A stretch of 64,000 nt of DNA, taken from contig NYMS01000002.1 of the NCBI GenBank assembly GCA_002529455.1, positions 1 through 64,000 of the forward strand. The letters run 5' to 3'. Below, in pieces: positions 1 through 64,000 of the stretch (position 1 is its first letter; each line of letters starts with the position of its first letter). Made by a program: the position numbers and the translations under genes. Origin of the DNA: Glycomyces fuscus (GTDB taxonomy: Bacteria > Actinomycetota > Actinomycetes > Streptosporangiales > Streptosporangiaceae). The notes beneath the pieces are model-generated. The model was not told where the DNA came from. It saw only the letters and a program-made list of their open reading frames with translations, and did not search any database.

Positions 1-16
1 TGTCTCGTACCGGGTT
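1..16 (+). repeat. IS3 left terminal inverted repeat
   Basis: This is the IS end beyond orfB. It pairs with 1287-1302 with two mismatches and begins TGT. Confidence 0.85.
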
Positions 17-18
17 CT

Positions 19-933
19 TTAGAGGCTCGGAACCAACGCTTCCCCTTCCGTTGAACCCGACAGGTGATGGTAGAAGCCGTCCTCGAACTCCGCCGGCGGG
101 ACCAAGCCGATCTCGCCGTGCAACCGGCGATGATTGAACCAGTCCACGTACTCGGCCACCGCGATCTCCACCTCGTCCAGGCCCCTCCACGGGCCCCGGT
201 TGCGAACCAGTTCGGCCTTGAACAACGAGTGGAACGCCTCGGCCAGGGCGTTGTCGTAGGAATCGCCCGTGGACCCGACCGAGGCCACCGCCCCCGCCTC
301 GGCCAGGCGCTGGGTGTAGCGCACCGCGAGGTATTGCACGCCCCGGTCGGAGTGGTGGACCAGCCCGTCGATACGCCGGTCCACGTGCTGGCGGTTCCAC
401 ACCGCCATCTCCAACGCGTCCAACGCCAGATCGGTGCGCAGCGACCGCGACACCTGCCAGCCCACCACGCGGCGGGAGAACACATCGATCACGAACGCGG
501 CGTAGACCCAGCCGTTGAAGGTGCGGATGTAGGTGATATCGGCGACCCACAACCGGTTGGGCGCCTGGGCAGTGAATGCGCGTTCGACCAGGTCCGGGCG
601 AGTATCGGGAGCCGCACCCGGCACGGTGGTGCGCGGGCTCTTGCCGCGGGTGATGCCGCGCAGACCCGCCTGCTTCATCAGCCGGTGGACGGTGCAGCGG
701 GCGACCCGGTGGCCTCGGCGGTTGAGTTCGGCGTGGACCTTGCGCACCCCGTAGACGCCGTAATTGTCGGCGTGCACCGTGCGGATCTTGGCGGTGGTGG
801 CCTCATCGGTGCGCGAGCGCAGCGACGGAGCCCGCGATTTGGCCGCGTAGTAGGTAGACGGGGCGATCTGCAGGGTGTGGCAGATCGGCTCGACCCCGAA
901 CTGGTGCCGGTGGACGTCGATGTAGGCGACTAC
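19..933 (-). CDS. IS3 transposase OrfB, DDE integrase domain (frameshift product)
   Basis: This is the catalytic half of the IS3 transposase. It has an rve-type DDE core: Asp in ADITYI, Asp in HHSDRG and Glu in ALAEAFHS, followed by the C-terminal WFNHRRLH block. The only in-frame GTG/ATG is at 777, but homologous sequence (HTH_21-like, CHTLQIAPSTYYAAKSR) continues upstream to the orfA stop with no start codon. The intact enzyme must therefore arise as an OrfAB fusion by -1 frameshifting, as known for the family. The -1 frame is open across the orfA end. A plausible slip site is the TTTCTTC run in the complement of 963-971. The gene has no internal stop or frameshift, so it looks functional. 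Confidence 0.93.
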   Translation of the reverse strand, partial: VVAYIDVHRHQFGVEPICHTLQIAPSTYYAAKSRAPSLRSRTDEATTAKIRTVHADNYGVYGVRKVHAELNRRGHRVARCTVHRLMKQAGLRGITRGKSPRTTVPGAAPDTRPDLVERAFTAQAPNRLWVADITYIRTFNGWVYAAFVIDVFSRRVVGWQVSRSLRTDLALDALEMAVWNRQHVDRRIDGLVHHSDRGVQYLAVRYTQRLAEAGAVASVGSTGDSYDNALAEAFHSLFKAELVRNRGPWRGLDEVEIAVAEYVDWFNHRRLHGEIGLVPPAEFEDGFYHHLSGSTEGEALVPSL

Positions 934-1250
934 TTGGTGTGTGGGCGGTCGAGCTCCGCCGCGAAGAAAGCCGACGCGGATTTGAGGATCGCGTTGGCCC
1001 GCTTCAGTTCGCGGTTCTCGCGCTCCAGTTCGGCCAGGCGCTGGGCCTGGTCGGTGGTGGTGCCGGGGCGGTGGCCGGCGTCGACCTCGGCCTGGGTGAC
1101 CCAGTTGCGCAGCGTTTCGCGGTTGATGCCCAGCTGGTCGGCTACCCGGGCGATGGCCCCATCGCGAGTGGCCGGGTTCTGTCGGGCGTCCACAGCCATC
1201 CGGATCGCTCGTTCGCGCAGTTCAAGCGGGTACTTCCTCGGTGCTGGCAT
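930..1250 (-). CDS. IS3 transposase OrfA, helix-turn-helix
   Basis: This is a 106-residue OrfA of the HTH_Tnp_1 family. The N-terminal half (YPLELRERAIRMAV, then QLGINRETLRNWV) is the DNA-binding helix-turn-helix that recognises the inverted repeats. The C-terminal half is a leucine-zipper coiled coil (LAELERENRELKRANAIL) ending in the conserved SASAFFAAELDRP. The start at 1250 is preferred over the ATG at 1259 because AAGGATGAGAG lies at proper spacing upstream. The stop overlaps the open -1 frame of orfB by a few bases, the classic IS3 arrangement. Alone, OrfA is expected to repress transposition. Confidence 0.92.
   Translation of the reverse strand: MPAPRKYPLELRERAIRMAVDARQNPATRDGAIARVADQLGINRETLRNWVTQAEVDAGHRPGTTTDQAQRLAELERENRELKRANAILKSASAFFAAELDRPHTK
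963..971 (-). promoter_or_regulatory. candidate -1 frameshift slip site of the IS3 transposase
   Basis: Read on the minus strand this is GCTTTCTTC, about ten codons before the orfA stop. The -1 frame is open from here into orfB. The exact slip point cannot be proved from sequence alone. Confidence 0.4.
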
Positions 1251-1286
1251 GTCTCTCATCCTTCCCAGGGTTGAGAGCCTCCATCA

Positions 1287-1302
1287 CACCCGGAACGAGA
1301 CA
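1287..1302 (-). repeat. IS3 right terminal inverted repeat
   Basis: This is the orfA-proximal end. Its complement matches bases 1-16 at 14 of 16 positions. The IS promoter for orfA probably lies between this end and the start at 1250. Confidence 0.85.
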
Positions 1303-1503
1303 ACGCTCCCAGTCGTCCAGGTCCCCGGCCGACACCACCAGACCGATCCGGCCATGGACGAAGTCGCTCTTCACCACGATGAAGGCGCCGAAGCGCCCTT
1401 CCTCCCCGCTCATCAAAGGTTCACCGCACTCCACCTCAACGGCGATGCTCTGTCCCGGATCCGCGAACCGGAGGAGTTCCAACGTCTGTGTTGCGTCTAC
1501 CAC
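1303..1503 (-). pseudogene. 5' part of a DUF5959-like gene, cut by the IS
   Basis: The reading frame from GTG 1503 encodes about 66 residues (LELLRFADPGQ, then FIVVKSDFVHGRIGLVVSAGDLDDWER) before meeting the IS3 end. The pattern of a small beta-rich protein with VxSxFVxGRxxL and DLDxWE matches actinobacterial DUF5959 proteins as I remember them, which run on for another 60 or so residues. Here the frame passes directly from D-D-W-E-R into the IS inverted repeat. The 3' part should lie to the left of this window. Function unknown; the family is often found near mobile DNA. Confidence 0.7.
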
Positions 1504-1670
1504 GGCCGCCTCGTGAGTGCTCGCGATGGATCAGGTCGGCCTTGATCCTCTCGCACAGCACCACGGCGGTGACCCAGACCTATGGCACTCGCCGCTGTTA
1601 CCGGTGGCTGGCCCACAAAACGACGAGGGCGATCAAAAGGCCCAGAAGCATGTACTCGGTTCTCACGAGA

Positions 1671-1738
1671 ACCTCGCGAGGTGCCATCGGACGCCGCCGC
1701 CGGCCCATACGTGCTCCGTTCGTGCTCCGCAGTTCCGG
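1671..1738 (+). repeat. integrase-arm-like repeat block, copy 1
   Basis: The block starts with the palindrome CCTCGCGAGG followed by TGCCATCGGACGCCGCC, and ends with two TGCTCCG units and GCAGTTCCGGAC. A closely similar block lies at 3036-3106. Both sit 60-110 bp before a tRNA 3'-end copy. Confidence 0.65.
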
Positions 1739-1782
1739 ACCGGGACGACACCACGCGGCATGCCATGGCTCAGGCCGACACA

Positions 1783-1842
1783 ACGGATCGGAGCTTCTAA
1801 TCCGATGGCCGCAGGTTCGAATCCTGCCGGGTGCGCCACAAA
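1783..1842 (+). repeat. tRNA 3'-end remnant (attachment-site scar), copy 1
   Basis: From about 1794 the sequence reads as the anticodon loop CTTCTAA (anticodon TCT, tRNA-Arg), then the 3' anticodon stem, a variable loop, a perfect T-arm (GCAGG-TTCGAAT-CCTGC), the acceptor strand CGGGTGC and GCCA ending at 1838. There is no matching D-arm or 5' acceptor upstream, so this is not a complete tRNA. It is the portion normally duplicated when an element integrates into a tRNA gene. Confidence 0.8.
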
Positions 1843-1907
1843 ACCCCATGTCAAACAAGGTGAAACGACCTCAGCTTCGAGGGCCCGTCGCACTGATAGG
1901 ACCAGGG

Positions 1908-1926
1908 TGGGACCAAGATGGGACCA
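1908..1926 (+). repeat. direct repeat TGGGACCA x2
   Basis: Two TGGGACCA units start at 1908 and 1919, eleven bases apart, about 70 bp after the tRNA scar. The spacing of one helical turn suggests protein-binding arm sites of an integrase. Confidence 0.45.
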
Positions 1927-2332
1927 GCCCCTGCTCACGTCCCTCCCCGACCGTGCTGCGAACTTCCCCAACGTCCCGCAGCACCAGCCAGACGGTCCGC
2001 TCAGTCGCCTACCGTCCCGCCTCCGGCGATACAGTGCCGACCGAATCCGACATCACCTTCGAAAGCCGTCTTACTGCACGGGAGTGACGGGAGGCGATCC
2101 CGGCACGCACCGAAGCCTCCATCACCCCCGACGCGAGACACGGGCCAGGATCGCCCGTTGTTCCTGACCCAAATTGGCCATGAGACTTGCCTGCGACCAT
2201 TCAATGCGCGCCCCGCCCACCCTGTCGGTGTCCAACCTCACAAGAGTTGAAACGACAACCAGCCACGCTCAGAGGAAAAATTCGGCCTCGACTGAGAGGA
2301 ATCGCAACGCACGGCCTAGTTGATGCCCGAAA

Positions 2333-2860
2333 CTACGCCGCGTACGGCGTGAAATACGGACGTTCTACCTGGTCGGCGATGGTGAACTCCTCGAAGGTGA
2401 CGTCGGTCAGGACGCGGAAGAGGCACTCCGAGGCGGACATCGGCAAGCACTGCCAGGCGCCGTCCTCCTCTCTCGCCACCACCCGCCACTCCTCCGGCGG
2501 TACCTCGGCGTCGGCGGCCCAGCAGAACTCGACGGCCGTCACCGACGTGGCCCAGGGGATCAGGCCCCGTCCACCCGAACGGTAGAGACCGTACGGATCG
2601 AAGCTCTCCCGCGTGAACGGATATTTTTCCAGTGTCCGCCACAACGACGCCAGCCGATCCGCCACCTGCGAGTCAGAGCCCCCCGGCGCACCGTACACAT
2701 GCGCATACCCGCTGAACTCCCCCACGCCGAAACACCGGCAGAGCTCCTTGTAGTCGGCGGGGAGCGCCGTGCCGAGGCGCGCCTCGATTACGTCCCAGGC
2801 GATGCCAACGTCCCTCGGCCGCCACTCGACGGCCTCAGCGATCCGGCTGACCCACAGCAC
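2333..2860 (-). CDS. SMI1/KNR4 (SUKH) family protein, likely toxin immunity
   Basis: This is a 175-residue acidic cytoplasmic protein. It shows the SUKH pattern: an N-terminal helix with W near residue 20, then IEARLGTALPADYKELCRCFG and VGEFSGYAHVYG, and a middle segment giving PWATSVTAVEFCWAAD. SUKH proteins are the commonest immunity proteins of bacterial polymorphic toxin systems and bind nuclease-type toxin domains. GTG 2860 is chosen as the start because GGGAGG lies five bases upstream; an in-frame ATG 24 bases earlier has no site. It is a solitary gene framed by two tRNA-end scars, on the same strand as the Rhs gene 2.4 kb away. Its cognate toxin is not identified here. Confidence 0.82.
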   Translation of the reverse strand: MLWVSRIAEAVEWRPRDVGIAWDVIEARLGTALPADYKELCRCFGVGEFSGYAHVYGAPGGSDSQVADRLASLWRTLEKYPFTRESFDPYGLYRSGGRGLIPWATSVTAVEFCWAADAEVPPEEWRVVAREEDGAWQCLPMSASECLFRVLTDVTFEEFTIADQVERPYFTPYAA

Positions 2861-3032
2861 GGAGCCTCCCTTTCCGACCATCACGGCACGTTGTTGATCC
2901 GGACTCTGTTCGCCCCCTGGACGTCACCCGCCCACTGGAGTGAGCCTTTTACGTCCTGAAGGTACAGGCCACAGCCCAGTGGCGGCACAGCCTCGAGCTA
3001 CTGCCACGGTTCCTTGAGCAGACACCGATGTT

Positions 3033-3106
3033 GAGGACCTCGCGAGGTGCCATCGGACGCCGCCAGGGGCCGGTGTGTGCTCCGTTTGTGCTCCGCAGTT
3101 CCGGAC
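3033..3106 (+). repeat. integrase-arm-like repeat block, copy 2
   Basis: This repeats the 1671-1738 block: GAGGACCTCGCGAGGTGC, CATCGGACGCCGCCA, two TGCTCCG units and GCAGTTCCGGACTG. A third, looser pair (TGCTCCCC twice) occurs at 3328-3346. Confidence 0.65.
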
Positions 3107-3197
3107 TGGCACGACACCGGGCGGCACCTCTTGACACGAAACGATGGTGGTGATCGGGTGGATAGGGACGAAACGGCACTCTGTGGCACGTAGAGGC

Positions 3198-3260
3198 ACG
3201 AAGGCGCCGGACTTCTAATCCGATGGTCGCAGGTTCGAATCCTGCCGGGTGCGCCACAAA
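3198..3260 (+). repeat. tRNA 3'-end remnant (attachment-site scar), copy 2
   Basis: From CTTCTAA to CCACAAAA this copy is almost identical to the one ending at 1838, with a single C-to-T change in the variable region. The tRNA part ends at 3256. Again there is no 5' half. The two copies define a 1418-bp interval holding only the SUKH gene. Confidence 0.8.
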
Positions 3261-3283
3261 ATCCCAGGTCATACGAGGTGCGC

Positions 3284-3305
3284 GAGGACCTCGAAGGAGG
3301 TCCTC
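3284..3305 (+). terminator. hairpin, possible terminator
   Basis: GAGGACCT pairs with AGGTCCTC across a six-base loop. There is no clear T-tract. Confidence 0.35.
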
Positions 3306-4440
3306 GTCGTCGTTGGGGCCCTGAAATGCTCCCCGTGTGCTCCCCAGTGCAAGGTCCCGTGCAGGTGGACACCCACCTCGCGGAGCACTTTGCCCTCCCG
3401 TGACCATGGCGGCGGCGCCTGGGGCGCCCCCGTGTCTGCCCGCCAGCGCCCCACAGCCGCCCCGACACCGGCGCCCAGGCCCCTATGCCACCGGCCGGAT
3501 ACGGCCGATACAGCCGAAGCCCTTACCCCACCGGGCTTCTCACGCCACAATCAGATGGTATGGAACGAGGCGGCGTCGCCAACACTGCGGGTGAGGACAC
3601 CTGCGGTAGTGCTGTTGTCCAGAGCCTGAACGTGCACGTAGTCCTCCCGACGGCTCACCAGGCGGACTGGCCAATTCACCTCAGTGCCCCACCCGAATCA
3701 GCAGCCCGGCGCCCCTCGCCCGATGGGTGTCGGACCCCACAGATTCCGTCCGGGGTCATCAGGCTCATGGGAGCATGCAACTGTGGGCCCTACCCGACGG
3801 GGAGGACACCCTCAAACTCCACACGATCCACCTTGAAGCGATCCGGCGTCTCCACACCTAATTCGGCCCACTCTGGCCCCGGAAGGTGCCCGCCCACATC
3901 GCGCTCCACCCCCAGAAGGAATTCCGAGTCCTGGAGACCGCCGACATGGTGGACGACCTCATCAGCGCTCACCAAGATGACAGGCTCTCGCTTCACCAAA
4001 GGTGCCTACAGCGCGCAACCACCGAGTCTTACGGAAGGCTGTCGAATACTACACCCAGGCGGTCCTTGATAGCCGGGAGTGCCCCTCTGAACGCAGATTG
4101 TGCGATACCTTTTACGTGCCTACAACAAACCGCTGATTACCCAAACATATTACCAAGGCAGCCGAAGAACGCGCGAACGAGCAGGACACCGCCGCCCCGC
4201 CGATCCCCGAAAGCCTCACCGCCCGAACGGAAGTCATACCTGTTGGTTTTTCGGCCGCGACCGAGGCGCAATCTCCACTTGGCAGCAAGCGTTGCGCCCT
4301 ATGGCCTTTCGACTTGAATTCCGTTGACAGCGAATAGCAGCTTGCCCTCGGGAAACGCTTTTATCCCATAGGGCTAATGACGAGCCCAAGGGGCACCGAA
4401 TTCAGGAAATGTCTGCCTGCGACTGGCCCGTTCCAGTGTT
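3306..4440. other. decayed region, no intact gene recognised
   Basis: Six-frame reading gives only short overlapping frames. From ATG 3775 (plus) a frame MQLWALPDGEDTLKL runs 28 codons to a stop, and similar-looking coding sequence continues from about 3886 (PAHIALHPQKEFRVLETAD). This suggests one gene broken by a stop or frameshift, of unknown family. Base composition from about 3700 on is richer in A and T than the rest of the window. Confidence 0.4.
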
Positions 4441-4728
4441 CTATTTCCGGGTTTCATCAACCCGTTCCTGGGTGGTGGCGGGCTCGGTCAGGGTGTGGTG
4501 CTCGGCGCCTTGCTGGAGGCGCATGTTCAGACGAAGATAAGGGTGTCCCTGATACACCGGTCCCGATCCCCACGTAACGGTGAGCTGGTCGGCTTTGGCC
4601 GTGGTGAGCACGTGTAGTTCGGCGTGGTCAGCACCGCGCGCGGTGGCAAGGGCACGCACGAGCGTGTCATTGGGCAGCGCGTCCAAGATTCGGCGCAAGT
4701 CTCCAGCGGTCAGAGGCTGTCTGGTCAT
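4441..4728 (-). CDS. small protein of unknown function
   Basis: This is a 95-residue soluble protein. It begins MTRQPLTAGDLRRILDAL, followed by PNDTLVRALATARGADHAEL, and ends in a charged, Thr/Glu-rich tail. The LTAGDLRRxLxxLPxDT opening is common among short actinobacterial proteins of unknown function; I cannot assign a role. ATG 4728 is preferred because AGAGG lies five bases upstream; an in-frame GTG at 4734 overlaps that site. It lies immediately after an eroded Rhs-core fragment on the same strand. It could therefore be a displaced immunity or tip gene of an Rhs locus, which is inference from position only. Confidence 0.6.
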   Translation of the reverse strand: MTRQPLTAGDLRRILDALPNDTLVRALATARGADHAELHVLTTAKADQLTVTWGSGPVYQGHPYLRLNMRLQQGAEHHTLTEPATTQERVDETRK

Positions 4729-4737
4729 AGCCACCTC

Positions 4738-4840
4738 TTCGAAGCGAAGTTGAAAGTGGCGGTGTCATAGAAGCGATGGTTAAGGCACACCCCCCGGCCT
4801 AGAATTGGTAGGAACCGGTGAACCCACAAGGGATCAATGA
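4738..4840 (-). pseudogene. eroded Rhs core fragment
   Basis: On the minus strand, with one stop and a frame change, this encodes GFTGSYQF followed by VCLNHRFYDTA. It matches GFTGAYQF...VHLNHRFHSTF near the end of the Rhs core at about 5555-5640. The two stretches also align at nucleotide level (for example GGTTCACCGG and AACCATCGCTTCTATGACACC). It is a remnant of a second Rhs 3' end lying downstream of the intact Rhs gene. Confidence 0.65.
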
Positions 4841-4863
4841 AGAAAAAGTCATCATGAAAAGTC

Positions 4864-5169
4864 ATGGCACTTCAAAGAGGGCTCGGCAGTAAATTGCAGT
4901 CATGTGAAATTTCGCCAGTTCCCCTGGCGGGTTTAGGTTGCCTCTGCCTGGGAATCATCATTGGCATGGAAGAACATCACCCCCCGAAGAAGCGGTCAGT
5001 CAAGCGCCCCGGCTTGCTCATATTTTCAACCATAGGCATCCTTGGTGTCTGTTCGACTTTTTTCATGTTCTGGCCACCTGATGCTTCAAGATTTGTCTGG
5101 GCGGCATTTTTGCTCATCCCTTTTGCTGCAATGTTTGTAGCTTCCTTTAGAAGCCAGGAAGCCGACTAG
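4864..5169 (+). CDS. small predicted two-segment membrane protein
   Basis: This is a frame of 101 residues. The part after residue 35 (MEEHHPPKKRSVKRPG) is the most credible: a Lys/Arg-rich cytoplasmic start, a hydrophobic segment LLIFSTIGILGVCSTFFMFW, a short linker, a second segment FVWAAFLLIPFAAMFVASF, and a charged end RSQEAD. The start may be the ATG near 4967 rather than 4864; neither has a strong ribosome site. It is convergent with the Rhs gene and separated from it by a strong hairpin. The codon use is A/T-richer than in flanking genes. A membrane immunity protein is possible, but the orientation argues against a simple toxin-immunity pair. Confidence 0.5.
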   Translation: MALQRGLGSKLQSCEISPVPLAGLGCLCLGIIIGMEEHHPPKKRSVKRPGLLIFSTIGILGVCSTFFMFWPPDASRFVWAAFLLIPFAAMFVASFRSQEAD

Positions 5170-5185
5170 GAGCAAGCTGAGATGG

Positions 5186-5222
5186 CTATCGGGCGGCACC
5201 AGATGCTGGTGCCGCCCGATAG
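5186..5222. terminator. strong bidirectional hairpin terminator
   Basis: A perfect 16-bp stem (CTATCGGGCGGCACCA with its complement) encloses a five-base loop. It lies between the convergent small membrane gene and the Rhs gene. Confidence 0.85.
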
Positions 5223-5239
5223 GTGGCTGTTAAGCCTGG

Positions 5240-8200
5240 TTAAACACCGAGGTAGGATGCCCCAGCTGACGCGCCCTCTGTAAGGGCACCCGGGTTACTC
5301 CAACTGCACGCCCGGTTGGCGCGCACAGTCCAGACAGCGAGGCTCCCGCCGAGGCCGACTGCGGAGAGACCTGTGGTGACACCCATAGAGCCAAAAAGGC
5401 CAGGAACGGAGAAGGCCATCCAGAACATGTCTACGGCCTCAGCGACTCCGCACGAAGCAAGGCCGCTGGGGTCGGTGTTGTTGATGGGGTCGCACTGGGC
5501 GTAGTTGTAGTTGTTCAACTCCTGCCGGGAGGGGTCTGGCTGGGTGAAGCCCAGCGTGAACGTGCTGTGGAAGCGGTGGTTCAGGTGCACCGTGCCATCC
5601 TGGAACTGGTAGGCGCCGGTGAACCCGAACGGGCTCAATGCCGCCGCATCGGTCCCCTCCAGGGTCTCAGAGGTGCGTTCGCCGTAGGGGCTGTAGTCGT
5701 AGACCACGTCCGGGGACTCTGCCTCCGACCCCTCAGCGGTGAGAGCCAGCACGGTGTTCTGTTGGTCGAGGGTGTAGTGGAAGCGCTCGTCGCCGTCCCA
5801 GGCCACCATGGACACCAACCGCCCGTCGGGGTCGCGCACGAAGCTGGTGCGCTCGCCCTCGGAGGCGATGTTGGTGACGCCCAGCGCGGTGTTGGACAGC
5901 TGCCGCTCCATCCGGGTTCCCTCGTGCACGTCGGTGACGCCGCGCATCTGGGTCTGGTCGGTGGTGTCATAGCTCAGCCACGAGGCCAGTTCGCCCTCAC
6001 CGTCGTGGGAGCGCAGCGTCTGGTTGGTCACCGAGTACTCGTAGACGTACTCACCCCGCGAGGTCATGTTTCCGGCCTCGTCGTGGCCCACCTCGGCCCC
6101 GCGAGCGCTGGTGGGCTGGTCGGCGTCGTTGTAGGCGAACTCCTCGCCCCCGGCGCTCAGCAGGTTGCCGACGTCGTCGTAGGTGTAGTCGGTGGTGCCG
6201 TCGCTGGTCAAGCGGTCCAGGCCGTCGTAGCTGAAGGTCTCCGTCTCCCCGTTGATGGTGCGCGACTGTAACTGGTCGCTGTCAGCGCCGTCCTTGTCGT
6301 AGGAGTAGATAGCCTCCACCAGAGTCTGGTCGGCGGCTCCGGTGGAGGTGATACCGGTCAGGCGCCCGGAGTCGTCGTAGGTACGCTCCTCGCTCGCCCC
6401 ATCCGGGTGGGTGATGGACGTGCGGCGGTTGTTCTCGTCGTTGGTGAAGGTGGTCTCAGCACCCGTGTGGTCGACCAGCGAGGTGAGACGGAACGCGGCG
6501 TCGTAACCGTAGGTCGTGGTTTTGCCGTGTTCGACCATCTCGGTGACGTTGCCCGCGGCGTCGTAGGCGTAGGTGGTCCTCTCGCTCCCACTGGTATCGG
6601 TGCGCACGGTTTCGAGCAGGTCGCCGCGGCCGTTGTAGGCGTGCTCCACGCTGGCCTGGTCGGTGTGGGTGGCGACCTGGCGGCCGTTGCCGTCGTAGGC
6701 GATGGCCTGGAGCAGGTCGCCGCCCTGGGAGATGGACACGATCCGGTCGAGGCGGTCGTAGCCGTATTCCAAGGTCACACCGTTGCCGTCGGTGACCGAG
6801 GTGACCCGCGACAACGAGTCGTAGCCGAAGGAGGTGGTGCCCATCGGCCCCGGCTCGTCCATCGCCGTCATGTTGCCCACGTTGTCATAGCTGTAGGTGG
6901 TGGAGTTGCCGTTGGCGTCCTGTATCTCGGACACCAGCCCTTGCCCGGTGTAGGAGATGTCGGTGACCTCGATGTCCATCTCCTCCTGGACCGCGGAGGT
7001 GAGGTTGCCGGCGTCTTCGTAGGACATCTCCAACGTGTCCCCGTCCGGGGTGGTCACGCTGGTGGGCTTGGCCGGGTTGGCGGTGTCGGTGAACCCGACC
7101 GAGGTCGCGGCTCCCGTGGGCAGTTCGGTGCCGATGAGGTTGTTGAACTCGTCGTAGTCATAGGTCACCGAGGCCTCCAGGGCGTCGGTGGTGGTGGCCA
7201 CATCCGAGTTCGCCGTCCAGGTCTGGGAGCGGGTGTTGCCCACCTGGTCGGTCGCCGAGGTCTGGCGGCCCTGGTCGTCGAACTCGAAGGTGGACTCGCC
7301 ACCTTCGGGATCGGTGACCGTGGTCTCGGGGTTGTTCCAGCCGCTCTCGGCATAGGAGTAGGAGGTGGTGGCCCCGTCTTCGCTGCCGTCGGGCACGGTC
7401 AGGCTGGCGACACGGTCGTCGTCGTTGTAGGCGATGGCCCACACCGCGCCGGTGGCGTCGGTGATCGAGGTCAACAGGCCGTCGTCGTTGTAACCGAACT
7501 CCAGGTCCTGGCCCGCACGGTCGGTCAGGGTGGCGGGCTTGTCCCCGTCGCCCGGGGTGTACGTTGCGGCGGTTTCACCGGTGGGATCTGTGATGGTGGG
7601 GATGGTGCCGTTGTCCCAGTCGAAGGTGGTAACCCGGTCCTGGGTGTCCACGACCGAGGCCAGGTCGCCCTCAGGGTTGTAGCGCATCCGGTGGGTGTTG
7701 CCGTTGCGGTCGGCCTGGGAGTACAGCCACCCGTTGGCGTTGAAAGTCCACACCTGGTCGGCGTACTCGCCTCGGTGGAAGGTCAGCGCGTAGTGACCGT
7801 TCTCCAGCTCGGCCAGTTCAGCGTTGAGACCGGAGGGCGAGGTGAAGGAGCCGTCCTCGGCGATGTCGAAACTCTCGCAGTAGCCCGAGGGGCCCTGGAA
7901 GATGATGCTGTTGCTGTAGACGCGCAGTCCCACGTCCCGGCCATGGGAGAGGGTCCAGCCGCCATAGGAGGGCGCGGAGTTGTAGAAGCTGGAGACCGAC
8001 AGGTCCAGCCCGGTTCCGGCCATGGTGAGGTTGCGGTGGCGGATAACGAGGTTGCCGTTGTGGGAGTTGACCGCCACCTCCATCCGGTCGCTGACCTGGT
8101 GGCGCTCCAGCGGATACCAGGACTGGATACCGCGGTCGATGCCGTCGTCGCAGGTGATGACCCTGGGCTCAGGGTTTTCCGCGCGGGCTTCGGGGGCGGT

Positions 8201-8425
8201 TTCATCTTCGGCCCCGGGCGGGGTCCAGGGTTCGTTGGGGGGTTCTCCGCCCACCGGTTCGGTGTTGGCCTCGCCCGGCACCCAGGTGTCGGGGATCGGG
8301 ACGGTGCGGTCTGCGGGTGAGTGGGGGTCGGTCTCGGCCAGGGCCGGGGGTGCGGACAGCAGCCCCAGTACGAGGGTGGAGGCGGCCGTCGCGGCCGTCA
8401 GGGACCAGGGGATGTGCTTTCTCAC
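5240..8425 (-). CDS. secreted Rhs/YD-repeat polymorphic toxin-like protein
   Basis: This protein of 1061 residues starts at GTG 8425. A GGGAG site upstream supports this start, and it opens a good signal peptide (RKHIPWSLTAATAASTLVLG, then AxA cleavage). A Pro/Glu-rich linker is followed by a DUF6531-like start domain (NSHNGNLVIRHRNLTMAGTG). Some 25-30 YD repeats of the type YDxxGNxTxxxxxxG then form the hollow beta-cage. The core ends with the conserved LNHRFHSTFTLGFTQPDP, NYNYAQCDPINNTDPSG. After that come only about 73 residues, hydrophobic and Gly-rich (VPGLFGSMGVTTGLSAVGLG). No known nuclease or deaminase motif is visible, so the tip may act on membranes or be degenerate. Export is expected by Sec. 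Confidence 0.9.
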   Translation of the reverse strand: MRKHIPWSLTAATAASTLVLGLLSAPPALAETDPHSPADRTVPIPDTWVPGEANTEPVGGEPPNEPWTPPGAEDETAPEARAENPEPRVITCDDGIDRGIQSWYPLERHQVSDRMEVAVNSHNGNLVIRHRNLTMAGTGLDLSVSSFYNSAPSYGGWTLSHGRDVGLRVYSNSIIFQGPSGYCESFDIAEDGSFTSPSGLNAELAELENGHYALTFHRGEYADQVWTFNANGWLYSQADRNGNTHRMRYNPEGDLASVVDTQDRVTTFDWDNGTIPTITDPTGETAATYTPGDGDKPATLTDRAGQDLEFGYNDDGLLTSITDATGAVWAIAYNDDDRVASLTVPDGSEDGATTSYSYAESGWNNPETTVTDPEGGESTFEFDDQGRQTSATDQVGNTRSQTWTANSDVATTTDALEASVTYDYDEFNNLIGTELPTGAATSVGFTDTANPAKPTSVTTPDGDTLEMSYEDAGNLTSAVQEEMDIEVTDISYTGQGLVSEIQDANGNSTTYSYDNVGNMTAMDEPGPMGTTSFGYDSLSRVTSVTDGNGVTLEYGYDRLDRIVSISQGGDLLQAIAYDGNGRQVATHTDQASVEHAYNGRGDLLETVRTDTSGSERTTYAYDAAGNVTEMVEHGKTTTYGYDAAFRLTSLVDHTGAETTFTNDENNRRTSITHPDGASEERTYDDSGRLTGITSTGAADQTLVEAIYSYDKDGADSDQLQSRTINGETETFSYDGLDRLTSDGTTDYTYDDVGNLLSAGGEEFAYNDADQPTSARGAEVGHDEAGNMTSRGEYVYEYSVTNQTLRSHDGEGELASWLSYDTTDQTQMRGVTDVHEGTRMERQLSNTALGVTNIASEGERTSFVRDPDGRLVSMVAWDGDERFHYTLDQQNTVLALTAEGSEAESPDVVYDYSPYGERTSETLEGTDAAALSPFGFTGAYQFQDGTVHLNHRFHSTFTLGFTQPDPSRQELNNYNYAQCDPINNTDPSGLASCGVAEAVDMFWMAFSVPGLFGSMGVTTGLSAVGLGGSLAVWTVRANRACSWSNPGALTEGASAGASYLGV

Positions 8426-8808
8426 GAGGGGGATCGCTCCCAGGGGTTGGGATGTGCACGGGTGCCACCCGGACATGACGGCCCATAGGGTTCGTCTCCG
8501 GGTGGCTCAGGCACCCGGTACGTTACGGAACGCCACACCGCGAGCACCATGAGCCCAGGGTGAAGGGCGTGACCCTGGGTGAGAGGGGCCTTCGGGAAGT
8601 TTGACCATGAGCCAAACGGAGAGTGACCGCGTTCGCGCATGTGAAAGCGAACGCCCAGGGAAACACGGTGTTGCGTACGCCGGATGAGGCCTCCGCGCCT
8701 CACCGGGCTCGGTGACCGGAACCGGCCCCGACGACAATAGTTGCCATACGACAAGATGGCGCGAAAAGCGCAATTCTCACCACCGTAGGCGCTTCCCTGA
8801 AGCCACCT

Positions 8809-8832
8809 CCAGGGAACCTTTGATCCGATCGG
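8809..8832 (+). repeat. 24-bp direct repeat, left copy (candidate attL core)
   Basis: This copy lies just past the 3' end of the integrase gene. It matches 19232-19255 at 23 of 24 bases. It marks the left limit of the 10.4-kb integrative segment. Confidence 0.65.
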
Positions 8833-8855
8833 CCGCCGGTCCCGAGCGCGAGGAA

Positions 8856-8897
8856 ACCCCAGGCCAGTCGGGGCGAACCCGTGGACTGGCCTGGGGT
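8856..8897. terminator. 14-bp stem hairpin after the integrase gene
   Basis: ACCCCAGGCCAGTC (8856-8869) pairs perfectly with GACTGGCCTGGGGT (8884-8897) around a 14-base loop. The related copy at 19279-19320 changes an A-T pair to G-C on both sides, so the pairing is conserved. It may serve as the integrase terminator or as a recombination-site structure. Confidence 0.7.
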
Positions 8898-8948
8898 CGG
8901 TGACGCCGTGTGGCTCCTGGTGTGCTCGCTGGTCCGGCTACGGCACCG

Positions 8949-10415
8949 CTATGCGCGTGCGGGCCTGAGCATCGCGGCGGTGGCCTCGGCTGCCGCACGC
9001 GCGACCTCCGGGAACACCGACTGGTAGGTGTCCTGGGTGAAGTGCGTGGTCGCGTGCCCGAGCTCGCCGGAGACCACCTTCACGTCCGCGCCGGCGGCGA
9101 GCGCGAGCGAGGCCGCGCCGTGGCGCAGCCCGTGCAGGTGGATCGGCGGTAGCCCCGCCGCCTTGGCGATCCGGTTGAACCACCGGGTCACCTGCCCCGG
9201 GTGCCAGCCCGACCCCTCAGGCTGGGTGAACACCAGCCCCGAATCCGTCCAGCCCTGCCCTGCCTGGAGACGCGCCTCGGTCTGGAACTTCTTCCACGAG
9301 CGCAGCACCTTCACGGTGTCCTTGTCCAGGGTGATGGTGCGCTGGCCTGCCGCGCTCTTGGGCGTGGTCGTGGCTGTTTTCCATCCCAGGGTCACCACCT
9401 GGGTGCGGATGTCGACCTGTCCGTCGGTGAGCCGGGTGTTGGCCCACGGCAGTCCGACCGCCTCTCCGCGGCGTAGGCCTTTGACGGCGATGAGGTGGAA
9501 GAGCGGGAACAGCCAGGTGTACTTCTTGGCGTGAGCCAGGAAGGTGATGGTCTGCTCCGGGGTCCACACCATCACCTCGCCGGGCACGGTCCCGTCCACC
9601 TGCCACTGGCGCACCCGGTCAGCCGTCCACACCAGCGGCTTCGTGCGCGGGCACGAAGGAAGCCTCACGTGCGAGGCGATGTTGACCGACACCAGCAGGT
9701 CCGGGCGCCTGACCGCTTCGGACAGGGCGCTGCGCAGGGTGGCGCGGATGCGGTGCTTGGTGGTCAGCGAGATCACCCGCTCTCCCTTGACCGAGTTCCG
9801 CACCTTCAAGTTGTCGGATTCGCGGCACTCCAGGATGTGGGTGTTGCTCTCCTCGATGGCCGCGAACATCTCCTCGACCTGCCAGGAGGTGAGCTTGTCC
9901 AACCGGGTCTGCCCCAGGTGCGGAGTGAGGTACTTGCGGATGTGTCCGTCGTAGGACAGGCGGGTCTTTTCCGCCAGGTCTGGTTTGCCCTCCAACCACT
10001 CGGCCAGCCACGCTGCGACGCTCGGCACCTTCTCCCGGATGCGCACCCCGGCACCGATACGCCGCTTGACCTTCTCGACCTGAGGGAGGCGGTGGCGGCC
10101 CCGTAGTGCGGCCTGGATGAGGTCGGCAACCTGGACCTCAGTCTCCTCTTCGCCTTCGGCCAGGCTGATGAGGGCTTTGAGGTGGTCGATCGCCTTCTGC
10201 GCCTCGTCCTGGGAAGCGAGCCCGGTGCGCCGCGCTTGGCGGCGCTTGTCCTCGCTGGTGCGGGGCAGCTCCAGTTGGAAGCCCCACTCCCCATGCCGGG
10301 GATTCCACCCGCTCTCGTCCCGGCGCAACCGCGGGCACTTCGCCCCGAGGAGTTTGCCGCTCATCTGGTCGCGACATCCGCAGCGTTTGAACACCGACCC
10401 GTCATGAGAAGCCAT
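8949..10415 (-). CDS. int: tyrosine recombinase (site-specific integrase), complete
   Basis: This is a 488-residue integrase. Residues 1-60 form an N-terminal arm-binding region with Cys pairs (CGCRDQ), typical of actinobacterial element integrases. Residues 125-260 are the SAM-like core-binding domain (VPSVAAWLAEWLEG, LSYDGHIRKYLTPHLG). Residues 280-480 are the catalytic domain with Arg315 (GLRRGE), Lys353, His428 and Arg431 (HGLRHG), His454 (LGHAT) and the nucleophile Tyr464 (QDTYQSV). All are present, so it should be active in integration and excision. The ATG follows the xis stop codon directly, with GGTGGGAAG upstream, indicating one transcript. The 3' end abuts the 24-bp direct repeat. 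Confidence 0.96.
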   Translation of the reverse strand: MASHDGSVFKRCGCRDQMSGKLLGAKCPRLRRDESGWNPRHGEWGFQLELPRTSEDKRRQARRTGLASQDEAQKAIDHLKALISLAEGEEETEVQVADLIQAALRGRHRLPQVEKVKRRIGAGVRIREKVPSVAAWLAEWLEGKPDLAEKTRLSYDGHIRKYLTPHLGQTRLDKLTSWQVEEMFAAIEESNTHILECRESDNLKVRNSVKGERVISLTTKHRIRATLRSALSEAVRRPDLLVSVNIASHVRLPSCPRTKPLVWTADRVRQWQVDGTVPGEVMVWTPEQTITFLAHAKKYTWLFPLFHLIAVKGLRRGEAVGLPWANTRLTDGQVDIRTQVVTLGWKTATTTPKSAAGQRTITLDKDTVKVLRSWKKFQTEARLQAGQGWTDSGLVFTQPEGSGWHPGQVTRWFNRIAKAAGLPPIHLHGLRHGAASLALAAGADVKVVSGELGHATTHFTQDTYQSVFPEVARAAAEATAAMLRPARA

Positions 10416-10694
10416 CTACTTCCCACCTTTCCTCTGGTCCTCGCGCGCACCGCACCCACATTCACTTCGTGGTGGGAAGGCCAGGTGGTCCAGGCCGAGG
10501 TGGGCCAGGACTCCGACGGTGGGCACCATCCACGCCTTACCCGCCCGGTGCGCGGGCACCGGAAAGGCACCTTGGCGCAGGAGCCGGTAGGCGGTGGTGC
10601 GGCCCAGACCGAGCATCCGACCGGCCGTCACCGGATCCAGCACCACCGGCGACGACCCCACCTCGTCAAGCCAAAGGGAAGGTTTCACACCCAC
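10416..10694 (-). CDS. xis: excisionase-like MerR/HTH protein
   Basis: This is a 92-residue DNA-binding protein. The helix-turn-helix DPVTAGRMLGLGRTTAYRLL is followed by RQGAFPVPAHRAGKAWMVPT, the wing of the excisionase/HTH_17 type. Such proteins bend the attachment site and direct the integrase toward excision. GTG 10694 (or GTG 10688) is chosen because GGGGAGAG precedes it; the longer upstream frame has no family similarity. The stop at 10416-10418 touches the integrase start, so the pair is translationally linked. Its presence suggests the element could still excise. Confidence 0.85.
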   Translation of the reverse strand: MGVKPSLWLDEVGSSPVVLDPVTAGRMLGLGRTTAYRLLRQGAFPVPAHRAGKAWMVPTVGVLAHLGLDHLAFPPRSECGCGAREDQRKGGK

Positions 10695-11252
10695 CCGTCC
10701 CGCCTCTCCCCCATCGGTGACCTGCGCGGATACGGTGCGCGGCCCCGCGTGCGGCGGGGCACCACGCATCCACGCTCGACCTCGCCGAGTAGTGCAAGCG
10801 GATTCGGCACGGCCGCCATCTGGCTGGTGCCCCAAAGCGCCCGCACGTGGGCCTTGCTGGGCAGCGCGGAGCACGCGCTCGACGGCCTCCAGGCGGCCAC
10901 GGCCCTGCGCGAAGGACTGCGCGGCGACGACCTGCTCCGTGTTTACGGAGACGTGGAGGCGGTGAGGCATCGCCCGCGCGACTCCTGTCGTCAACGGGAA
11001 GTGAAAATTATTTCCGCCGAAAAACCCGAGTGACTTCCACCCTGCCACCGCGTTTCATGAAAGTGCAGGCTTTGTCGTTCCGAGGGAAAACCAGTGATGG
11101 AAATCCATCCCCGCGGAGCCAGACTTTGGTCACCGGGTATCCACGTGAACCTCACTCGGACACTACTTTCCCTTGCGGGTAGGGCTTGCGTAGCGTTCAC
11201 TGCGATCTCCGGAACCGTTGGGGAACCGGAATTGAGTGGAAGGAAGCAACCC
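10695..11252. other. 550-bp region between xis and the RiPP precursor
   Basis: A plus-strand frame around 10830-11033 (LVPQSARTWALLGSAEHAL) could be the end of a lost gene, but it has no start and no recognisable domain. The right part (11040-11240) probably contains the promoter of the precursor gene. Confidence 0.35.
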
Positions 11253-11336
11253 ATGAGGAGAGCCGCCTACCGCATCGCCGCCAAACTGCGCATCATCGAC
11301 GGCGCCCGGCTGACCCGCCCCTACATCTACTACTAG
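11253..11336 (+). CDS. cittilin/RP-66453-like RiPP precursor peptide (27 aa)
   Basis: This is a 27-codon gene with an AGGAAG ribosome site six bases before ATG 11253. The leader MRRAAYRIAAKLRIIDGARL is basic and amphipathic. It is followed by T-R and the C-terminal core P-Y-I-Y-Y immediately before the stop. Established knowledge: cittilins and RP-66453 are bicyclic Tyr-Ile-Tyr-Tyr tetrapeptides. In Myxococcus a 27-residue precursor ending in YIYY is cross-linked by one P450 (biaryl plus aryl ether) and O-methylated. Here length, core and neighbouring P450 all agree. The Pro before YIYY would suit release by a prolyl endopeptidase (inference). The related atropopeptides have Trp-containing cores and fit less well. 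Confidence 0.87.
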   Translation: MRRAAYRIAAKLRIIDGARLTRPYIYY

Positions 11337-11362
11337 GAATCCGAAGATTCCGTAGTTCTCCC

Positions 11363-11391
11363 GGCCCGTGCCGCCCCTCGGGGCACGGGCC
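11363..11391 (+). terminator. attenuator-type hairpin between precursor and P450
   Basis: GGCCCGTGCC pairs with GGCACGGGCC around a nine-base loop, in the 73-bp gap between the precursor stop and the P450 start. Partial termination here would give much more precursor than enzyme. Confidence 0.65.
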
Positions 11392-11409
11392 CCGCCCGGA
11401 ACGGACCCG

Positions 11410-12648
11410 ATGACGGCCATGACCTCCGCGCCACCGGGGCCCCACGGTGGGCGTGGCACCTCCAACGTCGCCGACTTCGCGCTCGACCCGCTCGCTTTCC
11501 TCTCCCGTGCGGCCCGAGAGTTCGGCGACGTCGTTTCCCTCACCCCCTCGAACGTGCTCCTGGTCCACCCCGACGACATCCGCCGGGTGCTGGTGGACTG
11601 CGGCGAGAACGTCGTCAAGATCAGTGCGGGTGTCCGGCGCGGACCCACGGGCTTCCCCCTCGCCATGATGAACAGTGAGGGTCTGGACTGGGAGCGCAAA
11701 CGCGCTCGGCTCCGTCCCGCCTTCCGCAGCGAGCGCTTGGAACACCTGGAACGCGTGGCGCGTGAGGGTGTCGCTCACACCGTCGACACCTGGCGTGACG
11801 GCCAGACCATCGACGTACACCGGGAGATGTCAGGGCTGGCCATGCGGATCGGGGCCACGCACATCGCCGGGCGCGAACTCGGCGAGCGGGGCGAGGCGCT
11901 GACCGCCGCTGTGGCGGCCATCATGCGGCTGACCTCGTCTCCGCGTCTTCCGACGTGGTTGCCGACCCGCGTCAACCGGGAACTCAGGCAGTCCCTGCGG
12001 ACCCTGGACGAGACCCTCGCGGCTCTGGTCCGCGACCACCGGCCCACGGGTTCCGACACGGCGTTGGACCGGCTGCTGTCCGACGACCCGCCCTTCGAGG
12101 AGGTCAGGGACGAGCTCGCCACTCTCCTGATGTCGGGGTACGAGACCACGGCCGACGCCCTGACATGGCTCTTCTTCGCACTGGGGGGACACGGCGAGGC
12201 CGACGGCCGGATGGCGGACGACGGCTACGCCCTCGCGGCGGCCAAGGAGGCGATGCGCCTGTACCCGCCCGCGTGGGTGATCAGCCGCGAGACCGTGCGC
12301 CCCTTCGAGGCCGGTGGCTACACGCTCCCCCCTGGCACGGTCCTGGGCCTGAGCCAGTGGGTCACCCACCGCGACGAGCGGTGGTTCCCGGCCCCTGAGG
12401 AGTTCCGGCCCGAGCGGTGGTTCGGGCGCGGCCCGACCCCCCGCCACGCCTACTTCCCCTTCGGAGCCGGCCCGAGGGGCTGTGTGGGCGCGTCGATGGC
12501 TCTGCGCGAGACAGAGGTCATCGCCAGGGAACTGCGCGCGCGGGTGCGACTGGACCTGGTCGACCCGCAGTCCGTCCGGCCGCACCCGGCACTGGCGCTT
12601 CAGCCTCGCGGGGTGCGGGCGGTCGTGCGCAGGGAGCGCCCTGTGTGA
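11410..12648 (+). CDS. cytochrome P450, likely Tyr-Tyr cross-linking enzyme of the RiPP
   Basis: This is a complete 412-residue bacterial P450. The I-helix oxygen-binding segment is MSGYETTAD (residues 241-249, with Ser in place of the usual Ala). The K-helix ExxR is E280-A-M-R283. The meander has PEEFRPERWF, and the haem loop FGAGPRGCVG supplies the Cys ligand C358. The fold is complete, so the enzyme should be active. It follows the precursor gene on the same strand with only a hairpin between. By analogy with CitB it would form the biaryl and diaryl-ether bonds among the three tyrosines of the YIYY core. No ferredoxin gene is nearby, so electron donors must come from elsewhere. In-frame starts before 11410 are possible but would overlap the hairpin. 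Confidence 0.93.
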   Translation: MTAMTSAPPGPHGGRGTSNVADFALDPLAFLSRAAREFGDVVSLTPSNVLLVHPDDIRRVLVDCGENVVKISAGVRRGPTGFPLAMMNSEGLDWERKRARLRPAFRSERLEHLERVAREGVAHTVDTWRDGQTIDVHREMSGLAMRIGATHIAGRELGERGEALTAAVAAIMRLTSSPRLPTWLPTRVNRELRQSLRTLDETLAALVRDHRPTGSDTALDRLLSDDPPFEEVRDELATLLMSGYETTADALTWLFFALGGHGEADGRMADDGYALAAAKEAMRLYPPAWVISRETVRPFEAGGYTLPPGTVLGLSQWVTHRDERWFPAPEEFRPERWFGRGPTPRHAYFPFGAGPRGCVGASMALRETEVIARELRARVRLDLVDPQSVRPHPALALQPRGVRAVVRRERPV

Positions 12649-12710
12649 AAGCGCCGCCGGGTCAGGGCGGTCGCGTCCAGGAAACGGCCCCGCTTGACGG
12701 CTCCACCGGG

Positions 12711-13469
12711 TCAGGGCCGGGTGGCGCTGACCACGAAGAAGGGGATGGCGGCGAAGAGCCTCCCCTCGCGAGCGCGCTCACGCTGGTCCTCGGCCCAGGA
12801 GGCGGCTTGTTCCGCTGTGACCGCACCGGCTTCCTCCGCCACCTCCGCCAATGCCATGAGCATGGGCAGGACCTCCTCGTCCGTGAGCACGAGCACGCTC
12901 CCCTCCACTTCGATGCCGGTGAACCCCGCGTCGAGCAGCAGCGCCCGCTGGTGCCGGGGCGCGCGTGCGTCGGGCATCCGATCGGCGTAGGACCGCAGGA
13001 TGGAGCGGGTGACCCCGGAGTCGGCGGCGTCCACCATGTAGGCGTCCCAATCCTGTCCGACCAGGACGATACGGCCGCCGGGTGCCAGGACCCGGCGTGC
13101 CTCGGCCAGGGCCCCCCGGGGGTCGTCCAGGGAGTGGTAGACCTTTTCCGCCCGGTAGCCCTGAGCGGAGGCGTCCGCGAGCGGGAGTTCGTAGGCGTCG
13201 CCCAGGCGGAGATCCGCCTCGGGGTGACGCGAACGCGCGGCGTCGAGCATCCGCTGGTCGAGGTCGACCCCCACCGCGTGCGGCCCTTCGGCGGCGATCT
13301 CGGCCACGGCCCGTCCCCCGCCGCAGCCAACGTCCACGACCGTGTCCTGCGGTCCGCAGCGCAGCAGTTCTCGGGCCCGCGCGCGAAGTTCGCGGGCGAA
13401 GGGGGTGAGGTCGAAGCGGTCCAGTCGAGCGAGGAGGCGGTCCGTGTCGTAACGCTGGGGAGTCTGCAT
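12711..13469 (-). CDS. class I SAM-dependent methyltransferase
   Basis: This is a 252-residue protein with the Rossmann methyltransferase core. Motif I is VVDVGCGGGRAVAEI (residues 44-58), the acidic end of strand 2 is VGVDLDQRML, and motif III is VLAPGGRIVLVGQDWD, in a Methyltransf_11/25 arrangement. It is convergent with the P450, ending 62 bp after it, inside the same integrative segment. Cittilin A differs from RP-66453 by one O-methyl group added by a dedicated methyltransferase. This gene is the natural candidate, but its opposite orientation and generic sequence leave the assignment uncertain. A CAGGAT hexamer six bases before ATG 13469 suggests leaderless transcription. Confidence 0.88.
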   Translation of the reverse strand: MQTPQRYDTDRLLARLDRFDLTPFARELRARARELLRCGPQDTVVDVGCGGGRAVAEIAAEGPHAVGVDLDQRMLDAARSRHPEADLRLGDAYELPLADASAQGYRAEKVYHSLDDPRGALAEARRVLAPGGRIVLVGQDWDAYMVDAADSGVTRSILRSYADRMPDARAPRHQRALLLDAGFTGIEVEGSVLVLTDEEVLPMLMALAEVAEEAGAVTAEQAASWAEDQRERAREGRLFAAIPFFVVSATRP

Positions 13470-13688
13470 AGGGGCATCCTGCTCTCCCGCCCCCGTGGGT
13501 TCAACGTTGGGCGAAGAGCGGGTCCGGTCCGCTCTGGGCAGGGAGGCGGGTCCGCCATGCGTGAACGGCGGGAACGGCCCTCAGCCGGGCTTCGGGTCGG
13601 CTGCCTGAGCTGTGATGTGGGTCCGGAACGGGAGCAGAACCGGCCCCGTCGACCACGCCGCCCCCTCGCATAACGGCCGGTCCTCCCC

Positions 13689-13796
13689 GCGTCCCGAAGC
13701 AACGGCCACGCGGTCCGCTCCGCCGCCTCCCGGGCCACCTCCGGCAGCACACCGGCAGGTGTCCGCGGTCAGCACGACATCGGCATGGCCTTGAGA
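13689..13796 (-). pseudogene. integrase C-terminal relic with frameshift
   Basis: The minus strand reads GHADVVLTADTCR and then, after a frame change, VLPEVAREAAERTAW. Together these match the end of actinobacterial tyrosine integrases (LGHSxxxLTADTYxxVLPEVAxxAAERTA). The position of the catalytic Tyr is Cys (TGC). No upstream catalytic domain is found. It is the trace of an earlier integrated element. Confidence 0.75.
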
Positions 13797-13799
13797 TGA

Positions 13800-14480
13800 G
13801 CTCTGACAGGATTCGCCTTTCCCAACGGCGACGTTCACCATTATGACGGGCAAGCGACCGAGCGACGCTCGATCCGCAGGGCAGCCGAATACTATGCCTG
13901 ACACAGCGCCTCAAAGGGAGCGCACACCCCCGGCCCTGTCGAGGAATTCCCCAAGAAGAGGGACCAAGGAAAAGAAAACCCCAGAGCAGCGAAGATAACA
14001 GTTCCGCACCCCCAGCGGCGGGAGCACAGGATAACCACCCCATCACATTTCCACCCTTCCGGTTGACAGCCGCCTGCGGTGTAGTTAGCATAATTATTTA
14101 TGCCGGAATTCGCATCTTTGGCGCAACGCCAGTCCGGGCGCGGGCCCACGAGACGTCCCACGGCCAAAGCCGTGCTCCGTGGCCCGACCACCTCCCCCGC
14201 CTCCCCTCCTGCGACCGAAACGGTCGGCCACGAGAATGACTCCTGGGCGGGCGTGGCCATCGGCTGGTGGGGCAGCGAGCCGTGACCAGGCGCTCTCCGG
14301 GGTATCGAATCGGCATCGCCAGAAACGGCGGCCGGAGCCTCCCGACATCAAAAAGCGCACAGAAACACGCGCATACCGTTCTGCGGCACCCCCAGCAGTA
14401 ACGGCCGCCACCCCTGTCGGGAACAGGCGACACGATCGCCGGTTCTCCCGTCCATCTGATCACCTTCTCGGCGTGCGCTC
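13800..14480. other. intergenic, no gene recognised
   Basis: This roughly 680-bp stretch lies before the BCCT gene. An A/T-rich patch at 14060-14105 may hold a promoter. The frames seen on both strands lack any family features. Confidence 0.4.
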
Positions 14481-16517
14481 GTGCCCCCCAGGCCCGATCC
14501 GCACCTCCGCTTGAATATTCACGAGGCTGTGTTCGCCATTTCCGAAAAACCACATAAAGACAAAAAGCAAACGACCCACCGCGGAAAAGAAGACAAGGAC
14601 GACAAGGACCGGAGCTCGGATCCGCAGAGCCGGACGGGTCGTACCGCGTTCGGAAGCTTGGACTACCATCACCCCAAGTACCCCCACGACACGCACCCGG
14701 TCCTCGTCCCAGGCATCTCGATCGACGACCAGCGCCGCCGCTACCAAGTCGACTGGCTCGTCTTCGCGATCGCCGGCTCGCTGACGGTCTCCTTCGTCAT
14801 CTGGGGCATCTGGTCCCCGGGGAGCGTCGCCGGGGTCGCCGAGACGGCCTTCTACTGGTCGACCGACAACCTCGGCTGGATGTTCAACGTCGTGGCCATC
14901 GTCGTGCTCGTCGCCACCGTGGGCATAGCGCTCTCGCCCTACGGGAGGATCCCGCTGGGCAAGGACGGCGAACGGCCCGAGTTCAGCACGTTCTCCTGGA
15001 CGGCCATGCTGTTCGCCGCCGGACTGGGTGTGGCGGTCCTGTTCTGGGGACCCTCGGAGCCGCTCGGCTACTTCACCTCACCGCCTCCGTTGACCAACGA
15101 GCCGGAGTCGGTCGAGGCCATGCACACGGCCCTCGCCCAGATGTACTACCACTGGGGCTTTCACGCGTGGGCCATCTACGCGCTGGTCGGCGGGGCTGTC
15201 GCCTACGCCGCATACCGCCGTGGCCGTTCCCTGCTCATGTCCTCGATCTTCCGCGCCCTGTTCGGCCGACGGCTCACCGAGGGTTTCGCCGGAAAGCTCG
15301 TCGACATCTTCGCGATCATCGCAACGCTCTTCGGCACCGCCGCCGCCCTCGGTATCGCGGCGATGCAGATCGGCTCCGGTGTCAGCATCGTGTCGGGTGC
15401 CGGGGAGCTCACGAACGACACCCTGGTCGTCATCATCGCGATTCTGACCATCGGCTTCGTCGTCTCGGCCGTCTCGGGTATCGCACGGGGCATCCGCTAC
15501 CTGTCGAACATGAACATCGTGCTCACGATCGGCATAGTCGCGATCGTTCTCTTCCTCGGCCCCACGCTGTTCCTCATGAACCTGCTCCCCTCGGCGGTCA
15601 TGGAGTACTTCGGGTCCCTGTTCGACATGATGGGTCGATCGCTCTCGTGGGGCCCCGAGACACAGGAGTTCCAGTCGCTGTGGACCGTCTACTACTGGGC
15701 GTGGTGGATCTCCTGGTCGCCCTTCGTGGGCATCTTCCTCGCACGCATCTCCCGCGGTCGCACCATTCGCCAGTTCACCCTCGGCACGATCATCATCCCG
15801 TCCTCGCTGCTCTTCGTCGCCTACGGAGTGATGGGCGGCACCTCCATCTGGATGTACCGGGAGGGCGCCCCCGGGCTCACTGCGGGTATGCCCGCGCCCG
15901 AGGTGCTCTTCGCCCTCATCGACAACCTGCCGTATGTCGAATGGCTGCCTTTCGTCGTGATCCTGGTGCTCGCCATCTTCTTCATCACCGCTGCCGACTC
16001 CGCGTCGGTCGTGATGGGCATGCTCACCACACAGGGGGACCAGAACCCCCGCCTCTGGGTGGTCGTCTTCTGGGGCCTGGTCATGTCGGGAATCGCGATC
16101 GTGATGCTGCTTCTCGGCGATGCGATGGCGCTGCAGGGCCTGCAGCAACTCGTGATCGTCACGGCAGTGCCCTTCGCACTCGTGCTGATCCTCGCCATCA
16201 TCGCGTGGTTCAGGGAACTGCGCACCGACCCTCTCACCCTGCGCATGCACTATGTCGACACGGCGATGGACAACGCCGTGACCGAGGGAGTGGACCGGTA
16301 CGGCGACGACTTCTCCCTGAAGGTCGTGGAATCACGGCCCGGAGGCGGGGCCGGGGCGGGTATCGACTCCACCGACGAGAGCTACACCGAGTGGTACCAG
16401 CGCACCGACGAAGAAGGCGAGCCGGTCGGCTACGACTTCGAGACCGGGGAGTGGGCCGACGGCTATGACGCGGCCGGTCGTGGGGCCCGGAGACCGCCTC
16501 TGAACGACTCGCAGTGA
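14481..16517 (+). CDS. BCCT-family betaine/choline-type transporter
   Basis: This is a protein of up to 678 residues with 12 transmembrane segments, flanked by a charged N-terminal extension (KPHKDKKQTTHRGKEDKDDK) and an acidic C-terminal tail. The BCCT signature is clear: WTVYYWAWWISWSPFVG, then ARISRGRTIRQF. Also present are the Gly-rich TM3 region FAAGLGVAVLFWG and the AMHTALAQMYYHWGFHAWAIY loop. These carriers import quaternary ammonium compounds with Na+ or H+, and the long tails suggest osmotic regulation. The sulfatase two genes away makes choline-O-sulfate or choline the likely cargo. GTG 14481 and GTG 14529 are both possible starts; neither has a strong ribosome site. Confidence 0.9.
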   Translation: MPPRPDPHLRLNIHEAVFAISEKPHKDKKQTTHRGKEDKDDKDRSSDPQSRTGRTAFGSLDYHHPKYPHDTHPVLVPGISIDDQRRRYQVDWLVFAIAGSLTVSFVIWGIWSPGSVAGVAETAFYWSTDNLGWMFNVVAIVVLVATVGIALSPYGRIPLGKDGERPEFSTFSWTAMLFAAGLGVAVLFWGPSEPLGYFTSPPPLTNEPESVEAMHTALAQMYYHWGFHAWAIYALVGGAVAYAAYRRGRSLLMSSIFRALFGRRLTEGFAGKLVDIFAIIATLFGTAAALGIAAMQIGSGVSIVSGAGELTNDTLVVIIAILTIGFVVSAVSGIARGIRYLSNMNIVLTIGIVAIVLFLGPTLFLMNLLPSAVMEYFGSLFDMMGRSLSWGPETQEFQSLWTVYYWAWWISWSPFVGIFLARISRGRTIRQFTLGTIIIPSSLLFVAYGVMGGTSIWMYREGAPGLTAGMPAPEVLFALIDNLPYVEWLPFVVILVLAIFFITAADSASVVMGMLTTQGDQNPRLWVVVFWGLVMSGIAIVMLLLGDAMALQGLQQLVIVTAVPFALVLILAIIAWFRELRTDPLTLRMHYVDTAMDNAVTEGVDRYGDDFSLKVVESRPGGGAGAGIDSTDESYTEWYQRTDEEGEPVGYDFETGEWADGYDAAGRGARRPPLNDSQ

Positions 16518-16564
16518 CACAGGAGAAATCTCCTGACGAGGCGTTGGGGACCGGGACCGGCGAT

Positions 16565-16588
16565 GGGGACGCTGACCTCACCGTCCCC
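16565..16588. terminator. short hairpin between convergent genes
   Basis: GGGGACG pairs with CGTCCCC around a ten-base loop, between the BCCT and FGE genes. Confidence 0.4.
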
Positions 16589-16600
16589 CGGCCCTGCCGT

Positions 16601-17506
16601 TCAGCCGACGTCGAGGGCCAGGCGAAAACCCGCATGGCCGAGGGTCGTGTCCGCGGTCACCGCGGTGCGCGCGGAGGTGCGGTACCGGCGGCAGTACGAC
16701 GCGTGGCACATGTAGGAACCGCCCCGCAGCACGGGTCGTCCATCGGTCCGGCCGAAGACGCCGCTGGTCCACTCCCAGACGTTGCCTGTGGTGTTGTACA
16801 GACCGTAGGCGTTGGGTTCGAACGACGCTGCGGGCACGGTGCCGACCGGACCGGTGGGGCCGTCCGGGAAGTCACCGGGGAACGTGTTCATGCGGGGCAC
16901 CCCGCCGGGTTCCCGTACGGCTCCCCAGGGGAAAGGCTGCTGCTCGAGCCCGCCGCGCGAGGCGAACTCCCACTCGGCCTCCGACGGAAGGCGGGCACCG
17001 GCCCACTCGGCGTAGGCCGTGGCGTCCCGCCGCGACACATGGGTGACCGGGTGTCCGCCGCGGGACCCCACCGAGGATCCGGGGCCTTCGGGCCGGTGCC
17101 AGCAGGCACCCTCGACCTGACGCCACCACGGCGTCTGCGCGGCCGCCGGAGGGCTGCCGCGCAGCCTCTCGGGCAACAGCCCCCGGAACACGAGGGAGTC
17201 GCCCAGCTCCTCGGCATCGGTGCGGTAGCCGGTGTCGAGCACGAAGGCGGCGAACTCGGCCACCGTCACGGTCGTCGGCGCGACGGCGAACGGTTCCACC
17301 CGCTCCCGCCGGACGGGTCCCTCCCCGTCCTCCGGATAGGCGAACCGGTCCGTGCTGCCCATGAGAAACGCGCCTCCTGCGAGGCCGATCATCCGCAGCT
17401 CGTCCCCCGCGGCGGCGGCGAGGCGCTCCAGCGTCTCCCTGTCTGCGCCTTCCGAGCCCCTCGGCCGCCGGCCGGCCGTCCCGCGTATGGGACCGCAGCA
17501 GCTCAT
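16601..17506 (-). CDS. formylglycine-generating enzyme (sulfatase-activating)
   Basis: This is a 301-residue FGE-sulfatase domain protein. It oxidises the active-site Cys of sulfatases to formylglycine using copper and oxygen. Both catalytic cysteines are present: C267 and C272 in GGSYMCHASYCRRYR, the signature of aerobic FGE. Other family blocks are GGAFLMGS (44-51), PVTHVSRRDATAYAEWAG, RLPSEAEWEFASRGG and GNVWEW. The MSCC N-terminus is also usual for actinobacterial members. It is divergent from the choline-sulfatase gene with only 38 bp between the two starts. The promoters must overlap or lie within the coding starts, which ties maturase and substrate together. Confidence 0.95.
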   Translation of the reverse strand: MSCCGPIRGTAGRRPRGSEGADRETLERLAAAAGDELRMIGLAGGAFLMGSTDRFAYPEDGEGPVRRERVEPFAVAPTTVTVAEFAAFVLDTGYRTDAEELGDSLVFRGLLPERLRGSPPAAAQTPWWRQVEGACWHRPEGPGSSVGSRGGHPVTHVSRRDATAYAEWAGARLPSEAEWEFASRGGLEQQPFPWGAVREPGGVPRMNTFPGDFPDGPTGPVGTVPAASFEPNAYGLYNTTGNVWEWTSGVFGRTDGRPVLRGGSYMCHASYCRRYRTSARTAVTADTTLGHAGFRLALDVG

Positions 17507-17544
17507 TCGAACCCCTTTGTTCCGTCTCGCGGAAAGGAACAGTC

Positions 17545-19083
17545 ATGTCTCAGAACCGACCGAACATCATCGTCGTCCAGGCCGACCAGATGGCGGCCCA
17601 GACCCTCGGCGCCTACGGGGACCAGGCGGCGAAGACCCCGAACATCGATGCCCTCGCCGACGAGGGGATGGTGTTCGATCGCGCGTACTGTAACACTCCG
17701 TTGTGCGCGCCTTCGCGTGCGTCGATGATGACCGGCCGCATGCCCTCGGCGATCGGTTGCCACGACAACGGAGACGATTTCGCGGCCTCCGAGCCGACCT
17801 TCGCCCACCGGCTGCGGGCGAGCGGATACCACACGGCCCTGATCGGGAGGATGCACTTCATCGGACCGGACCAGCAGCACGGCTTCGAGGAGAGGCTGAC
17901 CACGGACGTCTACCCGGCCGATCTCGACATGGTGCCCGACTGGAACCGCTCGCTGAAGGACCGGCTCCAGTGGTACCACGACGCCGACGCCGTGTTCACC
18001 GCCGGTTTCTCGAAGGCCACGGTGCAGCAGGACTTCGACGACGAGGTCGGGTTCCGGACCCTGCGCCATCTCAACGACAGGGTCCGCGCCAACCAGGCCG
18101 CGGGGGAGAACCTGCCCTTCCTGATGGTCACCTCGTTCATCCACCCGCATGATCCGTACGAGCCGCCGCGCGAACACTGGGACCGGTTCGCCGGCGACGA
18201 GATCCCTGATCCGGCCCATCCCGGGTTGCCTGACCCCGAGCAGGATCCGCACAGCCACCGTCTCCGCTCGATGAGCGGGTTCGACGAACGGGAGCCCGGT
18301 ATCGACGAGGTGCGCAGGGCCCGCCGTGCGTACTACGCCGCGGTGAGCTACATCGACGACCACGTCGGCCGCATCCGCGAGCGCGTCGGGGAACTCGGTC
18401 TCGCCGACGACACCGTCATCATCGTCACGAGCGACCACGGTGACATGCTGGGCGAGAAGGGCCTCTGGTACAAGATGTCACCGTACGAGCAGTCCTCGCG
18501 GGTACCGATGATCGTGCACGGACCCGAACACCTGGTGCCCAGGGGCCGCTTCGCCAACACGGTCTGCCTGCTCGATCTGGCGCCCACCCTGCTGGAGCTC
18601 TCCGGGGCTCCCGGGGCGGGTGATCAGGACGGGTTGTCGTTGCTCGAGACCGCACGGCGGGAGCGCGCGGGCGAGACCGCCCCCGAGGACCGCGACATCG
18701 TGATCGAGTATCTCGCGGAGGGCACGTTGCGACCCCAACTGACGATGGTGCGGGGGCACCTGAAATACGTGCTGTGCCCCGGCGACCCGGAACAGCTCTT
18801 CGATCTCTCGGTCGACCCGGACGAACTGCGCAACCGCGCCGCGGAGCCCGAGTACGGGGAGACCGCTCGGGAGATGCGGGCGGCGCTCGAGGCACGGTAC
18901 GACATCCCCGGCCTGGAGTCCGATGTGCTCGCGAGCCAGGCGAACCGCCGTCTGGTCGCCGAAGCGCTGCGGAACGGGCGGACGCGCCGTTGGGACTTCG
19001 ATCCCGATCCCGAGCAGCGCTACGTGCGCGGCGACTTCTGGGGTGCGCTCGGCTACGGGAGGATCTCCGGTCCTTCGAGGTGA
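17545..19083 (+). CDS. betC: choline-sulfatase (BetC-like)
   Basis: This is a 512-residue type I sulfatase that hydrolyses choline-O-sulfate to choline and sulfate. The signature CAPSR (C54 is the formylglycine site) follows the metal-binding start NIIVVQADQ. TSFIHPHDPYEPP and TSDHGDMLGEKGLWYK supply further metal and active-site residues. The C-terminal block GLESDVLASQANRRLVAEAL is the choline-sulfatase C-terminal domain, which separates it from other sulfatases. AAAGGAAC precedes ATG 17545. No signal peptide is present, so it acts in the cytoplasm on substrate brought in by the BCCT carrier. The choline could be oxidised to glycine betaine by enzymes elsewhere; none are encoded here. Confidence 0.93.
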   Translation: MSQNRPNIIVVQADQMAAQTLGAYGDQAAKTPNIDALADEGMVFDRAYCNTPLCAPSRASMMTGRMPSAIGCHDNGDDFAASEPTFAHRLRASGYHTALIGRMHFIGPDQQHGFEERLTTDVYPADLDMVPDWNRSLKDRLQWYHDADAVFTAGFSKATVQQDFDDEVGFRTLRHLNDRVRANQAAGENLPFLMVTSFIHPHDPYEPPREHWDRFAGDEIPDPAHPGLPDPEQDPHSHRLRSMSGFDEREPGIDEVRRARRAYYAAVSYIDDHVGRIRERVGELGLADDTVIIVTSDHGDMLGEKGLWYKMSPYEQSSRVPMIVHGPEHLVPRGRFANTVCLLDLAPTLLELSGAPGAGDQDGLSLLETARRERAGETAPEDRDIVIEYLAEGTLRPQLTMVRGHLKYVLCPGDPEQLFDLSVDPDELRNRAAEPEYGETAREMRAALEARYDIPGLESDVLASQANRRLVAEALRNGRTRRWDFDPDPEQRYVRGDFWGALGYGRISGPSR

Positions 19084-19231
19084 GCCCTGCGCGGGTCGGG
19101 CTCGCCACCTGGCGGTGGGCCCGGCCTGGGGCGGCTCCGCGTCCGCCGCGGGCTGGCAGATCCCGGCCCCAAGGACGGCTCCGTCGGCGGCCCGCGCCCC
19201 CTCACCCCGTCAACCTGCGATGACACGAGCA

Positions 19232-19255
19232 CCAGGGAACCCTTGATCCGATCGG
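19232..19255 (+). repeat. 24-bp direct repeat, right copy (candidate attR core)
   Basis: This copy matches 8809-8832 at 23 of 24 bases. Homology between the two flanks continues for roughly 270 bp into the integrase 3' ends at lower identity. Confidence 0.65.
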
Positions 19256-19278
19256 TCGCTGACCCCCGGCGTGAGGAA

Positions 19279-19320
19279 ACCCCAGGCCGGTCGGGGTGGA
19301 CCCGTGGACCGGTCTGGGGC
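19279..19320. other. second copy of the integrase-end hairpin
   Basis: ACCCCAGGCCGGTC pairs with GACCGGTCTGGGGC around a 14-base loop (one G-T pair and an end mismatch). It is the counterpart of 8856-8897, with a compensatory base-pair change. Confidence 0.65.
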
Positions 19321-19360
19321 CGGTGACGTCGTATGGCTCCTGGTGTGCTCGCCGGTCCGG

Positions 19361-19540
19361 TTACCCGACCGTCACCGCAGCCGGGCCGCGCAGCGGCGAC
19401 GCGGCGGCCTCAGCCGCTGCCTCCGCCACGTCGGGGAACACCGTCTGACAGGTGTCCTGGGTGGAGTGCGTGGTCGCGTCGTGCTCGTGCTTCGGCTCCG
19501 GGGCGGGAGCGTTCTCGGCGGTGACGGCGGTTCGGGCCAT
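19361..19540 (-). pseudogene. integrase C-terminal relic in a chimeric small ORF
   Basis: The 59-codon frame from ATG 19540 starts MARTAVTAENAPAPEP, unrelated to integrases, and then runs into ATTHSTQDTCQTVFPDVAEAAAEAAA. That is the counterpart of the intact integrase tail (ATTHFTQDTYQSVFPEVARAAAEATA). The nucleophile Tyr is Cys here (TGT). The catalytic domain is absent. It is probably a leftover of a second, related element at the same site. Whether the chimeric frame is translated is unknown. Confidence 0.7.
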
Positions 19541-19584
19541 GGTGTGTCCTTGGAGCGGGCGCGTGGACGGGTGCGTACGGCGGG

Positions 19585-21081
19585 TCAGGTCCAGGCCCGC
19601 CGTTCCGGGCCCCGGGGGTCGTCGACCTGGGTCCACTCGGCGCCGATACGCATCGTGGCCCGGCGCTCGTCGTCGTAGGGGTCCCAGCCGGGGTCGCCGG
19701 TCCCGGCGAACCGGATCCAGGTCTCGTGCACGCGGGTGGCCAGGTCCGCGGGGGGCTTGCCGGAGCCCAGCAGACCGCCTGGTCCGTGCAACCGCGGCAG
19801 GTGCGCGAGGTCGAAGACGAAGGGGAGCTCCACCGCGTGGGCGGCGCCGAGTTCTCCGTCCAGGGCGTCGGAGCGCCACGCGAACTCGTAGCCGAAGGTG
19901 GCGGACGCGGAGTGGGAGGCATGGGCGTCGGCCAGGGCCCAGCTGCCCGCGCCGAACAGCGCGTCGCCCATGATGGCGGACCGCAGTTCACCGAAGGACG
20001 CCTGGGGACGTGCCCTCCGGTACGTCTGGACGAGCCGCGCCGGGTTCGGGTGCGAGCGCGCCGCGGCCGCGTCGACGTCGGGCGCGGTCGAGGTGGAGTA
20101 GGCGCCCACGGGGGCCAGGTAGAGGTTGCCCTCCTCGGTGTTGGTCCCGATGAGCAGGTCGACGTCCGCGCCGAGTCCGGCGGAGACGGATTCGGCGGGC
20201 TGCGTGTCGAGGACCAGGCTGAAGGGGCTGAGTCCGATCAGCGGGTCGCGGTGCGTCCTGGTCCGCAGGTCGATGCCCGAGAGCCGGGAGGCGGCCTCGA
20301 CCAGGCGGTCGTCGGAGATCTCCGCGAAGGCGGCGACATGGGGCTGGACGCCCAGGAGTTCGGCCGCGGCGTCGGTGACGCGGGCGGCCTGCTCGGTGGT
20401 GAACGCCCCCAGCCCGCTGCCGCTCTGGATGATCGCCCGCCGGAAGAGGCCCGTGGCCTCGGGGGCGGCGAGGACGCCGCCGACGATGGTGGCCCCGGCC
20501 GACTGGCCGAAGAGGGTGACGTTGTGCGGGTCACCGCCGAAGGCGGCGGCGTTCTCGCGGACCCAGCGCAGCGCGGCGACGACATCGAGCAGGCCGCGGT
20601 TGGCGGGTGCTCCGGGAACGTCGAGGAACCCGGCGATGCCGAGCCGGTAGTTCAGGGTGACGAGGACGACGCCGTCACGGGCGAAGCCGCCGCCGTCGTA
20701 CATCGCGGAGCGTGTCGAGCCGGCGACGAATCCCCCGCCGTGGACGAACACCATGACGGGCAGGCCGCCGTCCATGGTCGCGGGCGTCCAGACGCTGACC
20801 GTGAGGTAGTCGTCTCCGCGGCTCCAACCGTCGCCGAAATAGGGGGACATGTCCACGCGGCCGAGCCTGCGCTCGGACTGCGGCGCGTTGGGTCCCGGCG
20901 TGGTGGCGTCCCGTGTGCCGTCCCAGGGCTCGTGCGGCCGCGGCGGCGCGAACCGGTGGGCGCCGAGGGGAGGGGCGGCGTAGGGGATGTTCAGGAAGGC
21001 GAGGGCGCCGTCCTGGCCTCGGCCGCGGACCGGTCCCTGTGCGGTGGTCACGACGGGGTCGGGGTGGTGGTTCACAGGCAT
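19585..21081 (-). CDS. type B carboxylesterase/lipase (p-nitrobenzyl-esterase family)
   Basis: This is a 498-residue alpha/beta hydrolase. The oxyanion-hole motif HGGGF (residue 115 region), the nucleophile elbow GQSAGA, the acid Glu in TNTEEG and the His in the segment before VELPFVF together make a complete Ser-Glu-His triad. The opening TAQGPVRGRGQDGALAFLNIPYAAPP is the COesterase N-terminus. No signal peptide is seen, so it is cytoplasmic. It lies 15 bp after the MBL-fold hydrolase gene with GGAAAGG before its ATG, so the two form an operon, divergent from a LuxR-type regulator. Together they may open and cleave an ester or lactone substrate; the substrate is unknown. Confidence 0.93.
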   Translation of the reverse strand: MPVNHHPDPVVTTAQGPVRGRGQDGALAFLNIPYAAPPLGAHRFAPPRPHEPWDGTRDATTPGPNAPQSERRLGRVDMSPYFGDGWSRGDDYLTVSVWTPATMDGGLPVMVFVHGGGFVAGSTRSAMYDGGGFARDGVVLVTLNYRLGIAGFLDVPGAPANRGLLDVVAALRWVRENAAAFGGDPHNVTLFGQSAGATIVGGVLAAPEATGLFRRAIIQSGSGLGAFTTEQAARVTDAAAELLGVQPHVAAFAEISDDRLVEAASRLSGIDLRTRTHRDPLIGLSPFSLVLDTQPAESVSAGLGADVDLLIGTNTEEGNLYLAPVGAYSTSTAPDVDAAAARSHPNPARLVQTYRRARPQASFGELRSAIMGDALFGAGSWALADAHASHSASATFGYEFAWRSDALDGELGAAHAVELPFVFDLAHLPRLHGPGGLLGSGKPPADLATRVHETWIRFAGTGDPGWDPYDDERRATMRIGAEWTQVDDPRGPERRAWT

Positions 21082-21096
21082 GCCTTTCCGCCGTCC

Positions 21097-22011
21097 TCAG
21101 CCCTGCTCGGTGTACGGGTCGAAGGGGCCCCAGCCCTTGATGGCGAACCTGTCCCCGTCGCGCACCACCTCGGCGGCACCGTGGCCGCCCAGGTGCGCGG
21201 GGATCACGAGTGCGTTGTCGTCGGCCGCCCGGCCCAGAATCCGGCGGCGGGTGGCACGGGCGCCCGCGGGGTCCTCACAGAAGCAGCTGTTGGCGTCCGG
21301 TTCGAGGATCTGCACCGGGTTGTGCAACAGGTCGCCGACGAACACGGCCCGGTCCGTTCCGGAGGAGAGGGTCAGCACGGAGGAGCCGGGAGTGTGCCCG
21401 GGAGCCGCGTCCAGGCGCAGGTCGGCGTCGATCCGGTGGCTGGTCTCCCACAGCAGCGCCTGGCCGGCCTCGTGCACGGGGGCCACGCTGTCCTCGAAGA
21501 CGTTCTGGTTGCCGCGGCCGAGCAGCGGCTTGTGGCCGTTCTCGGGGTTCCAGAAGTCGAAGTCGTCTCTGGGCATCAGATACGTGGCGTTGGGGAAGGT
21601 GGGCACCCAGTTCCGGCCGTCCAGATACGTGTTCCAGCCGACGTGGTCGATGTGCAGATGCGTGTTGACCACGATGTCCACGTCCTCGGGTGCGACGCCG
21701 GCCCGGGCGAGATTGCCCAGGAAGTCGGTTTCGAGACGGCTCCAGACGGGGGCGTACGGGCGCTCCTTGTGATTGCCCACGCCGGTGTCGACGAGAATGG
21801 TCTTTCCCCCGCTGCGCAGCACCCAGGTCTGGATCGCCGAGTTCACGGTACGGGTCTTCGAATCCAGGAAGTGCGGGCTCAGCCAGGGGGCGCCGTCGTC
21901 CCACACCTCCTTGGAACTTTCCGGAAAGAAGGTGGACGGTGCCATTTCCACAGAACCGAAGTATTCCCATACCCGAGTGATGGTGACGTTGCCGAGCTTG
22001 ATGTGTTCCAT
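21097..22011 (-). CDS. MBL-fold metallo-hydrolase
   Basis: This is a 304-residue metallo-beta-lactamase-fold enzyme. The zinc motif is THLHIDHVGWN (HxHxDH), with a later His in APGHTPGSS, Asp in VFVGDLLHNP and His in PAHLGGHG. The fold resembles N-acyl-homoserine-lactonase-type and related hydrolases, but sequence alone does not define the substrate. ATG 22011 is chosen because GGGGA stands seven bases upstream; the longer frame to 22101 has no such site. It is the first gene of the operon with the esterase and is transcribed away from the ATPase regulator, suggesting local control by it. Confidence 0.92.
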   Translation of the reverse strand: MEHIKLGNVTITRVWEYFGSVEMAPSTFFPESSKEVWDDGAPWLSPHFLDSKTRTVNSAIQTWVLRSGGKTILVDTGVGNHKERPYAPVWSRLETDFLGNLARAGVAPEDVDIVVNTHLHIDHVGWNTYLDGRNWVPTFPNATYLMPRDDFDFWNPENGHKPLLGRGNQNVFEDSVAPVHEAGQALLWETSHRIDADLRLDAAPGHTPGSSVLTLSSGTDRAVFVGDLLHNPVQILEPDANSCFCEDPAGARATRRRILGRAADDNALVIPAHLGGHGAAEVVRDGDRFAIKGWGPFDPYTEQG

Positions 22012-22217
22012 GAGAATCCCCGGAGAATTCGGTTGCTTTCCCGGAACCCTACGGAAGCCCCTGGTGCAGGCGGTATCCGTCACGTGACTGCACCCGCGCA
22101 CGCACCACGGACACCGGCCCCGCTGCTTGTAGTCTGGGCGGGCCGGGGCGGGGCGGCGCCGACCGGGGAGCCGCGCTTCCTGCAGACCCGGTGCGTGAGC
22201 GCACGGGCGGCCCCGGT

Positions 22218-25010
22218 GTGATCACGAGACCGGAACCGGACCTGGGGGAACCGATCGTCGACCAGGACATCGTCGGCCCGCACATCGTCGGCCGGGACGC
22301 GGAACTGGCCCGCCTCCTTCGCGCGGTGGACCCGGCGCCGACCGGCCAGGTCCTGGTGCTGGTCGGCGACCCGGGCACGGGGAAGAGCGCGCTGTTGGAC
22401 TCCGCGGCGCGTCGGGCCGAGGCGGCCGGCGCCCGCGTCCTGCGCGCCGAGGGGAGCGAGTCGGAGTCGAGCCTGGCGTTCTCCGCGCTGCACCAGTTGC
22501 TGCGGCCCGTGTCGGCCCGGGTGGACGGGCTGCCGGAGAGACAGCGCACGGCGGTGCGTGACGCCTTCGGCGCGGGGTCGGCCACGGCGGAACCCGACCT
22601 CATGCTCATCGGGGTCGCCGTCCTGAGCCTGTTCTCGGCCCTGGGCGACCAGCGTCGCGTGCTCGTGGTGCTGGACGACGCGCAGTGGTTCGACCGCGCT
22701 TCCCTGGACGCGCTGTCCTTCGCCGCCAGACGGCTGGAAGGCGAACCGGTCACGATGCTGGTCGGAGCCCGTGCCGGCGACCACCTGCCGGGGTTCGACC
22801 GCCACCTGCCCACGCTCACCCTGGGAGCGCTCGGCGACACCGCCGCCGGCCGGCTGCTGGACCTGCAGCCGAGGAGCCCCGTGGGCCGGACCAGAACGCG
22901 GATCCTCGACCAGGCCGACGGCAACCCGCTGGCGCTGATCGAACTGGCGAGGGCGTCCGCCGCACACGACGCGGCCGCGGGGCCACCGTCCTCGGGTCCG
23001 CTCCCGCTCACCGACCACCTGGAGCGGATCTTCACGGCCCGTCTGGACGAACTCCCTGCCTCCACCAGGCAGGCCCTGCTGCTCCTGGCCGCCATGGACA
23101 GCGTGGACTCCGGGGTCACCGCCTCGGTCGGACTGCCCCACGCGGAGGACGACGCATGGCTGCCCGCCGAGCGGGCCGGGCTGGTCCGGCGGACCGGTCG
23201 GGACGTCCGGTTCCGCCATCCGCTGGTCCGGCCCGCCGCCTACCACGCCGCGTCCCCCGCCTCACAGCGCGAGGCCCATCTCGTGCTCGCCGAGATACTG
23301 CGGGACGAACCGGACCGGCGTGCCTGGCACCTCGCCGCCGCGTGCCCGGGCCCCGACGCGGCCGTGTCGGCGGAGTTGGAGCGGACCGCCGGCCGGGCCC
23401 GCCGACGCGGAGGCTACGAGGCGGCGGCCAGAGCCCTGCAACGCGCCGCCGAACTCGCACCGCGGCGTGAGGACAGGGCCAGGCTGCTGGTCGAGGCGAC
23501 CACCGCGGCGGTGTTCACCGGCGATCTCTCCTGGGTCGAGGAACTGGCCGCCGCGGCACGCGCCCACACCGAGGACACGTCACTGCTGGCGTCCGTGTCC
23601 GTGCAGGTCGGACGGCTGGCGGCGCTGACCGTCCGCCACACCGTGGTCTTCTCCCGGCTGGTCCGTTCCGCCGAGCGGTCGGCGGTCCCGCAGCCCGCCA
23701 CCGCACTGGACCTCCTGGCCGACGCCGCCGTGGTCCGCTTCTACTCCGGAGAGGACGCCCAACGGCACCGTATCGAGACCGTCCTGAGGCGGATTCCCGA
23801 AGACGCGTCACACGCGTGGCTGCGCACCTGGGTGAGGACCGTGTCGGATCCCTTCGGCGACAGGGCCGAACTCCTCTCCCTGCTTCCGCGGTCGGACTCG
23901 GGGTCGGAGCACCGGCCCGACCGGCTCACCGCTTTCGCGGTCATGGCGTGGCTCCTGGACGAGACCCCGCGGGCCGTCCGCGCCTTCGACGAGGCGTTCG
24001 ACCGCTGGAAGCTGCAGGGGCCGCTGCCGGAGGGCATGGGCGGCGCGGCCGCCTGGAGCTATGTGGAACAGGGACGCTGGGAACAGGCCCGTGAGGTCTG
24101 CGCCCGCATCACCGCCGTCGGATCGAGGGCCGGTCTCGACCACGCCGTGGCGTGTGCGGCAGCGGTGGACGCCACCGTGCTGGCCTACCAGGGGGACACG
24201 GCGGCGGCCCGAGCCCGGATCGACGACGTGTTCGCCCTGATCGATCCGCTGGAGAGCCGCTCCGTGTCCGTCTACGCCCGTCGTGCGCTCGGTGCCGCGG
24301 CGATCGCGGAGGGCACCCACGAGGTGGCGTACGACCAGCTCCGCATGGTCTTCACCGCAGACGGCACGCCGGCGCACTATCACGCCTCCTACCCCGCCCT
24401 CGCGGATCTGGCCGCGGCCGCCGCGCGCAGCGGCCGGCGCGCGGAGGCCGCAGTGATCGTCGAGCGTTCCGCGCACGCGCTCGCGGACAGCGCCTCGCCC
24501 CGCCTGCGCGCGCTGATCAGCCGGGCCCGAGCCCTCTTGGCGGACCCCGAGGACGCCGAGCCGCATTTTCGGGCGGCCCTGGCGGACCCGCGGCTGGAGC
24601 GCTGGCCCTTCGAGCGCGCCCAGGCCCTACTGGACCTCGCCGAATGGTTGCGGCGCCGTCGGCGCATCACAGAGGCGCGGGGGCCGCTCACCGAGGCTCT
24701 GCGGACCTTCCGGAGCCTGGGCGCGCGCCCGTGGGCCGAGCGCGCCCGCTCCGAATCGCGTGCCGCCGGACTCGACGTCACGGGCCCGGCCCCCGACGCA
24801 CTCTCCCGGCTCTCCCCACAACAGCAGCAGATCATCAGGCTCGCCGCCCGCGGGCTGACCAACCGGGAGATCAGCGAGAAGCTCTTCCTGTCTCCGCGCA
24901 CGGTCAGCTCACACCTGTACCGCAGCTTCCCCAAGCTGGGCGTCACAGCCCGCTCCCAACTGCGCGACCTCGTCGAGAACGCCCTCCCGGCGACCGGCCA
25001 CCAGGAATGA
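22218..25010 (+). CDS. large LuxR-family regulator with AAA ATPase (LAL type)
   Basis: This protein of about 930 residues has the LAL layout. An N-terminal ATPase carries Walker A GDPGTGKSAL (near residue 47) and Walker B VLVVLDDAQWF. A long alpha-helical, TPR-like middle region follows. The C-terminal LuxR helix-turn-helix (LSPQQQQIIRLAARGLTNRE, then SEKLFLSPRTVSSHL) spans the last 65 residues. Such proteins are ATP-dependent activators responding to small ligands, often of secondary-metabolite or catabolic genes. It is divergent from the MBL-esterase operon, its most likely target. The start is uncertain: GTG 22218 or GTG 22191, neither with a good ribosome site. Confidence 0.92.
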   Translation: MITRPEPDLGEPIVDQDIVGPHIVGRDAELARLLRAVDPAPTGQVLVLVGDPGTGKSALLDSAARRAEAAGARVLRAEGSESESSLAFSALHQLLRPVSARVDGLPERQRTAVRDAFGAGSATAEPDLMLIGVAVLSLFSALGDQRRVLVVLDDAQWFDRASLDALSFAARRLEGEPVTMLVGARAGDHLPGFDRHLPTLTLGALGDTAAGRLLDLQPRSPVGRTRTRILDQADGNPLALIELARASAAHDAAAGPPSSGPLPLTDHLERIFTARLDELPASTRQALLLLAAMDSVDSGVTASVGLPHAEDDAWLPAERAGLVRRTGRDVRFRHPLVRPAAYHAASPASQREAHLVLAEILRDEPDRRAWHLAAACPGPDAAVSAELERTAGRARRRGGYEAAARALQRAAELAPRREDRARLLVEATTAAVFTGDLSWVEELAAAARAHTEDTSLLASVSVQVGRLAALTVRHTVVFSRLVRSAERSAVPQPATALDLLADAAVVRFYSGEDAQRHRIETVLRRIPEDASHAWLRTWVRTVSDPFGDRAELLSLLPRSDSGSEHRPDRLTAFAVMAWLLDETPRAVRAFDEAFDRWKLQGPLPEGMGGAAAWSYVEQGRWEQAREVCARITAVGSRAGLDHAVACAAAVDATVLAYQGDTAAARARIDDVFALIDPLESRSVSVYARRALGAAAIAEGTHEVAYDQLRMVFTADGTPAHYHASYPALADLAAAAARSGRRAEAAVIVERSAHALADSASPRLRALISRARALLADPEDAEPHFRAALADPRLERWPFERAQALLDLAEWLRRRRRITEARGPLTEALRTFRSLGARPWAERARSESRAAGLDVTGPAPDALSRLSPQQQQIIRLAARGLTNREISEKLFLSPRTVSSHLYRSFPKLGVTARSQLRDLVENALPATGHQE

Positions 25011-25677
25011 GGCGCGCTCCGCGCACTCCCTCGTCGTCCTCACACCGTCCACACGGCCCCACCTTCCGCGCAGCCGGCCGGGAACGACCGGCGGCGAGGA
25101 GGAAACGGAAAAACCGTGGTGGCTGTGGGAACAGCACCACTGAGGAACCGGATCAGCGCCGCACGCGCACCGGCAACACTCGGGATCCCGCCCCCAGGAC
25201 GGCGTACCGCCCGCCTTGAACGTCTGGGTTCTCCTCCCCCGCTCGCCGAGGTACACCGAGGGCGCACCAACGCAGCGTGGCGGCACTCCCGTGGACGGTC
25301 ACACCCCGCGACGGCGCAGGTGGGCGTTCCGTGTCCGCCTCCGGCCGTGTTGTCCCCCTTGCCAATCACGTTCGGGCGCGTTCCCACCCCCTCACACACG
25401 GTGATCAATTCAGGTCGCATGGTCGTCCGCCCCGGCCGCCCACGCCGCAGGGCGCACACACCGCCCCCTGCGCTCAGAGGTTGCTGGACCCGGGAGCGTA
25501 CTTCCCCCCTTACGCCGAACATTTCGCGCACCTAATGTGGCGTGCACTTGGCGAACCTCCTCTGAGCGATGGACGCCGCGCCCGCGAGGCGCGGCGTCGT
25601 CGGCCCGGTCGTCCGTGTCGGCGGGCACCGGTCCTCTCCCCCGTCCACCCCCCAATCGACCAGGAGACCTGGGAACC
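25011..25677. other. intergenic leader region of the protease gene
   Basis: No gene is recognised. The right third is the promoter and 5' untranslated region of the secreted protease, including a long hairpin at 25572-25598. Confidence 0.45.
25572..25598 (+). promoter_or_regulatory. hairpin in the protease 5' leader
   Basis: GACGCCGCGCC pairs perfectly with GGCGCGGCGTC around a five-base loop, about 80 bp before the protease start. It could be an mRNA stabiliser or an attenuator. Confidence 0.5.
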
Positions 25678-26838
25678 ATGCGAACCTCCCCCGTCCTGTC
25701 CGCTCTCGGCACGGGCGCCCTCGCCTTCGGGCTCGTCATCGCGGCCGCGCCCGGAGCCCTCGCCGCCGGCTCCGAGCGCACCGCTCCGAGCGCCCACACC
25801 CCCGCGACCGCCGACGACCTCCTGACCGCCATGGAACGCGACCTCGGCCTGTCCCAGCACGAGGCAGAGGAACTCCTGGAGGCCCAGGGGGAGGCGTTCG
25901 GCCTCGCCCGGGCCGCGGCCCGGGCCGCGGGTGACGCCTATGGCGGCTCCGTGTTCGACCCCGACACCGCAGAGCTGACCGTGCTCGTCACCGACCGCGG
26001 CGCCGAGGCGGCCGTCGAGGCGGTCGGAGCCGACTCCCGGGTCGTCGACCACGGCACGGAGGGCCTCGGCGCGATCGTGGAGGAACTGAACGGGGTCGAG
26101 GACGCGACGCCGCCCGAGGTCACCGGCTGGTACGCCGACGTCGAATCCGACACCGTCGTCATCGAGGTCATGGAAGGGGGCACCGCCGACGCCTTCATCG
26201 ACTCCGCGGGAATCGACGCCTCGGCGGTCACCGTCACCGAGACCGACGAGCGGCCCGAACTCCTCGATGAGATCGCCGGAGGCCTGCCCTACCGCACGTC
26301 CTCGGGCGGGCGCTGCTCGATGGGATTCACCGCCTTCGACGGTGCCGACCGCGTCGGGTTCGTGACCGCGGGCCACTGCGGCACCGTGGGGACCACGGTG
26401 ACGTTCGGCTCCAGCGGGACCGGGCGCTTCGACCACTCCTCCTTCCCCGGCTCGGACATCGCCTTCGTGCGCGCCACGAGCCCCGTGAGCGCCTACCCCG
26501 GCATCCGCCGCCCGGGCGGTTACGAGGACGTGCGCGGTTGGTCCGAGGCTCCGGTCGGGGCGTCGGTGTGCCGCTTCGGTGCCACCACCGGCTGGCACTG
26601 CGGCACGATCCAGGCCAGGAACCAGACGGTGTTCTACCCGCAGGGCGCGGTCCGCGGGTTGACCCGGACCAACGTCTGCGCCGAGCCCGGCGACTCCGGC
26701 GGTCCTTTCATCTCCTCGGGCCAGGCCCAGGGCGTCACCTCGGGCGGCTCCGGCAACTGCGCCTTCGGCGGGACGACCTTCTTCCAGCCCCTCAACCAGG
26801 CGCTGAACGCCTGGGGCCTGCGTCTGGCAACGGTCTGA
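25678..26838 (+). CDS. secreted S1 (streptogrisin/alpha-lytic type) serine protease
   Basis: This is a 386-residue pre-pro-protease. A signal peptide (about residues 1-30, ending AAPGALAA) is followed by a roughly 170-residue pro-region that folds the enzyme and is removed, and a mature domain from about residue 200 (GGLPYRTSSGGRCSMGF). The catalytic triad is His233 (TAGHCG), Asp260 (SDIAFV) and Ser340 (GDSGGP). Six Cys fit three disulfides (213/234, 298/308, 334 with one near 360). The mature part closely resembles the Nocardiopsis alkaline protease family from memory. AGGAG lies before ATG 25678. It is monocistronic, ending in a GC-rich hairpin. Confidence 0.96.
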   Translation: MRTSPVLSALGTGALAFGLVIAAAPGALAAGSERTAPSAHTPATADDLLTAMERDLGLSQHEAEELLEAQGEAFGLARAAARAAGDAYGGSVFDPDTAELTVLVTDRGAEAAVEAVGADSRVVDHGTEGLGAIVEELNGVEDATPPEVTGWYADVESDTVVIEVMEGGTADAFIDSAGIDASAVTVTETDERPELLDEIAGGLPYRTSSGGRCSMGFTAFDGADRVGFVTAGHCGTVGTTVTFGSSGTGRFDHSSFPGSDIAFVRATSPVSAYPGIRRPGGYEDVRGWSEAPVGASVCRFGATTGWHCGTIQARNQTVFYPQGAVRGLTRTNVCAEPGDSGGPFISSGQAQGVTSGGSGNCAFGGTTFFQPLNQALNAWGLRLATV

Positions 26839-26862
26839 CGCGTTCCGGCGCACCCTGCATCA

Positions 26863-26892
26863 GGCGGCTCCGGCCCCGGGGCCGGGGCCGCC
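26863..26892 (+). terminator. GC-rich hairpin after the protease gene
   Basis: A 15-base arm is followed directly by its near-perfect complement (one G-T pair); the central bases must open to form the loop. Confidence 0.6.
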
Positions 26893-27276
26893 GCGCAGGT
26901 CGTCGGGGTGCCTCCCATGCCGCGCGGTCAGCCCGGAGACGAGTCCGTGGGCAGGTCCGGCCGATTCGGGCGTGTTCCCCAAGAACGCAATGCCGGGGGT
27001 CCCTCCGCCGCGTACGGCCTTGCCCGGAGCGAAGATTCCGGGAATCCGGGCGCACGAACCACGCCCGGACCGCGCTCACCACGGTCCCGATGAACGAGCG
27101 ACCGCCGAGGACCTCGCGAGGTGCTGTCAACGGCTGAACGGCACCGCGCGAACACCGGTACCGCAACACCGGCCGAGTCGTCCACCGGCAGGGGCAAAGA
27201 CACCACACAGATCCGGACTGGCTGCCACACAAGCGTTATGGCATGATGCGGGGCATGTTCATCGGCAGAAAGGCCC
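26893..27276. other. intergenic, with a third copy of an 18-bp repeat
   Basis: No gene is recognised. Bases 27107-27124 (GAGGACCTCGCGAGGTGC) repeat exactly the start of the integration-arm block at 3033-3050, 24 kb away. Confidence 0.45.
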
Positions 27277-27666
27277 ATGCCGCGTAGACGGCCGGGACGC
27301 CTGCGCGCGGAGAACCACCCCCGAGTGCGCAGAGGACGAAGAAAAGCCCCAGCGGTCAAAGGCCTGTCGTCCAAGACGATGGCCGAGATCCGACGAGTCG
27401 AACACCGCCACCCGCAGCTGTGGCCGGGGATCATCAACGAGGCGCTCCCCAGATGGGAGGAGTACGCCCGCGACCCCAGGCACCCCCCGTGGAACGACCA
27501 CCTCCACCCTCGCCCGTGGTACTGCTGCTGGGAGTGCTGCGGCAGCCCGCTGATGGCCAGGGATTTCCTCGGCATACTGGTCCACGCCATGCGGGGCAGG
27601 TCAGGGCGTGACATACGTGCCCGCCTCAGACACCTGGACGAACTCCACGGCCTCCCGTTCCCCTGA
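27277..27666 (+). CDS. small Cys/Trp-rich protein of unknown function
   Basis: This is a 129-residue basic protein. The first 40 residues are Arg/Pro-rich. A middle segment reads RRVEHRHPQLWPGIINEALP, and then comes a striking aromatic and Cys cluster, HPRPWYCCWECCGSPLMA. The C-terminus is a helical, Arg-rich segment GRDIRARLRHLDELH. The Cys cluster (CCWECC) could bind a metal. I cannot place it in a named family. It is followed by a hairpin terminator and has no operon partners. Confidence 0.6.
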   Translation: MPRRRPGRLRAENHPRVRRGRRKAPAVKGLSSKTMAEIRRVEHRHPQLWPGIINEALPRWEEYARDPRHPPWNDHLHPRPWYCCWECCGSPLMARDFLGILVHAMRGRSGRDIRARLRHLDELHGLPFP

Positions 27667-27673
27667 CGCACGA

Positions 27674-27702
27674 GGCCCAAGGGGTCTGGTGCTCCTTGGG
27701 CC
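27674..27702 (+). terminator. hairpin terminator
   Basis: GGCCCAAGG pairs with CCTTGGGCC around an 11-base loop, right after the Cys-rich small gene. Confidence 0.65.
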
Positions 27703-28067
27703 CAGTCTGAACTTCGATCCCTGACCCGCCGTTGACCAGGCGACCAGGCGGCATTCCAGGGTCCTGCCCTGGAACGTGTTGACAGGGCTGTCAGCCGGTC
27801 ATGGAAGCCTCCCGAGACCGGGTGCCTGGGCGGACGGGTGGGCCCACGGGTCCCGGCCCTCTGCGAACCGGATGCCGCGGCGCCCGGGAACCGCGAAGCC
27901 GTTCGGCGGCCGTGCTCGTGTGGGGCGGGCCGACCAGGAGGGTGAAAACCGGGGGGATACGCTGCTGAGCGGGGAAAGGCCGCGGATTTCACGGCGACGG
28001 ATTCTCTGCTCGATTGCACTCTCGCGGCGTGCGTCCGCGATCCCGGTGAACAGTGAGGTGGACGGCC
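27703..28067. other. intergenic, nothing recognised
   Basis: This 365-bp stretch holds no supported gene. The promoter of the next small gene must lie here. Confidence 0.4.
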
Positions 28068-28277
28068 ATGGACAAGCCGCGCGGGAAGGACTCCTTCTCT
28101 TTGCTGTACAGGACGGGGTTCCGTATCAACTACGCGCTCCTGCACGTCATGGGCCCGGCGGCCCTGACCCCCGAAACCGATCCGCAGCACCGCGCGAAGA
28201 AGGAGTACGAGCGTCGGCGTGAACTCCACCGGGAGTGGAAGGCGCACCAGCGGTCCGAGCAGCACGACCGTGCATGA
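28068..28277 (+). CDS. small conserved-looking protein, unknown function
   Basis: This is a 69-residue protein with GAGGTGGA well placed before ATG 28068. It reads MDKPRGKDSFSLLYRTGFRI and continues with NYALLHVMGPAALTP, ending in a very charged helix (AKKEYERRRELHREWKAHQR). The short hydrophobic patch is too polar for a transmembrane segment. A GC-rich terminator follows 32 bp later, so this is a single-gene unit. Real because of its ribosome site and codon bias; function unknown. Confidence 0.65.
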   Translation: MDKPRGKDSFSLLYRTGFRINYALLHVMGPAALTPETDPQHRAKKEYERRRELHREWKAHQRSEQHDRA

Positions 28278-28309
28278 GGCGTTCGCCGACGCCGGGCCCC
28301 CTCGAACAG

Positions 28310-28339
28310 CTGGGGGCGGGGCGCCCGGCCCGCCCCCAG
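28310..28339 (+). terminator. hairpin terminator
   Basis: CTGGGGGCGGG pairs with CCCGCCCCCAG around an eight-base loop. Confidence 0.65.
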
Positions 28340-28636
28340 CCCACCGCTTTCGGGAGTCGCACACGAGGGGCCCGGAGTCCAGGACGCGCCCTCCCCGTAC
28401 GCGCCCGGCCCCGGGGCGGGCGGCTTCCCGTGCCGCCCGGGGCCGTGGGAGCCGTCTGTACAGGACCGAGGAGGCACGGGGAGGTGGGGTCGATGACCGC
28501 GCCCGAGGCCGCCATGAGCGGCGCCCGTGTCGCCCTCGCGTCCCGGGCCGTGGCCTGACCCCGCCCTGTCCGCCCCGCTGGAGCGCGAGCTCGCGGGAAC
28601 CGTACGAACACGATCTCGGAACGGATCACCTCCGCC

Positions 28637-29143
28637 ATGTCTCGTTCATGGAAGACGCGCGCTGAGACCGGCGCCGACACCGGCGCGGTCCGCGCCATCG
28701 TCCTCGCCGCCTTCGACACCGCCCACGAGGCCGACCTGGTCGAGGCCCTGCGCCGCGACCCGGCCTGGATCGAGGGCCTGTCCCAACTGGCCGTGACCGG
28801 GGACGGCACGCCCGTGGGGCACGCACTGCTGACCCGATGCCACATCGGCGCCACCCCGGCCCTGTGCCTGGCCCCGTGCGCGGTGCTGCCCGAGTACCAG
28901 CGCAGCGGCGCCGGGTCGGCGGCCGTCCGCGCCGCCCTCGCCGAGGCCGGGCGCCGGGGCGAACGCTTCGTCACCGTCCTGGGCCATCCCGCCTACTACC
29001 CGAGGTTCGGCTTCACCCGGGCCTCCGCACACGGCATCGGCCTGGACGTCGAGGTCCCCGACGAGGCCCTGATGGCCCTGTCCCTGGACGGGTCGCCGCT
29101 GCCCGGCGGCACCATCCGCTACGCGGCGCCGTTCGGCATCTGA
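28637..29143 (+). CDS. GNAT-family N-acetyltransferase (YhbS-like)
   Basis: This is a 168-residue acetyltransferase. The core runs from VRAIVLAAFDTAHEADLVEA through GHALLTRCHIG to the acetyl-CoA pyrophosphate-binding segment LPEYQRSGAGSAAVRAAL (residues 82-100). It ends in the YhbS-type tail GHPAYYPRFGFTRASAHGI. The acceptor substrate is unknown; small molecules or N-terminal amines are usual. It is monocistronic, with a hairpin terminator directly after the stop. Confidence 0.92.
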   Translation: MSRSWKTRAETGADTGAVRAIVLAAFDTAHEADLVEALRRDPAWIEGLSQLAVTGDGTPVGHALLTRCHIGATPALCLAPCAVLPEYQRSGAGSAAVRAALAEAGRRGERFVTVLGHPAYYPRFGFTRASAHGIGLDVEVPDEALMALSLDGSPLPGGTIRYAAPFGI

Positions 29144-29149
29144 GGGACC

Positions 29150-29188
29150 GGACCGGGGGTGTGCGGTTCCTCCGTAGGCCCCCGGTCC
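29150..29188. terminator. hairpin terminator
   Basis: GGACCGGGGG pairs with CCCCCGGTCC around a 19-base loop, seven bases after the acetyltransferase stop. Confidence 0.65.
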
Positions 29189-29562
29189 CCTCCCCTGCCC
29201 GGGCCGACAGGTCCGGACCGTGCGCGTGGGGCCACCGGGACCCTCCCGGCGGTCCCGGCCAGGGCGTCGACCACGTCGTACAGCAGCTCGTCGTCCACCG
29301 GCGGGCCCGGTTCGGAGGTGCGGTGCAGGCGGCCCGGTCGGGCGTGTACGTGCGGGGCTGGGACCTGGGGTTCTGGCACCGGCTCCGTGGTCTGCTCACG
29401 AAGGACCGCGGAGGCCGGTGGTCCCGGGCCGCGCGTGGACCTCCACGGGCCGGAGGGCTGCCGCCGCGTCCGTCCGGGCTCGTGGTGGAAGGCGTGGAAC
29501 GCCGCCGCCCCCCAGGACACACGACGCCGACGGGCGCGAGCGGTCTCCGCTGCGGGGGCGGG
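29189..29562. other. intergenic between convergent genes, nothing recognised
   Basis: This stretch of about 370 bp has no frame with family features on either strand. Confidence 0.4.
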
Positions 29563-30216
29563 TCAGCCCTTCACGCGTTCGCGCAGGACCTCCACACCGT
29601 CGCCGGTGAGCTCGTCCAGGTGTGCGGGGCGACCGGTCATGGCCATGATCAGAGCGAGTGTGCTCCCGCGGACGAGCGGTCCGGAGCCGGAGTCGAACGG
29701 ACCGTCGGTGGCCTGGAGCCTCAGCCCCCGGACCCGGCTCCTGGCGACGACGACCTGGTCCGAGCCCCGGTAGTAGTCCGCCACACGGGTCAGCGCGGCG
29801 ATCGGACGGGGGCTGACGATACCCAGGGGCCGCCTGATGTCCTCTCCGTGCACGATCACCTCCCCCAGGAGGGCGGGCTTCGGCAGGGGCGGTGACGTCG
29901 TGCTCCCGGCGACCCCCCGGAAGCGCGCGAGGGTCTCGGCGCCGCAGGACCCCATCTGCTCCGCCAGGCGCATCGCGACCTGGGCGTCGAAGTCGAACCG
30001 GCAGCGGATGACCCCGGCCAGCCATCGAAGGCCGTTGAGGGTCGCCGACGACGTCAGGTGTGCGAGTACCTCGCGCACGGTCAGGCCCTCGCACAGCGAC
30101 GGCGTCGCCCACTGTTCCTCGGTCAGCCCCGACAGGTCGTCGGCAAGCGCCCCCCGCTCCTGGTGGATCAGCGGCCACAGGTCCGCGCGAGCGCTCACCG
30201 GCGGGTTCCACGGCAC
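29563..30216 (-). CDS. maleylpyruvate-isomerase-family mycothiol-dependent enzyme
   Basis: This DinB-fold protein of about 217 residues belongs to the actinobacterial family that uses or senses mycothiol. The opening LWPLIHQERGALADDLSGL is followed by EEQWATPSLCEGLTVREVLAHL, which holds the metal-binding His of the fold. Later come GEVIVHGEDIRRPLG, with a second His, and MTGRPAHLDELTGDGVEVL. These enzymes transfer or remove thiols, for example in detoxification; the substrate is unknown. GTG 30216 gives the normal family length; the frame continues to 30321, but that part looks non-conserved. It is followed by no partner gene; the TetR gene upstream is on the same strand with a 240-bp gap. 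Confidence 0.85.
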   Translation of the reverse strand: MPWNPPVSARADLWPLIHQERGALADDLSGLTEEQWATPSLCEGLTVREVLAHLTSSATLNGLRWLAGVIRCRFDFDAQVAMRLAEQMGSCGAETLARFRGVAGSTTSPPLPKPALLGEVIVHGEDIRRPLGIVSPRPIAALTRVADYYRGSDQVVVARSRVRGLRLQATDGPFDSGSGPLVRGSTLALIMAMTGRPAHLDELTGDGVEVLRERVKG

Positions 30217-30456
30217 GGACAGGACGTCGGTGGTGTCATCGGAGGCTCCTCGGAACGAGCTTTCGCCCTGTTTCTGCGGTGATGGATGGACACCGGGGAT
30301 TATCGCTCCGCCCTCCGACAATCCCGGGCTCGTCCGCCCGCCGGCACCGGACGGCTCCGCCGGGCAGCCCCTGCACCGATGCCCGCGTCCTGCCGCTTGC
30401 CGACGGGTTCTCCGGGACCTGGCACCGGCCCCCGGCCCACGTGGAGGAGCGGTCCC

Positions 30457-31044
30457 TCACGCACGCCGGGAAGGGCCGGTGGCCTCCCAGGCCGCCTCGA
30501 TCATCCGGAAGACCTCGTCCACCGCGGCCTCCGGATCGGCCGCCTCCCGGGCCAGCGCATAGGCGTCGACCACGAACCTCGCGATCGCCCGGCAGGCCGT
30601 CGTGGTCCGTTCCAGGCCGGAATCGGCGGCGATGGCCGTTGCCAGCGTCTCCGCGTGGCGCAGCATCATCGACTCCCCGTACTCCCGCAGGGCGGGTGAC
30701 TCGTCGATCATGCGCCAGATCGGGGCGGCACTGTCCGCCGTGCAGTGGCGTACCAGGGCCTGGACCTCTCGGCGCAGCGCGGGGATGAGCGGCTCGTGCG
30801 GCGTACGGCCGGCGACCGCCTGGGCGAGGCGTTGCTCGAAGTCCTCGTCCTGCTCGAACACCAGGGCCTCTTTCGAGGCGAAGTGGGAGAAGAGCGTGGT
30901 GACGGCCACGTCGGCCTCGGCGGCCACGTCGCGGATGCCCACCGCGTCGTACCCGCGCTCCAGGAAGAGCCGCAGGGCGGTGTCGGCGATCTTCTGCCGG
31001 GTCGCGGCCTTCTTGCGCTCACGGCGTCCGGGCGGTGCGGTCAT
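30457..31044 (-). CDS. TetR-family repressor
   Basis: This is a 195-residue regulator. The N-terminal helix-turn-helix spans residues 12-58 (ATRQKIADTALRLFLERGYD, then VAAEADVAVTTLFSHFASKE). The rest is a helical ligand-binding and dimerisation domain ending in a conserved-looking EVFRMIEAAW. It is divergent from a quinone-oxidoreductase-like gene with 70 bp between starts, holding two AACCGTT palindromes. It probably represses both itself and that gene until an electrophile or quinone binds. The -10 TAGGGT stands six bases before the ATG, so the mRNA is probably leaderless. Confidence 0.93.
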   Translation of the reverse strand: MTAPPGRRERKKAATRQKIADTALRLFLERGYDAVGIRDVAAEADVAVTTLFSHFASKEALVFEQDEDFEQRLAQAVAGRTPHEPLIPALRREVQALVRHCTADSAAPIWRMIDESPALREYGESMMLRHAETLATAIAADSGLERTTTACRAIARFVVDAYALAREAADPEAAVDEVFRMIEAAWEATGPSRRA

Positions 31045-31114
31045 ACCCCGACCCTAGCAGATACAAATCTGTAACCGTTTTCAAAAGCTAACCGTTAGTG
31101 CTATGTTCGGTCGC
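31045..31114. promoter_or_regulatory. divergent promoter with tandem TetR operators
   Basis: TAACCGTT at 31072-31079 and the perfect palindrome CTAACCGTTAG at 31088-31098 lie between the two start codons. The plus-strand -10 TATGTT (31102-31107) and the minus-strand -10 TAGGGT (complement of 31051-31056) flank them. Both start codons follow within six or seven bases. Confidence 0.7.
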
Positions 31115-32008
31115 ATGAAGAGAGTGAGCTTCGCCGAGTTCGGCGGCCCGGACGTCCTGCGACTCGTGGACGCCGAGGAGCCCCACGCGGGCCCCGGCCA
31201 GGTACGCATCGCCGTACGGGCGGCGGGCGTGAACCCCGTCGACTGGAGGATCCGTGAAGGCCAGTTCCAGAAGGCCCATCCGATCGAGTTGCCCGCCGGA
31301 GTCGGACAGGACGCCTCCGGGGTGGTGGACGAGGTCGGCGAGGGCGTCGAAGGGGTCGAGGTCGGCGACCGCGTGTTCGGCGAAGGCTCGGGCACCTATG
31401 CCGAGTTCGCCGTACTGTCGGCCTGGGCCCGTATGCCCGAGGGCCTGACGTTCGAGGAGGCGGCCGGGTACCCCTCCGTGGTGGAGACCGCGCTGCGCGT
31501 CATCCGCCAGGTCGGGGTACGGCCCGGGCAGACACTGCTGGCCGTCGGCGCGTCCGGAGGAGTCGGCTCAGCGGTGCTGCAGATCGCCCGCGACCGCGGC
31601 ATCACGGTGATCGGCACGGCCGGGGCCGCGAACCAGGACTATCTGCGCGGTCTGGGCGCCCTCGCCACGACGTACGGCGAGGGCTGGGCCGATCGGGTGC
31701 GACGGCTCGGCCACGTCGACGCGGCCCTCGACCTGGCCGGCTCGGGCGTGGTCCGCGAGCTCGTCGAGCTGACCGGGGATCCGCAGAAGGTGGTCTCCAT
31801 CGCCGACCTCGGAGCGCCGGAGTTCGGTGTCCGGTTCTCCGGCGTGGCGGGGAGCATGCCGGAGGCGCTCAGCGAGGCCGTCGGGCTCATCTCGCGGGGA
31901 AGGCTCCACATCCCGGTAGAGAGGTCGTACACGCTCGCCGAGGCCGCGGCGGCGCACATCGACAGCCAGGCCGGCCACACGCGCGGGCGCCGGGTCGTGC
32001 TCGTCTGA
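31115..32008 (+). CDS. NADP-dependent quinone oxidoreductase-like (MDR family)
   Basis: This is a 297-residue medium-chain reductase without zinc ligands. The GroES-like N-terminal half (MKRVSFAEFGGPDVLRLVD; VRAAGVNPVDWRIREGQF) is followed by the Rossmann NADPH site LAVGASGGVGSAVLQIA and the C-terminal SQAGHTRGRRVVLV. It reduces quinones or enones with NADPH, protecting against electrophiles. ATG 31115 is chosen over ATG 31103 because the latter overlaps the -10 hexamer. It is controlled, by position, by the divergent TetR. Confidence 0.92.
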   Translation: MKRVSFAEFGGPDVLRLVDAEEPHAGPGQVRIAVRAAGVNPVDWRIREGQFQKAHPIELPAGVGQDASGVVDEVGEGVEGVEVGDRVFGEGSGTYAEFAVLSAWARMPEGLTFEEAAGYPSVVETALRVIRQVGVRPGQTLLAVGASGGVGSAVLQIARDRGITVIGTAGAANQDYLRGLGALATTYGEGWADRVRRLGHVDAALDLAGSGVVRELVELTGDPQKVVSIADLGAPEFGVRFSGVAGSMPEALSEAVGLISRGRLHIPVERSYTLAEAAAAHIDSQAGHTRGRRVVLV

Positions 32009-32101
32009 GCCGTTTCCCGGGATCGCCTCCGGGCGGGGGCCTCGGACCGGCACGCCCGCGTATCCGGGCAGCGCCCGTCTGAGGCCGCGATCCCGCCGAA
32101 C

Positions 32102-32121
32102 GACCACGGGGAGCCGTGGTC
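32102..32121. terminator. hairpin between convergent genes
   Basis: GACCACGG pairs with CCGTGGTC around a four-base loop. Confidence 0.6.
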
Positions 32122-32157
32122 AGCGGGTCCGTCCCCCTGCCCAGGCGGCCGTCGGCC

Positions 32158-33885
32158 TCACCCCTCACTCTCCCCCGCCGGGATGCGGATGGCGAGCAGG
32201 GCGGCGTCGTCGTCATTGGTACCCGGCCGTGCGCGCTCCAGCAGCTGGTCGGCGAAGGAGTCCAAGGGGCGGTGCGCAAGGGAGGCCGCGTGCTGGCGCA
32301 TGCGTCTCAAGCCCTCGTCCAGGGACTGCCCCCGGGCTTCGACCAGGCCGTCCGTGTAGAACAGGAGCGTCGACCCGGGCGGCAGGGCGGTGCGCGCGTC
32401 GGCACGCGGCCGCGACACCCCCGCGCCGAGAAGGACCCCGCTCCCCTCCTCGAGGTAGCGGGTTATGCCGTCGTGGTGGATGAGCAGGGGCGGGGGATGG
32501 CCGGCGCTCGCCCACAGCAGTTCCCACCGCCCCGCCTCGTCGACCGTCAGGTGGGCCAGGACGAGGGTGGCCATGTGGACATCGCTGATGTGCTCCAGGG
32601 CCTGGTCCAGGCACTCGATCGTGCGGTGGGGGGGTTGCTCCTGGGCCCAGGTGTAGGCCCGGAGCATGTTGCGGAGCTGAGCCATGCCGGCCGCCGCCTC
32701 CAGGTCGTGGCCGACGACGTCACCGATGACCAGGGCCGTGTCGCCGCGGGGCAGGGGGAACGCGTCGTACCAGTCACCGCCGACGTGTGAGACGTCCGGA
32801 GCGGGCAGGTACCGGACTGTCATCTCCACTCCCGACAGCTGGGGGAGCTGGGGCAACAGGTAGCGCTGCATGGTCTCGGCGACCTGGCGCTGGCGCTGGT
32901 AGTGGCGTGCGTTCTCCAGGGCGATGCCGACGCGGCGGGCGATGTCCTCCAGAAGGGCGAGGTCGCTCCGGGCGAAGGGGTGGTACGAGCCCGTGCGCCC
33001 CAGGGTCATGGCGCCCAGCACCTCGCGGGGCCCGCGGATGGGGGCGATGGCCGCGGTGTTGATACCCGTCACCTCGAACAGCCTGCGCTGCTCCACCGCG
33101 ATACCCGTGTCGGGCGGCCCGTCGTAGATCTCACGGTTGACGAGGGTGGAGGCGGCGCCCCGCAGGGCTTTGGACAGGGGCATGCTGGAGGTTTCGGGCA
33201 CCGGGGGCATCGGCCCCTGCAGGTCCTCGCGTACGGTGACCCTCCCGTCGTCCGCCTGGACCACCAGGGAGCGGGACACCTCGTCGCCTTCGCTGATCAG
33301 GTCGATGACCGCCCAGTCCGCGAGCCGGGGAAGTATCAACTCCACCACCCGGAGCAGGGACCTCTCCACATCCACGTTGCTGATCAGATGCGCGGTGGTG
33401 TCGGCCAGCAGAGCCAGTCGCTCCGTCTCCGACAGCGTCCGGCGGGAGAGGCCGGACTGCGCGGGGTTCCCCTCGTGCCGGTCGATGACCTGGAAGAAGA
33501 CCAACTCGCTGATCTGGGAACTGTCGGGCTCGCAGGGGACGGCGAACCACGACACGGGAAGGAGCGTGCCGTCGCCTCGCTGGAACCAGGACCTTCCCGC
33601 GCGGGAGAAGGGACTGGACAGCGTCCCCTGGGAGACATCGAGTGCCTTCTTGGCGGCCGGCAGCCCCTGGGCGTTGCGGTGCAACAACTCGTGGGCGTCG
33701 TGCCCGAGCACGTCACCGGCGGAAAGGGACAGCAGGCCCAGAGCGGTGGCGTTGACAGCGACGAGACGCCCCTTCTCGTCGACGGCGTACACGCCCGCGC
33801 TCACGCAGTCCAGCGCCTCCTCAAGGAGCCGGTGTTGACCTGACACATCGACCGGATCGCCGCACGTATCAGAATTACCGCTCAC
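32158..33885 (-). CDS. SpoIIE-type PP2C phosphatase with PAS and GAF domains
   Basis: This is a 575-residue signalling protein. Residues 15-125 form a PAS domain (ALDCVSAGVYAVDEKGRLVA; GHDAHELLHRN). Residues about 165-305 form a GAF domain with SRSLVVQADDG and LGAMTLGRTGSYHPF. The C-terminal PPM/SpoIIE domain has the metal-binding VGGDWYDAFPLP and GDVVGHD motifs and ends FYTDGLVEARG, NDDDAALLAIR. Such proteins dephosphorylate anti-anti-sigma factors in partner-switching stress networks. GTG 33885 is the start, with AGGAG five bases upstream; the frame further up has no similarity. There is no kinase domain and no partner gene nearby. Confidence 0.94.
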   Translation of the reverse strand: MSGNSDTCGDPVDVSGQHRLLEEALDCVSAGVYAVDEKGRLVAVNATALGLLSLSAGDVLGHDAHELLHRNAQGLPAAKKALDVSQGTLSSPFSRAGRSWFQRGDGTLLPVSWFAVPCEPDSSQISELVFFQVIDRHEGNPAQSGLSRRTLSETERLALLADTTAHLISNVDVERSLLRVVELILPRLADWAVIDLISEGDEVSRSLVVQADDGRVTVREDLQGPMPPVPETSSMPLSKALRGAASTLVNREIYDGPPDTGIAVEQRRLFEVTGINTAAIAPIRGPREVLGAMTLGRTGSYHPFARSDLALLEDIARRVGIALENARHYQRQRQVAETMQRYLLPQLPQLSGVEMTVRYLPAPDVSHVGGDWYDAFPLPRGDTALVIGDVVGHDLEAAAGMAQLRNMLRAYTWAQEQPPHRTIECLDQALEHISDVHMATLVLAHLTVDEAGRWELLWASAGHPPPLLIHHDGITRYLEEGSGVLLGAGVSRPRADARTALPPGSTLLFYTDGLVEARGQSLDEGLRRMRQHAASLAHRPLDSFADQLLERARPGTNDDDAALLAIRIPAGESEG

Positions 33886-34263
33886 AGCGACTCCTTGTCT
33901 CATGAACCCGCCCACACACATGCCCTGTTCGGGGCCGGGCATACCCGGTGCGTACCCGCGGCGCCCCGCGAGGGGTGGCCCCTGGCGGGCGGGGCCGGAG
34001 GCACTCGTGTCCGCCCCGTGTGCGCAGGCGAGTCCCACGGCGGCCGGTACCGGTGTGAGGCTCTGGTGCGGACCGTTCCCCTCCGGACCGGCCCGCAACC
34101 GGCCACGAACACCTGGAACAACGTACAACACGACACCCGCGTGCAGTGATCTTGGTTCACTCCGGTGAACGGGGGGAACGTGCGGCACGGTCCGCCCGCA
34201 CCCGACCCGGTGGATCCGGGAAATCCGGTTGCACGCAAGACGCGCCGTATCCAGGATGGTCCG
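33886..34263. other. intergenic, divergent promoter region
   Basis: No gene is recognised in this stretch of about 380 bp. It should hold the promoters of the SpoIIE-type gene and of the alpha/beta-hydrolase remnant. Confidence 0.4.
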
Positions 34264-34620
34264 GTGCGGACCCGAGAGATCAGACCGGCCCTGGAACACG
34301 AGGAGCTGGCCGCGCTGGACTTCGGCGGCACCGGCGTCCCGGTCCTTCTCGTCCACGGCAGCGGGCACGACGCGGCCGCGTGGGCCGACGTGGCGGCCCG
34401 CCTGACCGGCCACTGCCGAGCCGTCGCCGTCGACCTGCGCGGACACGGCCGGACCAGAGCCGACTCCCACGACGCGGAGCAGTACTGGCAGGACCTCGCC
34501 GGCGCGCGCCCGGAACGGGGACTCGTGGAGGTGCGCACCCACCACGACGTGCCCGTGTCCAGACCGGGAGAGCTCGCCCGCGTCATCGTGGACCCCGCGC
34601 GCACCCGACCCGTCGCATGA
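34264..34620 (+). pseudogene. alpha/beta hydrolase with internal deletion
   Basis: The frame from GTG 34264 encodes 118 residues. The first part is a standard hydrolase start: LAALDFGGTGVPVLLVHGSG with the HG oxyanion motif, then VAVDLRGHGRTRADS. After DAEQYWQDLAG it jumps to a short segment resembling a hydrolase C-terminus (ELARVIVDPAR). The nucleophile elbow, the acid and the catalytic His are all missing, about 130-150 residues. An in-frame deletion has therefore left an inactive remnant. It precedes the virginiamycin B lyase gene by 15 bp and may still be transcribed with it. Confidence 0.75.
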
Positions 34621-34635
34621 TCGGAGAGCACCCCC

Positions 34636-35535
34636 ATGACCCGCCGTCCCCAGCAGTCCCCCGTGCGCGAGCACCCCTTGGCCGCACGGGGCTCCGGCCC
34701 CTACGGCATCACCGCCGGCCCCGACGGTTCCCTGTGGGCCACCCTCGTCCACCACGGCCGGATCGCCCGCATGGCACCGGGCGGTCCCACAACCCTGTAT
34801 CCGCTCGACTCCGCCACATGCGCGCCCTCACTCATCACCGCGGGCCCGGACCGGGCGCACTGGTTCACCCGATCCCAGGACGACCGGATCGGCCGGATCA
34901 CCACCGCGGGGAGGACGGAGTCCTTCGCGCTGCCGACTCCCGGCGCCCGCCCCTTCGGCATCACCGCCGGGCCCGACGGAGCGCTGTGGTTCACCGAGAT
35001 GAACGCCGACCGTGTCGCGCGCATCACCCCTGAGGGCGAGGTCACCGAATTCCCCCTGCCGACGCGGGGAGGATTCCCGTCGTTCATCACCTCCGGCCCC
35101 GACGAAGCCCTGTACTTCACCCTCAACCAGGCCAACGCCGTCGGGCGCGTCACCCTCGACGGACAGGTCGCCCTCCATCCCCTCCCGACCGGTGACGCGG
35201 GCCCGGTCGGCATCACCGAGGGCTTCGACGGCGCGCTGTGGTTCGTGGAGATCGCGGCAGGCCAGATCGGGCGCCTCACCCCGGACGGACACATCCGGGA
35301 GTTCCCCCTCCCCCAGCGGGACTCACGTCCCCACGCGATCACCGCCGACCCCGGGGGCGGGTGCTGGTTCACCGAATGGGGTGCGAACAGGATCGGGCAC
35401 ATCACGGCGGAGGGCGACACCGACCTGTTCGACCTGCCCACCCCCTCCAGCGAGCCCCACGGAATCACGGTCACCGCCGACGGAACGGTCTGGGTCGCCC
35501 TGGAAACCGGAGGCGTCGCCTCCCTGGTCCCGTAG
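34636..35535 (+). CDS. vgb: virginiamycin B lyase (streptogramin B resistance)
   Basis: This is a 299-residue seven-bladed beta-propeller. The blades carry the repeated unit GITAGPDGALWFTEMNADRV. The end reads SRPHAITA, WFTEWGANRIGHIT and SEPHGIT. In the staphylococcal Vgb the catalytic residues are His228, Glu268 and His270. Here His233 (RPHAIT), Glu273 and His275 (SEPHG) lie at the same positions with a constant offset of five, so the active site is intact. The enzyme linearises type B streptogramins by a lyase reaction. GGAGAG precedes the ATG. It is convergent with an MFS exporter gene. Confidence 0.92.
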   Translation: MTRRPQQSPVREHPLAARGSGPYGITAGPDGSLWATLVHHGRIARMAPGGPTTLYPLDSATCAPSLITAGPDRAHWFTRSQDDRIGRITTAGRTESFALPTPGARPFGITAGPDGALWFTEMNADRVARITPEGEVTEFPLPTRGGFPSFITSGPDEALYFTLNQANAVGRVTLDGQVALHPLPTGDAGPVGITEGFDGALWFVEIAAGQIGRLTPDGHIREFPLPQRDSRPHAITADPGGGCWFTEWGANRIGHITAEGDTDLFDLPTPSSEPHGITVTADGTVWVALETGGVASLVP

Positions 35536-35574
35536 GAGCCCGTCGGCCGGGTCCGGGGAGGGCGCCGCCGGCCC

Positions 35575-37185
35575 TCACCGCACGGGGCCGTCGGCGGGGC
35601 GGCCCCTCGCCCCGGCGGTGCCGCCGGGACCGGACCGGCCCTCTCCGGTGCCGCCGCCGGGACCGTCGGGACCGTCGGAGTCCTCGGCCCCGATGTGCCG
35701 GAGCATCACCGCGGTCGCCACGGCCAGGGCCAGGACGACCACGGCACCCGTCCAGCCTGCGGTGTTCAGTCCCGCGATGAACGCCCCCCGGGCCTGCTCG
35801 AACACCGGCGCGGGAACCTCGTCGGCGACCGAGGCGGCCCCGGACAGGCTGTTCCCCACGGCCCGGGCGGTGTCCGCCGGGAGACCGGCGAGCGCCTCCG
35901 CGTCCATCCTGCCGCCGTAGACGGCGGCGGACAGGCTTCCCACCAGGGCGATGCCTGCCGCCAGGCCGAGCTCCTGGACGGTCTCCGACATGGCCGAGGC
36001 CGAACCGGCCTTCTCCGGAGGGGCGGCGCCGACCACCAGGTCGGTGCCCAGCGCCGCGATCGCGCCGAGTCCCAGGTACACCAGGGAAAAGGCTCCGACC
36101 ACCAGGAACAGCCCGCCGGACGGTCCCACGAGGCCCATCAGCGCGTAGCCCGCGGAGGACAGCGCCAGCACCCCCGCCACCACGTACCCCGGGCGGACCC
36201 ACCGGGTCAGGACCGGCGCGAGGATCGACGAGAGCATCATCATCAGCGCGGGCGGCCCGAACCACAGGCCGGCCGCCAGCGGCGGGAGCCGCTCGACGAG
36301 TTGCAGGTACTGGGTGGTGAGGAGCATGGTTCCGCCCACGCCCACCAGTCCGACGAGCATCATCCCCAGGGCGACGCTGAAGGCGCGGTCGCCGAAGAGG
36401 GCCACGTCGAGCAACGGGCTCTCGAGGACGAGTTGGCGGCGGACGAAGGCGGTGGAGAAGGCCGCTCCGGCCACCACGGCGGCGAGCACCGGCAGGCCCG
36501 GACCCTCCTCGGCGAACTCCTTGACCGCGTAGACGACCGGCAGGATGGCCAGCAGTGACAGGAGCACGCTGAGCAGGTCCAGCCGGCCGCTCTGCGGGGC
36601 GCGGTACTCCGGCAGCAGGAACGGCGCCGACACGAGCATCAGGCCGATCACCGGGACGGCCAGGAGGAAGGCGGCGCCCCACCAGAAGTGCTGGAGGAGC
36701 GCACCGCCGACCAGCGGTCCGGCCGCCATGCCGCCGGCGAAGAACGTGGCCCACAGACCGATCGCGAGAGCCCGTTGCCGGGCGTCGTGGAACATGTTGC
36801 TGATCAGCGCGAGCGTGGAGGGCATGAGCGTGGCGCCGGCCACGCCCAGTGCGGCGCGGGAGGCGATGAGCGCCTCGGGCGTGGGCGCGTGGGCGGCCGC
36901 GAGCGACGCGGCGACGAAGGCGACGCCCCCGACCATGAGGAGGAGGCGGCGGCCGATCCGGTCCCCGAGCGTGCCCATCGTGATCAGGAGGCCTGCGATC
37001 AGGAAGCCGTAGGCGTCCACGATCCACAGCTCCTGGGTGGCGCTGGGCCGAAGGTCCGCGGCGAGGGAGGGCAGGGCCAGGTGCAAAACGGTGAGGTCCA
37101 GCCCCAGGAGGACGGTCGGCAGGGCCAGGACGGCCAGGCCGGCCCACTCGGCCGGTCCTGCCCTGCCACTGTTCGGGCGGGTCAT
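35575..37185 (-). CDS. MFS drug exporter, DHA2 (14-TM) family
   Basis: This is a 536-residue membrane protein with about 14 hydrophobic segments. The DHA2 signature near the start is DLTVLHLALPSLAADL, followed by the loop GDRIGRRLLLMVGG and motif C-like GVAGATLMPSTLALI. The C-terminal tail is hydrophilic (Gly/Pro-rich). Such exporters use the proton gradient to expel antibiotics or dyes. ATG 37185 has AGGAG at proper distance; the longer frame does not. It is divergent from an AfsR-like regulator that probably controls it, and neighbours the streptogramin lyase. Confidence 0.93.
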   Translation of the reverse strand: MTRPNSGRAGPAEWAGLAVLALPTVLLGLDLTVLHLALPSLAADLRPSATQELWIVDAYGFLIAGLLITMGTLGDRIGRRLLLMVGGVAFVAASLAAAHAPTPEALIASRAALGVAGATLMPSTLALISNMFHDARQRALAIGLWATFFAGGMAAGPLVGGALLQHFWWGAAFLLAVPVIGLMLVSAPFLLPEYRAPQSGRLDLLSVLLSLLAILPVVYAVKEFAEEGPGLPVLAAVVAGAAFSTAFVRRQLVLESPLLDVALFGDRAFSVALGMMLVGLVGVGGTMLLTTQYLQLVERLPPLAAGLWFGPPALMMMLSSILAPVLTRWVRPGYVVAGVLALSSAGYALMGLVGPSGGLFLVVGAFSLVYLGLGAIAALGTDLVVGAAPPEKAGSASAMSETVQELGLAAGIALVGSLSAAVYGGRMDAEALAGLPADTARAVGNSLSGAASVADEVPAPVFEQARGAFIAGLNTAGWTGAVVVLALAVATAVMLRHIGAEDSDGPDGPGGGTGEGRSGPGGTAGARGRPADGPVR

Positions 37186-37281
37186 GTCACGGCTCCTTTC
37201 GTCGTCGGAACGGTCCCACCCTCGGGGAGGCCGCTCACGTCGCGCGCACGGAGCGCGCACGGCGGCCTGGGGGCCGGCTTG

Positions 37282-37293
37282 TATGCTGAGGGC
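37282..37293 (+). promoter_or_regulatory. -10 element of a leaderless promoter
   Basis: TATGCT at 37282-37287 is followed by exactly six bases and then ATG 37294. Confidence 0.6.
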
Positions 37294-40023
37294 ATGCGTT
37301 TCGGGGTGCTCGGCTCACTCACCGTGTGGGACTCCAGCGGCGACCAGGTACCGATCACCGAAACGAAGGTCCGGGCGGTGCTGGCCGACCTGCTGGTGCA
37401 CCACGGCCGCCCCGTCTCCGCCGACCAGCTCATCGAGGACCTGTGGGAGGGGCGCCCGCCCGGTCGTCCGCTCAACACCCTGCAGACCAAGATCTCCCAG
37501 CTCCGCAGGGCCCTGGGGCCCGAACGCGTCCTTCGCTCCCCCGCCGGCTACCGGATCCGCCTCGAGGACGGCGAACTCGACGCGGCCCGGTTCCGGCGGA
37601 CCGTCGGGGAGGCGGACCGGGCCGACGGCCCCGGCGCCCGCGGACGGTTGCTCGCCGAGGCGCTGGGCCTGTGGCGGGGGCCGGCCTTCGCGGACTTCGC
37701 CGACGCGGCGTTCGTCCGCGCCGAGGCCGCGCGTCTGGAGGAGTCGAGGGTCGAGGCGGCGGAGCGCCTGGCCGAGGCGCGCATCGAGACCGGCGAGGGG
37801 GCCGGGGCGGTCGCCGGGTTGCGGGACCTGGTCAGGGAGCACCCCCTGAGGGAGCGTCTGCACGGCCTGTACATGCTGGCCCTGTTCCGGGCCGGGAGGC
37901 AGGGGGAGGCCCTGCGGGCTTTCCAGGACCTGCGCACCAGGCTCCGCGACCAGTTGGGGATCGACCCCGATCCGGCGGTCAGCGGACTGTACGCCTCGAT
38001 CCTGCGTCAGGAACCGGAGCCGACCGTGCTCCCGCGCCTCGCGGACCGCCCGCGAAGCAACCTGCCCCGCCCGCCGACGGCGCTCATCGGCCGCGAGCCC
38101 GAGAACGCGCACGTCCGCAAGGCGCTCTCCTCCCCCCACGGCGACCACCTGGTGACCCTGACCGGTCCCGGCGGCGTGGGCAAGACCCGCTTGGCGGTCG
38201 CCGTCGCGCGCTCCCTGGCCGAGGACTTCCCCGACGGCGCGTGGATCGTGGAACTGGCCGGGATGGACCGCGGTGCGACGACCGCCGACCTCGCCGAGCG
38301 CGTCATCACGACACTGGGTCTGTGCGAAGGGGCCGCGGACACCGCGTTCGACCTGGTGGAGTGGCTCCGCGGGGCCCTGTGGGACCGGCGCACACTCCTC
38401 GTCCTGGACAACTGCGAGCATGTGGTGGCGCAGGTCGCGGACCTGGCCGGGGTGCTGCTGGCCGCCGACGGGGTACGCGTCATGGTGACCAGCCAGGAAG
38501 CGCTCAACGTCCCCGGGGAGACCGTCTTCCCGCTGGCGCCGCTCACGCTGCCCGAGCGCGTCCACGACCCCGAGGAGATGGTCGCCTCCTCCGGCGCGGT
38601 ACGGCTCTTCGTCGAGCGGGCCCGGGCCGCCTCTCCCGGGTTCGCGCTGACCGCGGAGAACGCCCCCGCCGTCGCCGCCATCTGCCGCCGCCTGGACGGC
38701 ATCCCCCTCGCCGTCGAACTGGTCGCGGCCCGGTTGCGCGCGCTCACGACCGAGCAGATCGCCGCGGGCCTGGACGACCGTTTCGCCCTGCCGACGGGGC
38801 CGGGCCGCGGCCGCCCCGCCCGGCAGCAGACCCTGCGTTCCATGATCGACTGGAGCTGGAACCTGCTGGACCAGGGGGAACGCGCGGTCCTGCGCCGGCT
38901 GGCGGTGCACAGGGACGGGTGCACACTCGAGGGGGCGCGGGCCGTCTGCGCCGACGGGCACGACGTGCTCGACGTGCTGTCCCGCCTGGTCGACCGTTCG
39001 CTCGTGGTACGCGAGGGCGAGCGGTACCGGATGCTGGAGTCGGTCGCGGCGTACTGCGTCGAGCGGTTGGCGGAGGCCGGCGAACTGGAGGAGGTGCGCC
39101 GCAGGTTCGTCGCCTTCCACGTCCGGGAGGCCGAACGCGGGGACCCGCTGCTGCGGGGCGCCCGGCAGCGCGGGGCCCTGGAACGGCTCGACTCCGAGAC
39201 GGTCAACCTGCGCCACGCGCTGGAGTCGGCGGTGCGCGGAGAGGACGCCGACGCGGCGCTGCGGCTGGTCAACGCGCTGGCGTGGTACTGGCGGCTGCGC
39301 AACCGGACGGCCGAGGCGCAGCGCTCGTTCGAAGCCGCGCTGCGGCTCCCGGGCGGGCGGGCGCACACGCGGTGCGTCGCCGAGGGCTGGCTCGCGGCCT
39401 TCGAGGGGCGTCCGCACCGCAGGGACGGCATCGTGGGGGAGGCGGCGCTCCGACTGCTCTGGTCCGCGGGAGCGGCCCTCTACCGCGGCGGTGACCGGGA
39501 GTCGGGGCGCGAGCTCGTCGAGGAGGCGCTGGCCCGGGCCGGGGAGGCCGGCGACCGCTGGGTGGAGGCCGCGGCGTTGGCCGAGCGCGCCGGGCACCGC
39601 CTGGACGGCGGCGACGTGTCCGCCTCGCGTGCCGACGCCCGGCGCAGCGCCGGGATCTTCCTGGACCTGGAGGACCGCTGGGGGGTGCTGCGGGCGAACG
39701 CGTCACTGGCGCGGGCGGCGGAGGCCGACCTCGACCACTCCGGCGTCACCGACCTGCTGGAGGAGGACCTGCGGGCCGCCGAGGAGCTGGGCCTGTGGGT
39801 CGACGTCATCGAGACGCTGTTGCGCCTCGGCCGCCTCGCGGCCGCGCACGGTGAGCGCGCTCGCGCGCGCCGCTTCCACGAGCGGGCGCGCCGGGTCGCC
39901 GCGGAGCGCTCCTACGCCTCCGGGGTGGTGGAGGCCGACGCCTGGCTGGAGCGGGCGGGCCGCGTCCCCGCGCGGAGCCGCGCCGGGCACCGGCCGGACG
40001 CCTCCCTCTCCGGCGGGCGGTAG
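37294..40023 (+). CDS. AfsR/SARP-like regulator (BTAD plus NB-ARC ATPase)
   Basis: This is a 909-residue regulator. An OmpR-like winged helix (MRFGVLGSLTVWDSSGDQVP; SADQLIEDLWEGRPPGRPLN) and a bacterial transcriptional activator domain fill residues 1-250. An NB-ARC-type ATPase follows, with P-loop GPGGVGKTRL (near residue 292) and LLVLDNCEHVVAQV. A helical TPR-like region makes up the rest. Proteins of this plan activate secondary-metabolite or export genes in response to signals. It is divergent from the MFS exporter (109 bp between starts). The -10 TATGCT six bases before the ATG indicates a leaderless mRNA. Confidence 0.94.
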   Translation: MRFGVLGSLTVWDSSGDQVPITETKVRAVLADLLVHHGRPVSADQLIEDLWEGRPPGRPLNTLQTKISQLRRALGPERVLRSPAGYRIRLEDGELDAARFRRTVGEADRADGPGARGRLLAEALGLWRGPAFADFADAAFVRAEAARLEESRVEAAERLAEARIETGEGAGAVAGLRDLVREHPLRERLHGLYMLALFRAGRQGEALRAFQDLRTRLRDQLGIDPDPAVSGLYASILRQEPEPTVLPRLADRPRSNLPRPPTALIGREPENAHVRKALSSPHGDHLVTLTGPGGVGKTRLAVAVARSLAEDFPDGAWIVELAGMDRGATTADLAERVITTLGLCEGAADTAFDLVEWLRGALWDRRTLLVLDNCEHVVAQVADLAGVLLAADGVRVMVTSQEALNVPGETVFPLAPLTLPERVHDPEEMVASSGAVRLFVERARAASPGFALTAENAPAVAAICRRLDGIPLAVELVAARLRALTTEQIAAGLDDRFALPTGPGRGRPARQQTLRSMIDWSWNLLDQGERAVLRRLAVHRDGCTLEGARAVCADGHDVLDVLSRLVDRSLVVREGERYRMLESVAAYCVERLAEAGELEEVRRRFVAFHVREAERGDPLLRGARQRGALERLDSETVNLRHALESAVRGEDADAALRLVNALAWYWRLRNRTAEAQRSFEAALRLPGGRAHTRCVAEGWLAAFEGRPHRRDGIVGEAALRLLWSAGAALYRGGDRESGRELVEEALARAGEAGDRWVEAAALAERAGHRLDGGDVSASRADARRSAGIFLDLEDRWGVLRANASLARAAEADLDHSGVTDLLEEDLRAAEELGLWVDVIETLLRLGRLAAAHGERARARRFHERARRVAAERSYASGVVEADAWLERAGRVPARSRAGHRPDASLSGGR

Positions 40024-40284
40024 CCACGCGGTGTCCTGGAACGGATTGCCCAGGTTCTGGGACCGGACGCGAACATCCGCGACGTGATGCCGCCCTCCAA
40101 CCGCGGGCAGACGGACCTCGGGGCGGCGGGACTCGGGAGCCTGCTCGCAGGCGCGCACTGCCTTCGTCCACGGTGAGGTCATCACGCGGTCGGCTCCGTA
40201 TCCGTGGTCGCAGCCGCCCGTAGGAACCTCCTTCGGCCGCGGAGCGTTCTCGACCGTGAAGGAGCCGGAGAAGAGGAGACCAGG

Positions 40285-41634
40285 GTGACCGAGCGGACCG
40301 ACGTCGTGGTCGTGGGCGCGGGCGTGTCGGGGCTGGCCGCGACGCGGCGGCTGCGCGCGGGCGGTCTGCGGGTGCTCCTGCTGGAAGGCGGCGACCGTCC
40401 GGGAGGCCGCGCCGCGCTGATGCCCGCCCCCGAACCGGACGGCCTCCCCGCGGGCAGCATGTACCTGTCGCCGGGCGCACGCACGCTCCTGGACCTGGCC
40501 GCCGAGCTCGACGTAGCGGTCGAGTCCGCCGTGCACGACCCCGCACTGAAGGACCTGCGGGTCGACGACAACGGCGAAGTCCACCTCAGCGAGGCCAACG
40601 TTCCGCTGGGGACCTCGTGGTGGTCCCGTCTGCGCAACGAGTGGATCTTCACCGGCTTCGCGCGGATGGCCAGGGGTGTCGACCTCGCAGAGCCATGGCG
40701 CTCGGCCGGAGCCGAGGACCTCGACCGGCGTACGGCGCGCGCGTGGCTGCGCTCGTACTCCTCCGACCGCCGCCTCCTCGGTCTGGTGGAGGAGGCTCTG
40801 ACCTTCGACGCGGGGATGCCCGCCGACCGCATCAGCCTGCTGTGGTTGCTGGCCCACATCGGCCCCGACCTGCCCGAGGATGACGAGTACCTGCGCCTGG
40901 ACCCCGCCCTGCTGGTCGAGCGGATGGCCGCTCCGGTCGCCGGAGTCGTACGTACAGGACGACACGTCGAGTGGGTGGAGCAGAGCGAGCACGGTGTGCG
41001 GGTGGGAGGCCCCTGGGGCGAGGTCGCCGCGGACCGGGCGGTCCTGGCCCTGTCCCCCGCCGACGCCGCGCGCCTCGCGTTCTCCCCGGCGCTGCCACCC
41101 GAACGGGAGCGTCTGCAGCGCGACTGGCCGCAGTCCGAGATCATCCGTACCGAGCTGGTGTACTGGCGGCCGTTCTGGCGCGGGTTCGGGCTCTCGGGCG
41201 GGGTGCACTTCGACGAGGGCGTCCCCGCCTGGACCCTCGACGACAGCCCCGTCGACGCCAACCAGGGGCGCTTGGTCGCACACACCTACACCTTCGACGA
41301 GGGCGATCCCCTGGGGGCCGACCAGGAGATCGCCGGCGCACCGGTCCGCCACCGCACCCTGCTCCTGGAGAACCTGCGGGTGGCCCTGGGCCCCCTGGCC
41401 GACGACCCGATCACCCTCACCCAGTCGGCCGCGGGCCCGGAGATCTACAGCCGCGCCTACCAGTCGCCCACCCCGCCCGGTTTCCTGACCAGGTACGGGC
41501 CCTGGCTGCGCGCCCCCGTGGGGCGCGTGCACTGGGCCGCCGCCGAGACGGGGGCCTTCCCCGGCAACGGCACCCTCGACGGTGCCGTGGCCAGTGGCCA
41601 CCGCGCCGCGGAGGAGGTTCTGCGCGGAGCCTGA
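40285..41634 (+). CDS. FAD-dependent amine-oxidase-like flavoprotein
   Basis: This is a 449-residue protein of the protoporphyrinogen oxidase/phytoene desaturase superfamily. The dinucleotide-binding motif is VVVVGAGVSGLAATRRLRAG, followed by LLLEGGDRPGGRA. The C-terminus has the FAD-contacting GRVHWAAAETG...NGTLDGAVASGHRAA. AGGAG stands before GTG 40285. The substrate is unknown; an unspecified amine or polyene oxidation is possible. It is convergent with an MFS gene across a strong hairpin. Confidence 0.9.
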   Translation: MTERTDVVVVGAGVSGLAATRRLRAGGLRVLLLEGGDRPGGRAALMPAPEPDGLPAGSMYLSPGARTLLDLAAELDVAVESAVHDPALKDLRVDDNGEVHLSEANVPLGTSWWSRLRNEWIFTGFARMARGVDLAEPWRSAGAEDLDRRTARAWLRSYSSDRRLLGLVEEALTFDAGMPADRISLLWLLAHIGPDLPEDDEYLRLDPALLVERMAAPVAGVVRTGRHVEWVEQSEHGVRVGGPWGEVAADRAVLALSPADAARLAFSPALPPERERLQRDWPQSEIIRTELVYWRPFWRGFGLSGGVHFDEGVPAWTLDDSPVDANQGRLVAHTYTFDEGDPLGADQEIAGAPVRHRTLLLENLRVALGPLADDPITLTQSAAGPEIYSRAYQSPTPPGFLTRYGPWLRAPVGRVHWAAAETGAFPGNGTLDGAVASGHRAAEEVLRGA

Positions 41635-41772
41635 GCCAGGGGCGGCGCTCCTGGCCGATCGCGGCACATGCGCACCGACGGCAGGTGTCCACGGTGTCCT
41701 ACGACGTATCCGGGGGCCGTTCGCCGACCGGCCCCCATCCGGCTCCTGAGCACGCGGCCCACACGACCGGGG

Positions 41773-41819
41773 GGCGCCGCCCCCGCACCACCGCAGCAAA
41801 GGGGTGCGGGGGCGGCGCC
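41773..41819. terminator. 17-bp stem bidirectional terminator
   Basis: GGCGCCGCCCCCGCACC pairs perfectly with its complement at 41803-41819 around a 13-base loop. It lies between convergent genes. Confidence 0.85.
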
Positions 41820-41864
41820 TGGTCCGCCGGCCCTGCCCTTGGGCCTCACAGCGCTGTTTCGGCC

Positions 41865-43424
41865 TCAGTGGCCCTTGGTCACGTCCAGGTCCTTGGGTGT
41901 CAGGGCGAACACCACGACCACCGACACCAGCATGATCGCGGCACCGATGCCGCCGACCAGCGTCAGGCCGTGGGTGAAGGCCGCCTTGGCCTGCTCGATG
42001 GCCGCGGCCCCGGCAGGTCCCAGATCGGCCAGGACGTGCAGAGCACCGCCCAGGGACTCCTGCGCCGCCCCCACCTCCTTGGGGCCCAGGCCCGCGGCGG
42101 CGAGGTCGGAGGCCGGTAGTTCGGCGCGGTAGAGGGCGGCCGCCGCGCTGCCCAGCACGGCCACGCCCAGGACCGCGCCCAGTTCGTAGGAGGTCTCCTC
42201 GATCGCGGCGGCGCTGCCCGCGTGCTCGGCCGGGGTCCCCGACATGATGATCGCCGAGGCGATGGCCAAAGCGCCCATACCCGCACCGAGCAGGGTCAGG
42301 CAGATCGCGACCGGTGTGTAGGTGAGCGGCTGGGGAGCGACGGCCAGGGCCGCGAATCCCAGACCCGACAGCACCAGCCCGCCCACCAGGACGGTGCGGG
42401 CACCGATGCGCTGGGCCAGCACCGGTGCCAGCGGCGAGACCACCGCCGCGGCGATGGCCATCGGCAGCAGCCCGATCCCGGCCTGCAGGGGCGACAGCCC
42501 CTGCACGAGCTGGAACCACTGGGCCGCGAGCAGCAGAGCCGAGCCCATGGCCAGCATGGTGAACAGCGCGGCCAGCGTCCCGGCCGTGAACGAGGGGACG
42601 GCGAACAGGCGCACCCGCAGCAGCGGTGAGTCGCTGTTGAGGCAGCGCAGCACGAACCAGACGAGCAGGGCCAGCCCCACCGCAAGCGCCACCAGCGCCA
42701 GGGCATCGGCCGGACCCTCCTTGGCGATGCGCTTGATGCTCCACACCAGGGCGGTCATGCCCACGATCGACAGGACCGTGGCCAGCGCGTCCCAGCGGCC
42801 GGGGTGAGGATTGCGCGCCTCGGGCAGCAGGAACAGGCTCACGAGGACGGCCGCGGCCATCCAGGGCACGTTCACCAGGAACGCCGCGTGCCAGGAGAAC
42901 TTCTCCAGCAGCAGTCCGCCCACGATGGGACCCACGGCCGCCCCCAGGGAGGCCACGGCCGCCCAGATGCCCAGGGCCTTGGCGCGTTCGGCGGGGTCGG
43001 TGAACAGGCTGCGGATCATCGACAGTGTGGCCGGCATGATCATCGCCCCGCCCACGCCCAGCAGGGCGCGCACGGCGATCACCACGGGGGCCGACTCGGC
43101 CACCAGGACCAGCAGGGAGGCTCCGCCGAAGATCGCGAAGCCGACGAGGAGCGTCCTCTTGCGCCCCCACCGGTCCCCCAGCGTGCTCATGGTGACCAGG
43201 AGCCCGGCCAGGACCAGCGAGTAGATGTCGACGATCCACAGCTGCTGGGCCGCGGTCGGGGACAGCGCCGCGGCGATCTCGGGCAGGGCGACGTTGAGGA
43301 TGGTCATGTCCATGACCACCACCAGCAGGCTGGCGGCCAGCACGGCCAGGGCGGCCCAACGACGGCCTGCGGACAGGTGCCCGGCGGTGGAGCCCGGCGC
43401 GTCGGAAGTGTGCGGAGTACTCAC
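41865..43424 (-). CDS. MFS drug exporter, DHA2 (14-TM) family
   Basis: This is a 519-residue exporter with about 14 membrane segments. The signature is VVVMDMTILNVALPEIAAAL, the loop is GDRWGRKRTLLVGF, and motif C is GVGGAMIMPATLSMI. It resembles SmvA/QacA-type carriers for cationic drugs. Its start overlaps the TetR stop by four bases (ATGA type), so the two are translationally coupled and TetR comes first in the operon. The triple 14-bp repeat upstream of tetR therefore controls both. It is a paralogue of the exporter at 35575-37185 rather than a near duplicate. Confidence 0.94.
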   Translation of the reverse strand: MSTPHTSDAPGSTAGHLSAGRRWAALAVLAASLLVVVMDMTILNVALPEIAAALSPTAAQQLWIVDIYSLVLAGLLVTMSTLGDRWGRKRTLLVGFAIFGGASLLVLVAESAPVVIAVRALLGVGGAMIMPATLSMIRSLFTDPAERAKALGIWAAVASLGAAVGPIVGGLLLEKFSWHAAFLVNVPWMAAAVLVSLFLLPEARNPHPGRWDALATVLSIVGMTALVWSIKRIAKEGPADALALVALAVGLALLVWFVLRCLNSDSPLLRVRLFAVPSFTAGTLAALFTMLAMGSALLLAAQWFQLVQGLSPLQAGIGLLPMAIAAAVVSPLAPVLAQRIGARTVLVGGLVLSGLGFAALAVAPQPLTYTPVAICLTLLGAGMGALAIASAIIMSGTPAEHAGSAAAIEETSYELGAVLGVAVLGSAAAALYRAELPASDLAAAGLGPKEVGAAQESLGGALHVLADLGPAGAAAIEQAKAAFTHGLTLVGGIGAAIMLVSVVVVFALTPKDLDVTKGH

Positions 43425-43978
43425 GTGCGGTCCTTCGGGGAAGTGCCCATCAGGGCGGTGATGGCCATGCGCAGCGCCGCCTCGTCGAAGGGCCGGTCGT
43501 TGAGCAGGGTGTGCAGGATGACCCCGTCCAGGTAGACGGCCGTGGCCTGGGCCGCTTCGGGCGAGGCGTAGGCCTGGAGGATCTCGGTGACCCCCAGCAC
43601 CCAGTGCTGGGCGAACGGGCGCAGTTCGGGTTTGTGCATGCCGGCGAAGTAGAGCAGGCTCTCGGCGCGCAGCCGTTCACGGTCGCTCAGATAGGCGGTG
43701 AACAGCGCGGCGATGCCCTCGGGCCGCCCGTCACAGCCGCGGACGTCCTCCGCGAACTCACGCAGTTCCTCATCGACCTGCTCGACGATGGCCTGTAGGG
43801 CGGCGGCGCGCAGATCGTCCAGGGAGTCGAAGTAGTAGGTGGTGGCCCCCAACGGCACCCGGGCCCGTTCGGCCACCCGTCGATGCGTCAGAGCCGAACT
43901 GCCGTTGGCGATCATCTCTTGCACGGCGGCCTCGACCATGGCGCGCCGGCGCCCCTCGGGATCCCTGCGGGAGGTCAT
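43421..43978 (-). CDS. TetR-family repressor of the downstream MFS exporter
   Basis: This is a 185-residue regulator. The helix-turn-helix is HRRVAERARVPLGATTYYFD (residues 31-50), with the TTYYFxSxDDL extension of the TetR_N group. The ligand domain has LLYFAGMHKPELRPF. GGGGAG precedes ATG 43978. First gene of a two-gene operon with the exporter, it should repress the operon through the repeats at 44042-44083 and be released by an exported compound. Confidence 0.94.
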   Translation of the reverse strand: MTSRRDPEGRRRAMVEAAVQEMIANGSSALTHRRVAERARVPLGATTYYFDSLDDLRAAALQAIVEQVDEELREFAEDVRGCDGRPEGIAALFTAYLSDRERLRAESLLYFAGMHKPELRPFAQHWVLGVTEILQAYASPEAAQATAVYLDGVILHTLLNDRPFDEAALRMAITALMGTSPKDRT

Positions 43979-44041
43979 GGGCGCTCCCCGTGTGCGGGCC
44001 GCCCGAAGGTGCGGAACAACATCTTTTCACCCCAATGTCTG

Positions 44042-44083
44042 GTACAAGCGTACAAGTACAAGCGTACAAGTACAAACGTACTA
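44042..44083. promoter_or_regulatory. three tandem 14-bp operator repeats
   Basis: Units GTACAAGCGTACAA (44042-44055), GTACAAGCGTACAA (44056-44069) and GTACAAACGTACTA (44070-44083). Each contains the inverted repeat GTAC-N4-GTAC. They lie 64 bp before the TetR start. Confidence 0.85.
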
Positions 44084-44268
44084 GAAAGGGGACGCCTTCC
44101 ACCCGTGACGTGCGCCACCCCCGGAGCGCTCTTTGGAGTCCGTCGCCTCTGGAGAACCTGCGGTAACAGATGAGCGCGCGGGCGGCGCTGGAGCCGACCG
44201 ACCCGCGAGCGCTCAGGAGCGGGGGGTTCGCGTCGGTGGGCGCCCGCGAGGCCGCGACCGAGGCGTCC

Positions 44269-44280
44269 TACTGTTGGCTG
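44269..44280 (+). promoter_or_regulatory. -10 element of a leaderless promoter
   Basis: TACTGT at 44269-44274, then six bases, then ATG 44281. It supports the shorter start of the methyltransferase gene. Confidence 0.55.
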
Positions 44281-45006
44281 ATGCGCGCACACCACATTGA
44301 CCGCCCGGCCGATCTCGACGTGGTCCGCGAGTCCTATGACCGGGTGGCCGACAACTACGCCCACATGGTGGTGACCACGGGGGTCGGTGACATCCGGAGC
44401 CATCCATGGCTCAAGGCGTCCATCGACGCCTTCGCCGACACCGTTGGCGGGATCGGTCCCGTCCTCGACGTCGGCTGCGGACCCGGAACGGTGACCGCCT
44501 ACCTCTCCGAACGCGGACTCGACGTGTCCGGAGTCGACCTCTCCCCCCGCATGATCGAAAACGCGCGCCGCCTGCATCCGCGATGCCGCTTCAGCGTCGC
44601 CTCCGCCACCGACCTCGACCTCGAAGAGGCGTCCCTCGGCGGCGTACTCGCGTGGTGGTCGCTGTTCAACCTCCCCCGCGACGTCCTCCCCCAGGTCCTC
44701 GCCCTGTTCGCACGCGCCCTGAGACCGGGCGGCCACTTCATCACCGCGACGCACGTCGGCGACCAGGACGCGGTGCGCACCGAGGCCTACGGAGGTGTAC
44801 CCGTTCGCTGGACGACGCACCGGTGGCGGCCGGAACAGCTCGTGGACCTGATCGTGCGGGCCGGGCTGCATCCGGTCGCCGAGCTCCGGCTCCCCGCGGA
44901 GGAGTACAGCGGGCCGGGTGTGGTCGTCATGGCCAAGCGCCCCGCCCGAGGAGCGGGCACCGGAGACGGCACGGGCCCCGTGCCGGGACCCGCCGTCGAC
45001 GGGTGA
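44281..45006 (+). CDS. class I SAM-dependent methyltransferase
   Basis: This is a 241-residue methyltransferase. Motif I is PVLDVGCGPGTVTAYLSERG, the strand-2 acid is SGVDLSPRMIENA, and motif III is ALRPGGHFITATHVGDQ. The family is of the Methyltransf_25/11 type; the acceptor is unknown. A longer frame starts at ATG 44170, but the -10 hexamer six bases before ATG 44281 and the family-like opening LDVVRESYDRVADNYAHMV favour 44281. The C-terminal tail is Gly/Pro-rich and disordered. It stands alone, upstream of a small winged-helix gene. Confidence 0.9.
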   Translation: MRAHHIDRPADLDVVRESYDRVADNYAHMVVTTGVGDIRSHPWLKASIDAFADTVGGIGPVLDVGCGPGTVTAYLSERGLDVSGVDLSPRMIENARRLHPRCRFSVASATDLDLEEASLGGVLAWWSLFNLPRDVLPQVLALFARALRPGGHFITATHVGDQDAVRTEAYGGVPVRWTTHRWRPEQLVDLIVRAGLHPVAELRLPAEEYSGPGVVVMAKRPARGAGTGDGTGPVPGPAVDG

Positions 45007-45064
45007 CCGGCCCCCGTCGACGGTCCGGGCCCGGTCCTCCCGACCACGTTCGGAACATGGGAGT

Positions 45065-45364
45065 ATGAGCGGTATGACCTTCCGAGATGACGCACAACGA
45101 CTCCTCCGGGCCGCGCGGCGCGTCAAGGTCGACAAGGGCGGCCTCCCGGTCCACGTGGGCGACCTCGCCCGGGAGACCGGCTGGTCCACGGGCGCGGTGC
45201 AGACGACGCTGAGCCATCTGGACGGCAAGGGCTACCTCGCCGGTGTCGCGTACTCCGACGAGGGCGGGGCGGCGGAGAGCATCGGCCGGGACGCGGTCGT
45301 GTACTTCGACGATCTGACCGAGGCCGGCCACGCGGCGATCGAGGGCGGCAGCGAGCAGGCATGA
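45065..45364 (+). CDS. small winged-helix-like DNA-binding protein
   Basis: This protein of up to 99 residues has the DNA-binding part in the middle: LPVHVGDLARETGWSTGAVQ as the helix-turn-helix, then TTLSHLDGKGYLAGVAYSDE as helix and wing. The end DAVVYFDDLTEAGHAAIEGG is the usual regulator tail ('TxxGxxAI'). The start may be ATG 45065 or ATG 45074; a GGGAG site suits the second better. No named family is recognised and the target is unknown. A NUDIX gene follows 220 bp later on the same strand. Confidence 0.7.
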   Translation: MSGMTFRDDAQRLLRAARRVKVDKGGLPVHVGDLARETGWSTGAVQTTLSHLDGKGYLAGVAYSDEGGAAESIGRDAVVYFDDLTEAGHAAIEGGSEQA

Positions 45365-45587
45365 GGGGACGCCCTCCTCCCGGGCGGGTACAGCGGCACG
45401 GCGAAGGCCTCCCCGCCGCCTCCCCGTCCCGGCCGGTCGCGGGACGGATCCGGCACGCCCACGGCCGGCCCGGCCGCCCCGGCGGCTCGACGGCCTCCGT
45501 CGCCCGCCGGTGCGCAACGAACGGGCCGATCCTGGACGAACACGCGCCGGAGCCGTCCGGCGGCCGTACCGCACGCCGAGGAGCCAG

Positions 45588-46235
45588 GTGAACGCGTCTC
45601 CCACGTCCTCCGACAGGCTCCGGCGCATCGCGATGGAGCTCACGGCCCAAGCGGAGTCGGGGCTGGCGTACTGCACCGACCGGTTCGACATCGAGCGGTT
45701 CCACCGCATCGGCGCCCTGGCCCGCGACCTGATGCAGGCCGTCGCCGCCGAAGACCTGCCCGCCTATGACCGGCAGGTCGCCGCGACGGCCGGTTACGCC
45801 ACACCCAAGATCGATGTGCGCGGCGGCGTCTTCGACCCCTCGGGCCGGGTGCTGCTCGTTCGGGAGGTCGCGGACCGGCACCGCTGGACCCTGCCCGGCG
45901 GGTGGTGCGACATCCTGGAGAGCCCGCGGCAGGCGATCGAACGCGAGGTGGCCGAGGAGGCCGGGCTGCCCGTGCGGGCCGTCCATCTCGCGGGGGTCCT
46001 CGACCGGCACCTGTGGCCCCACGTGCCGGTGTACGACCGGCACATCTACAAGCTCTTCTTCGTGTGCGAACCGGTGGGCGACCTCGACCCCGCCTTCACC
46101 AGCGCCGAGACCAGCGAGGTGGCGTGGTTCGACGTGGACGCCCTGCCGGAGCTGTCGGTGGCGCGGGTGGTGCCCGAGCAGATCGCGCTGTTGCACGAGC
46201 ACCGGGTCCGTCCCGGGCCCGCGCACGTGGACTGA
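45588..46235 (+). CDS. NUDIX hydrolase with N-terminal extension
   Basis: This is a 215-residue pyrophosphohydrolase. The NUDIX box reads GGWCDILESPRQAIEREVAE, then EAGLP, giving Gx5Ex7REVxEExG with all metal-binding Glu present. The N-terminal 60 residues (LRRIAMELTAQAESGLAYCT; RIGALARDLMQA) form the helical hydrolase N-domain of ADP-ribose/CDP-choline-type members. AGGAG stands before GTG 45588. The substrate is a nucleoside diphosphate derivative, not defined by sequence. Confidence 0.93.
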   Translation: MNASPTSSDRLRRIAMELTAQAESGLAYCTDRFDIERFHRIGALARDLMQAVAAEDLPAYDRQVAATAGYATPKIDVRGGVFDPSGRVLLVREVADRHRWTLPGGWCDILESPRQAIEREVAEEAGLPVRAVHLAGVLDRHLWPHVPVYDRHIYKLFFVCEPVGDLDPAFTSAETSEVAWFDVDALPELSVARVVPEQIALLHEHRVRPGPAHVD

Positions 46236-46243
46236 ACCGGCCG

Positions 46244-46265
46244 GCGGCGGCACCGGTGCCGCCGC
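46244..46265. terminator. 22-bp perfect palindrome after the NUDIX gene
   Basis: GCGGCGGCACC is followed directly by its complement. The central bases would form the loop of a terminator. Confidence 0.55.
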
Positions 46266-46439
46266 TTCACCTGGAGCACCTCCGAACCGGACACGGCCAC
46301 GGCCTGCCCCTCTCCCCTTCCCCGTTCGTCCCGCCTCCGAGCCGTGTGCCGACCGTGCCCGCCGCCACCCGTTGATTGTTCGAGAATTTTCGCACTATGA
46401 TTGTGCGGCAATAGTCGAATGATTGTGGAGGCGGCGGCG

Positions 46440-46814
46440 ATGGCTGCGATACGGACCTACGTCCACCCGGAGACCGAGGACATCTCACTGCCGCGCGTGC
46501 TGTTCGCGCTGAGCGAGCCGCTGCGCCTGGAGATGGTCCGCAAACTCGCCGAGGAGGGGGAGGTCGACAGCATCGACCTGGGCCCCGACCTGCCCAGGTC
46601 GACCCTGACCCACCACACCAGCCTGCTGCGCGAGTCCGGCGTCGCCTTCGTGCGGGCCGAGGGGCGCAAGTGCATGATCAGCCTGCGCACCGAAGACCTG
46701 GACGCCCGGTTCCCCGGCCTAGTGGGCACCGTCCTGGCGGGGTACGAGCCCGAGCCGCCCGGCGGTGGCCAGGAGGCCCGCAACGAGGGCGCGCGGCGGG
46801 GGAAGAAGCAGTGA
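46440..46814 (+). CDS. ArsR-type HTH regulator
   Basis: This is a 124-residue regulator. The winged helix spans residues 18-85: VLFALSEPLRLEMVRKLAEE, GPDLPRSTLTHHTSLLRESG as recognition helix, and FVRAEGRKCMISLR as wing. There are no typical metal-binding Cys pairs, so it probably senses an organic ligand or redox state rather than arsenic. GGAGG lies at good distance before ATG 46440. It overlaps the MFS start (GTGA), so it heads an ArsR-MFS-UvrA-like operon, which it likely represses. Confidence 0.92.
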   Translation: MAAIRTYVHPETEDISLPRVLFALSEPLRLEMVRKLAEEGEVDSIDLGPDLPRSTLTHHTSLLRESGVAFVRAEGRKCMISLRTEDLDARFPGLVGTVLAGYEPEPPGGGQEARNEGARRGKKQ

Positions 46815-47968
46815 TCCGCCGTCTGTGGCCGCTGGTGGCCGCCACCGTCTCGCTCGGCATCGACGCCTACGTGCTGGCCGGTGTCCTGCCCCGGATCGCG
46901 GACTCGCTCACGGTCCCGGTGGCCGCCATCGGTCTCGGTGTCACCGCCTTCACCGGCGCGTACGCGCTCGCCGGGCCGCTGCTGTCGGGGCCGCTCGTCG
47001 CCGGTTCCACCAGGCGTGCCCTGGCCGTCGCGCTGGCCCTGTTCAATCTCGGCAACCTCCTCACCGCGCTGGCCCCGGGTATCGCGGTGTTCCTGACCTC
47101 ACGCGTGGTGGCCGGACTCGGCGCCGGGGTCCTGACCGCGGTGGCGACCGCCACGGCCGCCGCGATGGTCGCCGACCACGAGCGCGGACGCGCCATGGCG
47201 CTGGTGACCTTCGGGCTGTCGACCGGAACGGTGGCGGGTGTGCCGGTCGGTATGCTCATCGGCCAGTGGGCGGGGTGGCGCTGGACCATGGGGCTGGTCG
47301 TGGCGATCGGCGCCGTCAGCATGGTCGCGGTCCTGGCCCGGCGGGCACCGTACCCGTCCATCGCGGTGGTCAGGGCCGGTGAGAACCTACGCCTTCTCAG
47401 GTCCCCCGCGGTCGCCGCGGGCGTGGTCCTGGCCTTCCTGCTCGGGATGGCGAGCCTGGGCCCGTACACCTACCTGGTCCCCATGGCGGGCGAGCGCGGC
47501 CTGGCCCCGTGGGCGTTCACGCTGGTGTGGGTGTGGGGCGTCGGCGGCGTCACCGCTTCGGCCCTGGTCGGCAGGCCCCTGGACTCCTGGGGGTCCCGGC
47601 GGCTGCTCCCCGCGGTCGTGGCGGTGCTGACCCTGGCGCTGGGCGCTCTGTCGTTCCTGGACCAGGCCGCCGTGTGGGTGGTCGCGGTCGCCCTGTGGGG
47701 AGCGGCGGGATGGGCGAGCGTGCCCGTTCTCCAGCACCTGCTCGTCCACGGGCGCCGGCGACGGGCCGTCTCGGTCATCGCGTTCCAGATGGCCGCGATG
47801 TACCTGGGTTCGGCGGCCGGTGCGGCCCTGGGCGGTTGGCTGCTGGACCACGGCACCTCCGCCGGGACGCTTCCCGGATGGGCCGGCGGGATCTCGCTGA
47901 CGGCGCTCGTGCTCGCCCTGGCCGTCACCCGGGGCGGGGCGGTACGACGGTCCGCCCCGGTCCCGTGA
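46811..47968 (+). CDS. MFS exporter, 12-TM (AraJ/chloramphenicol-efflux type)
   Basis: This is a 385-residue transporter with 12 predicted segments. The start LWPLVAATVSLGIDAYVLAG, then VLPRIADSL, matches the DHA1 sugar-efflux/chloramphenicol-resistance group, with motif C-like VTFGLSTGTVAGVPVGMLIG. The GTG start overlaps the ArsR stop, so translation is coupled. The UvrA-like protein follows 18 bp later. The unit looks like a regulated drug-resistance module; the drug is unknown. Confidence 0.92.
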   Translation: MIRRLWPLVAATVSLGIDAYVLAGVLPRIADSLTVPVAAIGLGVTAFTGAYALAGPLLSGPLVAGSTRRALAVALALFNLGNLLTALAPGIAVFLTSRVVAGLGAGVLTAVATATAAAMVADHERGRAMALVTFGLSTGTVAGVPVGMLIGQWAGWRWTMGLVVAIGAVSMVAVLARRAPYPSIAVVRAGENLRLLRSPAVAAGVVLAFLLGMASLGPYTYLVPMAGERGLAPWAFTLVWVWGVGGVTASALVGRPLDSWGSRRLLPAVVAVLTLALGALSFLDQAAVWVVAVALWGAAGWASVPVLQHLLVHGRRRRAVSVIAFQMAAMYLGSAAGAALGGWLLDHGTSAGTLPGWAGGISLTALVLALAVTRGGAVRRSAPVP

Positions 47969-47986
47969 CCGGGTAAGCCTTGTCCC

Positions 47987-50317
47987 ATGGACAACCACGA
48001 CGACCGCATCCGGGTGCGCGGCGCCCGCATCCACAACCTGAGGAACGTGGACACGGACCTGCCCCGGGACGCCCTGGTCGCCTTCACCGGGGTCTCCGGG
48101 TCGGGCAAGTCCTCCCTGGCCTTCGGAACCCTCTACGCCGAGTCCCAGCACCGGTACCTGGAGTCGGTGGCGCCCTACGCCAGGCGCCTGCTCCAGCAGC
48201 TCCCGGCTCCGGACGTGGACGACGTCACCGGGATGCCGCCGGCCGTGGCGCTCGCCCAGCCGCGCTCGGCGCCCTCGGTCCGCTCCACGGTGGGCACCCT
48301 CACCACGCTCTCCAACACGCTGCGCATGCTCTTCTCCCGGGCGGGCACCTACCCGCCCGGGGCGGAGCGCCTGGACTCCGACTCCTTCTCCCCCAACACC
48401 GTGGCCGGCGCCTGCCCCGTGTGCCACGGGGAGGGGGTCGAGCACGAGGTCACCGAGGAGTCACTGGTGCCCGACCCCGGGCTGAGCATCGCCGAGGGGG
48501 CCATCGCCTCCTGGCCCGGGGCCTGGCAGGGCAAGAACCTGCGCGACATCCTCGACACCCTCGGGTACGACATCCACCGGCCCTGGCGTGAGCTGCCCCA
48601 GGCCGAGCGCGACTGGATCCTGTTCACCGGGGAACAGCCCGTGGTGACCGTCCACCCGGTCCGTGAGGCGGGCCGTGTCCACCGTCCCTACCAGGGGAAG
48701 TACAGCAGCGCCCGGAGGCTGGTGCTCAAGGCGTACGCCTCCTCCGCCAGTGAGGCCCGGCGGCGCAGGGCGGCCGGGTTCATGGTCGACCGGCCCTGCC
48801 AGGAGTGCGGCGGCCGGCGGCTGCGGCAGGAGGCGCTGCGGGTCGCCTTCGCCGGGCACACCATCGACGAACTGGCTGCGCTGCCCCTGACCGAACTGGT
48901 CGCCCTGCTGCGCCCCTGGCGTGAGGACACGGGGGCGGCGGGGGCGCTGGTCGGGGAGATCGCGGCACGGGTCGAGGTGTTGGCGGAGCTGGGCCTGGGC
49001 TATCTGAGCGTGGCCCGGCCGGCGCCGACCCTGTCCACCGGGGAGTTCCAGAGGATCCGGCTGGCCACCCAGCTGGGCACGGGGCTCTTCGGGGTGGTCT
49101 ACGTCCTGGACGAGCCCTCCGCCGGTCTGCACCCGGCCGACTGCGAGGCGCTTTCGGGGATCCTCCGGCGCCTGCGCGACGGGGGCAACACCGTGTGCTT
49201 CGTCGAGCACGACCTGGACATCGTGCGCGGCGCGGACTGGATCGTCGACGTCGGCCCGGAGGCGGGCGAGCACGGGGGGCGCGTCCTGTACAGCGGCCCG
49301 GTGTCCGGCCTGCGCGAGGTCCCGGAGTCGGTGACCCGCCGCTACCTGTTCCACGACGTCCTGCCGGAGCACCGGGCCCCCGCCCCCAGCGGGCACCTGG
49401 GGCTGCGCGGGGCCACCCGCAACAACCTGCGGGGGCTGGACGCCGACATCCCCCTCGGCGTGTTCACCGCCCTCACCGGGGTGTCCGGTTCGGGCAAGTC
49501 CTCCCTGCTGGCGGAGATCGGGGACCGGGCCGCCGAACACGGCCGGGTGGTGTGGGTCAGCCAGCAGCCCATCGGACGGACGCCGCGCTCCAACCTGGCG
49601 ACCTACACCGGGCTCTTCGACACGGTGCGCAAGCTGTTCGCGGCCACCGAGGAGGCCCGCTCGCTCGGTTACGGGCCCGGCCGGTTCTCCTTCAACGTCG
49701 TGGGGGGACGCTGCCCGGACTGCGAGGGCGAGGGGTTCGTGTCGGTGGAGCTGTTGTTCCTGCCCACCACCTACGCCCCCTGCCCGACCTGCGGCGGCTC
49801 GCGCTACAACGACGACACCCTGCGGGTGGAGTACCGGGGGCGCACGGTCGCGGACGTGCTCGCGATGTCGGTCGAGGAGGCGGCGGGGTTCTTCACCGAG
49901 GAGCCGTCGGTGCGGCGCTCCCTGGAGACCCTCTCCGGGGTCGGCCTGGGTTACCTGCGCCTGGGCCAGCCCGCCACGGAGCTGTCCGGCGGCGAGGCCC
50001 AGCGGATCAAACTCGCCACCGAACTCCAGCGCCGCCGGGTCGCGGACACGGTCTACCTGCTCGACGAGCCCACCACCGGTCTGCACCCCTATGACACCGA
50101 CGTCCTCGTCAGCCGCCTGCGCGACCTCGTCGGCGCGGGCGCCACCGTGGTGGCGGCCGAACACGACATGCGGGTCGTGGCCACCGCCGACCACGTCATC
50201 GACCTGGGCCCGGGCGGTGGCTCGCAGGGCGGCCGGATCGTCGCGCAGGGCACGCCCGCGCAGGTCGCGGCGGCTCCGGAGAGCCGGACCGGCTCCTACC
50301 TCAAGGGGCTGCTCTGA
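47987..50317 (+). CDS. UvrA-like ABC ATPase (UvrA2/DrrC type)
   Basis: This is a 776-residue soluble protein with two ABC ATPase halves, each with Walker [11 protein letters not shown] (near residues 36 and 500). Zinc-finger modules (CPVCHGEG with [14 protein letters not shown] with CPTCGG) are present. The first signature is LSTGEFQRI and the second the normal LSGGEAQRI. Walker B motifs are [11 protein letters not shown] and [11 protein letters not shown]. At about 180 residues shorter than housekeeping UvrA it fits the UvrA2/DrrC class, implicated in tolerance to DNA-binding antibiotics. Third gene of the ArsR-MFS operon, it suggests resistance to a DNA-damaging compound by export plus damage handling. 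Confidence 0.92.
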
Positions 50318-50600
50318 CGCGCCGCGCCCTCCGTCCGCCGCCGTTCGGGGAACCCGCCGAACCGGCCGTCAGGGCTGCGCTCCTCCGCCGTGTGCCGTCC
50401 GAGCAGGTCAGCGCCCCGCCGTGCCCGGCCACGCGGTGGCCGCCGGGCCCTGGTCAGCGGCCCGCGCCCGGGCCGAGGGGTGGGACGGAGGGGGAGCGCC
50501 GGCTTCGACCGCGGGTTCGTCCGCGACCGCCGACCGGGGAGCAGCGCGGTTCTGCGCCGTGGGCCCCGCGGTCGTCACAGGGCGGCCCGGGGCGCGGTGA

Positions 50601-52403
50601 TCACCTCTGCTGGGTCCGGTAGGCGCGGGCCTGGATCCCGTACAGTTCGGCGTAGCGCCCGCCGAGCGCCATGAGTTCCTCGTGGCTGCCCTGTTCGCGC
50701 ACTCCGGCCCCGTCCATGACGACGATGAGGTCGGCCATGCGCACGGTGGAGTAGCGGTGCGAGACCAGCAGCGTGACGCGGTCCCGGTCCTTGAGGGCTC
50801 TGGCGCGTTCGGCGTACCGCTCGAACAACAGGTGCTCGGTCTCGGCGTCCAGGGCGGAGGCGGGCTCGTCCAGGAGCAGGAGCAGGGGATGGTCGCGCAT
50901 GTAGCCGCGGGCGAGCGCGACCTTCTGCCACTGCCCCTCCGACAGCTCGGCTCCCTCGGCCCAGGTGTTGCCGAGCCGGGTGTCCAGCCCCCGGGCGAGC
51001 CGGTCGACCAGGGCGCGGGCGTCGGCCCGTGCCACCGCCCGGTCAACGGCCTCCTCGTCCCCGGCCCGGGGCAGGTCGCCGAGCCCGATGGACAGCCGCA
51101 GCGGGTACTCGAAGCGCGCGAAGTCCTGGAAGGCGCCCGAGAGCCGCCTCCGCCAGGCCTCGGCCGGCATGTCGGCCAGGGCGACGCCGTCCACCAGGAT
51201 CCTGCCGGAGTCGGGTTCGTACATCTTCGCCAGGAGCTTGACCAGCGTGGACTTGCCCGCCCCGTTCTCACCGACGACGGCCACCACCGCTCCCGCCGGC
51301 AGGTGGAGCGTGACCTCGTCCAGAACCCGCCGGCCCGTCCCGGGATAGCTGAACGAGACGCTCTCCATGGTGATGCCGGAGCGCATCCGTTCCGGCGGGG
51401 GGACCGGGCTCCCCTCGGCCGGGAGGGAGGACAGCTCCTCCAGCCACAGCAGGCGGCGGCCTCCCTCCAGCCAGATCGTGCGCAGGAAGTGGACCTGGCC
51501 GAGCGTCTGGCCGATGTACTGGGCCAGGCGGCTCCCGGCGGTGAGCAGGAGGACGGCCTCGGCCGCCGAACCGCCGTTCAGCGCCACCCCCGCGACGGAG
51601 CCCGCGAACGCGCAGCCGAAGACCGTGAGCGCCGCCGCCTGCCACGCCGTGGTCGTCCACCGGACCCGGGACATGGCCTGGTGGCGTGCGGCCCACGCCC
51701 GGTGGCGTCCCGTGCGCACCCGTTCCCTGGCGCGGGCGACACGGAGTTCGCGGCCGGGTGAGGCCTTCGTGCCCAGCAGGAAGAAGTGCCGTGCCAGACG
51801 CTCGTGGTGTCCGAGTCCCTCCTCCAGCGTGTGCTCCACTCCCCCGCGCCAGTGGGAGACCACGGCGGTGGGTACCGCGAACAGTCCCAGCAGGCCCAGC
51901 AGGGGGTGGACGGTCATCAGCAGCGCCATGGTCAGGACCAGGCGCAGGGCGGCGCCCACCGCCTGGAACAGGTACTGGTAGACCTCGCTCAAGGTGTCGG
52001 CGTGGTCGCGGAGGAGCTGGGCGCGGTCGACGTAGGCGGGGCGTTCGTGGTGCTCCAGGGAGGGGATGCCGCTCTGCAGCCGTACCACGTGCGCTTCCAT
52101 GAACACGGCGGCACGGTCGGCGAAGCGACGGTTGGCCCTCTCGCTCAGCACGCGCGACAGCCAGCTCATGACCGCCAACGCGCCCAGGAGCACGGAGGCG
52201 GTGATCACGCTGATCCGGTCCCCGGAGGACACCGCGTCCGCGAGCAGCGCCAGGGCGGCGGCGATCAGGACGTCGGGCAGGGAGGCGCCGACCGTCGTCA
52301 CGAACGCGACGGCGATGAGACCGGGCGACGCCGCCCAGCCCAGCCGCAGCGTGCGGCCCAGCGACCGCCAGGAGGAGGGCAGGGGGTGGTCCTCAGCCGG
52401 CAC
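50601..52403 (-). CDS. ABC exporter half-transporter (membrane plus ATPase)
   Basis: This is a 600-residue fused permease-ATPase. Six hydrophobic segments in the first 320 residues (VAFVTTVGASLPDVLIAAAL; LRLVLTMALLMTVHPLLGLL) are followed by an ATPase domain with Walker A GENGAGKSTL and Walker B LLLLDEPASALD. The signature is LSEGQWQKV, with Glu in place of the first Gly of LSGGQ, so this half may be the degenerate partner of a heterodimer. GTG 52403 overlaps the end of the other half-transporter by 11 bp, so they are co-translated and probably pair. The cargo is unknown; a peptide or lipid is usual. Confidence 0.92.
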   Translation of the reverse strand: MPAEDHPLPSSWRSLGRTLRLGWAASPGLIAVAFVTTVGASLPDVLIAAALALLADAVSSGDRISVITASVLLGALAVMSWLSRVLSERANRRFADRAAVFMEAHVVRLQSGIPSLEHHERPAYVDRAQLLRDHADTLSEVYQYLFQAVGAALRLVLTMALLMTVHPLLGLLGLFAVPTAVVSHWRGGVEHTLEEGLGHHERLARHFFLLGTKASPGRELRVARARERVRTGRHRAWAARHQAMSRVRWTTTAWQAAALTVFGCAFAGSVAGVALNGGSAAEAVLLLTAGSRLAQYIGQTLGQVHFLRTIWLEGGRRLLWLEELSSLPAEGSPVPPPERMRSGITMESVSFSYPGTGRRVLDEVTLHLPAGAVVAVVGENGAGKSTLVKLLAKMYEPDSGRILVDGVALADMPAEAWRRRLSGAFQDFARFEYPLRLSIGLGDLPRAGDEEAVDRAVARADARALVDRLARGLDTRLGNTWAEGAELSEGQWQKVALARGYMRDHPLLLLLDEPASALDAETEHLLFERYAERARALKDRDRVTLLVSHRYSTVRMADLIVVMDGAGVREQGSHEELMALGGRYAELYGIQARAYRTQQR

Positions 52404-54246
52404 TGTCGGCTCCGTCCTGTTCTTCGGCGAACCGCATGGCCTGGAGCTCGAAGAGTCGCTTGTAGGTCCCTCCGAGGGCCATGAGTTCCTCGTGGCCTCC
52501 GAGCTCCACGACCCGGCCCTGGTCCACGACACAGATCCGGTCGGCGCGGCGGACCGTGGAGAAGCGGTGGGAGATGAGGACCGTCGTGCAGCCCCTCGTT
52601 GCCTCCAGCACGCGCTCGAAGACCTCGGCCTCGCCGCGCACGTCCAACTGGGCCGTCGGTTCGTCGAGGACGACCACCCCGGCTCCCCTGCTCACGGAGC
52701 ACAGGACCCGGGCGAGGGCGACCCGCTGCCACTGCCCTCCGGACAGGTCGGTGCCGTTCTCGTAGCCCGGGGAGAGGATCTGGTCGAGGTCGCGCAGGTC
52801 CGCGGCGCCGGCGGTCGTCAGGGACTGGAGGACCTCTTCGCGGGTGGCGCCCGGGGAGGCCACGTTGTCCTCGAGTGAGAGCTCGTAGCGGATGAAGTCC
52901 TGGAAGACCGCGCTGATCCGGCGGCGCCACGACTCCAGGTCCAGGTCCCTGAGGTCCGTGCCGTCGACCTCGATCGCTCCGGAGACCGGATCGTAGAGGC
53001 GGCACAGGAGCTTGACCAGGGTCGACTTCCCCGCGCCGTTGACGCCGACCACGGCCAGGGAACCGCCGGCCGGAACGGTGAGGTCGAAACCGTCCAGGAC
53101 CGGTGAGGACATGCCGGGGTAGGAGAAGGTCACGTCGCGGAACCTGATCTGCGCCGCGGGCATCCCCTCCGCCGGCGCCCGTCCGGAGACCACACCGCGG
53201 GCCGCGGCGCCCGAGGACATCGTCCTCTCCACGCGCAGTACCGCCGCCACGGCGTCGGCGGCCAGGGCCAGGGCCCAGTTCAGGCCGCCGAAGGCCAGCG
53301 CGCTGGCTCCCACCGCCGCGTAGGCGAAGGTGCTCGCCCCGCCCAGCCCGATGGCGCCCGAGGCGGCGTCCCGGCCCAGGGACCAGAAGAACAGTCCCCC
53401 TGACACCGTCAGCACGACCACCGTCCAGCGCATCGGCTTCCGTCGCAGCCGGGTGGTGTGCCACCGCAGCTCGACCAGGGTCCGGCGTTCGGCGGCGAAG
53501 CGGTCCGCCAACCAGCTCGCGAGGCCGAAGAGCCGGATCTCCTTGGCGGCGGGAGAGTCCACCGCCAGCCGGTAGGAGTACTCGGCGCGGCGCTGGGCGT
53601 CCAGGACCTCCCCCGTGTTGCGGTCCCACCGGGTGCTCTCCCGGAGCAGCCAGTGCGTGGAGAGCCAGGCTCCCCCGACCAGGAGCGGGGCCCACCAGGC
53701 GTAGGCGGCCAGGACCGCCGCCTGCGCCAGGCCCGAGACCGCCTCCACCAGGCCGCCCGCGATGAAGCCCAGGGACATGTGCAGGGGCGGACCGGCCATT
53801 CCGAGGTCGAAGTCGCGGGCGGCGGTCAGTTCGTCCATGTGCTCGCGGTTCTCCAGGTGCGCGACGCCCTCGGGGGCGCCCGCGGCCACGAGCAGGCGGT
53901 CGTGCAGCCGGTCGGAGACGTGCTCGCCCAGCAGGGAGCCGACCTGGGTGTGCAGGGGCGTCATGACCTGCATCAGGACGAAGACCGTGCCGACCAGGAG
54001 CAGCGGTGTCAGCAGCGGGGCGCCGTCGGCGACGGCGCCGACGAGCGCTCCGACCGCCAGGACGAACCCGGCGGGAAGAATCCCCTGGAAAAGGATCAGT
54101 GCCCACCACGTCGCGGTCAGCCTCGGATGGGACTTCCACAGGGTGCCGAAGAAAACCCATTCCCTCCGCGCTTTGAACAGGGCCATGAGGGTGCGCTTCC
54201 CAGGGGGCGCCATTTCTTCGTCGGCGGGGATGGGCACCCTGTGCAC
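52393..54246 (-). CDS. ABC exporter half-transporter (membrane plus ATPase)
   Basis: This is a 617-residue fused permease-ATPase and the first gene of the pair. The membrane half has segments such as WALILFQGILPAGFVLAVGA and LLVGTVFVLMQVMTPLHTQV. The ATPase has Walker A GVNGAGKSTL, a normal signature LSGGQWQRV and Walker B VVLDEPTAQLD, so the catalytic site is canonical. GTG 54246 (GAAGGAAAGG upstream) is chosen; the frame to 54462 continues without similarity. No peptidase domain is present, so it is not a bacteriocin-processing ABC. With the downstream half it forms a likely heterodimeric exporter. Confidence 0.92.
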   Translation of the reverse strand: MHRVPIPADEEMAPPGKRTLMALFKARREWVFFGTLWKSHPRLTATWWALILFQGILPAGFVLAVGALVGAVADGAPLLTPLLLVGTVFVLMQVMTPLHTQVGSLLGEHVSDRLHDRLLVAAGAPEGVAHLENREHMDELTAARDFDLGMAGPPLHMSLGFIAGGLVEAVSGLAQAAVLAAYAWWAPLLVGGAWLSTHWLLRESTRWDRNTGEVLDAQRRAEYSYRLAVDSPAAKEIRLFGLASWLADRFAAERRTLVELRWHTTRLRRKPMRWTVVVLTVSGGLFFWSLGRDAASGAIGLGGASTFAYAAVGASALAFGGLNWALALAADAVAAVLRVERTMSSGAAARGVVSGRAPAEGMPAAQIRFRDVTFSYPGMSSPVLDGFDLTVPAGGSLAVVGVNGAGKSTLVKLLCRLYDPVSGAIEVDGTDLRDLDLESWRRRISAVFQDFIRYELSLEDNVASPGATREEVLQSLTTAGAADLRDLDQILSPGYENGTDLSGGQWQRVALARVLCSVSRGAGVVVLDEPTAQLDVRGEAEVFERVLEATRGCTTVLISHRFSTVRRADRICVVDQGRVVELGGHEELMALGGTYKRLFELQAMRFAEEQDGADSAG

Positions 54247-54845
54247 CAGCCTTTCCTTCGGCGGTTCTCGATGTGGGGGTAGGCCTGGTGCGGTCGCCGG
54301 GCATGGAGAAGGAAGGCGGCGGGAAGTGCCCGCCCTGTAGCGGTTCGGCGGCGTGGAACCTATCCTCGGCTCCGTCCGGGTGTCAACTCGATTCGGTGGG
54401 GCGAACCACCCCGGGAGCGCCCCCGAGGACGGAGAGAACCCGGTTCCCTGCTGATTCGCCATCCGCTGACGTTGCCGTCAAGCGTTGTTTCCGGGACCCC
54501 AGAATCCCCGCTGGAGTCCACTTCGGCGGGGATTCCTGTTCGTTCGGCGGACCGATCCGCCGAGGAAATCACGGTTCGGCGCAGGAGGGCGGTCCACGCA
54601 ATCCGGGTAAGGCGCAACCGGCGGCTCATCCCGCCGTACAGCTGCCGCCCAGCCGCTGACACCTCGATCGCGGTCCTGCCAACCGGACCGTCCAGAACAC
54701 CGACGCGGCGCCTCGGCGTGCCCGCCCTCGCCGTCCAGGCCCGCGCCGGGTGGGGCGGCGGCGCCGTTCCGCGCGGTGTTCCCCGCGGTGGAGGGGCCGG
54801 TCGCGCCTTCGATGTTTTCCCGGGGCGCGTCGCGATACTCGACCC
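54247..54845. other. 600-bp intergenic region with one hairpin
   Basis: GAATCCCCGC (54502-54511) pairs with GCGGGGATTC (54526-54535) around a 14-base loop. I looked for a small precursor-peptide gene beside the ABC pair and found none. Confidence 0.45.
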
Positions 54846-54988
54846 ATGCTCAGTGGAATCCTCGAACGCGTCCTGCCCGCCCCGCAGCTGCGCCCCCCGG
54901 ACGACCTGGTGCAGGAGCCCGACCTGTCGGCGGGTGACAGCCGGGCGAAGAGATCGGCGTTCTGGACGATGCTGACGCTGTCGGCCCG
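54846..54988 (+). pseudogene. 5' fragment resembling a DUF389 membrane-protein gene
   Basis: From ATG 54846 the frame gives MLSGILERVLPAPQLRPPDD, LVQEPDLSAGDSRAK and RSAFWTMLTLSA. The RSAFWTxLxLSA stretch is how DUF389 proteins enter their first membrane segment. Here the frame then turns to ordinary Gly/Pro/Asp-rich sequence with no hydrophobic helices, so the gene seems cut after about 47 codons. A GATACT hexamer lies six bases before the ATG, so the original promoter remains. Confidence 0.5.
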
Positions 54989-55330
54989 GGCCGACACCGG
55001 TGGCCTGGAAGTTTCCGGCTCGGACCTACCCGACGCGCACCCGCGTCGGGGGCAAGGCGCGGTCAACGCCTCCCCTGGCTGGGCCTTGGGCGGGATCGGC
55101 CCGTTCTCCTCACCCCGGGTGGGCGGACCGGAAACAACGCCTCTGCCGGGCGTGAAGACCCTCCGGCCCCGTTTCGGCTGACCGGTGGTGACAGGTCCAC
55201 GGCCTGTGGGGAGGCCGGTCGGGGTCCTCGGGGGCGGGGCCGGGCGCTTGGGCCCGCTTCCCCGGGGCCGGTGGGGGACAAGGCGGGTCGGGGTGAACCG
55301 CCCCCGGAGGGGCGGCCCACCCCGGCCGCC
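54989..55330. other. intergenic, nothing recognised
   Basis: The frame of the DUF389 fragment stays open to 55181 but carries no family features. The rest is GC-rich spacer before the convergent monooxygenase gene. Confidence 0.35.
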
Positions 55331-55906
55331 TCAGGCGAAGTCGAGGTCGATGACCTGGTAGAAGGCGTAGCCGGTGTCAGCGACCTCCCACACGCTCAGC
55401 AGCACGTGGTGGCCCGGGGAGCGCTCGGGCAGGCGCATCGTGTGCGTGGTCGGGTTGGCCGGGACCAGGTCGTCACTGGACCAGTACGGCTCGCCGGACA
55501 GTTGGACCGTGTGGAAGGGTTCGGCGTCGAACTGGGCGCGCGTCAGAGGGGCCTGGGGGTCCCAGCCGGGACGGGTGAGGAAGTAGTTCCACCGCCTGGT
55601 CTTGTGCGGGGCGTGGTAGCTCCAGGTGAGCGTCAGCTCCTGGCCGGAGGCGACCGGGTGCTTGGACCAGTCGCCGCGGGGCTCGTCCAGGGCCGCGGCG
55701 AACTCCTTGCCCGCGCTGGCGATGCGGCCGTCCGCGGGCGGTTCGGCGTTGGGCACGTCCGTGGAGGCGTAGGGGTCGCTCATCCCGGCCTGGGCCGCGG
55801 GGAAGAACTTGCCCGCCTCCAGCCCGGCCGCCTGCCACTCCTGAAGGTAGATCTGGGCGCGTGAGCGCGGCTCGGTGATGAGCCCGTGGCGCGGTTCCGT
55901 CTTCAT
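55331..55906 (-). CDS. AA10-type lytic polysaccharide monooxygenase without signal peptide
   Basis: This is a 191-residue copper monooxygenase-fold protein. The family start HGLITEPRSRAQIYLQEWQA follows directly after MKTEPR. The second copper His lies in WSYHAPHKTRRWNYFLT, and the end has HVLLSVWEVADTGYAFYQVI. AA10 enzymes oxidatively cleave chitin or cellulose and need the first His as the true N-terminus after signal cleavage. Here His7 is preceded by six residues with no hydrophobic segment and the upstream DNA adds none; GGAGGGG marks ATG 55906. It therefore appears cytoplasmic, or uses another export or processing route. Confidence 0.9.
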   Translation of the reverse strand: MKTEPRHGLITEPRSRAQIYLQEWQAAGLEAGKFFPAAQAGMSDPYASTDVPNAEPPADGRIASAGKEFAAALDEPRGDWSKHPVASGQELTLTWSYHAPHKTRRWNYFLTRPGWDPQAPLTRAQFDAEPFHTVQLSGEPYWSSDDLVPANPTTHTMRLPERSPGHHVLLSVWEVADTGYAFYQVIDLDFA

Positions 55907-56222
55907 GACCCCTCCTTGGCGGCAACCCTGTGTTGCCCTTCCAAGGCGGAGAGTATACGGACGGGGGCAAGAATGCGAGACACCGGGAAGTAGATTCGTG
56001 TTCTGGGGTCGGCGGGGACCGGTGGTACGGGAAAAGTCGGGACGGGGTCCGGCGCTCCCACGCCGGGCGCACCTCCGCTGACGGTGGAACCGGGCCTCCG
56101 GCGGCCCCGAGCCCGAGGAGCCCCTTCCGGCCTGTCCGGCCCGCCCCCGTTGACGGGCGAGGACGCGCGGAGGGGGAGGCGGCCCCTGTCGGACCGCCGC
56201 CCCCGTCTGCGTTCCGTCCGCG
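55907..56222. other. intergenic, nothing recognised
   Basis: This 316-bp stretch is the promoter side of the monooxygenase gene and the 3' side of the SDR gene. Confidence 0.4.
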
Positions 56223-57026
56223 CTAGATGATCTGCTCGGTCGGGAGGATGGTGACCTCGGTCAGGTTGACGTGCTTGGGGACCGCGCTCATGAAGGCGAC
56301 CGTCTCCGCGACGTCCTCGGAGGAGAGGACGTCGATCTGGGCGATCAGGTCGGCCATGAGCTTGCTCGCCGCCGGGTCGGTGACGTGGTCCGGCAGCTCG
56401 GTGTCGACCATGCCCGGCTCGATCGTCGCCACGCGGATCCTCTTGCGGCCCAGCTCGGTGCGCAGCAGTTTGGAGAGCTGGGTGACGTAGGCCTTGGTCG
56501 CCGAGTAGACCTGGAAGCCCTCCAGGACCCGGACGGCGGCGATCGACGACGTCGTGACGAGGTCGGCGCTGCGGCCGGCGGCCGCGGCCGACTCCAGGGA
56601 GGGCACGAAGGCCTGGATGGTGTTCATGACGCCCTTGATGTTGAGGTCGATCTGGGCGTCCCAGTCCGCTGTGGCCAGGTCGGTGATGCCGGAGATGAGC
56701 TGTACGCCGGCGTTGGCGAAGACGAGGTCGACCTGGCCGAGCTCGTCGGCGACCCGGTCGGCCGTCGCGAGGACGGCGGCGCGGTCGGTGACGTCGGTCG
56801 GCAGGGCCAGGGCGGTTCCGCCCCCGGCGCGGATGCGGTCCTCGACCAGGTCGAGCCGGTCGCCGCGGCGGGCCACCAGCGCCACCTTCGCGCCGAGTTG
56901 CGCGAAGCGGACGGCGGTCGCTTCGCCGATGCCGCTGGAGGCACCGGTCACCACGGCGACACGTCCGGCGAGCGGGGTTCCGGAGACGACCTGGGCGGAG
57001 GGCTGGATGCTCTGCGTCGTGTTCAT
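56223..57026 (-). CDS. short-chain dehydrogenase/reductase
   Basis: This is a 267-residue classical SDR. The cofactor site is VAVVTGASSGIGEATAVRFA, with NAG in FANAGVQLISG. The catalytic Ser is in VTTSSIAAV, and Tyr and Lys are in YSATKAYV. The end resembles the NADP-dependent group with an extended C-terminus (TEVTILPTEQII). The substrate is unknown. ATG 57026 is chosen; a second ATG four codons upstream is possible. It is divergent from an XRE/MmyB-type regulator whose start is 98 bp away, probably its regulator. Confidence 0.92.
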   Translation of the reverse strand: MNTTQSIQPSAQVVSGTPLAGRVAVVTGASSGIGEATAVRFAQLGAKVALVARRGDRLDLVEDRIRAGGGTALALPTDVTDRAAVLATADRVADELGQVDLVFANAGVQLISGITDLATADWDAQIDLNIKGVMNTIQAFVPSLESAAAAGRSADLVTTSSIAAVRVLEGFQVYSATKAYVTQLSKLLRTELGRKRIRVATIEPGMVDTELPDHVTDPAASKLMADLIAQIDVLSSEDVAETVAFMSAVPKHVNLTEVTILPTEQII

Positions 57027-57111
57027 GCCGACCAGCATGCGACCGGTTCCGCCGGACCGGGGGGTAGTGGTACGGCCCCCCACCGGCCGGGGTTCGCGCC
57101 GTGGTCCTCAG

Positions 57112-57123
57112 TAGGCTCGGGGC
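57112..57123 (+). promoter_or_regulatory. -10 element of a leaderless promoter
   Basis: TAGGCT at 57112-57117 followed by six bases and ATG 57124. Confidence 0.6.
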
Positions 57124-57912
57124 ATGCCACGCACTGAGTTGGGCGGGTTCCTCATGACCCGCCGTGCCAAGGTGACGCCCGAGGCCGTCGGGATGCCCGC
57201 GGCGGGCGAGCGCCGTGTCCCCGGCCTGCGCCGCGACGAGGTCGCCGTGATCGCCGGAGTGAGCGTCGACTACTACCGCCGTCTGGAGCAGGGCAAGGAG
57301 ACCCGCCCGTCGGAGGTGGTGCTCTCCGGCCTCGCCCGGGCGCTGCGGCTGACCGAGGCGGAGGAGCGGCACCTGTACGCACTGGCCGGTGCCGCGCACC
57401 GGCTCGGCGAGGAGGCGACGGTGCAGCCGGTGCCGTCCGAGTTGCTGACCCTGATGGACTCGTGGAGCGACTCCGGCGCGATCGTGCTGGATCCGGTGCT
57501 CGACGTCCTGGCGATGAACGCCCGGGCACAGGAGCTGTTCGCCGGCTTCGAGGAGACCGCGAACCTGCTGGAGATGGTCCTGCTGGACCCCGAGGGCCGC
57601 CGGTTCTTCGTCGAGTGGGAGGCCTCCGCCGAGGCGACCGTGGCCAACCTGCGCGCCAGCGCCGACTTCTCCGTCGCTCCCGCCCGGCTCCGGGAGCTGC
57701 TCGACCGGCTGGAGGCCGAGAGCCCGGAGTTCCCCGGCCTGTGGGCGCGCCACGACGTGCGGCCCAAGACCCACGAGACGAAGGTGTTGCGCCACCCCGT
57801 CCGGGGCCCGCTGAGCATCGAGTTCCACGCCTTCAACGTCGCCAGCGTGCCCGGATACCAGCTCCTGGTCTACCGGGAGAAGGGGGCCGGGGAGGACCGC
57901 TCCGGCACGTAG
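57124..57912 (+). CDS. XRE-family regulator with MmyB-like ligand domain
   Basis: This is a 262-residue regulator. The helix-turn-helix is RRVPGLRRDEVAVIAGVSVD then YYRRLEQGKETRPSE (residues 30-65). The C-terminal part from about residue 100 is the MmyB-like PAS-type domain (AIVLDPVLDVLAMNARAQEL; LPVRGPLSIEFHAFNVA-type end). These control divergent oxidoreductase genes and respond to fatty-acid-like or other small ligands. The partner here is the SDR gene. The mRNA is probably leaderless. Confidence 0.93.
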   Translation: MPRTELGGFLMTRRAKVTPEAVGMPAAGERRVPGLRRDEVAVIAGVSVDYYRRLEQGKETRPSEVVLSGLARALRLTEAEERHLYALAGAAHRLGEEATVQPVPSELLTLMDSWSDSGAIVLDPVLDVLAMNARAQELFAGFEETANLLEMVLLDPEGRRFFVEWEASAEATVANLRASADFSVAPARLRELLDRLEAESPEFPGLWARHDVRPKTHETKVLRHPVRGPLSIEFHAFNVASVPGYQLLVYREKGAGEDRSGT

Positions 57913-58033
57913 CGCCCTCCGCCCCGCCGGGTCACGGCGGGAGCCCCCGGGCTTCGGCTCTCGACGGCCTTCACGTGGCGGAGGCCGGTTGCGGTACGCG
58001 GCCGCTCCGGGGAGCGGCCGCCACCTCCCTGTC

Positions 58034-58834
<801 letters not shown>

Positions 58835-58840
58835 CGCTGG

Positions 58841-58846
58841 AGCCTA
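58841..58846 (-). promoter_or_regulatory. -10 element of a leaderless promoter
   Basis: TAGGCT on the minus strand, six bases before ATG 58834; identical to the hexamer at 57112. Confidence 0.6.
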
Positions 58847-58859
58847 GCTCTCACAGGAC

Positions 58860-59600
58860 CCGCCCGGACCGAAGAGGACAACGCCAGGAGTGAACAGGCC
58901 GGGCCCGCACCGCTCACCGCACACACGGAGTCTCTCCCCGACGCCACCGAAGTCGTCGAACCCACCCCGTCCCGGGATGGGCTACGAGACGCGGTCCCGG
59001 CACGGAGCACAGCCACTCGGACACCCGACACGAGACAGTATCCAGCCGAAAACGACCTGGGCCGTGCCATCTCCACGACATCGGAACGTGAAAGGGCCCC
59101 TGCTCCATCGCGCCCGGCGCGAAACACCTCACACGCTGCGAGGGCATGACCGCGCGGTCCTACGTCAAGGGCATCTGAGCAGGCCGAGCACGACGTGAGG
59201 AGCCCGTCAGATGAGCCCCGGCGGCACCACGCCGCCCGGGAGCGGGAGGCCGAGGTGAAGGTGAACTCACCGAGCCGACCCGCGTGGTGCGGCGTCGGCA
59301 AGTGATCGCGGCCTGTCTTCCATACCAACAAGCCCTCTCCGCCCAATTGCATGAACACTTGTTGAGCAAAAAGCGAACAAATTCCAGCTAAACAAAGACA
59401 CCCGCACACCCCCCGAAACTGGTACCCAGTCCACGAAAGCGCTGGACACGGGGTGCGCGCAGCTCGTTTCGACCTCCTGAAAGCTCAACCCATTCCTCCA
59501 TTTACCTCTCTCCCTTGACCAGATAATCGCCAAGCCTTCCCAGTTCACGAACGGAGGAGCCCGCCGAGGCCACCCAGGAAGCGGTTCCCGAACCACTCCA
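58860..59600. other. 740-bp intergenic region, no gene recognised
   Basis: Short frames on both strands lack family features. From about 59330 the base composition becomes clearly A/T-richer than the surrounding genes, continuing to the secreted-polypeptide gene. Confidence 0.45.
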
Positions 59601-59628
59601 TTGACACGGTGGAAGGGTTCTGGATAGC
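59601..59628 (+). promoter_or_regulatory. candidate promoter of the secreted-polypeptide operon
   Basis: A consensus -35 TTGACA (59601-59606), a 16-base spacer and a -10-like GATAGC (59623-59628). It would give a 5' leader of about 110 bases. Confidence 0.5.
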
Positions 59629-59747
59629 GCTTCAATCGCTTGGGGTTGACGAGGATCTCACAAACACCCAACAAGGGCAGACCTCACCCCCTTTTTATTT
59701 GCGCATGTATTCATGTCAGCGAAGGAATCGAAGAAAAGGATGTGACC

Positions 59748-60224
59748 GTGTTCAAGCAGAACAAACTAGGGCGAGCGGCTCTCGTGACAGCAACAGCCAT
59801 CGCCCTGCTGGGCTTCTCCCAGACCTCCGCCAACGCCGCTGAGGCCGACTCCGCGCCTGAGGCCGGACCGGTCATCGACATCGCTGCCCTCGGCGGCAGC
59901 TTCAGTTCCTACATCAGCGGCTGGGCACCGTCCTCCTCGCCCCAGTCCCGAACCTGGTCCGACTCCGACACCGGCAGCACCTCCGTTCGACTCACCGGCT
60001 GCAGCACCAACGGCCCCGGCGGTTTCCAGAACGTCACCCTCCAGCTGGTGCGCACGACCGGAATCAACACGGTCATCGGTGACAGAACCAACAGATGTGC
60101 ACCGTCCACCAGTACGTGGCAGGTCAGCAGGACGGGCAACTACGCCTTCGGCAGCACCGAGATCAACGGAGCCAATTACTACAATGGCACATGGTCGGCG
60201 AACGCCGTCGTGGTGACCTACTAG
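59748..60224 (+). CDS. secreted polypeptide of unknown function (bacteriocin-like context)
   Basis: This is a 158-residue exported protein starting at GTG 59748, with AAGGA seven bases upstream. The signal peptide FKQNKLGRAALVTATAIALL ends near SANAAEA. The mature part of about 125 residues is rich in Ser, Thr, Asn and Trp (SSYISGWAPSSSPQSRTWSD; NYYNGTWSANAVVVTY at the end). It has two Cys (GCSTNG, NRCAPS) that could form one disulfide. I recognise no family. It heads a unit with an ABC ATPase and two membrane proteins, the plan of lactococcin-972-like and other secreted-peptide systems. A hairpin after the stop would make it far more abundant than the transporter. Confidence 0.72.
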   Translation: MFKQNKLGRAALVTATAIALLGFSQTSANAAEADSAPEAGPVIDIAALGGSFSSYISGWAPSSSPQSRTWSDSDTGSTSVRLTGCSTNGPGGFQNVTLQLVRTTGINTVIGDRTNRCAPSTSTWQVSRTGNYAFGSTEINGANYYNGTWSANAVVVTY

Positions 60225-60233
60225 AAGACGAGG

Positions 60234-60266
60234 GCTCCGCGGTGGGGAAACCCCTCACCGCGGAGC
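60234..60266 (+). terminator. attenuator hairpin between the secreted-polypeptide and ABC genes
   Basis: GCTCCGCGGTG pairs with CACCGCGGAGC; the stem extends inward with G-C pairs to a short A-rich loop. It lies between the stop at 60224 and the GTG at 60283. Confidence 0.75.
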
Positions 60267-60282
60267 TTCAAAGGCAGAAAAA

Positions 60283-61032
60283 GTGAACCTCAGCGCATAC
60301 GGAGTCGTCTTCTCCTACGGGTGGTTCTCACCACCCGTATTCGACGGCCTCTCCCTCGAAATTCCGGACGGTCCCACCGTCCTTCTCGGGCCGAACGGAG
60401 CGGGAAAGAGCACCCTGATGTCCCTGCTCGCCTCCGCCAGCCCGCCCAGGCGCGGACACGTCCGTGTGGGCGCATGGCGCAGTGACCGCCGACGCGACCT
60501 CGCTCTGATACGGAGGGCCGTGGGGTGGATGCCCCAGTTGATCGTTCCGGTCAGCGGTCTGACCGTCCGTGAACAGGTGGCCTACCACGGCTGGCTCAAG
60601 GGCATGAGCCGCGACCAGGCATGGCAGGCCTCGGGAGAGGCCCTGCGCCAGGCCAACCTGACCGGCCTCGCGAACCGTTCCTCAGGCAGGCTCTCCGGCG
60701 GACAGCTGCGCAGGGTCGGTCTGGCACAGACCATCGTGCACCGGCCGTCGGTCCTGCTGCTGGACGAACCGACCGCCGGCCTGGACCCCGCACAGCGGTC
60801 GGCCTTCCGCGATGTCCTGAACGGCCTGGCCGTGGGCGACACCGTTCTGATCTCCACCCACCAGACCAGCGACCTGTCCGGTCTGTTCGACTCCGTGGTC
60901 GTGCTCAACGAGGGGCGCAGCCCCTTCACCGGTTCGGCCGAAGCCTTCCTCGCCCACGCCACCGAGGGCGGGGACAGCCTCGAGCGACGCGCCGAATCCG
61001 CCTACGCCTCCGTGCTCAAGGAGGCGGTATGA
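60283..61032 (+). CDS. ABC transporter ATP-binding protein
   Basis: This is a 249-residue ATPase subunit. Walker A is GPNGAGKSTL (about residues 37-46), the Q-loop is in VGWMPQL, the signature is LSGGQLRRV, Walker B is LLLDEPTAGLDP and the switch His is in STHQTSD. It belongs to the CcmA-like group that works with separate integral-membrane subunits. GTG 60283 has AAAGG near. Its stop overlaps the ATG of the next gene (ATGA), so the membrane protein is its partner. It probably exports the secreted polypeptide's product or confers immunity to it. Confidence 0.94.
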   Translation: MNLSAYGVVFSYGWFSPPVFDGLSLEIPDGPTVLLGPNGAGKSTLMSLLASASPPRRGHVRVGAWRSDRRRDLALIRRAVGWMPQLIVPVSGLTVREQVAYHGWLKGMSRDQAWQASGEALRQANLTGLANRSSGRLSGGQLRRVGLAQTIVHRPSVLLLDEPTAGLDPAQRSAFRDVLNGLAVGDTVLISTHQTSDLSGLFDSVVVLNEGRSPFTGSAEAFLAHATEGGDSLERRAESAYASVLKEAV

Positions 61033-62312
61033 CCACGGCGAAGCGTTGGCTCACCAGTCTGTCCCCGTGGCTCGCGGTACCGATGATCGTCCTCGTCGTC
61101 TCCTTGAACCTCGAGGACGGCCTGCGCTTCGCCACCCGCGGCTACTGGCTGACGGCCACGACCGTGGCGTCGGAGGCCGTGGCCATCACCGGTGTGGTCG
61201 CCGCGCTCGGTGCGACCTGGGAGGCCTCTCGGTTGCGCAGGGCCCGCGTACTCGCCCTCACATCCAGGAACCGTCTCCTGGTGGTGGCCGAGGCGTTGGT
61301 CCCCACGGTCGTGGTCGTGCTCACGGGGACTCTCGTCTCCTACGCGATGATGGCCACCATCGCCCTCGGTGCCCCCGGGGGGCCCGCCTGGCACGTCGTC
61401 GGGGTCAACCTCGTCGCTCTGACGGGGATCATCGGCTGGGGCCTGTTCCTCGGCTTCGCGCTCCCTCCGACCCTGGCCCTGGCCGTGTGCCTGGCCAGCA
61501 CCTACGTCTGGTACTTCGTCACCGCGGGCAGTGGTTCCTTTCCCCTGTGGGCGCGGTACCTGTCCGGTGGGTTCCTCGGTGACCCCGCCGTCTGGGGGGT
61601 CACCGACCCGCGTGCCCTGGGCGCCGCGCTGGTCAGCGCCCTCGGCCTGGTGACCGCCGGGGTGTGCGTGGTCCTGTCCGGGGACCGCAGTCGCGCCCTC
61701 GTCGCCGGTTCCCTCGCCGTCGTCGCGGCCGTGGGCGGCGGATCCCTGGTCGCGCGTCCCCTGGACCACCACCCCGTGGTGCCGCGCACGGGTATCGAGT
61801 GCGACGACGCCCCCGTGGACGGGGTCACGGTCTGTCTGTGGCCCGAACTCGAGGCGGACCGGGAGACGCTGGTCGCCGAGATCGTGCGGCAACACCAGAC
61901 GTTCTCCGCGATGGGGCTCGAACCGCCCTCGACCGTCTCCGCGGCGATGGAGGAGCCGCAGGAAGGTATCTGGATCCCGCTGGCCCCGCAGACGGATCCG
62001 CGTTCGAGCGTGGCCGCCGGTTTCGTGGAGGCGTTCATGCCCGCCGCTCTTCCCGACTCCTGTGAGGAGTTCCCCGACGACACCGTGGTGACCGTCCTCG
62101 CCTGGCTGCGCACCGTGGCCGAGACAGAGGACCACGAGGAGTACCGCGCGTCGATCCCGGCGGAACCGGCCCGTTACCTGGACGAGGTACTCGAACTCCC
62201 GCCGGGGGAGCAGGGAGAGTGGTACCTGGCCAACCGGCCGGTCATGGAGACCTGCTCCGCCGACCCGGACACCCTCGACCCCCGCGGCCTCGACTCCGGG
62301 GCCACTTCGTGA
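61029..62312 (+). CDS. ABC permease-like membrane protein with extracytoplasmic domain
   Basis: This is a 427-residue protein. About six membrane segments occupy residues 10-240 (LSPWLAVPMIVLVVSLNL; TGIIGWGLFLGFALPPTLAL; ALVAGSLAVVAAVGGGSLVA). Then comes an acidic domain of about 190 residues outside the membrane (ECDDAPVDGVTVCLWPELEA; DSCEEFPDDTVVTVLAWL), with several Cys that could pair. The fusion of permease and outer domain is unusual. It is translationally coupled to the ATPase upstream and to the membrane protein downstream (GTGA overlap). Family unknown to me. Confidence 0.8.
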   Translation: MTTAKRWLTSLSPWLAVPMIVLVVSLNLEDGLRFATRGYWLTATTVASEAVAITGVVAALGATWEASRLRRARVLALTSRNRLLVVAEALVPTVVVVLTGTLVSYAMMATIALGAPGGPAWHVVGVNLVALTGIIGWGLFLGFALPPTLALAVCLASTYVWYFVTAGSGSFPLWARYLSGGFLGDPAVWGVTDPRALGAALVSALGLVTAGVCVVLSGDRSRALVAGSLAVVAAVGGGSLVARPLDHHPVVPRTGIECDDAPVDGVTVCLWPELEADRETLVAEIVRQHQTFSAMGLEPPSTVSAAMEEPQEGIWIPLAPQTDPRSSVAAGFVEAFMPAALPDSCEEFPDDTVVTVLAWLRTVAETEDHEEYRASIPAEPARYLDEVLELPPGEQGEWYLANRPVMETCSADPDTLDPRGLDSGATS

Positions 62313-62905
62313 GGTGGTGGATGCGGGCGCGGCTGGTCCTGCCCGGCCTCGCGGTCCTGGCCGCGGCGTGGGCCGTGGGCCTGGCGTCCGAGGAACGGTT
62401 CTTCCCGTTCCCGACCGTGTTCGGGAACCGCGTGCTGGTGCCCACCTCACTCCTGGCGGTGACGGTGGGGGTGCTCCTGCTCAACCACGGCCTGGACCGC
62501 TCCCGCGCACCGGTGGAGTCCACCGCCGCACGCCCCGTGGGGAGGTGGGACGCCCTCTGGGTGGCGGCGGCCGCCCTGGCCTCGATCGGGGCGGGGCTCA
62601 CCGCCGCTCTCGCGGGGAACCCCGAGGGCCCGGTCATGGCGCGTGCCACCGTGGCCGGTCTGGGAGGGTATCTGGTGGCCAGGCTGATCATACGGACGGA
62701 TCTGGCGGCGCTGGCTCCTCTCGCACTGCTGACGGCCAACACCGCCCTGTGGGACGTCCGGACCCGCCCCGGGTCCGGCCCGTGGCTGCTGGCCGCTCCG
62801 GACGACGCCGCGGCCTGGGGCGTCAGCGTGCTCGTCCTCGTCGTAGGGATGGGAGGTCTGCTCACCTCCCGCGGCTGGGGGGTGAGGCCGACCGGCCTCC
62901 CCTGA
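62309..62905 (+). CDS. small integral membrane protein of the same operon
   Basis: This is a 198-residue protein with five or six hydrophobic segments (LVLPGLAVLAAAWAVGLAS; LLAVTVGVLLLNHGLD; VSVLVLVVGMGGLL). GTG 62309 overlaps the stop of the preceding gene. The family is not recognised. By context it is a second membrane subunit or immunity component of the transporter encoded upstream. It is the last gene of the unit; the next gene begins 286 bp later. Confidence 0.78.
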   Translation: MRWWMRARLVLPGLAVLAAAWAVGLASEERFFPFPTVFGNRVLVPTSLLAVTVGVLLLNHGLDRSRAPVESTAARPVGRWDALWVAAAALASIGAGLTAALAGNPEGPVMARATVAGLGGYLVARLIIRTDLAALAPLALLTANTALWDVRTRPGSGPWLLAAPDDAAAWGVSVLVLVVGMGGLLTSRGWGVRPTGLP

Positions 62906-63191
62906 CGGGAGTCCTCTCCCCCGCCCGTGGCCGGAGCGCGGATCCGGCCACGGGGCCCCGAAAGCGTTGGGAGCCGACGGCATCGCCGAAACCGCCCGCG
63001 CGATCCGGGATCCATCCGGACGGGCTCTTCCCTTCTTCGGGATCCTTCACGAGACTGACCTTCCGAGGACGCGGGGAGTCCCCCGGCCGGGAGGCGGCGA
63101 CGCCATGGGCCCCGCGCCGTCGCGCCGCGGACCCTCACCGCGTGGGAGCCAGGACGAAGCACCGACCGACCGGATGGCAGGAGTCAGCTGT

Positions 63192-63947
63192 ATGGGCAGA
63201 TCAGTTCTGGTGACCGGCGGGACCAGGGGTATCGGGCTCGGCATCGCCCAGGGGTTCGCGGAGGCCGGGGACCGGGTGGTGATCGTCGGACGCGACGAGG
63301 CCAGGGCACGCGAGGCCGCCCGCGCCGTCCCGGGAGCGGAGTGGGCCGTCGGCGACGTGGCCGAGGCCGCCGACTGCGCGCGCGTGGTGGACCAGGTCGT
63401 GCGGAGCACCGGCGGCCTGGACGTGGTCTGCGCCAACGCCGGTGTCTTCCCCTCGTCTCCGCTGGTGTCGATGGGCCAGGACGAACTCGACCGGGTCGTC
63501 GACACCAACCTCAAGGGCACCGTGCTGACGGTGCAGGCGGCGGTGGAGGCCCTGACGGCCTCCGGGCGGGGACGCGTGGTGATCACCTCCTCCATCACCG
63601 GGCCGTTGACCGGATACGCGGGATGGTCCCACTACGGCGCCACCAAGGCCGCCCAGCTGGGGTTCATGCGCAGCGCGGCCCTGGAGCTGGCCCCACGCGG
63701 CATCACCGTCAACGCCGTGCTGCCCGGCAACGTGCGCACCGAGGGCCTGGAGGAGATGGGACCGGACTACCTCGAGCGCATGCGCGCGGCGATCCCGCTC
63801 GGGCGTATCGGCGAGGTCGAGGACATCGCCGCGGCCTGCCTGTTCCTGGCCGGCCCCGGGGCCTCCTTCATCACCGGGCAGACCATCGTCGTCGACGGAG
63901 GCCAGGTGCTGCCCGAGGACGGCCAGGCCTTCGCCGGTCCGCGCTGA
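63192..63947 (+). CDS. short-chain dehydrogenase (FabG-like)
   Basis: This is a 251-residue classical SDR. The cofactor site is VLVTGGTRGIGLGIAQGFAE, followed by CANAGVFPSSP. The catalytic Ser is in ITSSITGP, and Tyr and Lys are in YGATKAAQLGFMRSAALELA. The C-terminus GQTIVVDGGQVLPE is typical of FabG-like 3-oxoacyl reductases. GCAGGAG stands eight bases before ATG 63192; a longer frame upstream lacks similarity. The substrate is not defined by context. Confidence 0.93.
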   Translation: MGRSVLVTGGTRGIGLGIAQGFAEAGDRVVIVGRDEARAREAARAVPGAEWAVGDVAEAADCARVVDQVVRSTGGLDVVCANAGVFPSSPLVSMGQDELDRVVDTNLKGTVLTVQAAVEALTASGRGRVVITSSITGPLTGYAGWSHYGATKAAQLGFMRSAALELAPRGITVNAVLPGNVRTEGLEEMGPDYLERMRAAIPLGRIGEVEDIAAACLFLAGPGASFITGQTIVVDGGQVLPEDGQAFAGPR

Positions 63948-64000
63948 GAGCGCGGCAGGGCCCCACCGCCCTGAGGCGGGAGTGCGCCCGAGTCGGCGGC

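What the first reader, a model, noticed from the sequence alone, without database searches (positions are those of the whole stretch)
11253..12648. Cittilin/RP-66453-like RiPP locus: 27-residue precursor ending PYIYY beside a P450
The precursor frame has a proper ribosome site, a basic leader and the core Tyr-Ile-Tyr-Tyr right at the C-terminus. The same strand then has a hairpin and a complete P450. Established knowledge: cittilins/RP-66453 are P450-cross-linked YIYY peptides made from precursors of this length. The gene is short enough to be missed by standard annotation. The Pro directly before the core suggests a prolyl-peptidase release step.
Basis: partly seen in the sequence, partly recalled or inferred. 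Interest (0 to 1): 0.93.

Follow-up and report, generated by a model that had tools for sequence, protein, structure and literature searches.

The report
Cittilin-type peptide cassette in Nocardiopsis
This Nocardiopsis-type genome carries a 27-residue peptide gene ending Tyr-Ile-Tyr-Tyr next to a P450 enzyme whose relatives sit beside matching 27-residue peptides in Streptomyces and Myxococcus, so it would likely make a small cross-linked peptide of the cittilin kind, probably finished by a different neighbouring enzyme from the one used in Myxococcus.

Summary
Window 11253-11336 encodes MRRAAYRIAAKLRIIDGARLTRPYIYY, followed by a hairpin (11363-11391) and an intact P450 (11410-12648). Of 73 named loci with related P450s, the 16 closest all have a 27-residue precursor ending PYxYY; the other 57 (upstream DNA held for 55) have none. 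Ten of 10 close myxobacterial relatives, which match published cittilin biology, have a 27-residue precursor, a P450 44-47% identical to ours and a CitC-like methyltransferase. The 32 precursor-linked P450s in the tree lie on one side of a 100/100 branch. The locus is cittilin-type, but a variant. Its third gene is a convergent methyltransferase, only distantly similar to CitC, adjacent in 12 of 12 loci of its clade (in two pieces in one). Sister lineages instead have a same-strand sulfotransferase (7 of 7 named loci); six Streptomyces-group loci have neither. The core's second residue varies (I, V, S, N, M, H). A strong hairpin follows the precursor in 27-29 of 35 loci, against 1 of 23 comparable P450 upstream regions. 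Cross-links, methylation, sulfation and prolyl release are inferred; no product was measured.

The parts
11238..11247 (+). purine-rich ribosome-binding site of the precursor
   Evidence: Sequence; purine-rich stretch before the same start codon in the relatives
11253..11336 (+). 27-residue precursor peptide gene: 23-residue leader and core YIYY
   Evidence: Frame read directly; 35 of 36 family loci have a 27-residue form ending YxYY
11363..11391 (+). hairpin between precursor and P450, likely an attenuator or mRNA 3'-end protector (inferred)
   Evidence: Window z -2.7 against shuffles; family 27 of 35 and 29 of 35 (new shuffles) with z < -2; controls 1 of 54, 1 of 23, 8 of 152 and 13 of 112
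11410..12648 (+). cytochrome P450, CitB-like, predicted tyrosine cross-linking enzyme
   Evidence: PF00067; 44-47% identity to P450s beside myxobacterial 27-residue YxYY precursors; one side of a 100/100 branch
12711..13469 (-). class I SAM methyltransferase, convergent; likely tailoring enzyme (inferred)
   Evidence: PF08241; beside the P450 in 12 of 12 loci of the window's clade, in two pieces in L043; 11 of 11 P450-positive against 4 of 27 P450-negative genus genomes; 11 cluster copies apart from the 4 others at 100/99

Best explanation
The locus encodes a 27-residue precursor ending YIYY and a P450 of the cittilin type, which are predicted to make a doubly cross-linked Tyr-Ile-Tyr-Tyr peptide that the conserved convergent methyltransferase likely methylates. 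Likely mechanism: the precursor is translated in excess, with the hairpin after its stop codon damping read-through into the P450 (inferred). The P450 binds the basic, fixed-length leader and joins the tyrosine side chains by one biaryl and one aryl-ether bond (inferred by homology with CitB). A host prolyl oligopeptidase would then cut after Pro23 (inferred). The methyltransferase would add a methyl group to the product (inferred; site unknown). Shown: the genes, their conservation, their grouping in the tree, the fixed length and the hairpin.
For: Precursor length and YxYY end in 35 of 36 family loci over two phyla. The 32 family P450s in the tree, 10 of them myxobacterial, lie with 7 database proteins on one side of a 100/100 branch. 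In a profile search of 394 class genomes a score gap separates 8 P450s (567 bits or more, our own included) from the next best (348); all 8 above the gap and none of the 22 loci fetched below it have the precursor (only the 4 best candidates per genome were scored there). Methyltransferase adjacency 12 of 12, co-occurrence 11 of 11 against 4 of 27, and the cluster copies group apart from the others at 100/99. Hairpin enrichment. [quoted passage not shown] CitC O-methylates last (PMC11285071, passages).
Against: No product, transcript or enzyme assay exists for this locus. The methyltransferase is on the opposite strand, is only distantly similar to CitC, matches in two pieces in L043, and has 55-58% homologues in 4 of 27 genus genomes without the P450. 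One relative (G992) lost the precursor stop codon, one (G009) has a P450 split between two frames, and one Streptomyces-group precursor has Ala, not Pro, before the core. Six to eight of 35 loci lack a hairpin below z -2, and 13 of 112 control regions after long frames have one. NCBIfam's best hit (ApyO, 142 bits) is far below its cut-off of 525 and does not name the enzyme.
Confidence: 0.86

Rival explanations
1. The pair is a P450-modified peptide locus, but the P450 makes a different pattern, for example a single biaryl or aryl-ether link or a hydroxylation, so the product is not a cittilin.
For: Related P450 peptide systems make varied links (passages of PMC11450843, and PMC13417212). Identity to the myxobacterial P450s is only 44-47%.
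Against: Same core YIYY, same 27-residue architecture, and P450s grouped with the myxobacterial ones.
Confidence: 0.25
2. The methyltransferase is a conserved neighbour with another job, and the locus is a two-gene system giving the unmethylated product.
For: Convergent strand; homologues at 55-58% in 4 of 27 genus genomes without the P450; spacing grows to about 500-900 bases in L045 and L046; the six Streptomyces-group loci have no such gene in the DNA held (tblastn E 1e-5).
Against: Adjacent in 12 of 12 loci of the clade; against the more distant L139 and L140 only the P450 and methyltransferase regions matched among the window's neighbours; cluster copies group apart from the four others at 100/99, which is why I lowered this rival slightly.
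Confidence: 0.3
3. The 27-residue frame is a functional small peptide used unmodified (for example a basic membrane or regulatory peptide), and the P450 acts on something else.
For: Basic N-terminal part; no biochemical data here.
Against: Tyr24, Tyr26 and Tyr27 are invariant in 35 of 35 27-residue precursors, each beside the family P450.
Confidence: 0.04
4. Chance frame beside an ordinary catabolic or terpene P450.
For: Short frames with aromatic ends do occur by chance near other P450s (several). The nearest solved structures listed are ordinary P450s such as CYP184A1 and CYP170A1.
Against: 16 of 16 closest loci against 0 of 57 others, and conservation over two phyla.
Confidence: 0.01

Closest known systems
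Cittilins (CitA/CitB/CitC, Myxococcus)
   Same: 27-residue precursor, C-terminal YIYY, Pro before the core, adjacent P450 in the same tree group, a methyltransferase near by
   Different: Actinobacterial; P450 44-47% identical; methyltransferase only distantly similar to CitC and convergent; sister lineages have a sulfotransferase; core second residue varies across the family
RP-66453 (Streptomyces metabolite)
   Same: Recalled, not from a call: a bicyclic YIYY-type peptide of the cittilin scaffold. That it comes from Streptomyces is in PMC12542763 (passages)
   Different: The producer locus was not identified here; 5 of the 6 Streptomyces-group loci found encode YSYY, YNYY or YMYY and one encodes YIYY after Ala
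Biarylitides (BytA/BytO)
   Same: Minimal precursor plus P450 cross-linking a C-terminal aromatic core; 17 biarylitide clusters encode sulfotransferases (PMC13417212, passage)
   Different: Five-residue precursor against 27; in the myxarylin case the link joins residues 3 and 5 (PMC12951456, passages)
Aminopyruvatide P450 ApyO
   Same: Top NCBIfam hit for the window's P450
   Different: 142 bits against a cut-off of 525; outgroup P450s score 165-185 on the same model

Membership tests
Cittilins | 27-residue precursor with C-terminal YIYY core | tested here: met
   27 residues and tetrapeptide from PMC8708641 passages; the core letters YIYY recalled from Hug et al. 2020 (not held)
Cittilins | adjacent P450 homologous to CitB | tested here: met
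   44-47% identity to P450s beside myxobacterial precursors; same side of a 100/100 branch. The M. xanthus DK1622 gene itself was not fetched by name
Cittilins | methyltransferase CitC in the cluster | tested here: not met
   A methyltransferase is adjacent but only distantly similar to the myxobacterial one: 32% over 96 residues, E 6e-7, convergent. This is a tailoring gene; it keeps the locus from being filed as a cit cluster proper
Cittilins | prolyl endopeptidase encoded elsewhere in the genome (recalled from Hug et al. 2020) | tested here: inconclusive
   Two Peptidase_S9_N matches in the genome, no link to the locus shown
Cittilins | biaryl plus aryl-ether cross-links in the product | not testable with these tools
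   needs product; predicted [M+H]+ 617.2606, methylated 631.2762
Cittilins | CsrA as possible target (recalled from Hug et al. 2020) | tested here: inconclusive
   No CsrA match in the window's own genome (0 of 1; control genomes rang in 3 of 14), so any such target would lie in other bacteria
Biarylitides | five-residue precursor (MxYxH type) | tested here: not met
   precursor is 27 residues ending YIYY
Atropopeptides | atropopeptide P450 group and core | not tested
   no atropopeptide P450 was fetched for comparison
Aminopyruvatides (ApyO) | NCBIfam NF050147 cut-off | tested here: not met
   142.5 bits against 525

The most novel reading that the evidence does not exclude
The cittilin kind is a two-phylum RiPP family held together by three fixed rules (a leader of exactly 23 residues that the P450 measures by length, an invariant Y-x-Y-Y core end, and a hairpin kept in structure but not sequence between precursor and P450), on which each lineage hangs a different finishing enzyme: CitC in myxobacteria, a sulfotransferase in the basal Nocardiopsaceae lineages (predicting sulfated cittilins), and, replacing it once, the convergent methyltransferase seen in this window.
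Probability: 0.45. Interest if true: 0.72.

Novelty: new variant of a known kind. Interest (0 to 1): 0.58.

Why it matters
It moves cittilin biosynthesis from one described myxobacterial system to a family with actinobacterial members, gives six core variants to test P450 tolerance, and predicts methylated and sulfated products with exact masses. It also runs against a 2021 statement that, outside myxobacteria, the genome data then available strictly lacked a methyltransferase gene in such minimal P450 peptide loci (PMC8708641, passage). The fixed 27-residue length over two phyla makes a length-based recognition model directly testable.

Tried and rejected
Chance frame: rejected by 16 of 16 against 0 of 57. 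A percentage cut-off is not used for that split, because one of the 57 (L101) shows 44% in its best segment although its E-value is only 2e-28.

A longer precursor from upstream starts: in-frame TTG, GTG or ATG codons exist upstream in some loci, but only the start 27 codons before the stop is shared. The script asked for a 27-codon form; the wider scans (up to 60 residues) showed no shared longer form, and one search found the one exception (G992).

Naming the P450 by database: NCBIfam, solved structures and fold search gave only general P450s (model mean pLDDT 76.5). No RiPP P450 was recognised by title in the 60, 60 and 50 structure rows listed. Not informative.

Rfam found nothing in 10900-13600. 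Sigma-70 promoter-like sites: 0; terminator-like sites: 2, both on the - strand, so the hairpin is not a classical U-tailed terminator.

Hairpin control: in the first control set several regions lay inside coding sequence or in AT-rich genomes, so I repeated it with 23 GC-rich regions whose match starts near the gene start, 152 random flank windows and 112 regions after long open frames (many of these frames are surely not genes).

Methyltransferase tree: the first script failed to extract the four non-cluster homologues and L045/L046; one search did it properly (15 rows; L043's two-piece gene left out).

Rows dropped from the P450 tree: L141 (P450 broken), L051 and L055 by my motif filter; L198 was fetched later and is in neither the tree nor the hairpin count.

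Literature: searches for cittilin, biarylitide+P450+RiPP, YIYY, RP-66453, cyptide, cittilin+Nocardiopsis, cittilin+sulfotransferase, P450+RiPP+Nocardiopsis and cittilin+Streptomyces listed no paper that I recognised as describing these loci. I saw listings and passages, did not open every paper listed, and the library is open-licence only. Hug et al. 2020 and Nam et al. 2023 are not held; the latter's P450 groups could include this one.

Full report
WHAT IS THERE. The frame at 11253-11336 (+) reads MRRAAYRIAAKLRIIDGARLTRPYIYY, 27 residues, behind a purine-rich ribosome site. A hairpin lies at 11363-11391. The P450 follows at 11410-12648 (+) with heme-ligand, ExxR and helix-I motifs intact. A class I SAM methyltransferase lies convergent at 12711-13469 (-). 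The first translation attempt started one base late and is to be ignored.

HOW IT IS CONSERVED. Among 100 related genomes, 13 besides our own have a P450 at about 66-99% identity; eleven of these are among the 39 same-genus genomes, one of them broken. All 13 carry a 27-residue precursor ending PYIYY. In the named genome collection 73 loci came back. The 16 closest (E 5e-84 or better: Nocardiopsis, Streptomonospora, Allonocardiopsis, Murinocardiopsis, one Streptomyces) all have a 27-residue precursor ending PY[I/V/S]YY. In the other 57 (E 5e-64 or worse) no frame of 15-60 residues ends YxYY; L087 and L110 hold no upstream DNA. A profile search of 394 genomes of the class gave 8 matches at 567 bits or more, our own included, and then a gap to 348. 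All 8 above the gap have the precursor; none of the 22 loci fetched below it has. Only the 4 best candidates per genome were scored there. A search of 392 genomes of the Streptomyces genus gave 4 at E below 1e-110, all with the precursor.

MYXOBACTERIA. Of 96 genomes of the Myxococcus family group, 10 have a close P450 (E 1e-130 or better), and 10 of 10 have a 27-residue precursor, nine ending PYIYY and one PYHYY; the last matches the Myxococcus hansupus P450 P0037 at 100%. All ten also have a same-strand methyltransferase: nine are 76-80% identical to the tenth (L133). This matches the published cittilin system: a 27-residue precursor, the P450 CitB and a methyltransferase (PMC8708641, passages), with CitC O-methylating last (PMC11285071, passages). 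That these are the cit genes is inference; the DK1622 genes were not fetched by name.

THE FAMILY. I count 36 loci: 20 Nocardiopsaceae including the window, 6 of a Streptomyces group (one named, three from its genus search, two unnamed of the same class that group with them), 10 myxobacterial. Thirty-five have a 27-residue precursor (25 distinct sequences) ending YxYY. Cores: YIYY 26, YVYY 3, YSYY 3, YNYY 1, YMYY 1, YHYY 1. Position 23 is Pro in 34 and Ala in 1. Positions 9 (A), 20 (L), 24, 26 and 27 (Y) are invariant, and 2 and 3 are K or R throughout. The exception, G992, found through its sulfotransferase, lost its stop codon and reads PYTYYNQCRSRSA. In the P450 tree the 32 family rows and 7 database proteins of unknown context lie on one side of a 100/100 branch from 11 outgroup rows, with myxobacteria, Streptomyces group and the window's clade each single (midpoint root).

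THE THIRD GENE SWITCHES. In the window's clade the convergent methyltransferase is beside the P450 in 12 of 12 loci, matched in two pieces in one, L043. In 38 genus genomes it is present in 11 of 11 with the P450 and, at 55-58% identity, in 4 of 27 without it (Fisher p 1e-6; related genomes are not independent). The cluster copies and those four lie on opposite sides of a 100/99 branch. In L049-L055, 7 of 7 named loci have a PF17784 sulfotransferase on the same strand, starting within about 75 bases of the P450's end. Of 120 family genomes, 27 have a match to it, 5 of them at 65% or more; by coordinates or by direct reading those 5 sit at cluster loci. The sulfotransferase lineages (5 of 7 in the tree) lie outside the methyltransferase clade on two branches, which suggests one replacement of sulfotransferase by methyltransferase. 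The six Streptomyces-group loci have no match to either gene or to the myxobacterial methyltransferase in the DNA held, about 12-13 kb each. Sulfotransferases are reported in 17 biarylitide clusters (PMC13417212, passage), so the pairing has a parallel in another P450 peptide family.

THE HAIRPIN. In 27 of 35 loci (29 of 35 with new shuffles) the 100 bases after the precursor stop hold a fold more stable than shuffles by z below -2 (mean about -3). Controls: 1 of 54 regions before unrelated P450 matches, 1 of 23 when limited to GC-rich regions near gene starts, 8 of 152 random flank windows, 13 of 112 regions after long open frames. By eye, hairpins of different lineages do not share sequence. 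No U-tract terminator was seen. I infer an attenuator or message-protecting element that keeps peptide in excess over enzyme.

MECHANISM AND LIMITS. Cross-linking, prolyl release, methylation and sulfation are inferred. The genome has two Peptidase_S9_N matches and no CsrA match. No experiment has been done.

NOVELTY. The kind is known; the actinobacterial branch with a replaced finishing enzyme, the core variation and the hairpin were not recognised in the searches listed. Key subscription papers could not be read, so part may already be in print.

Noticed in passing
window 8949-11048 (-): A tyrosine integrase and a helix-turn-helix (excisionase-like) gene lie directly upstream of the precursor. 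In the DNA held for 6 relative genomes only one 79-residue integrase match was found (L141), so an integrated element probably abuts the cassette here. A tRNA-Arg lies at 3176-3256.
   Followed up: partly
L045 5830-7269: Nocardiopsis lucentensis has a second, degenerate precursor copy (leader followed by YDYS, no stop) in frame with the P450, a natural leader-P450 fusion frame.
   Followed up: partly
L198 (G992) upstream of the P450: Precursor stop codon lost; the core reads YTYY with an 8-residue tail, and the sulfotransferase is still present.
   Followed up: partly
L141 / L020 (G009): P450 split between two frames while the precursor and methyltransferase are intact: decay or a sequencing error.
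   Followed up: no
L194 (G844): Streptomyces-group precursor with Ala instead of Pro before YIYY, so release after Pro cannot be universal.
   Followed up: no
window 5240-8476 (-): Large protein rich in YD-type (RHS-like) repeats upstream (identified by eye).
   Followed up: no
L133 / L124 (Myxococcus hansupus P450): Myxobacterial precursor with a YHYY core, a possible histidine-bearing cittilin.
   Followed up: no
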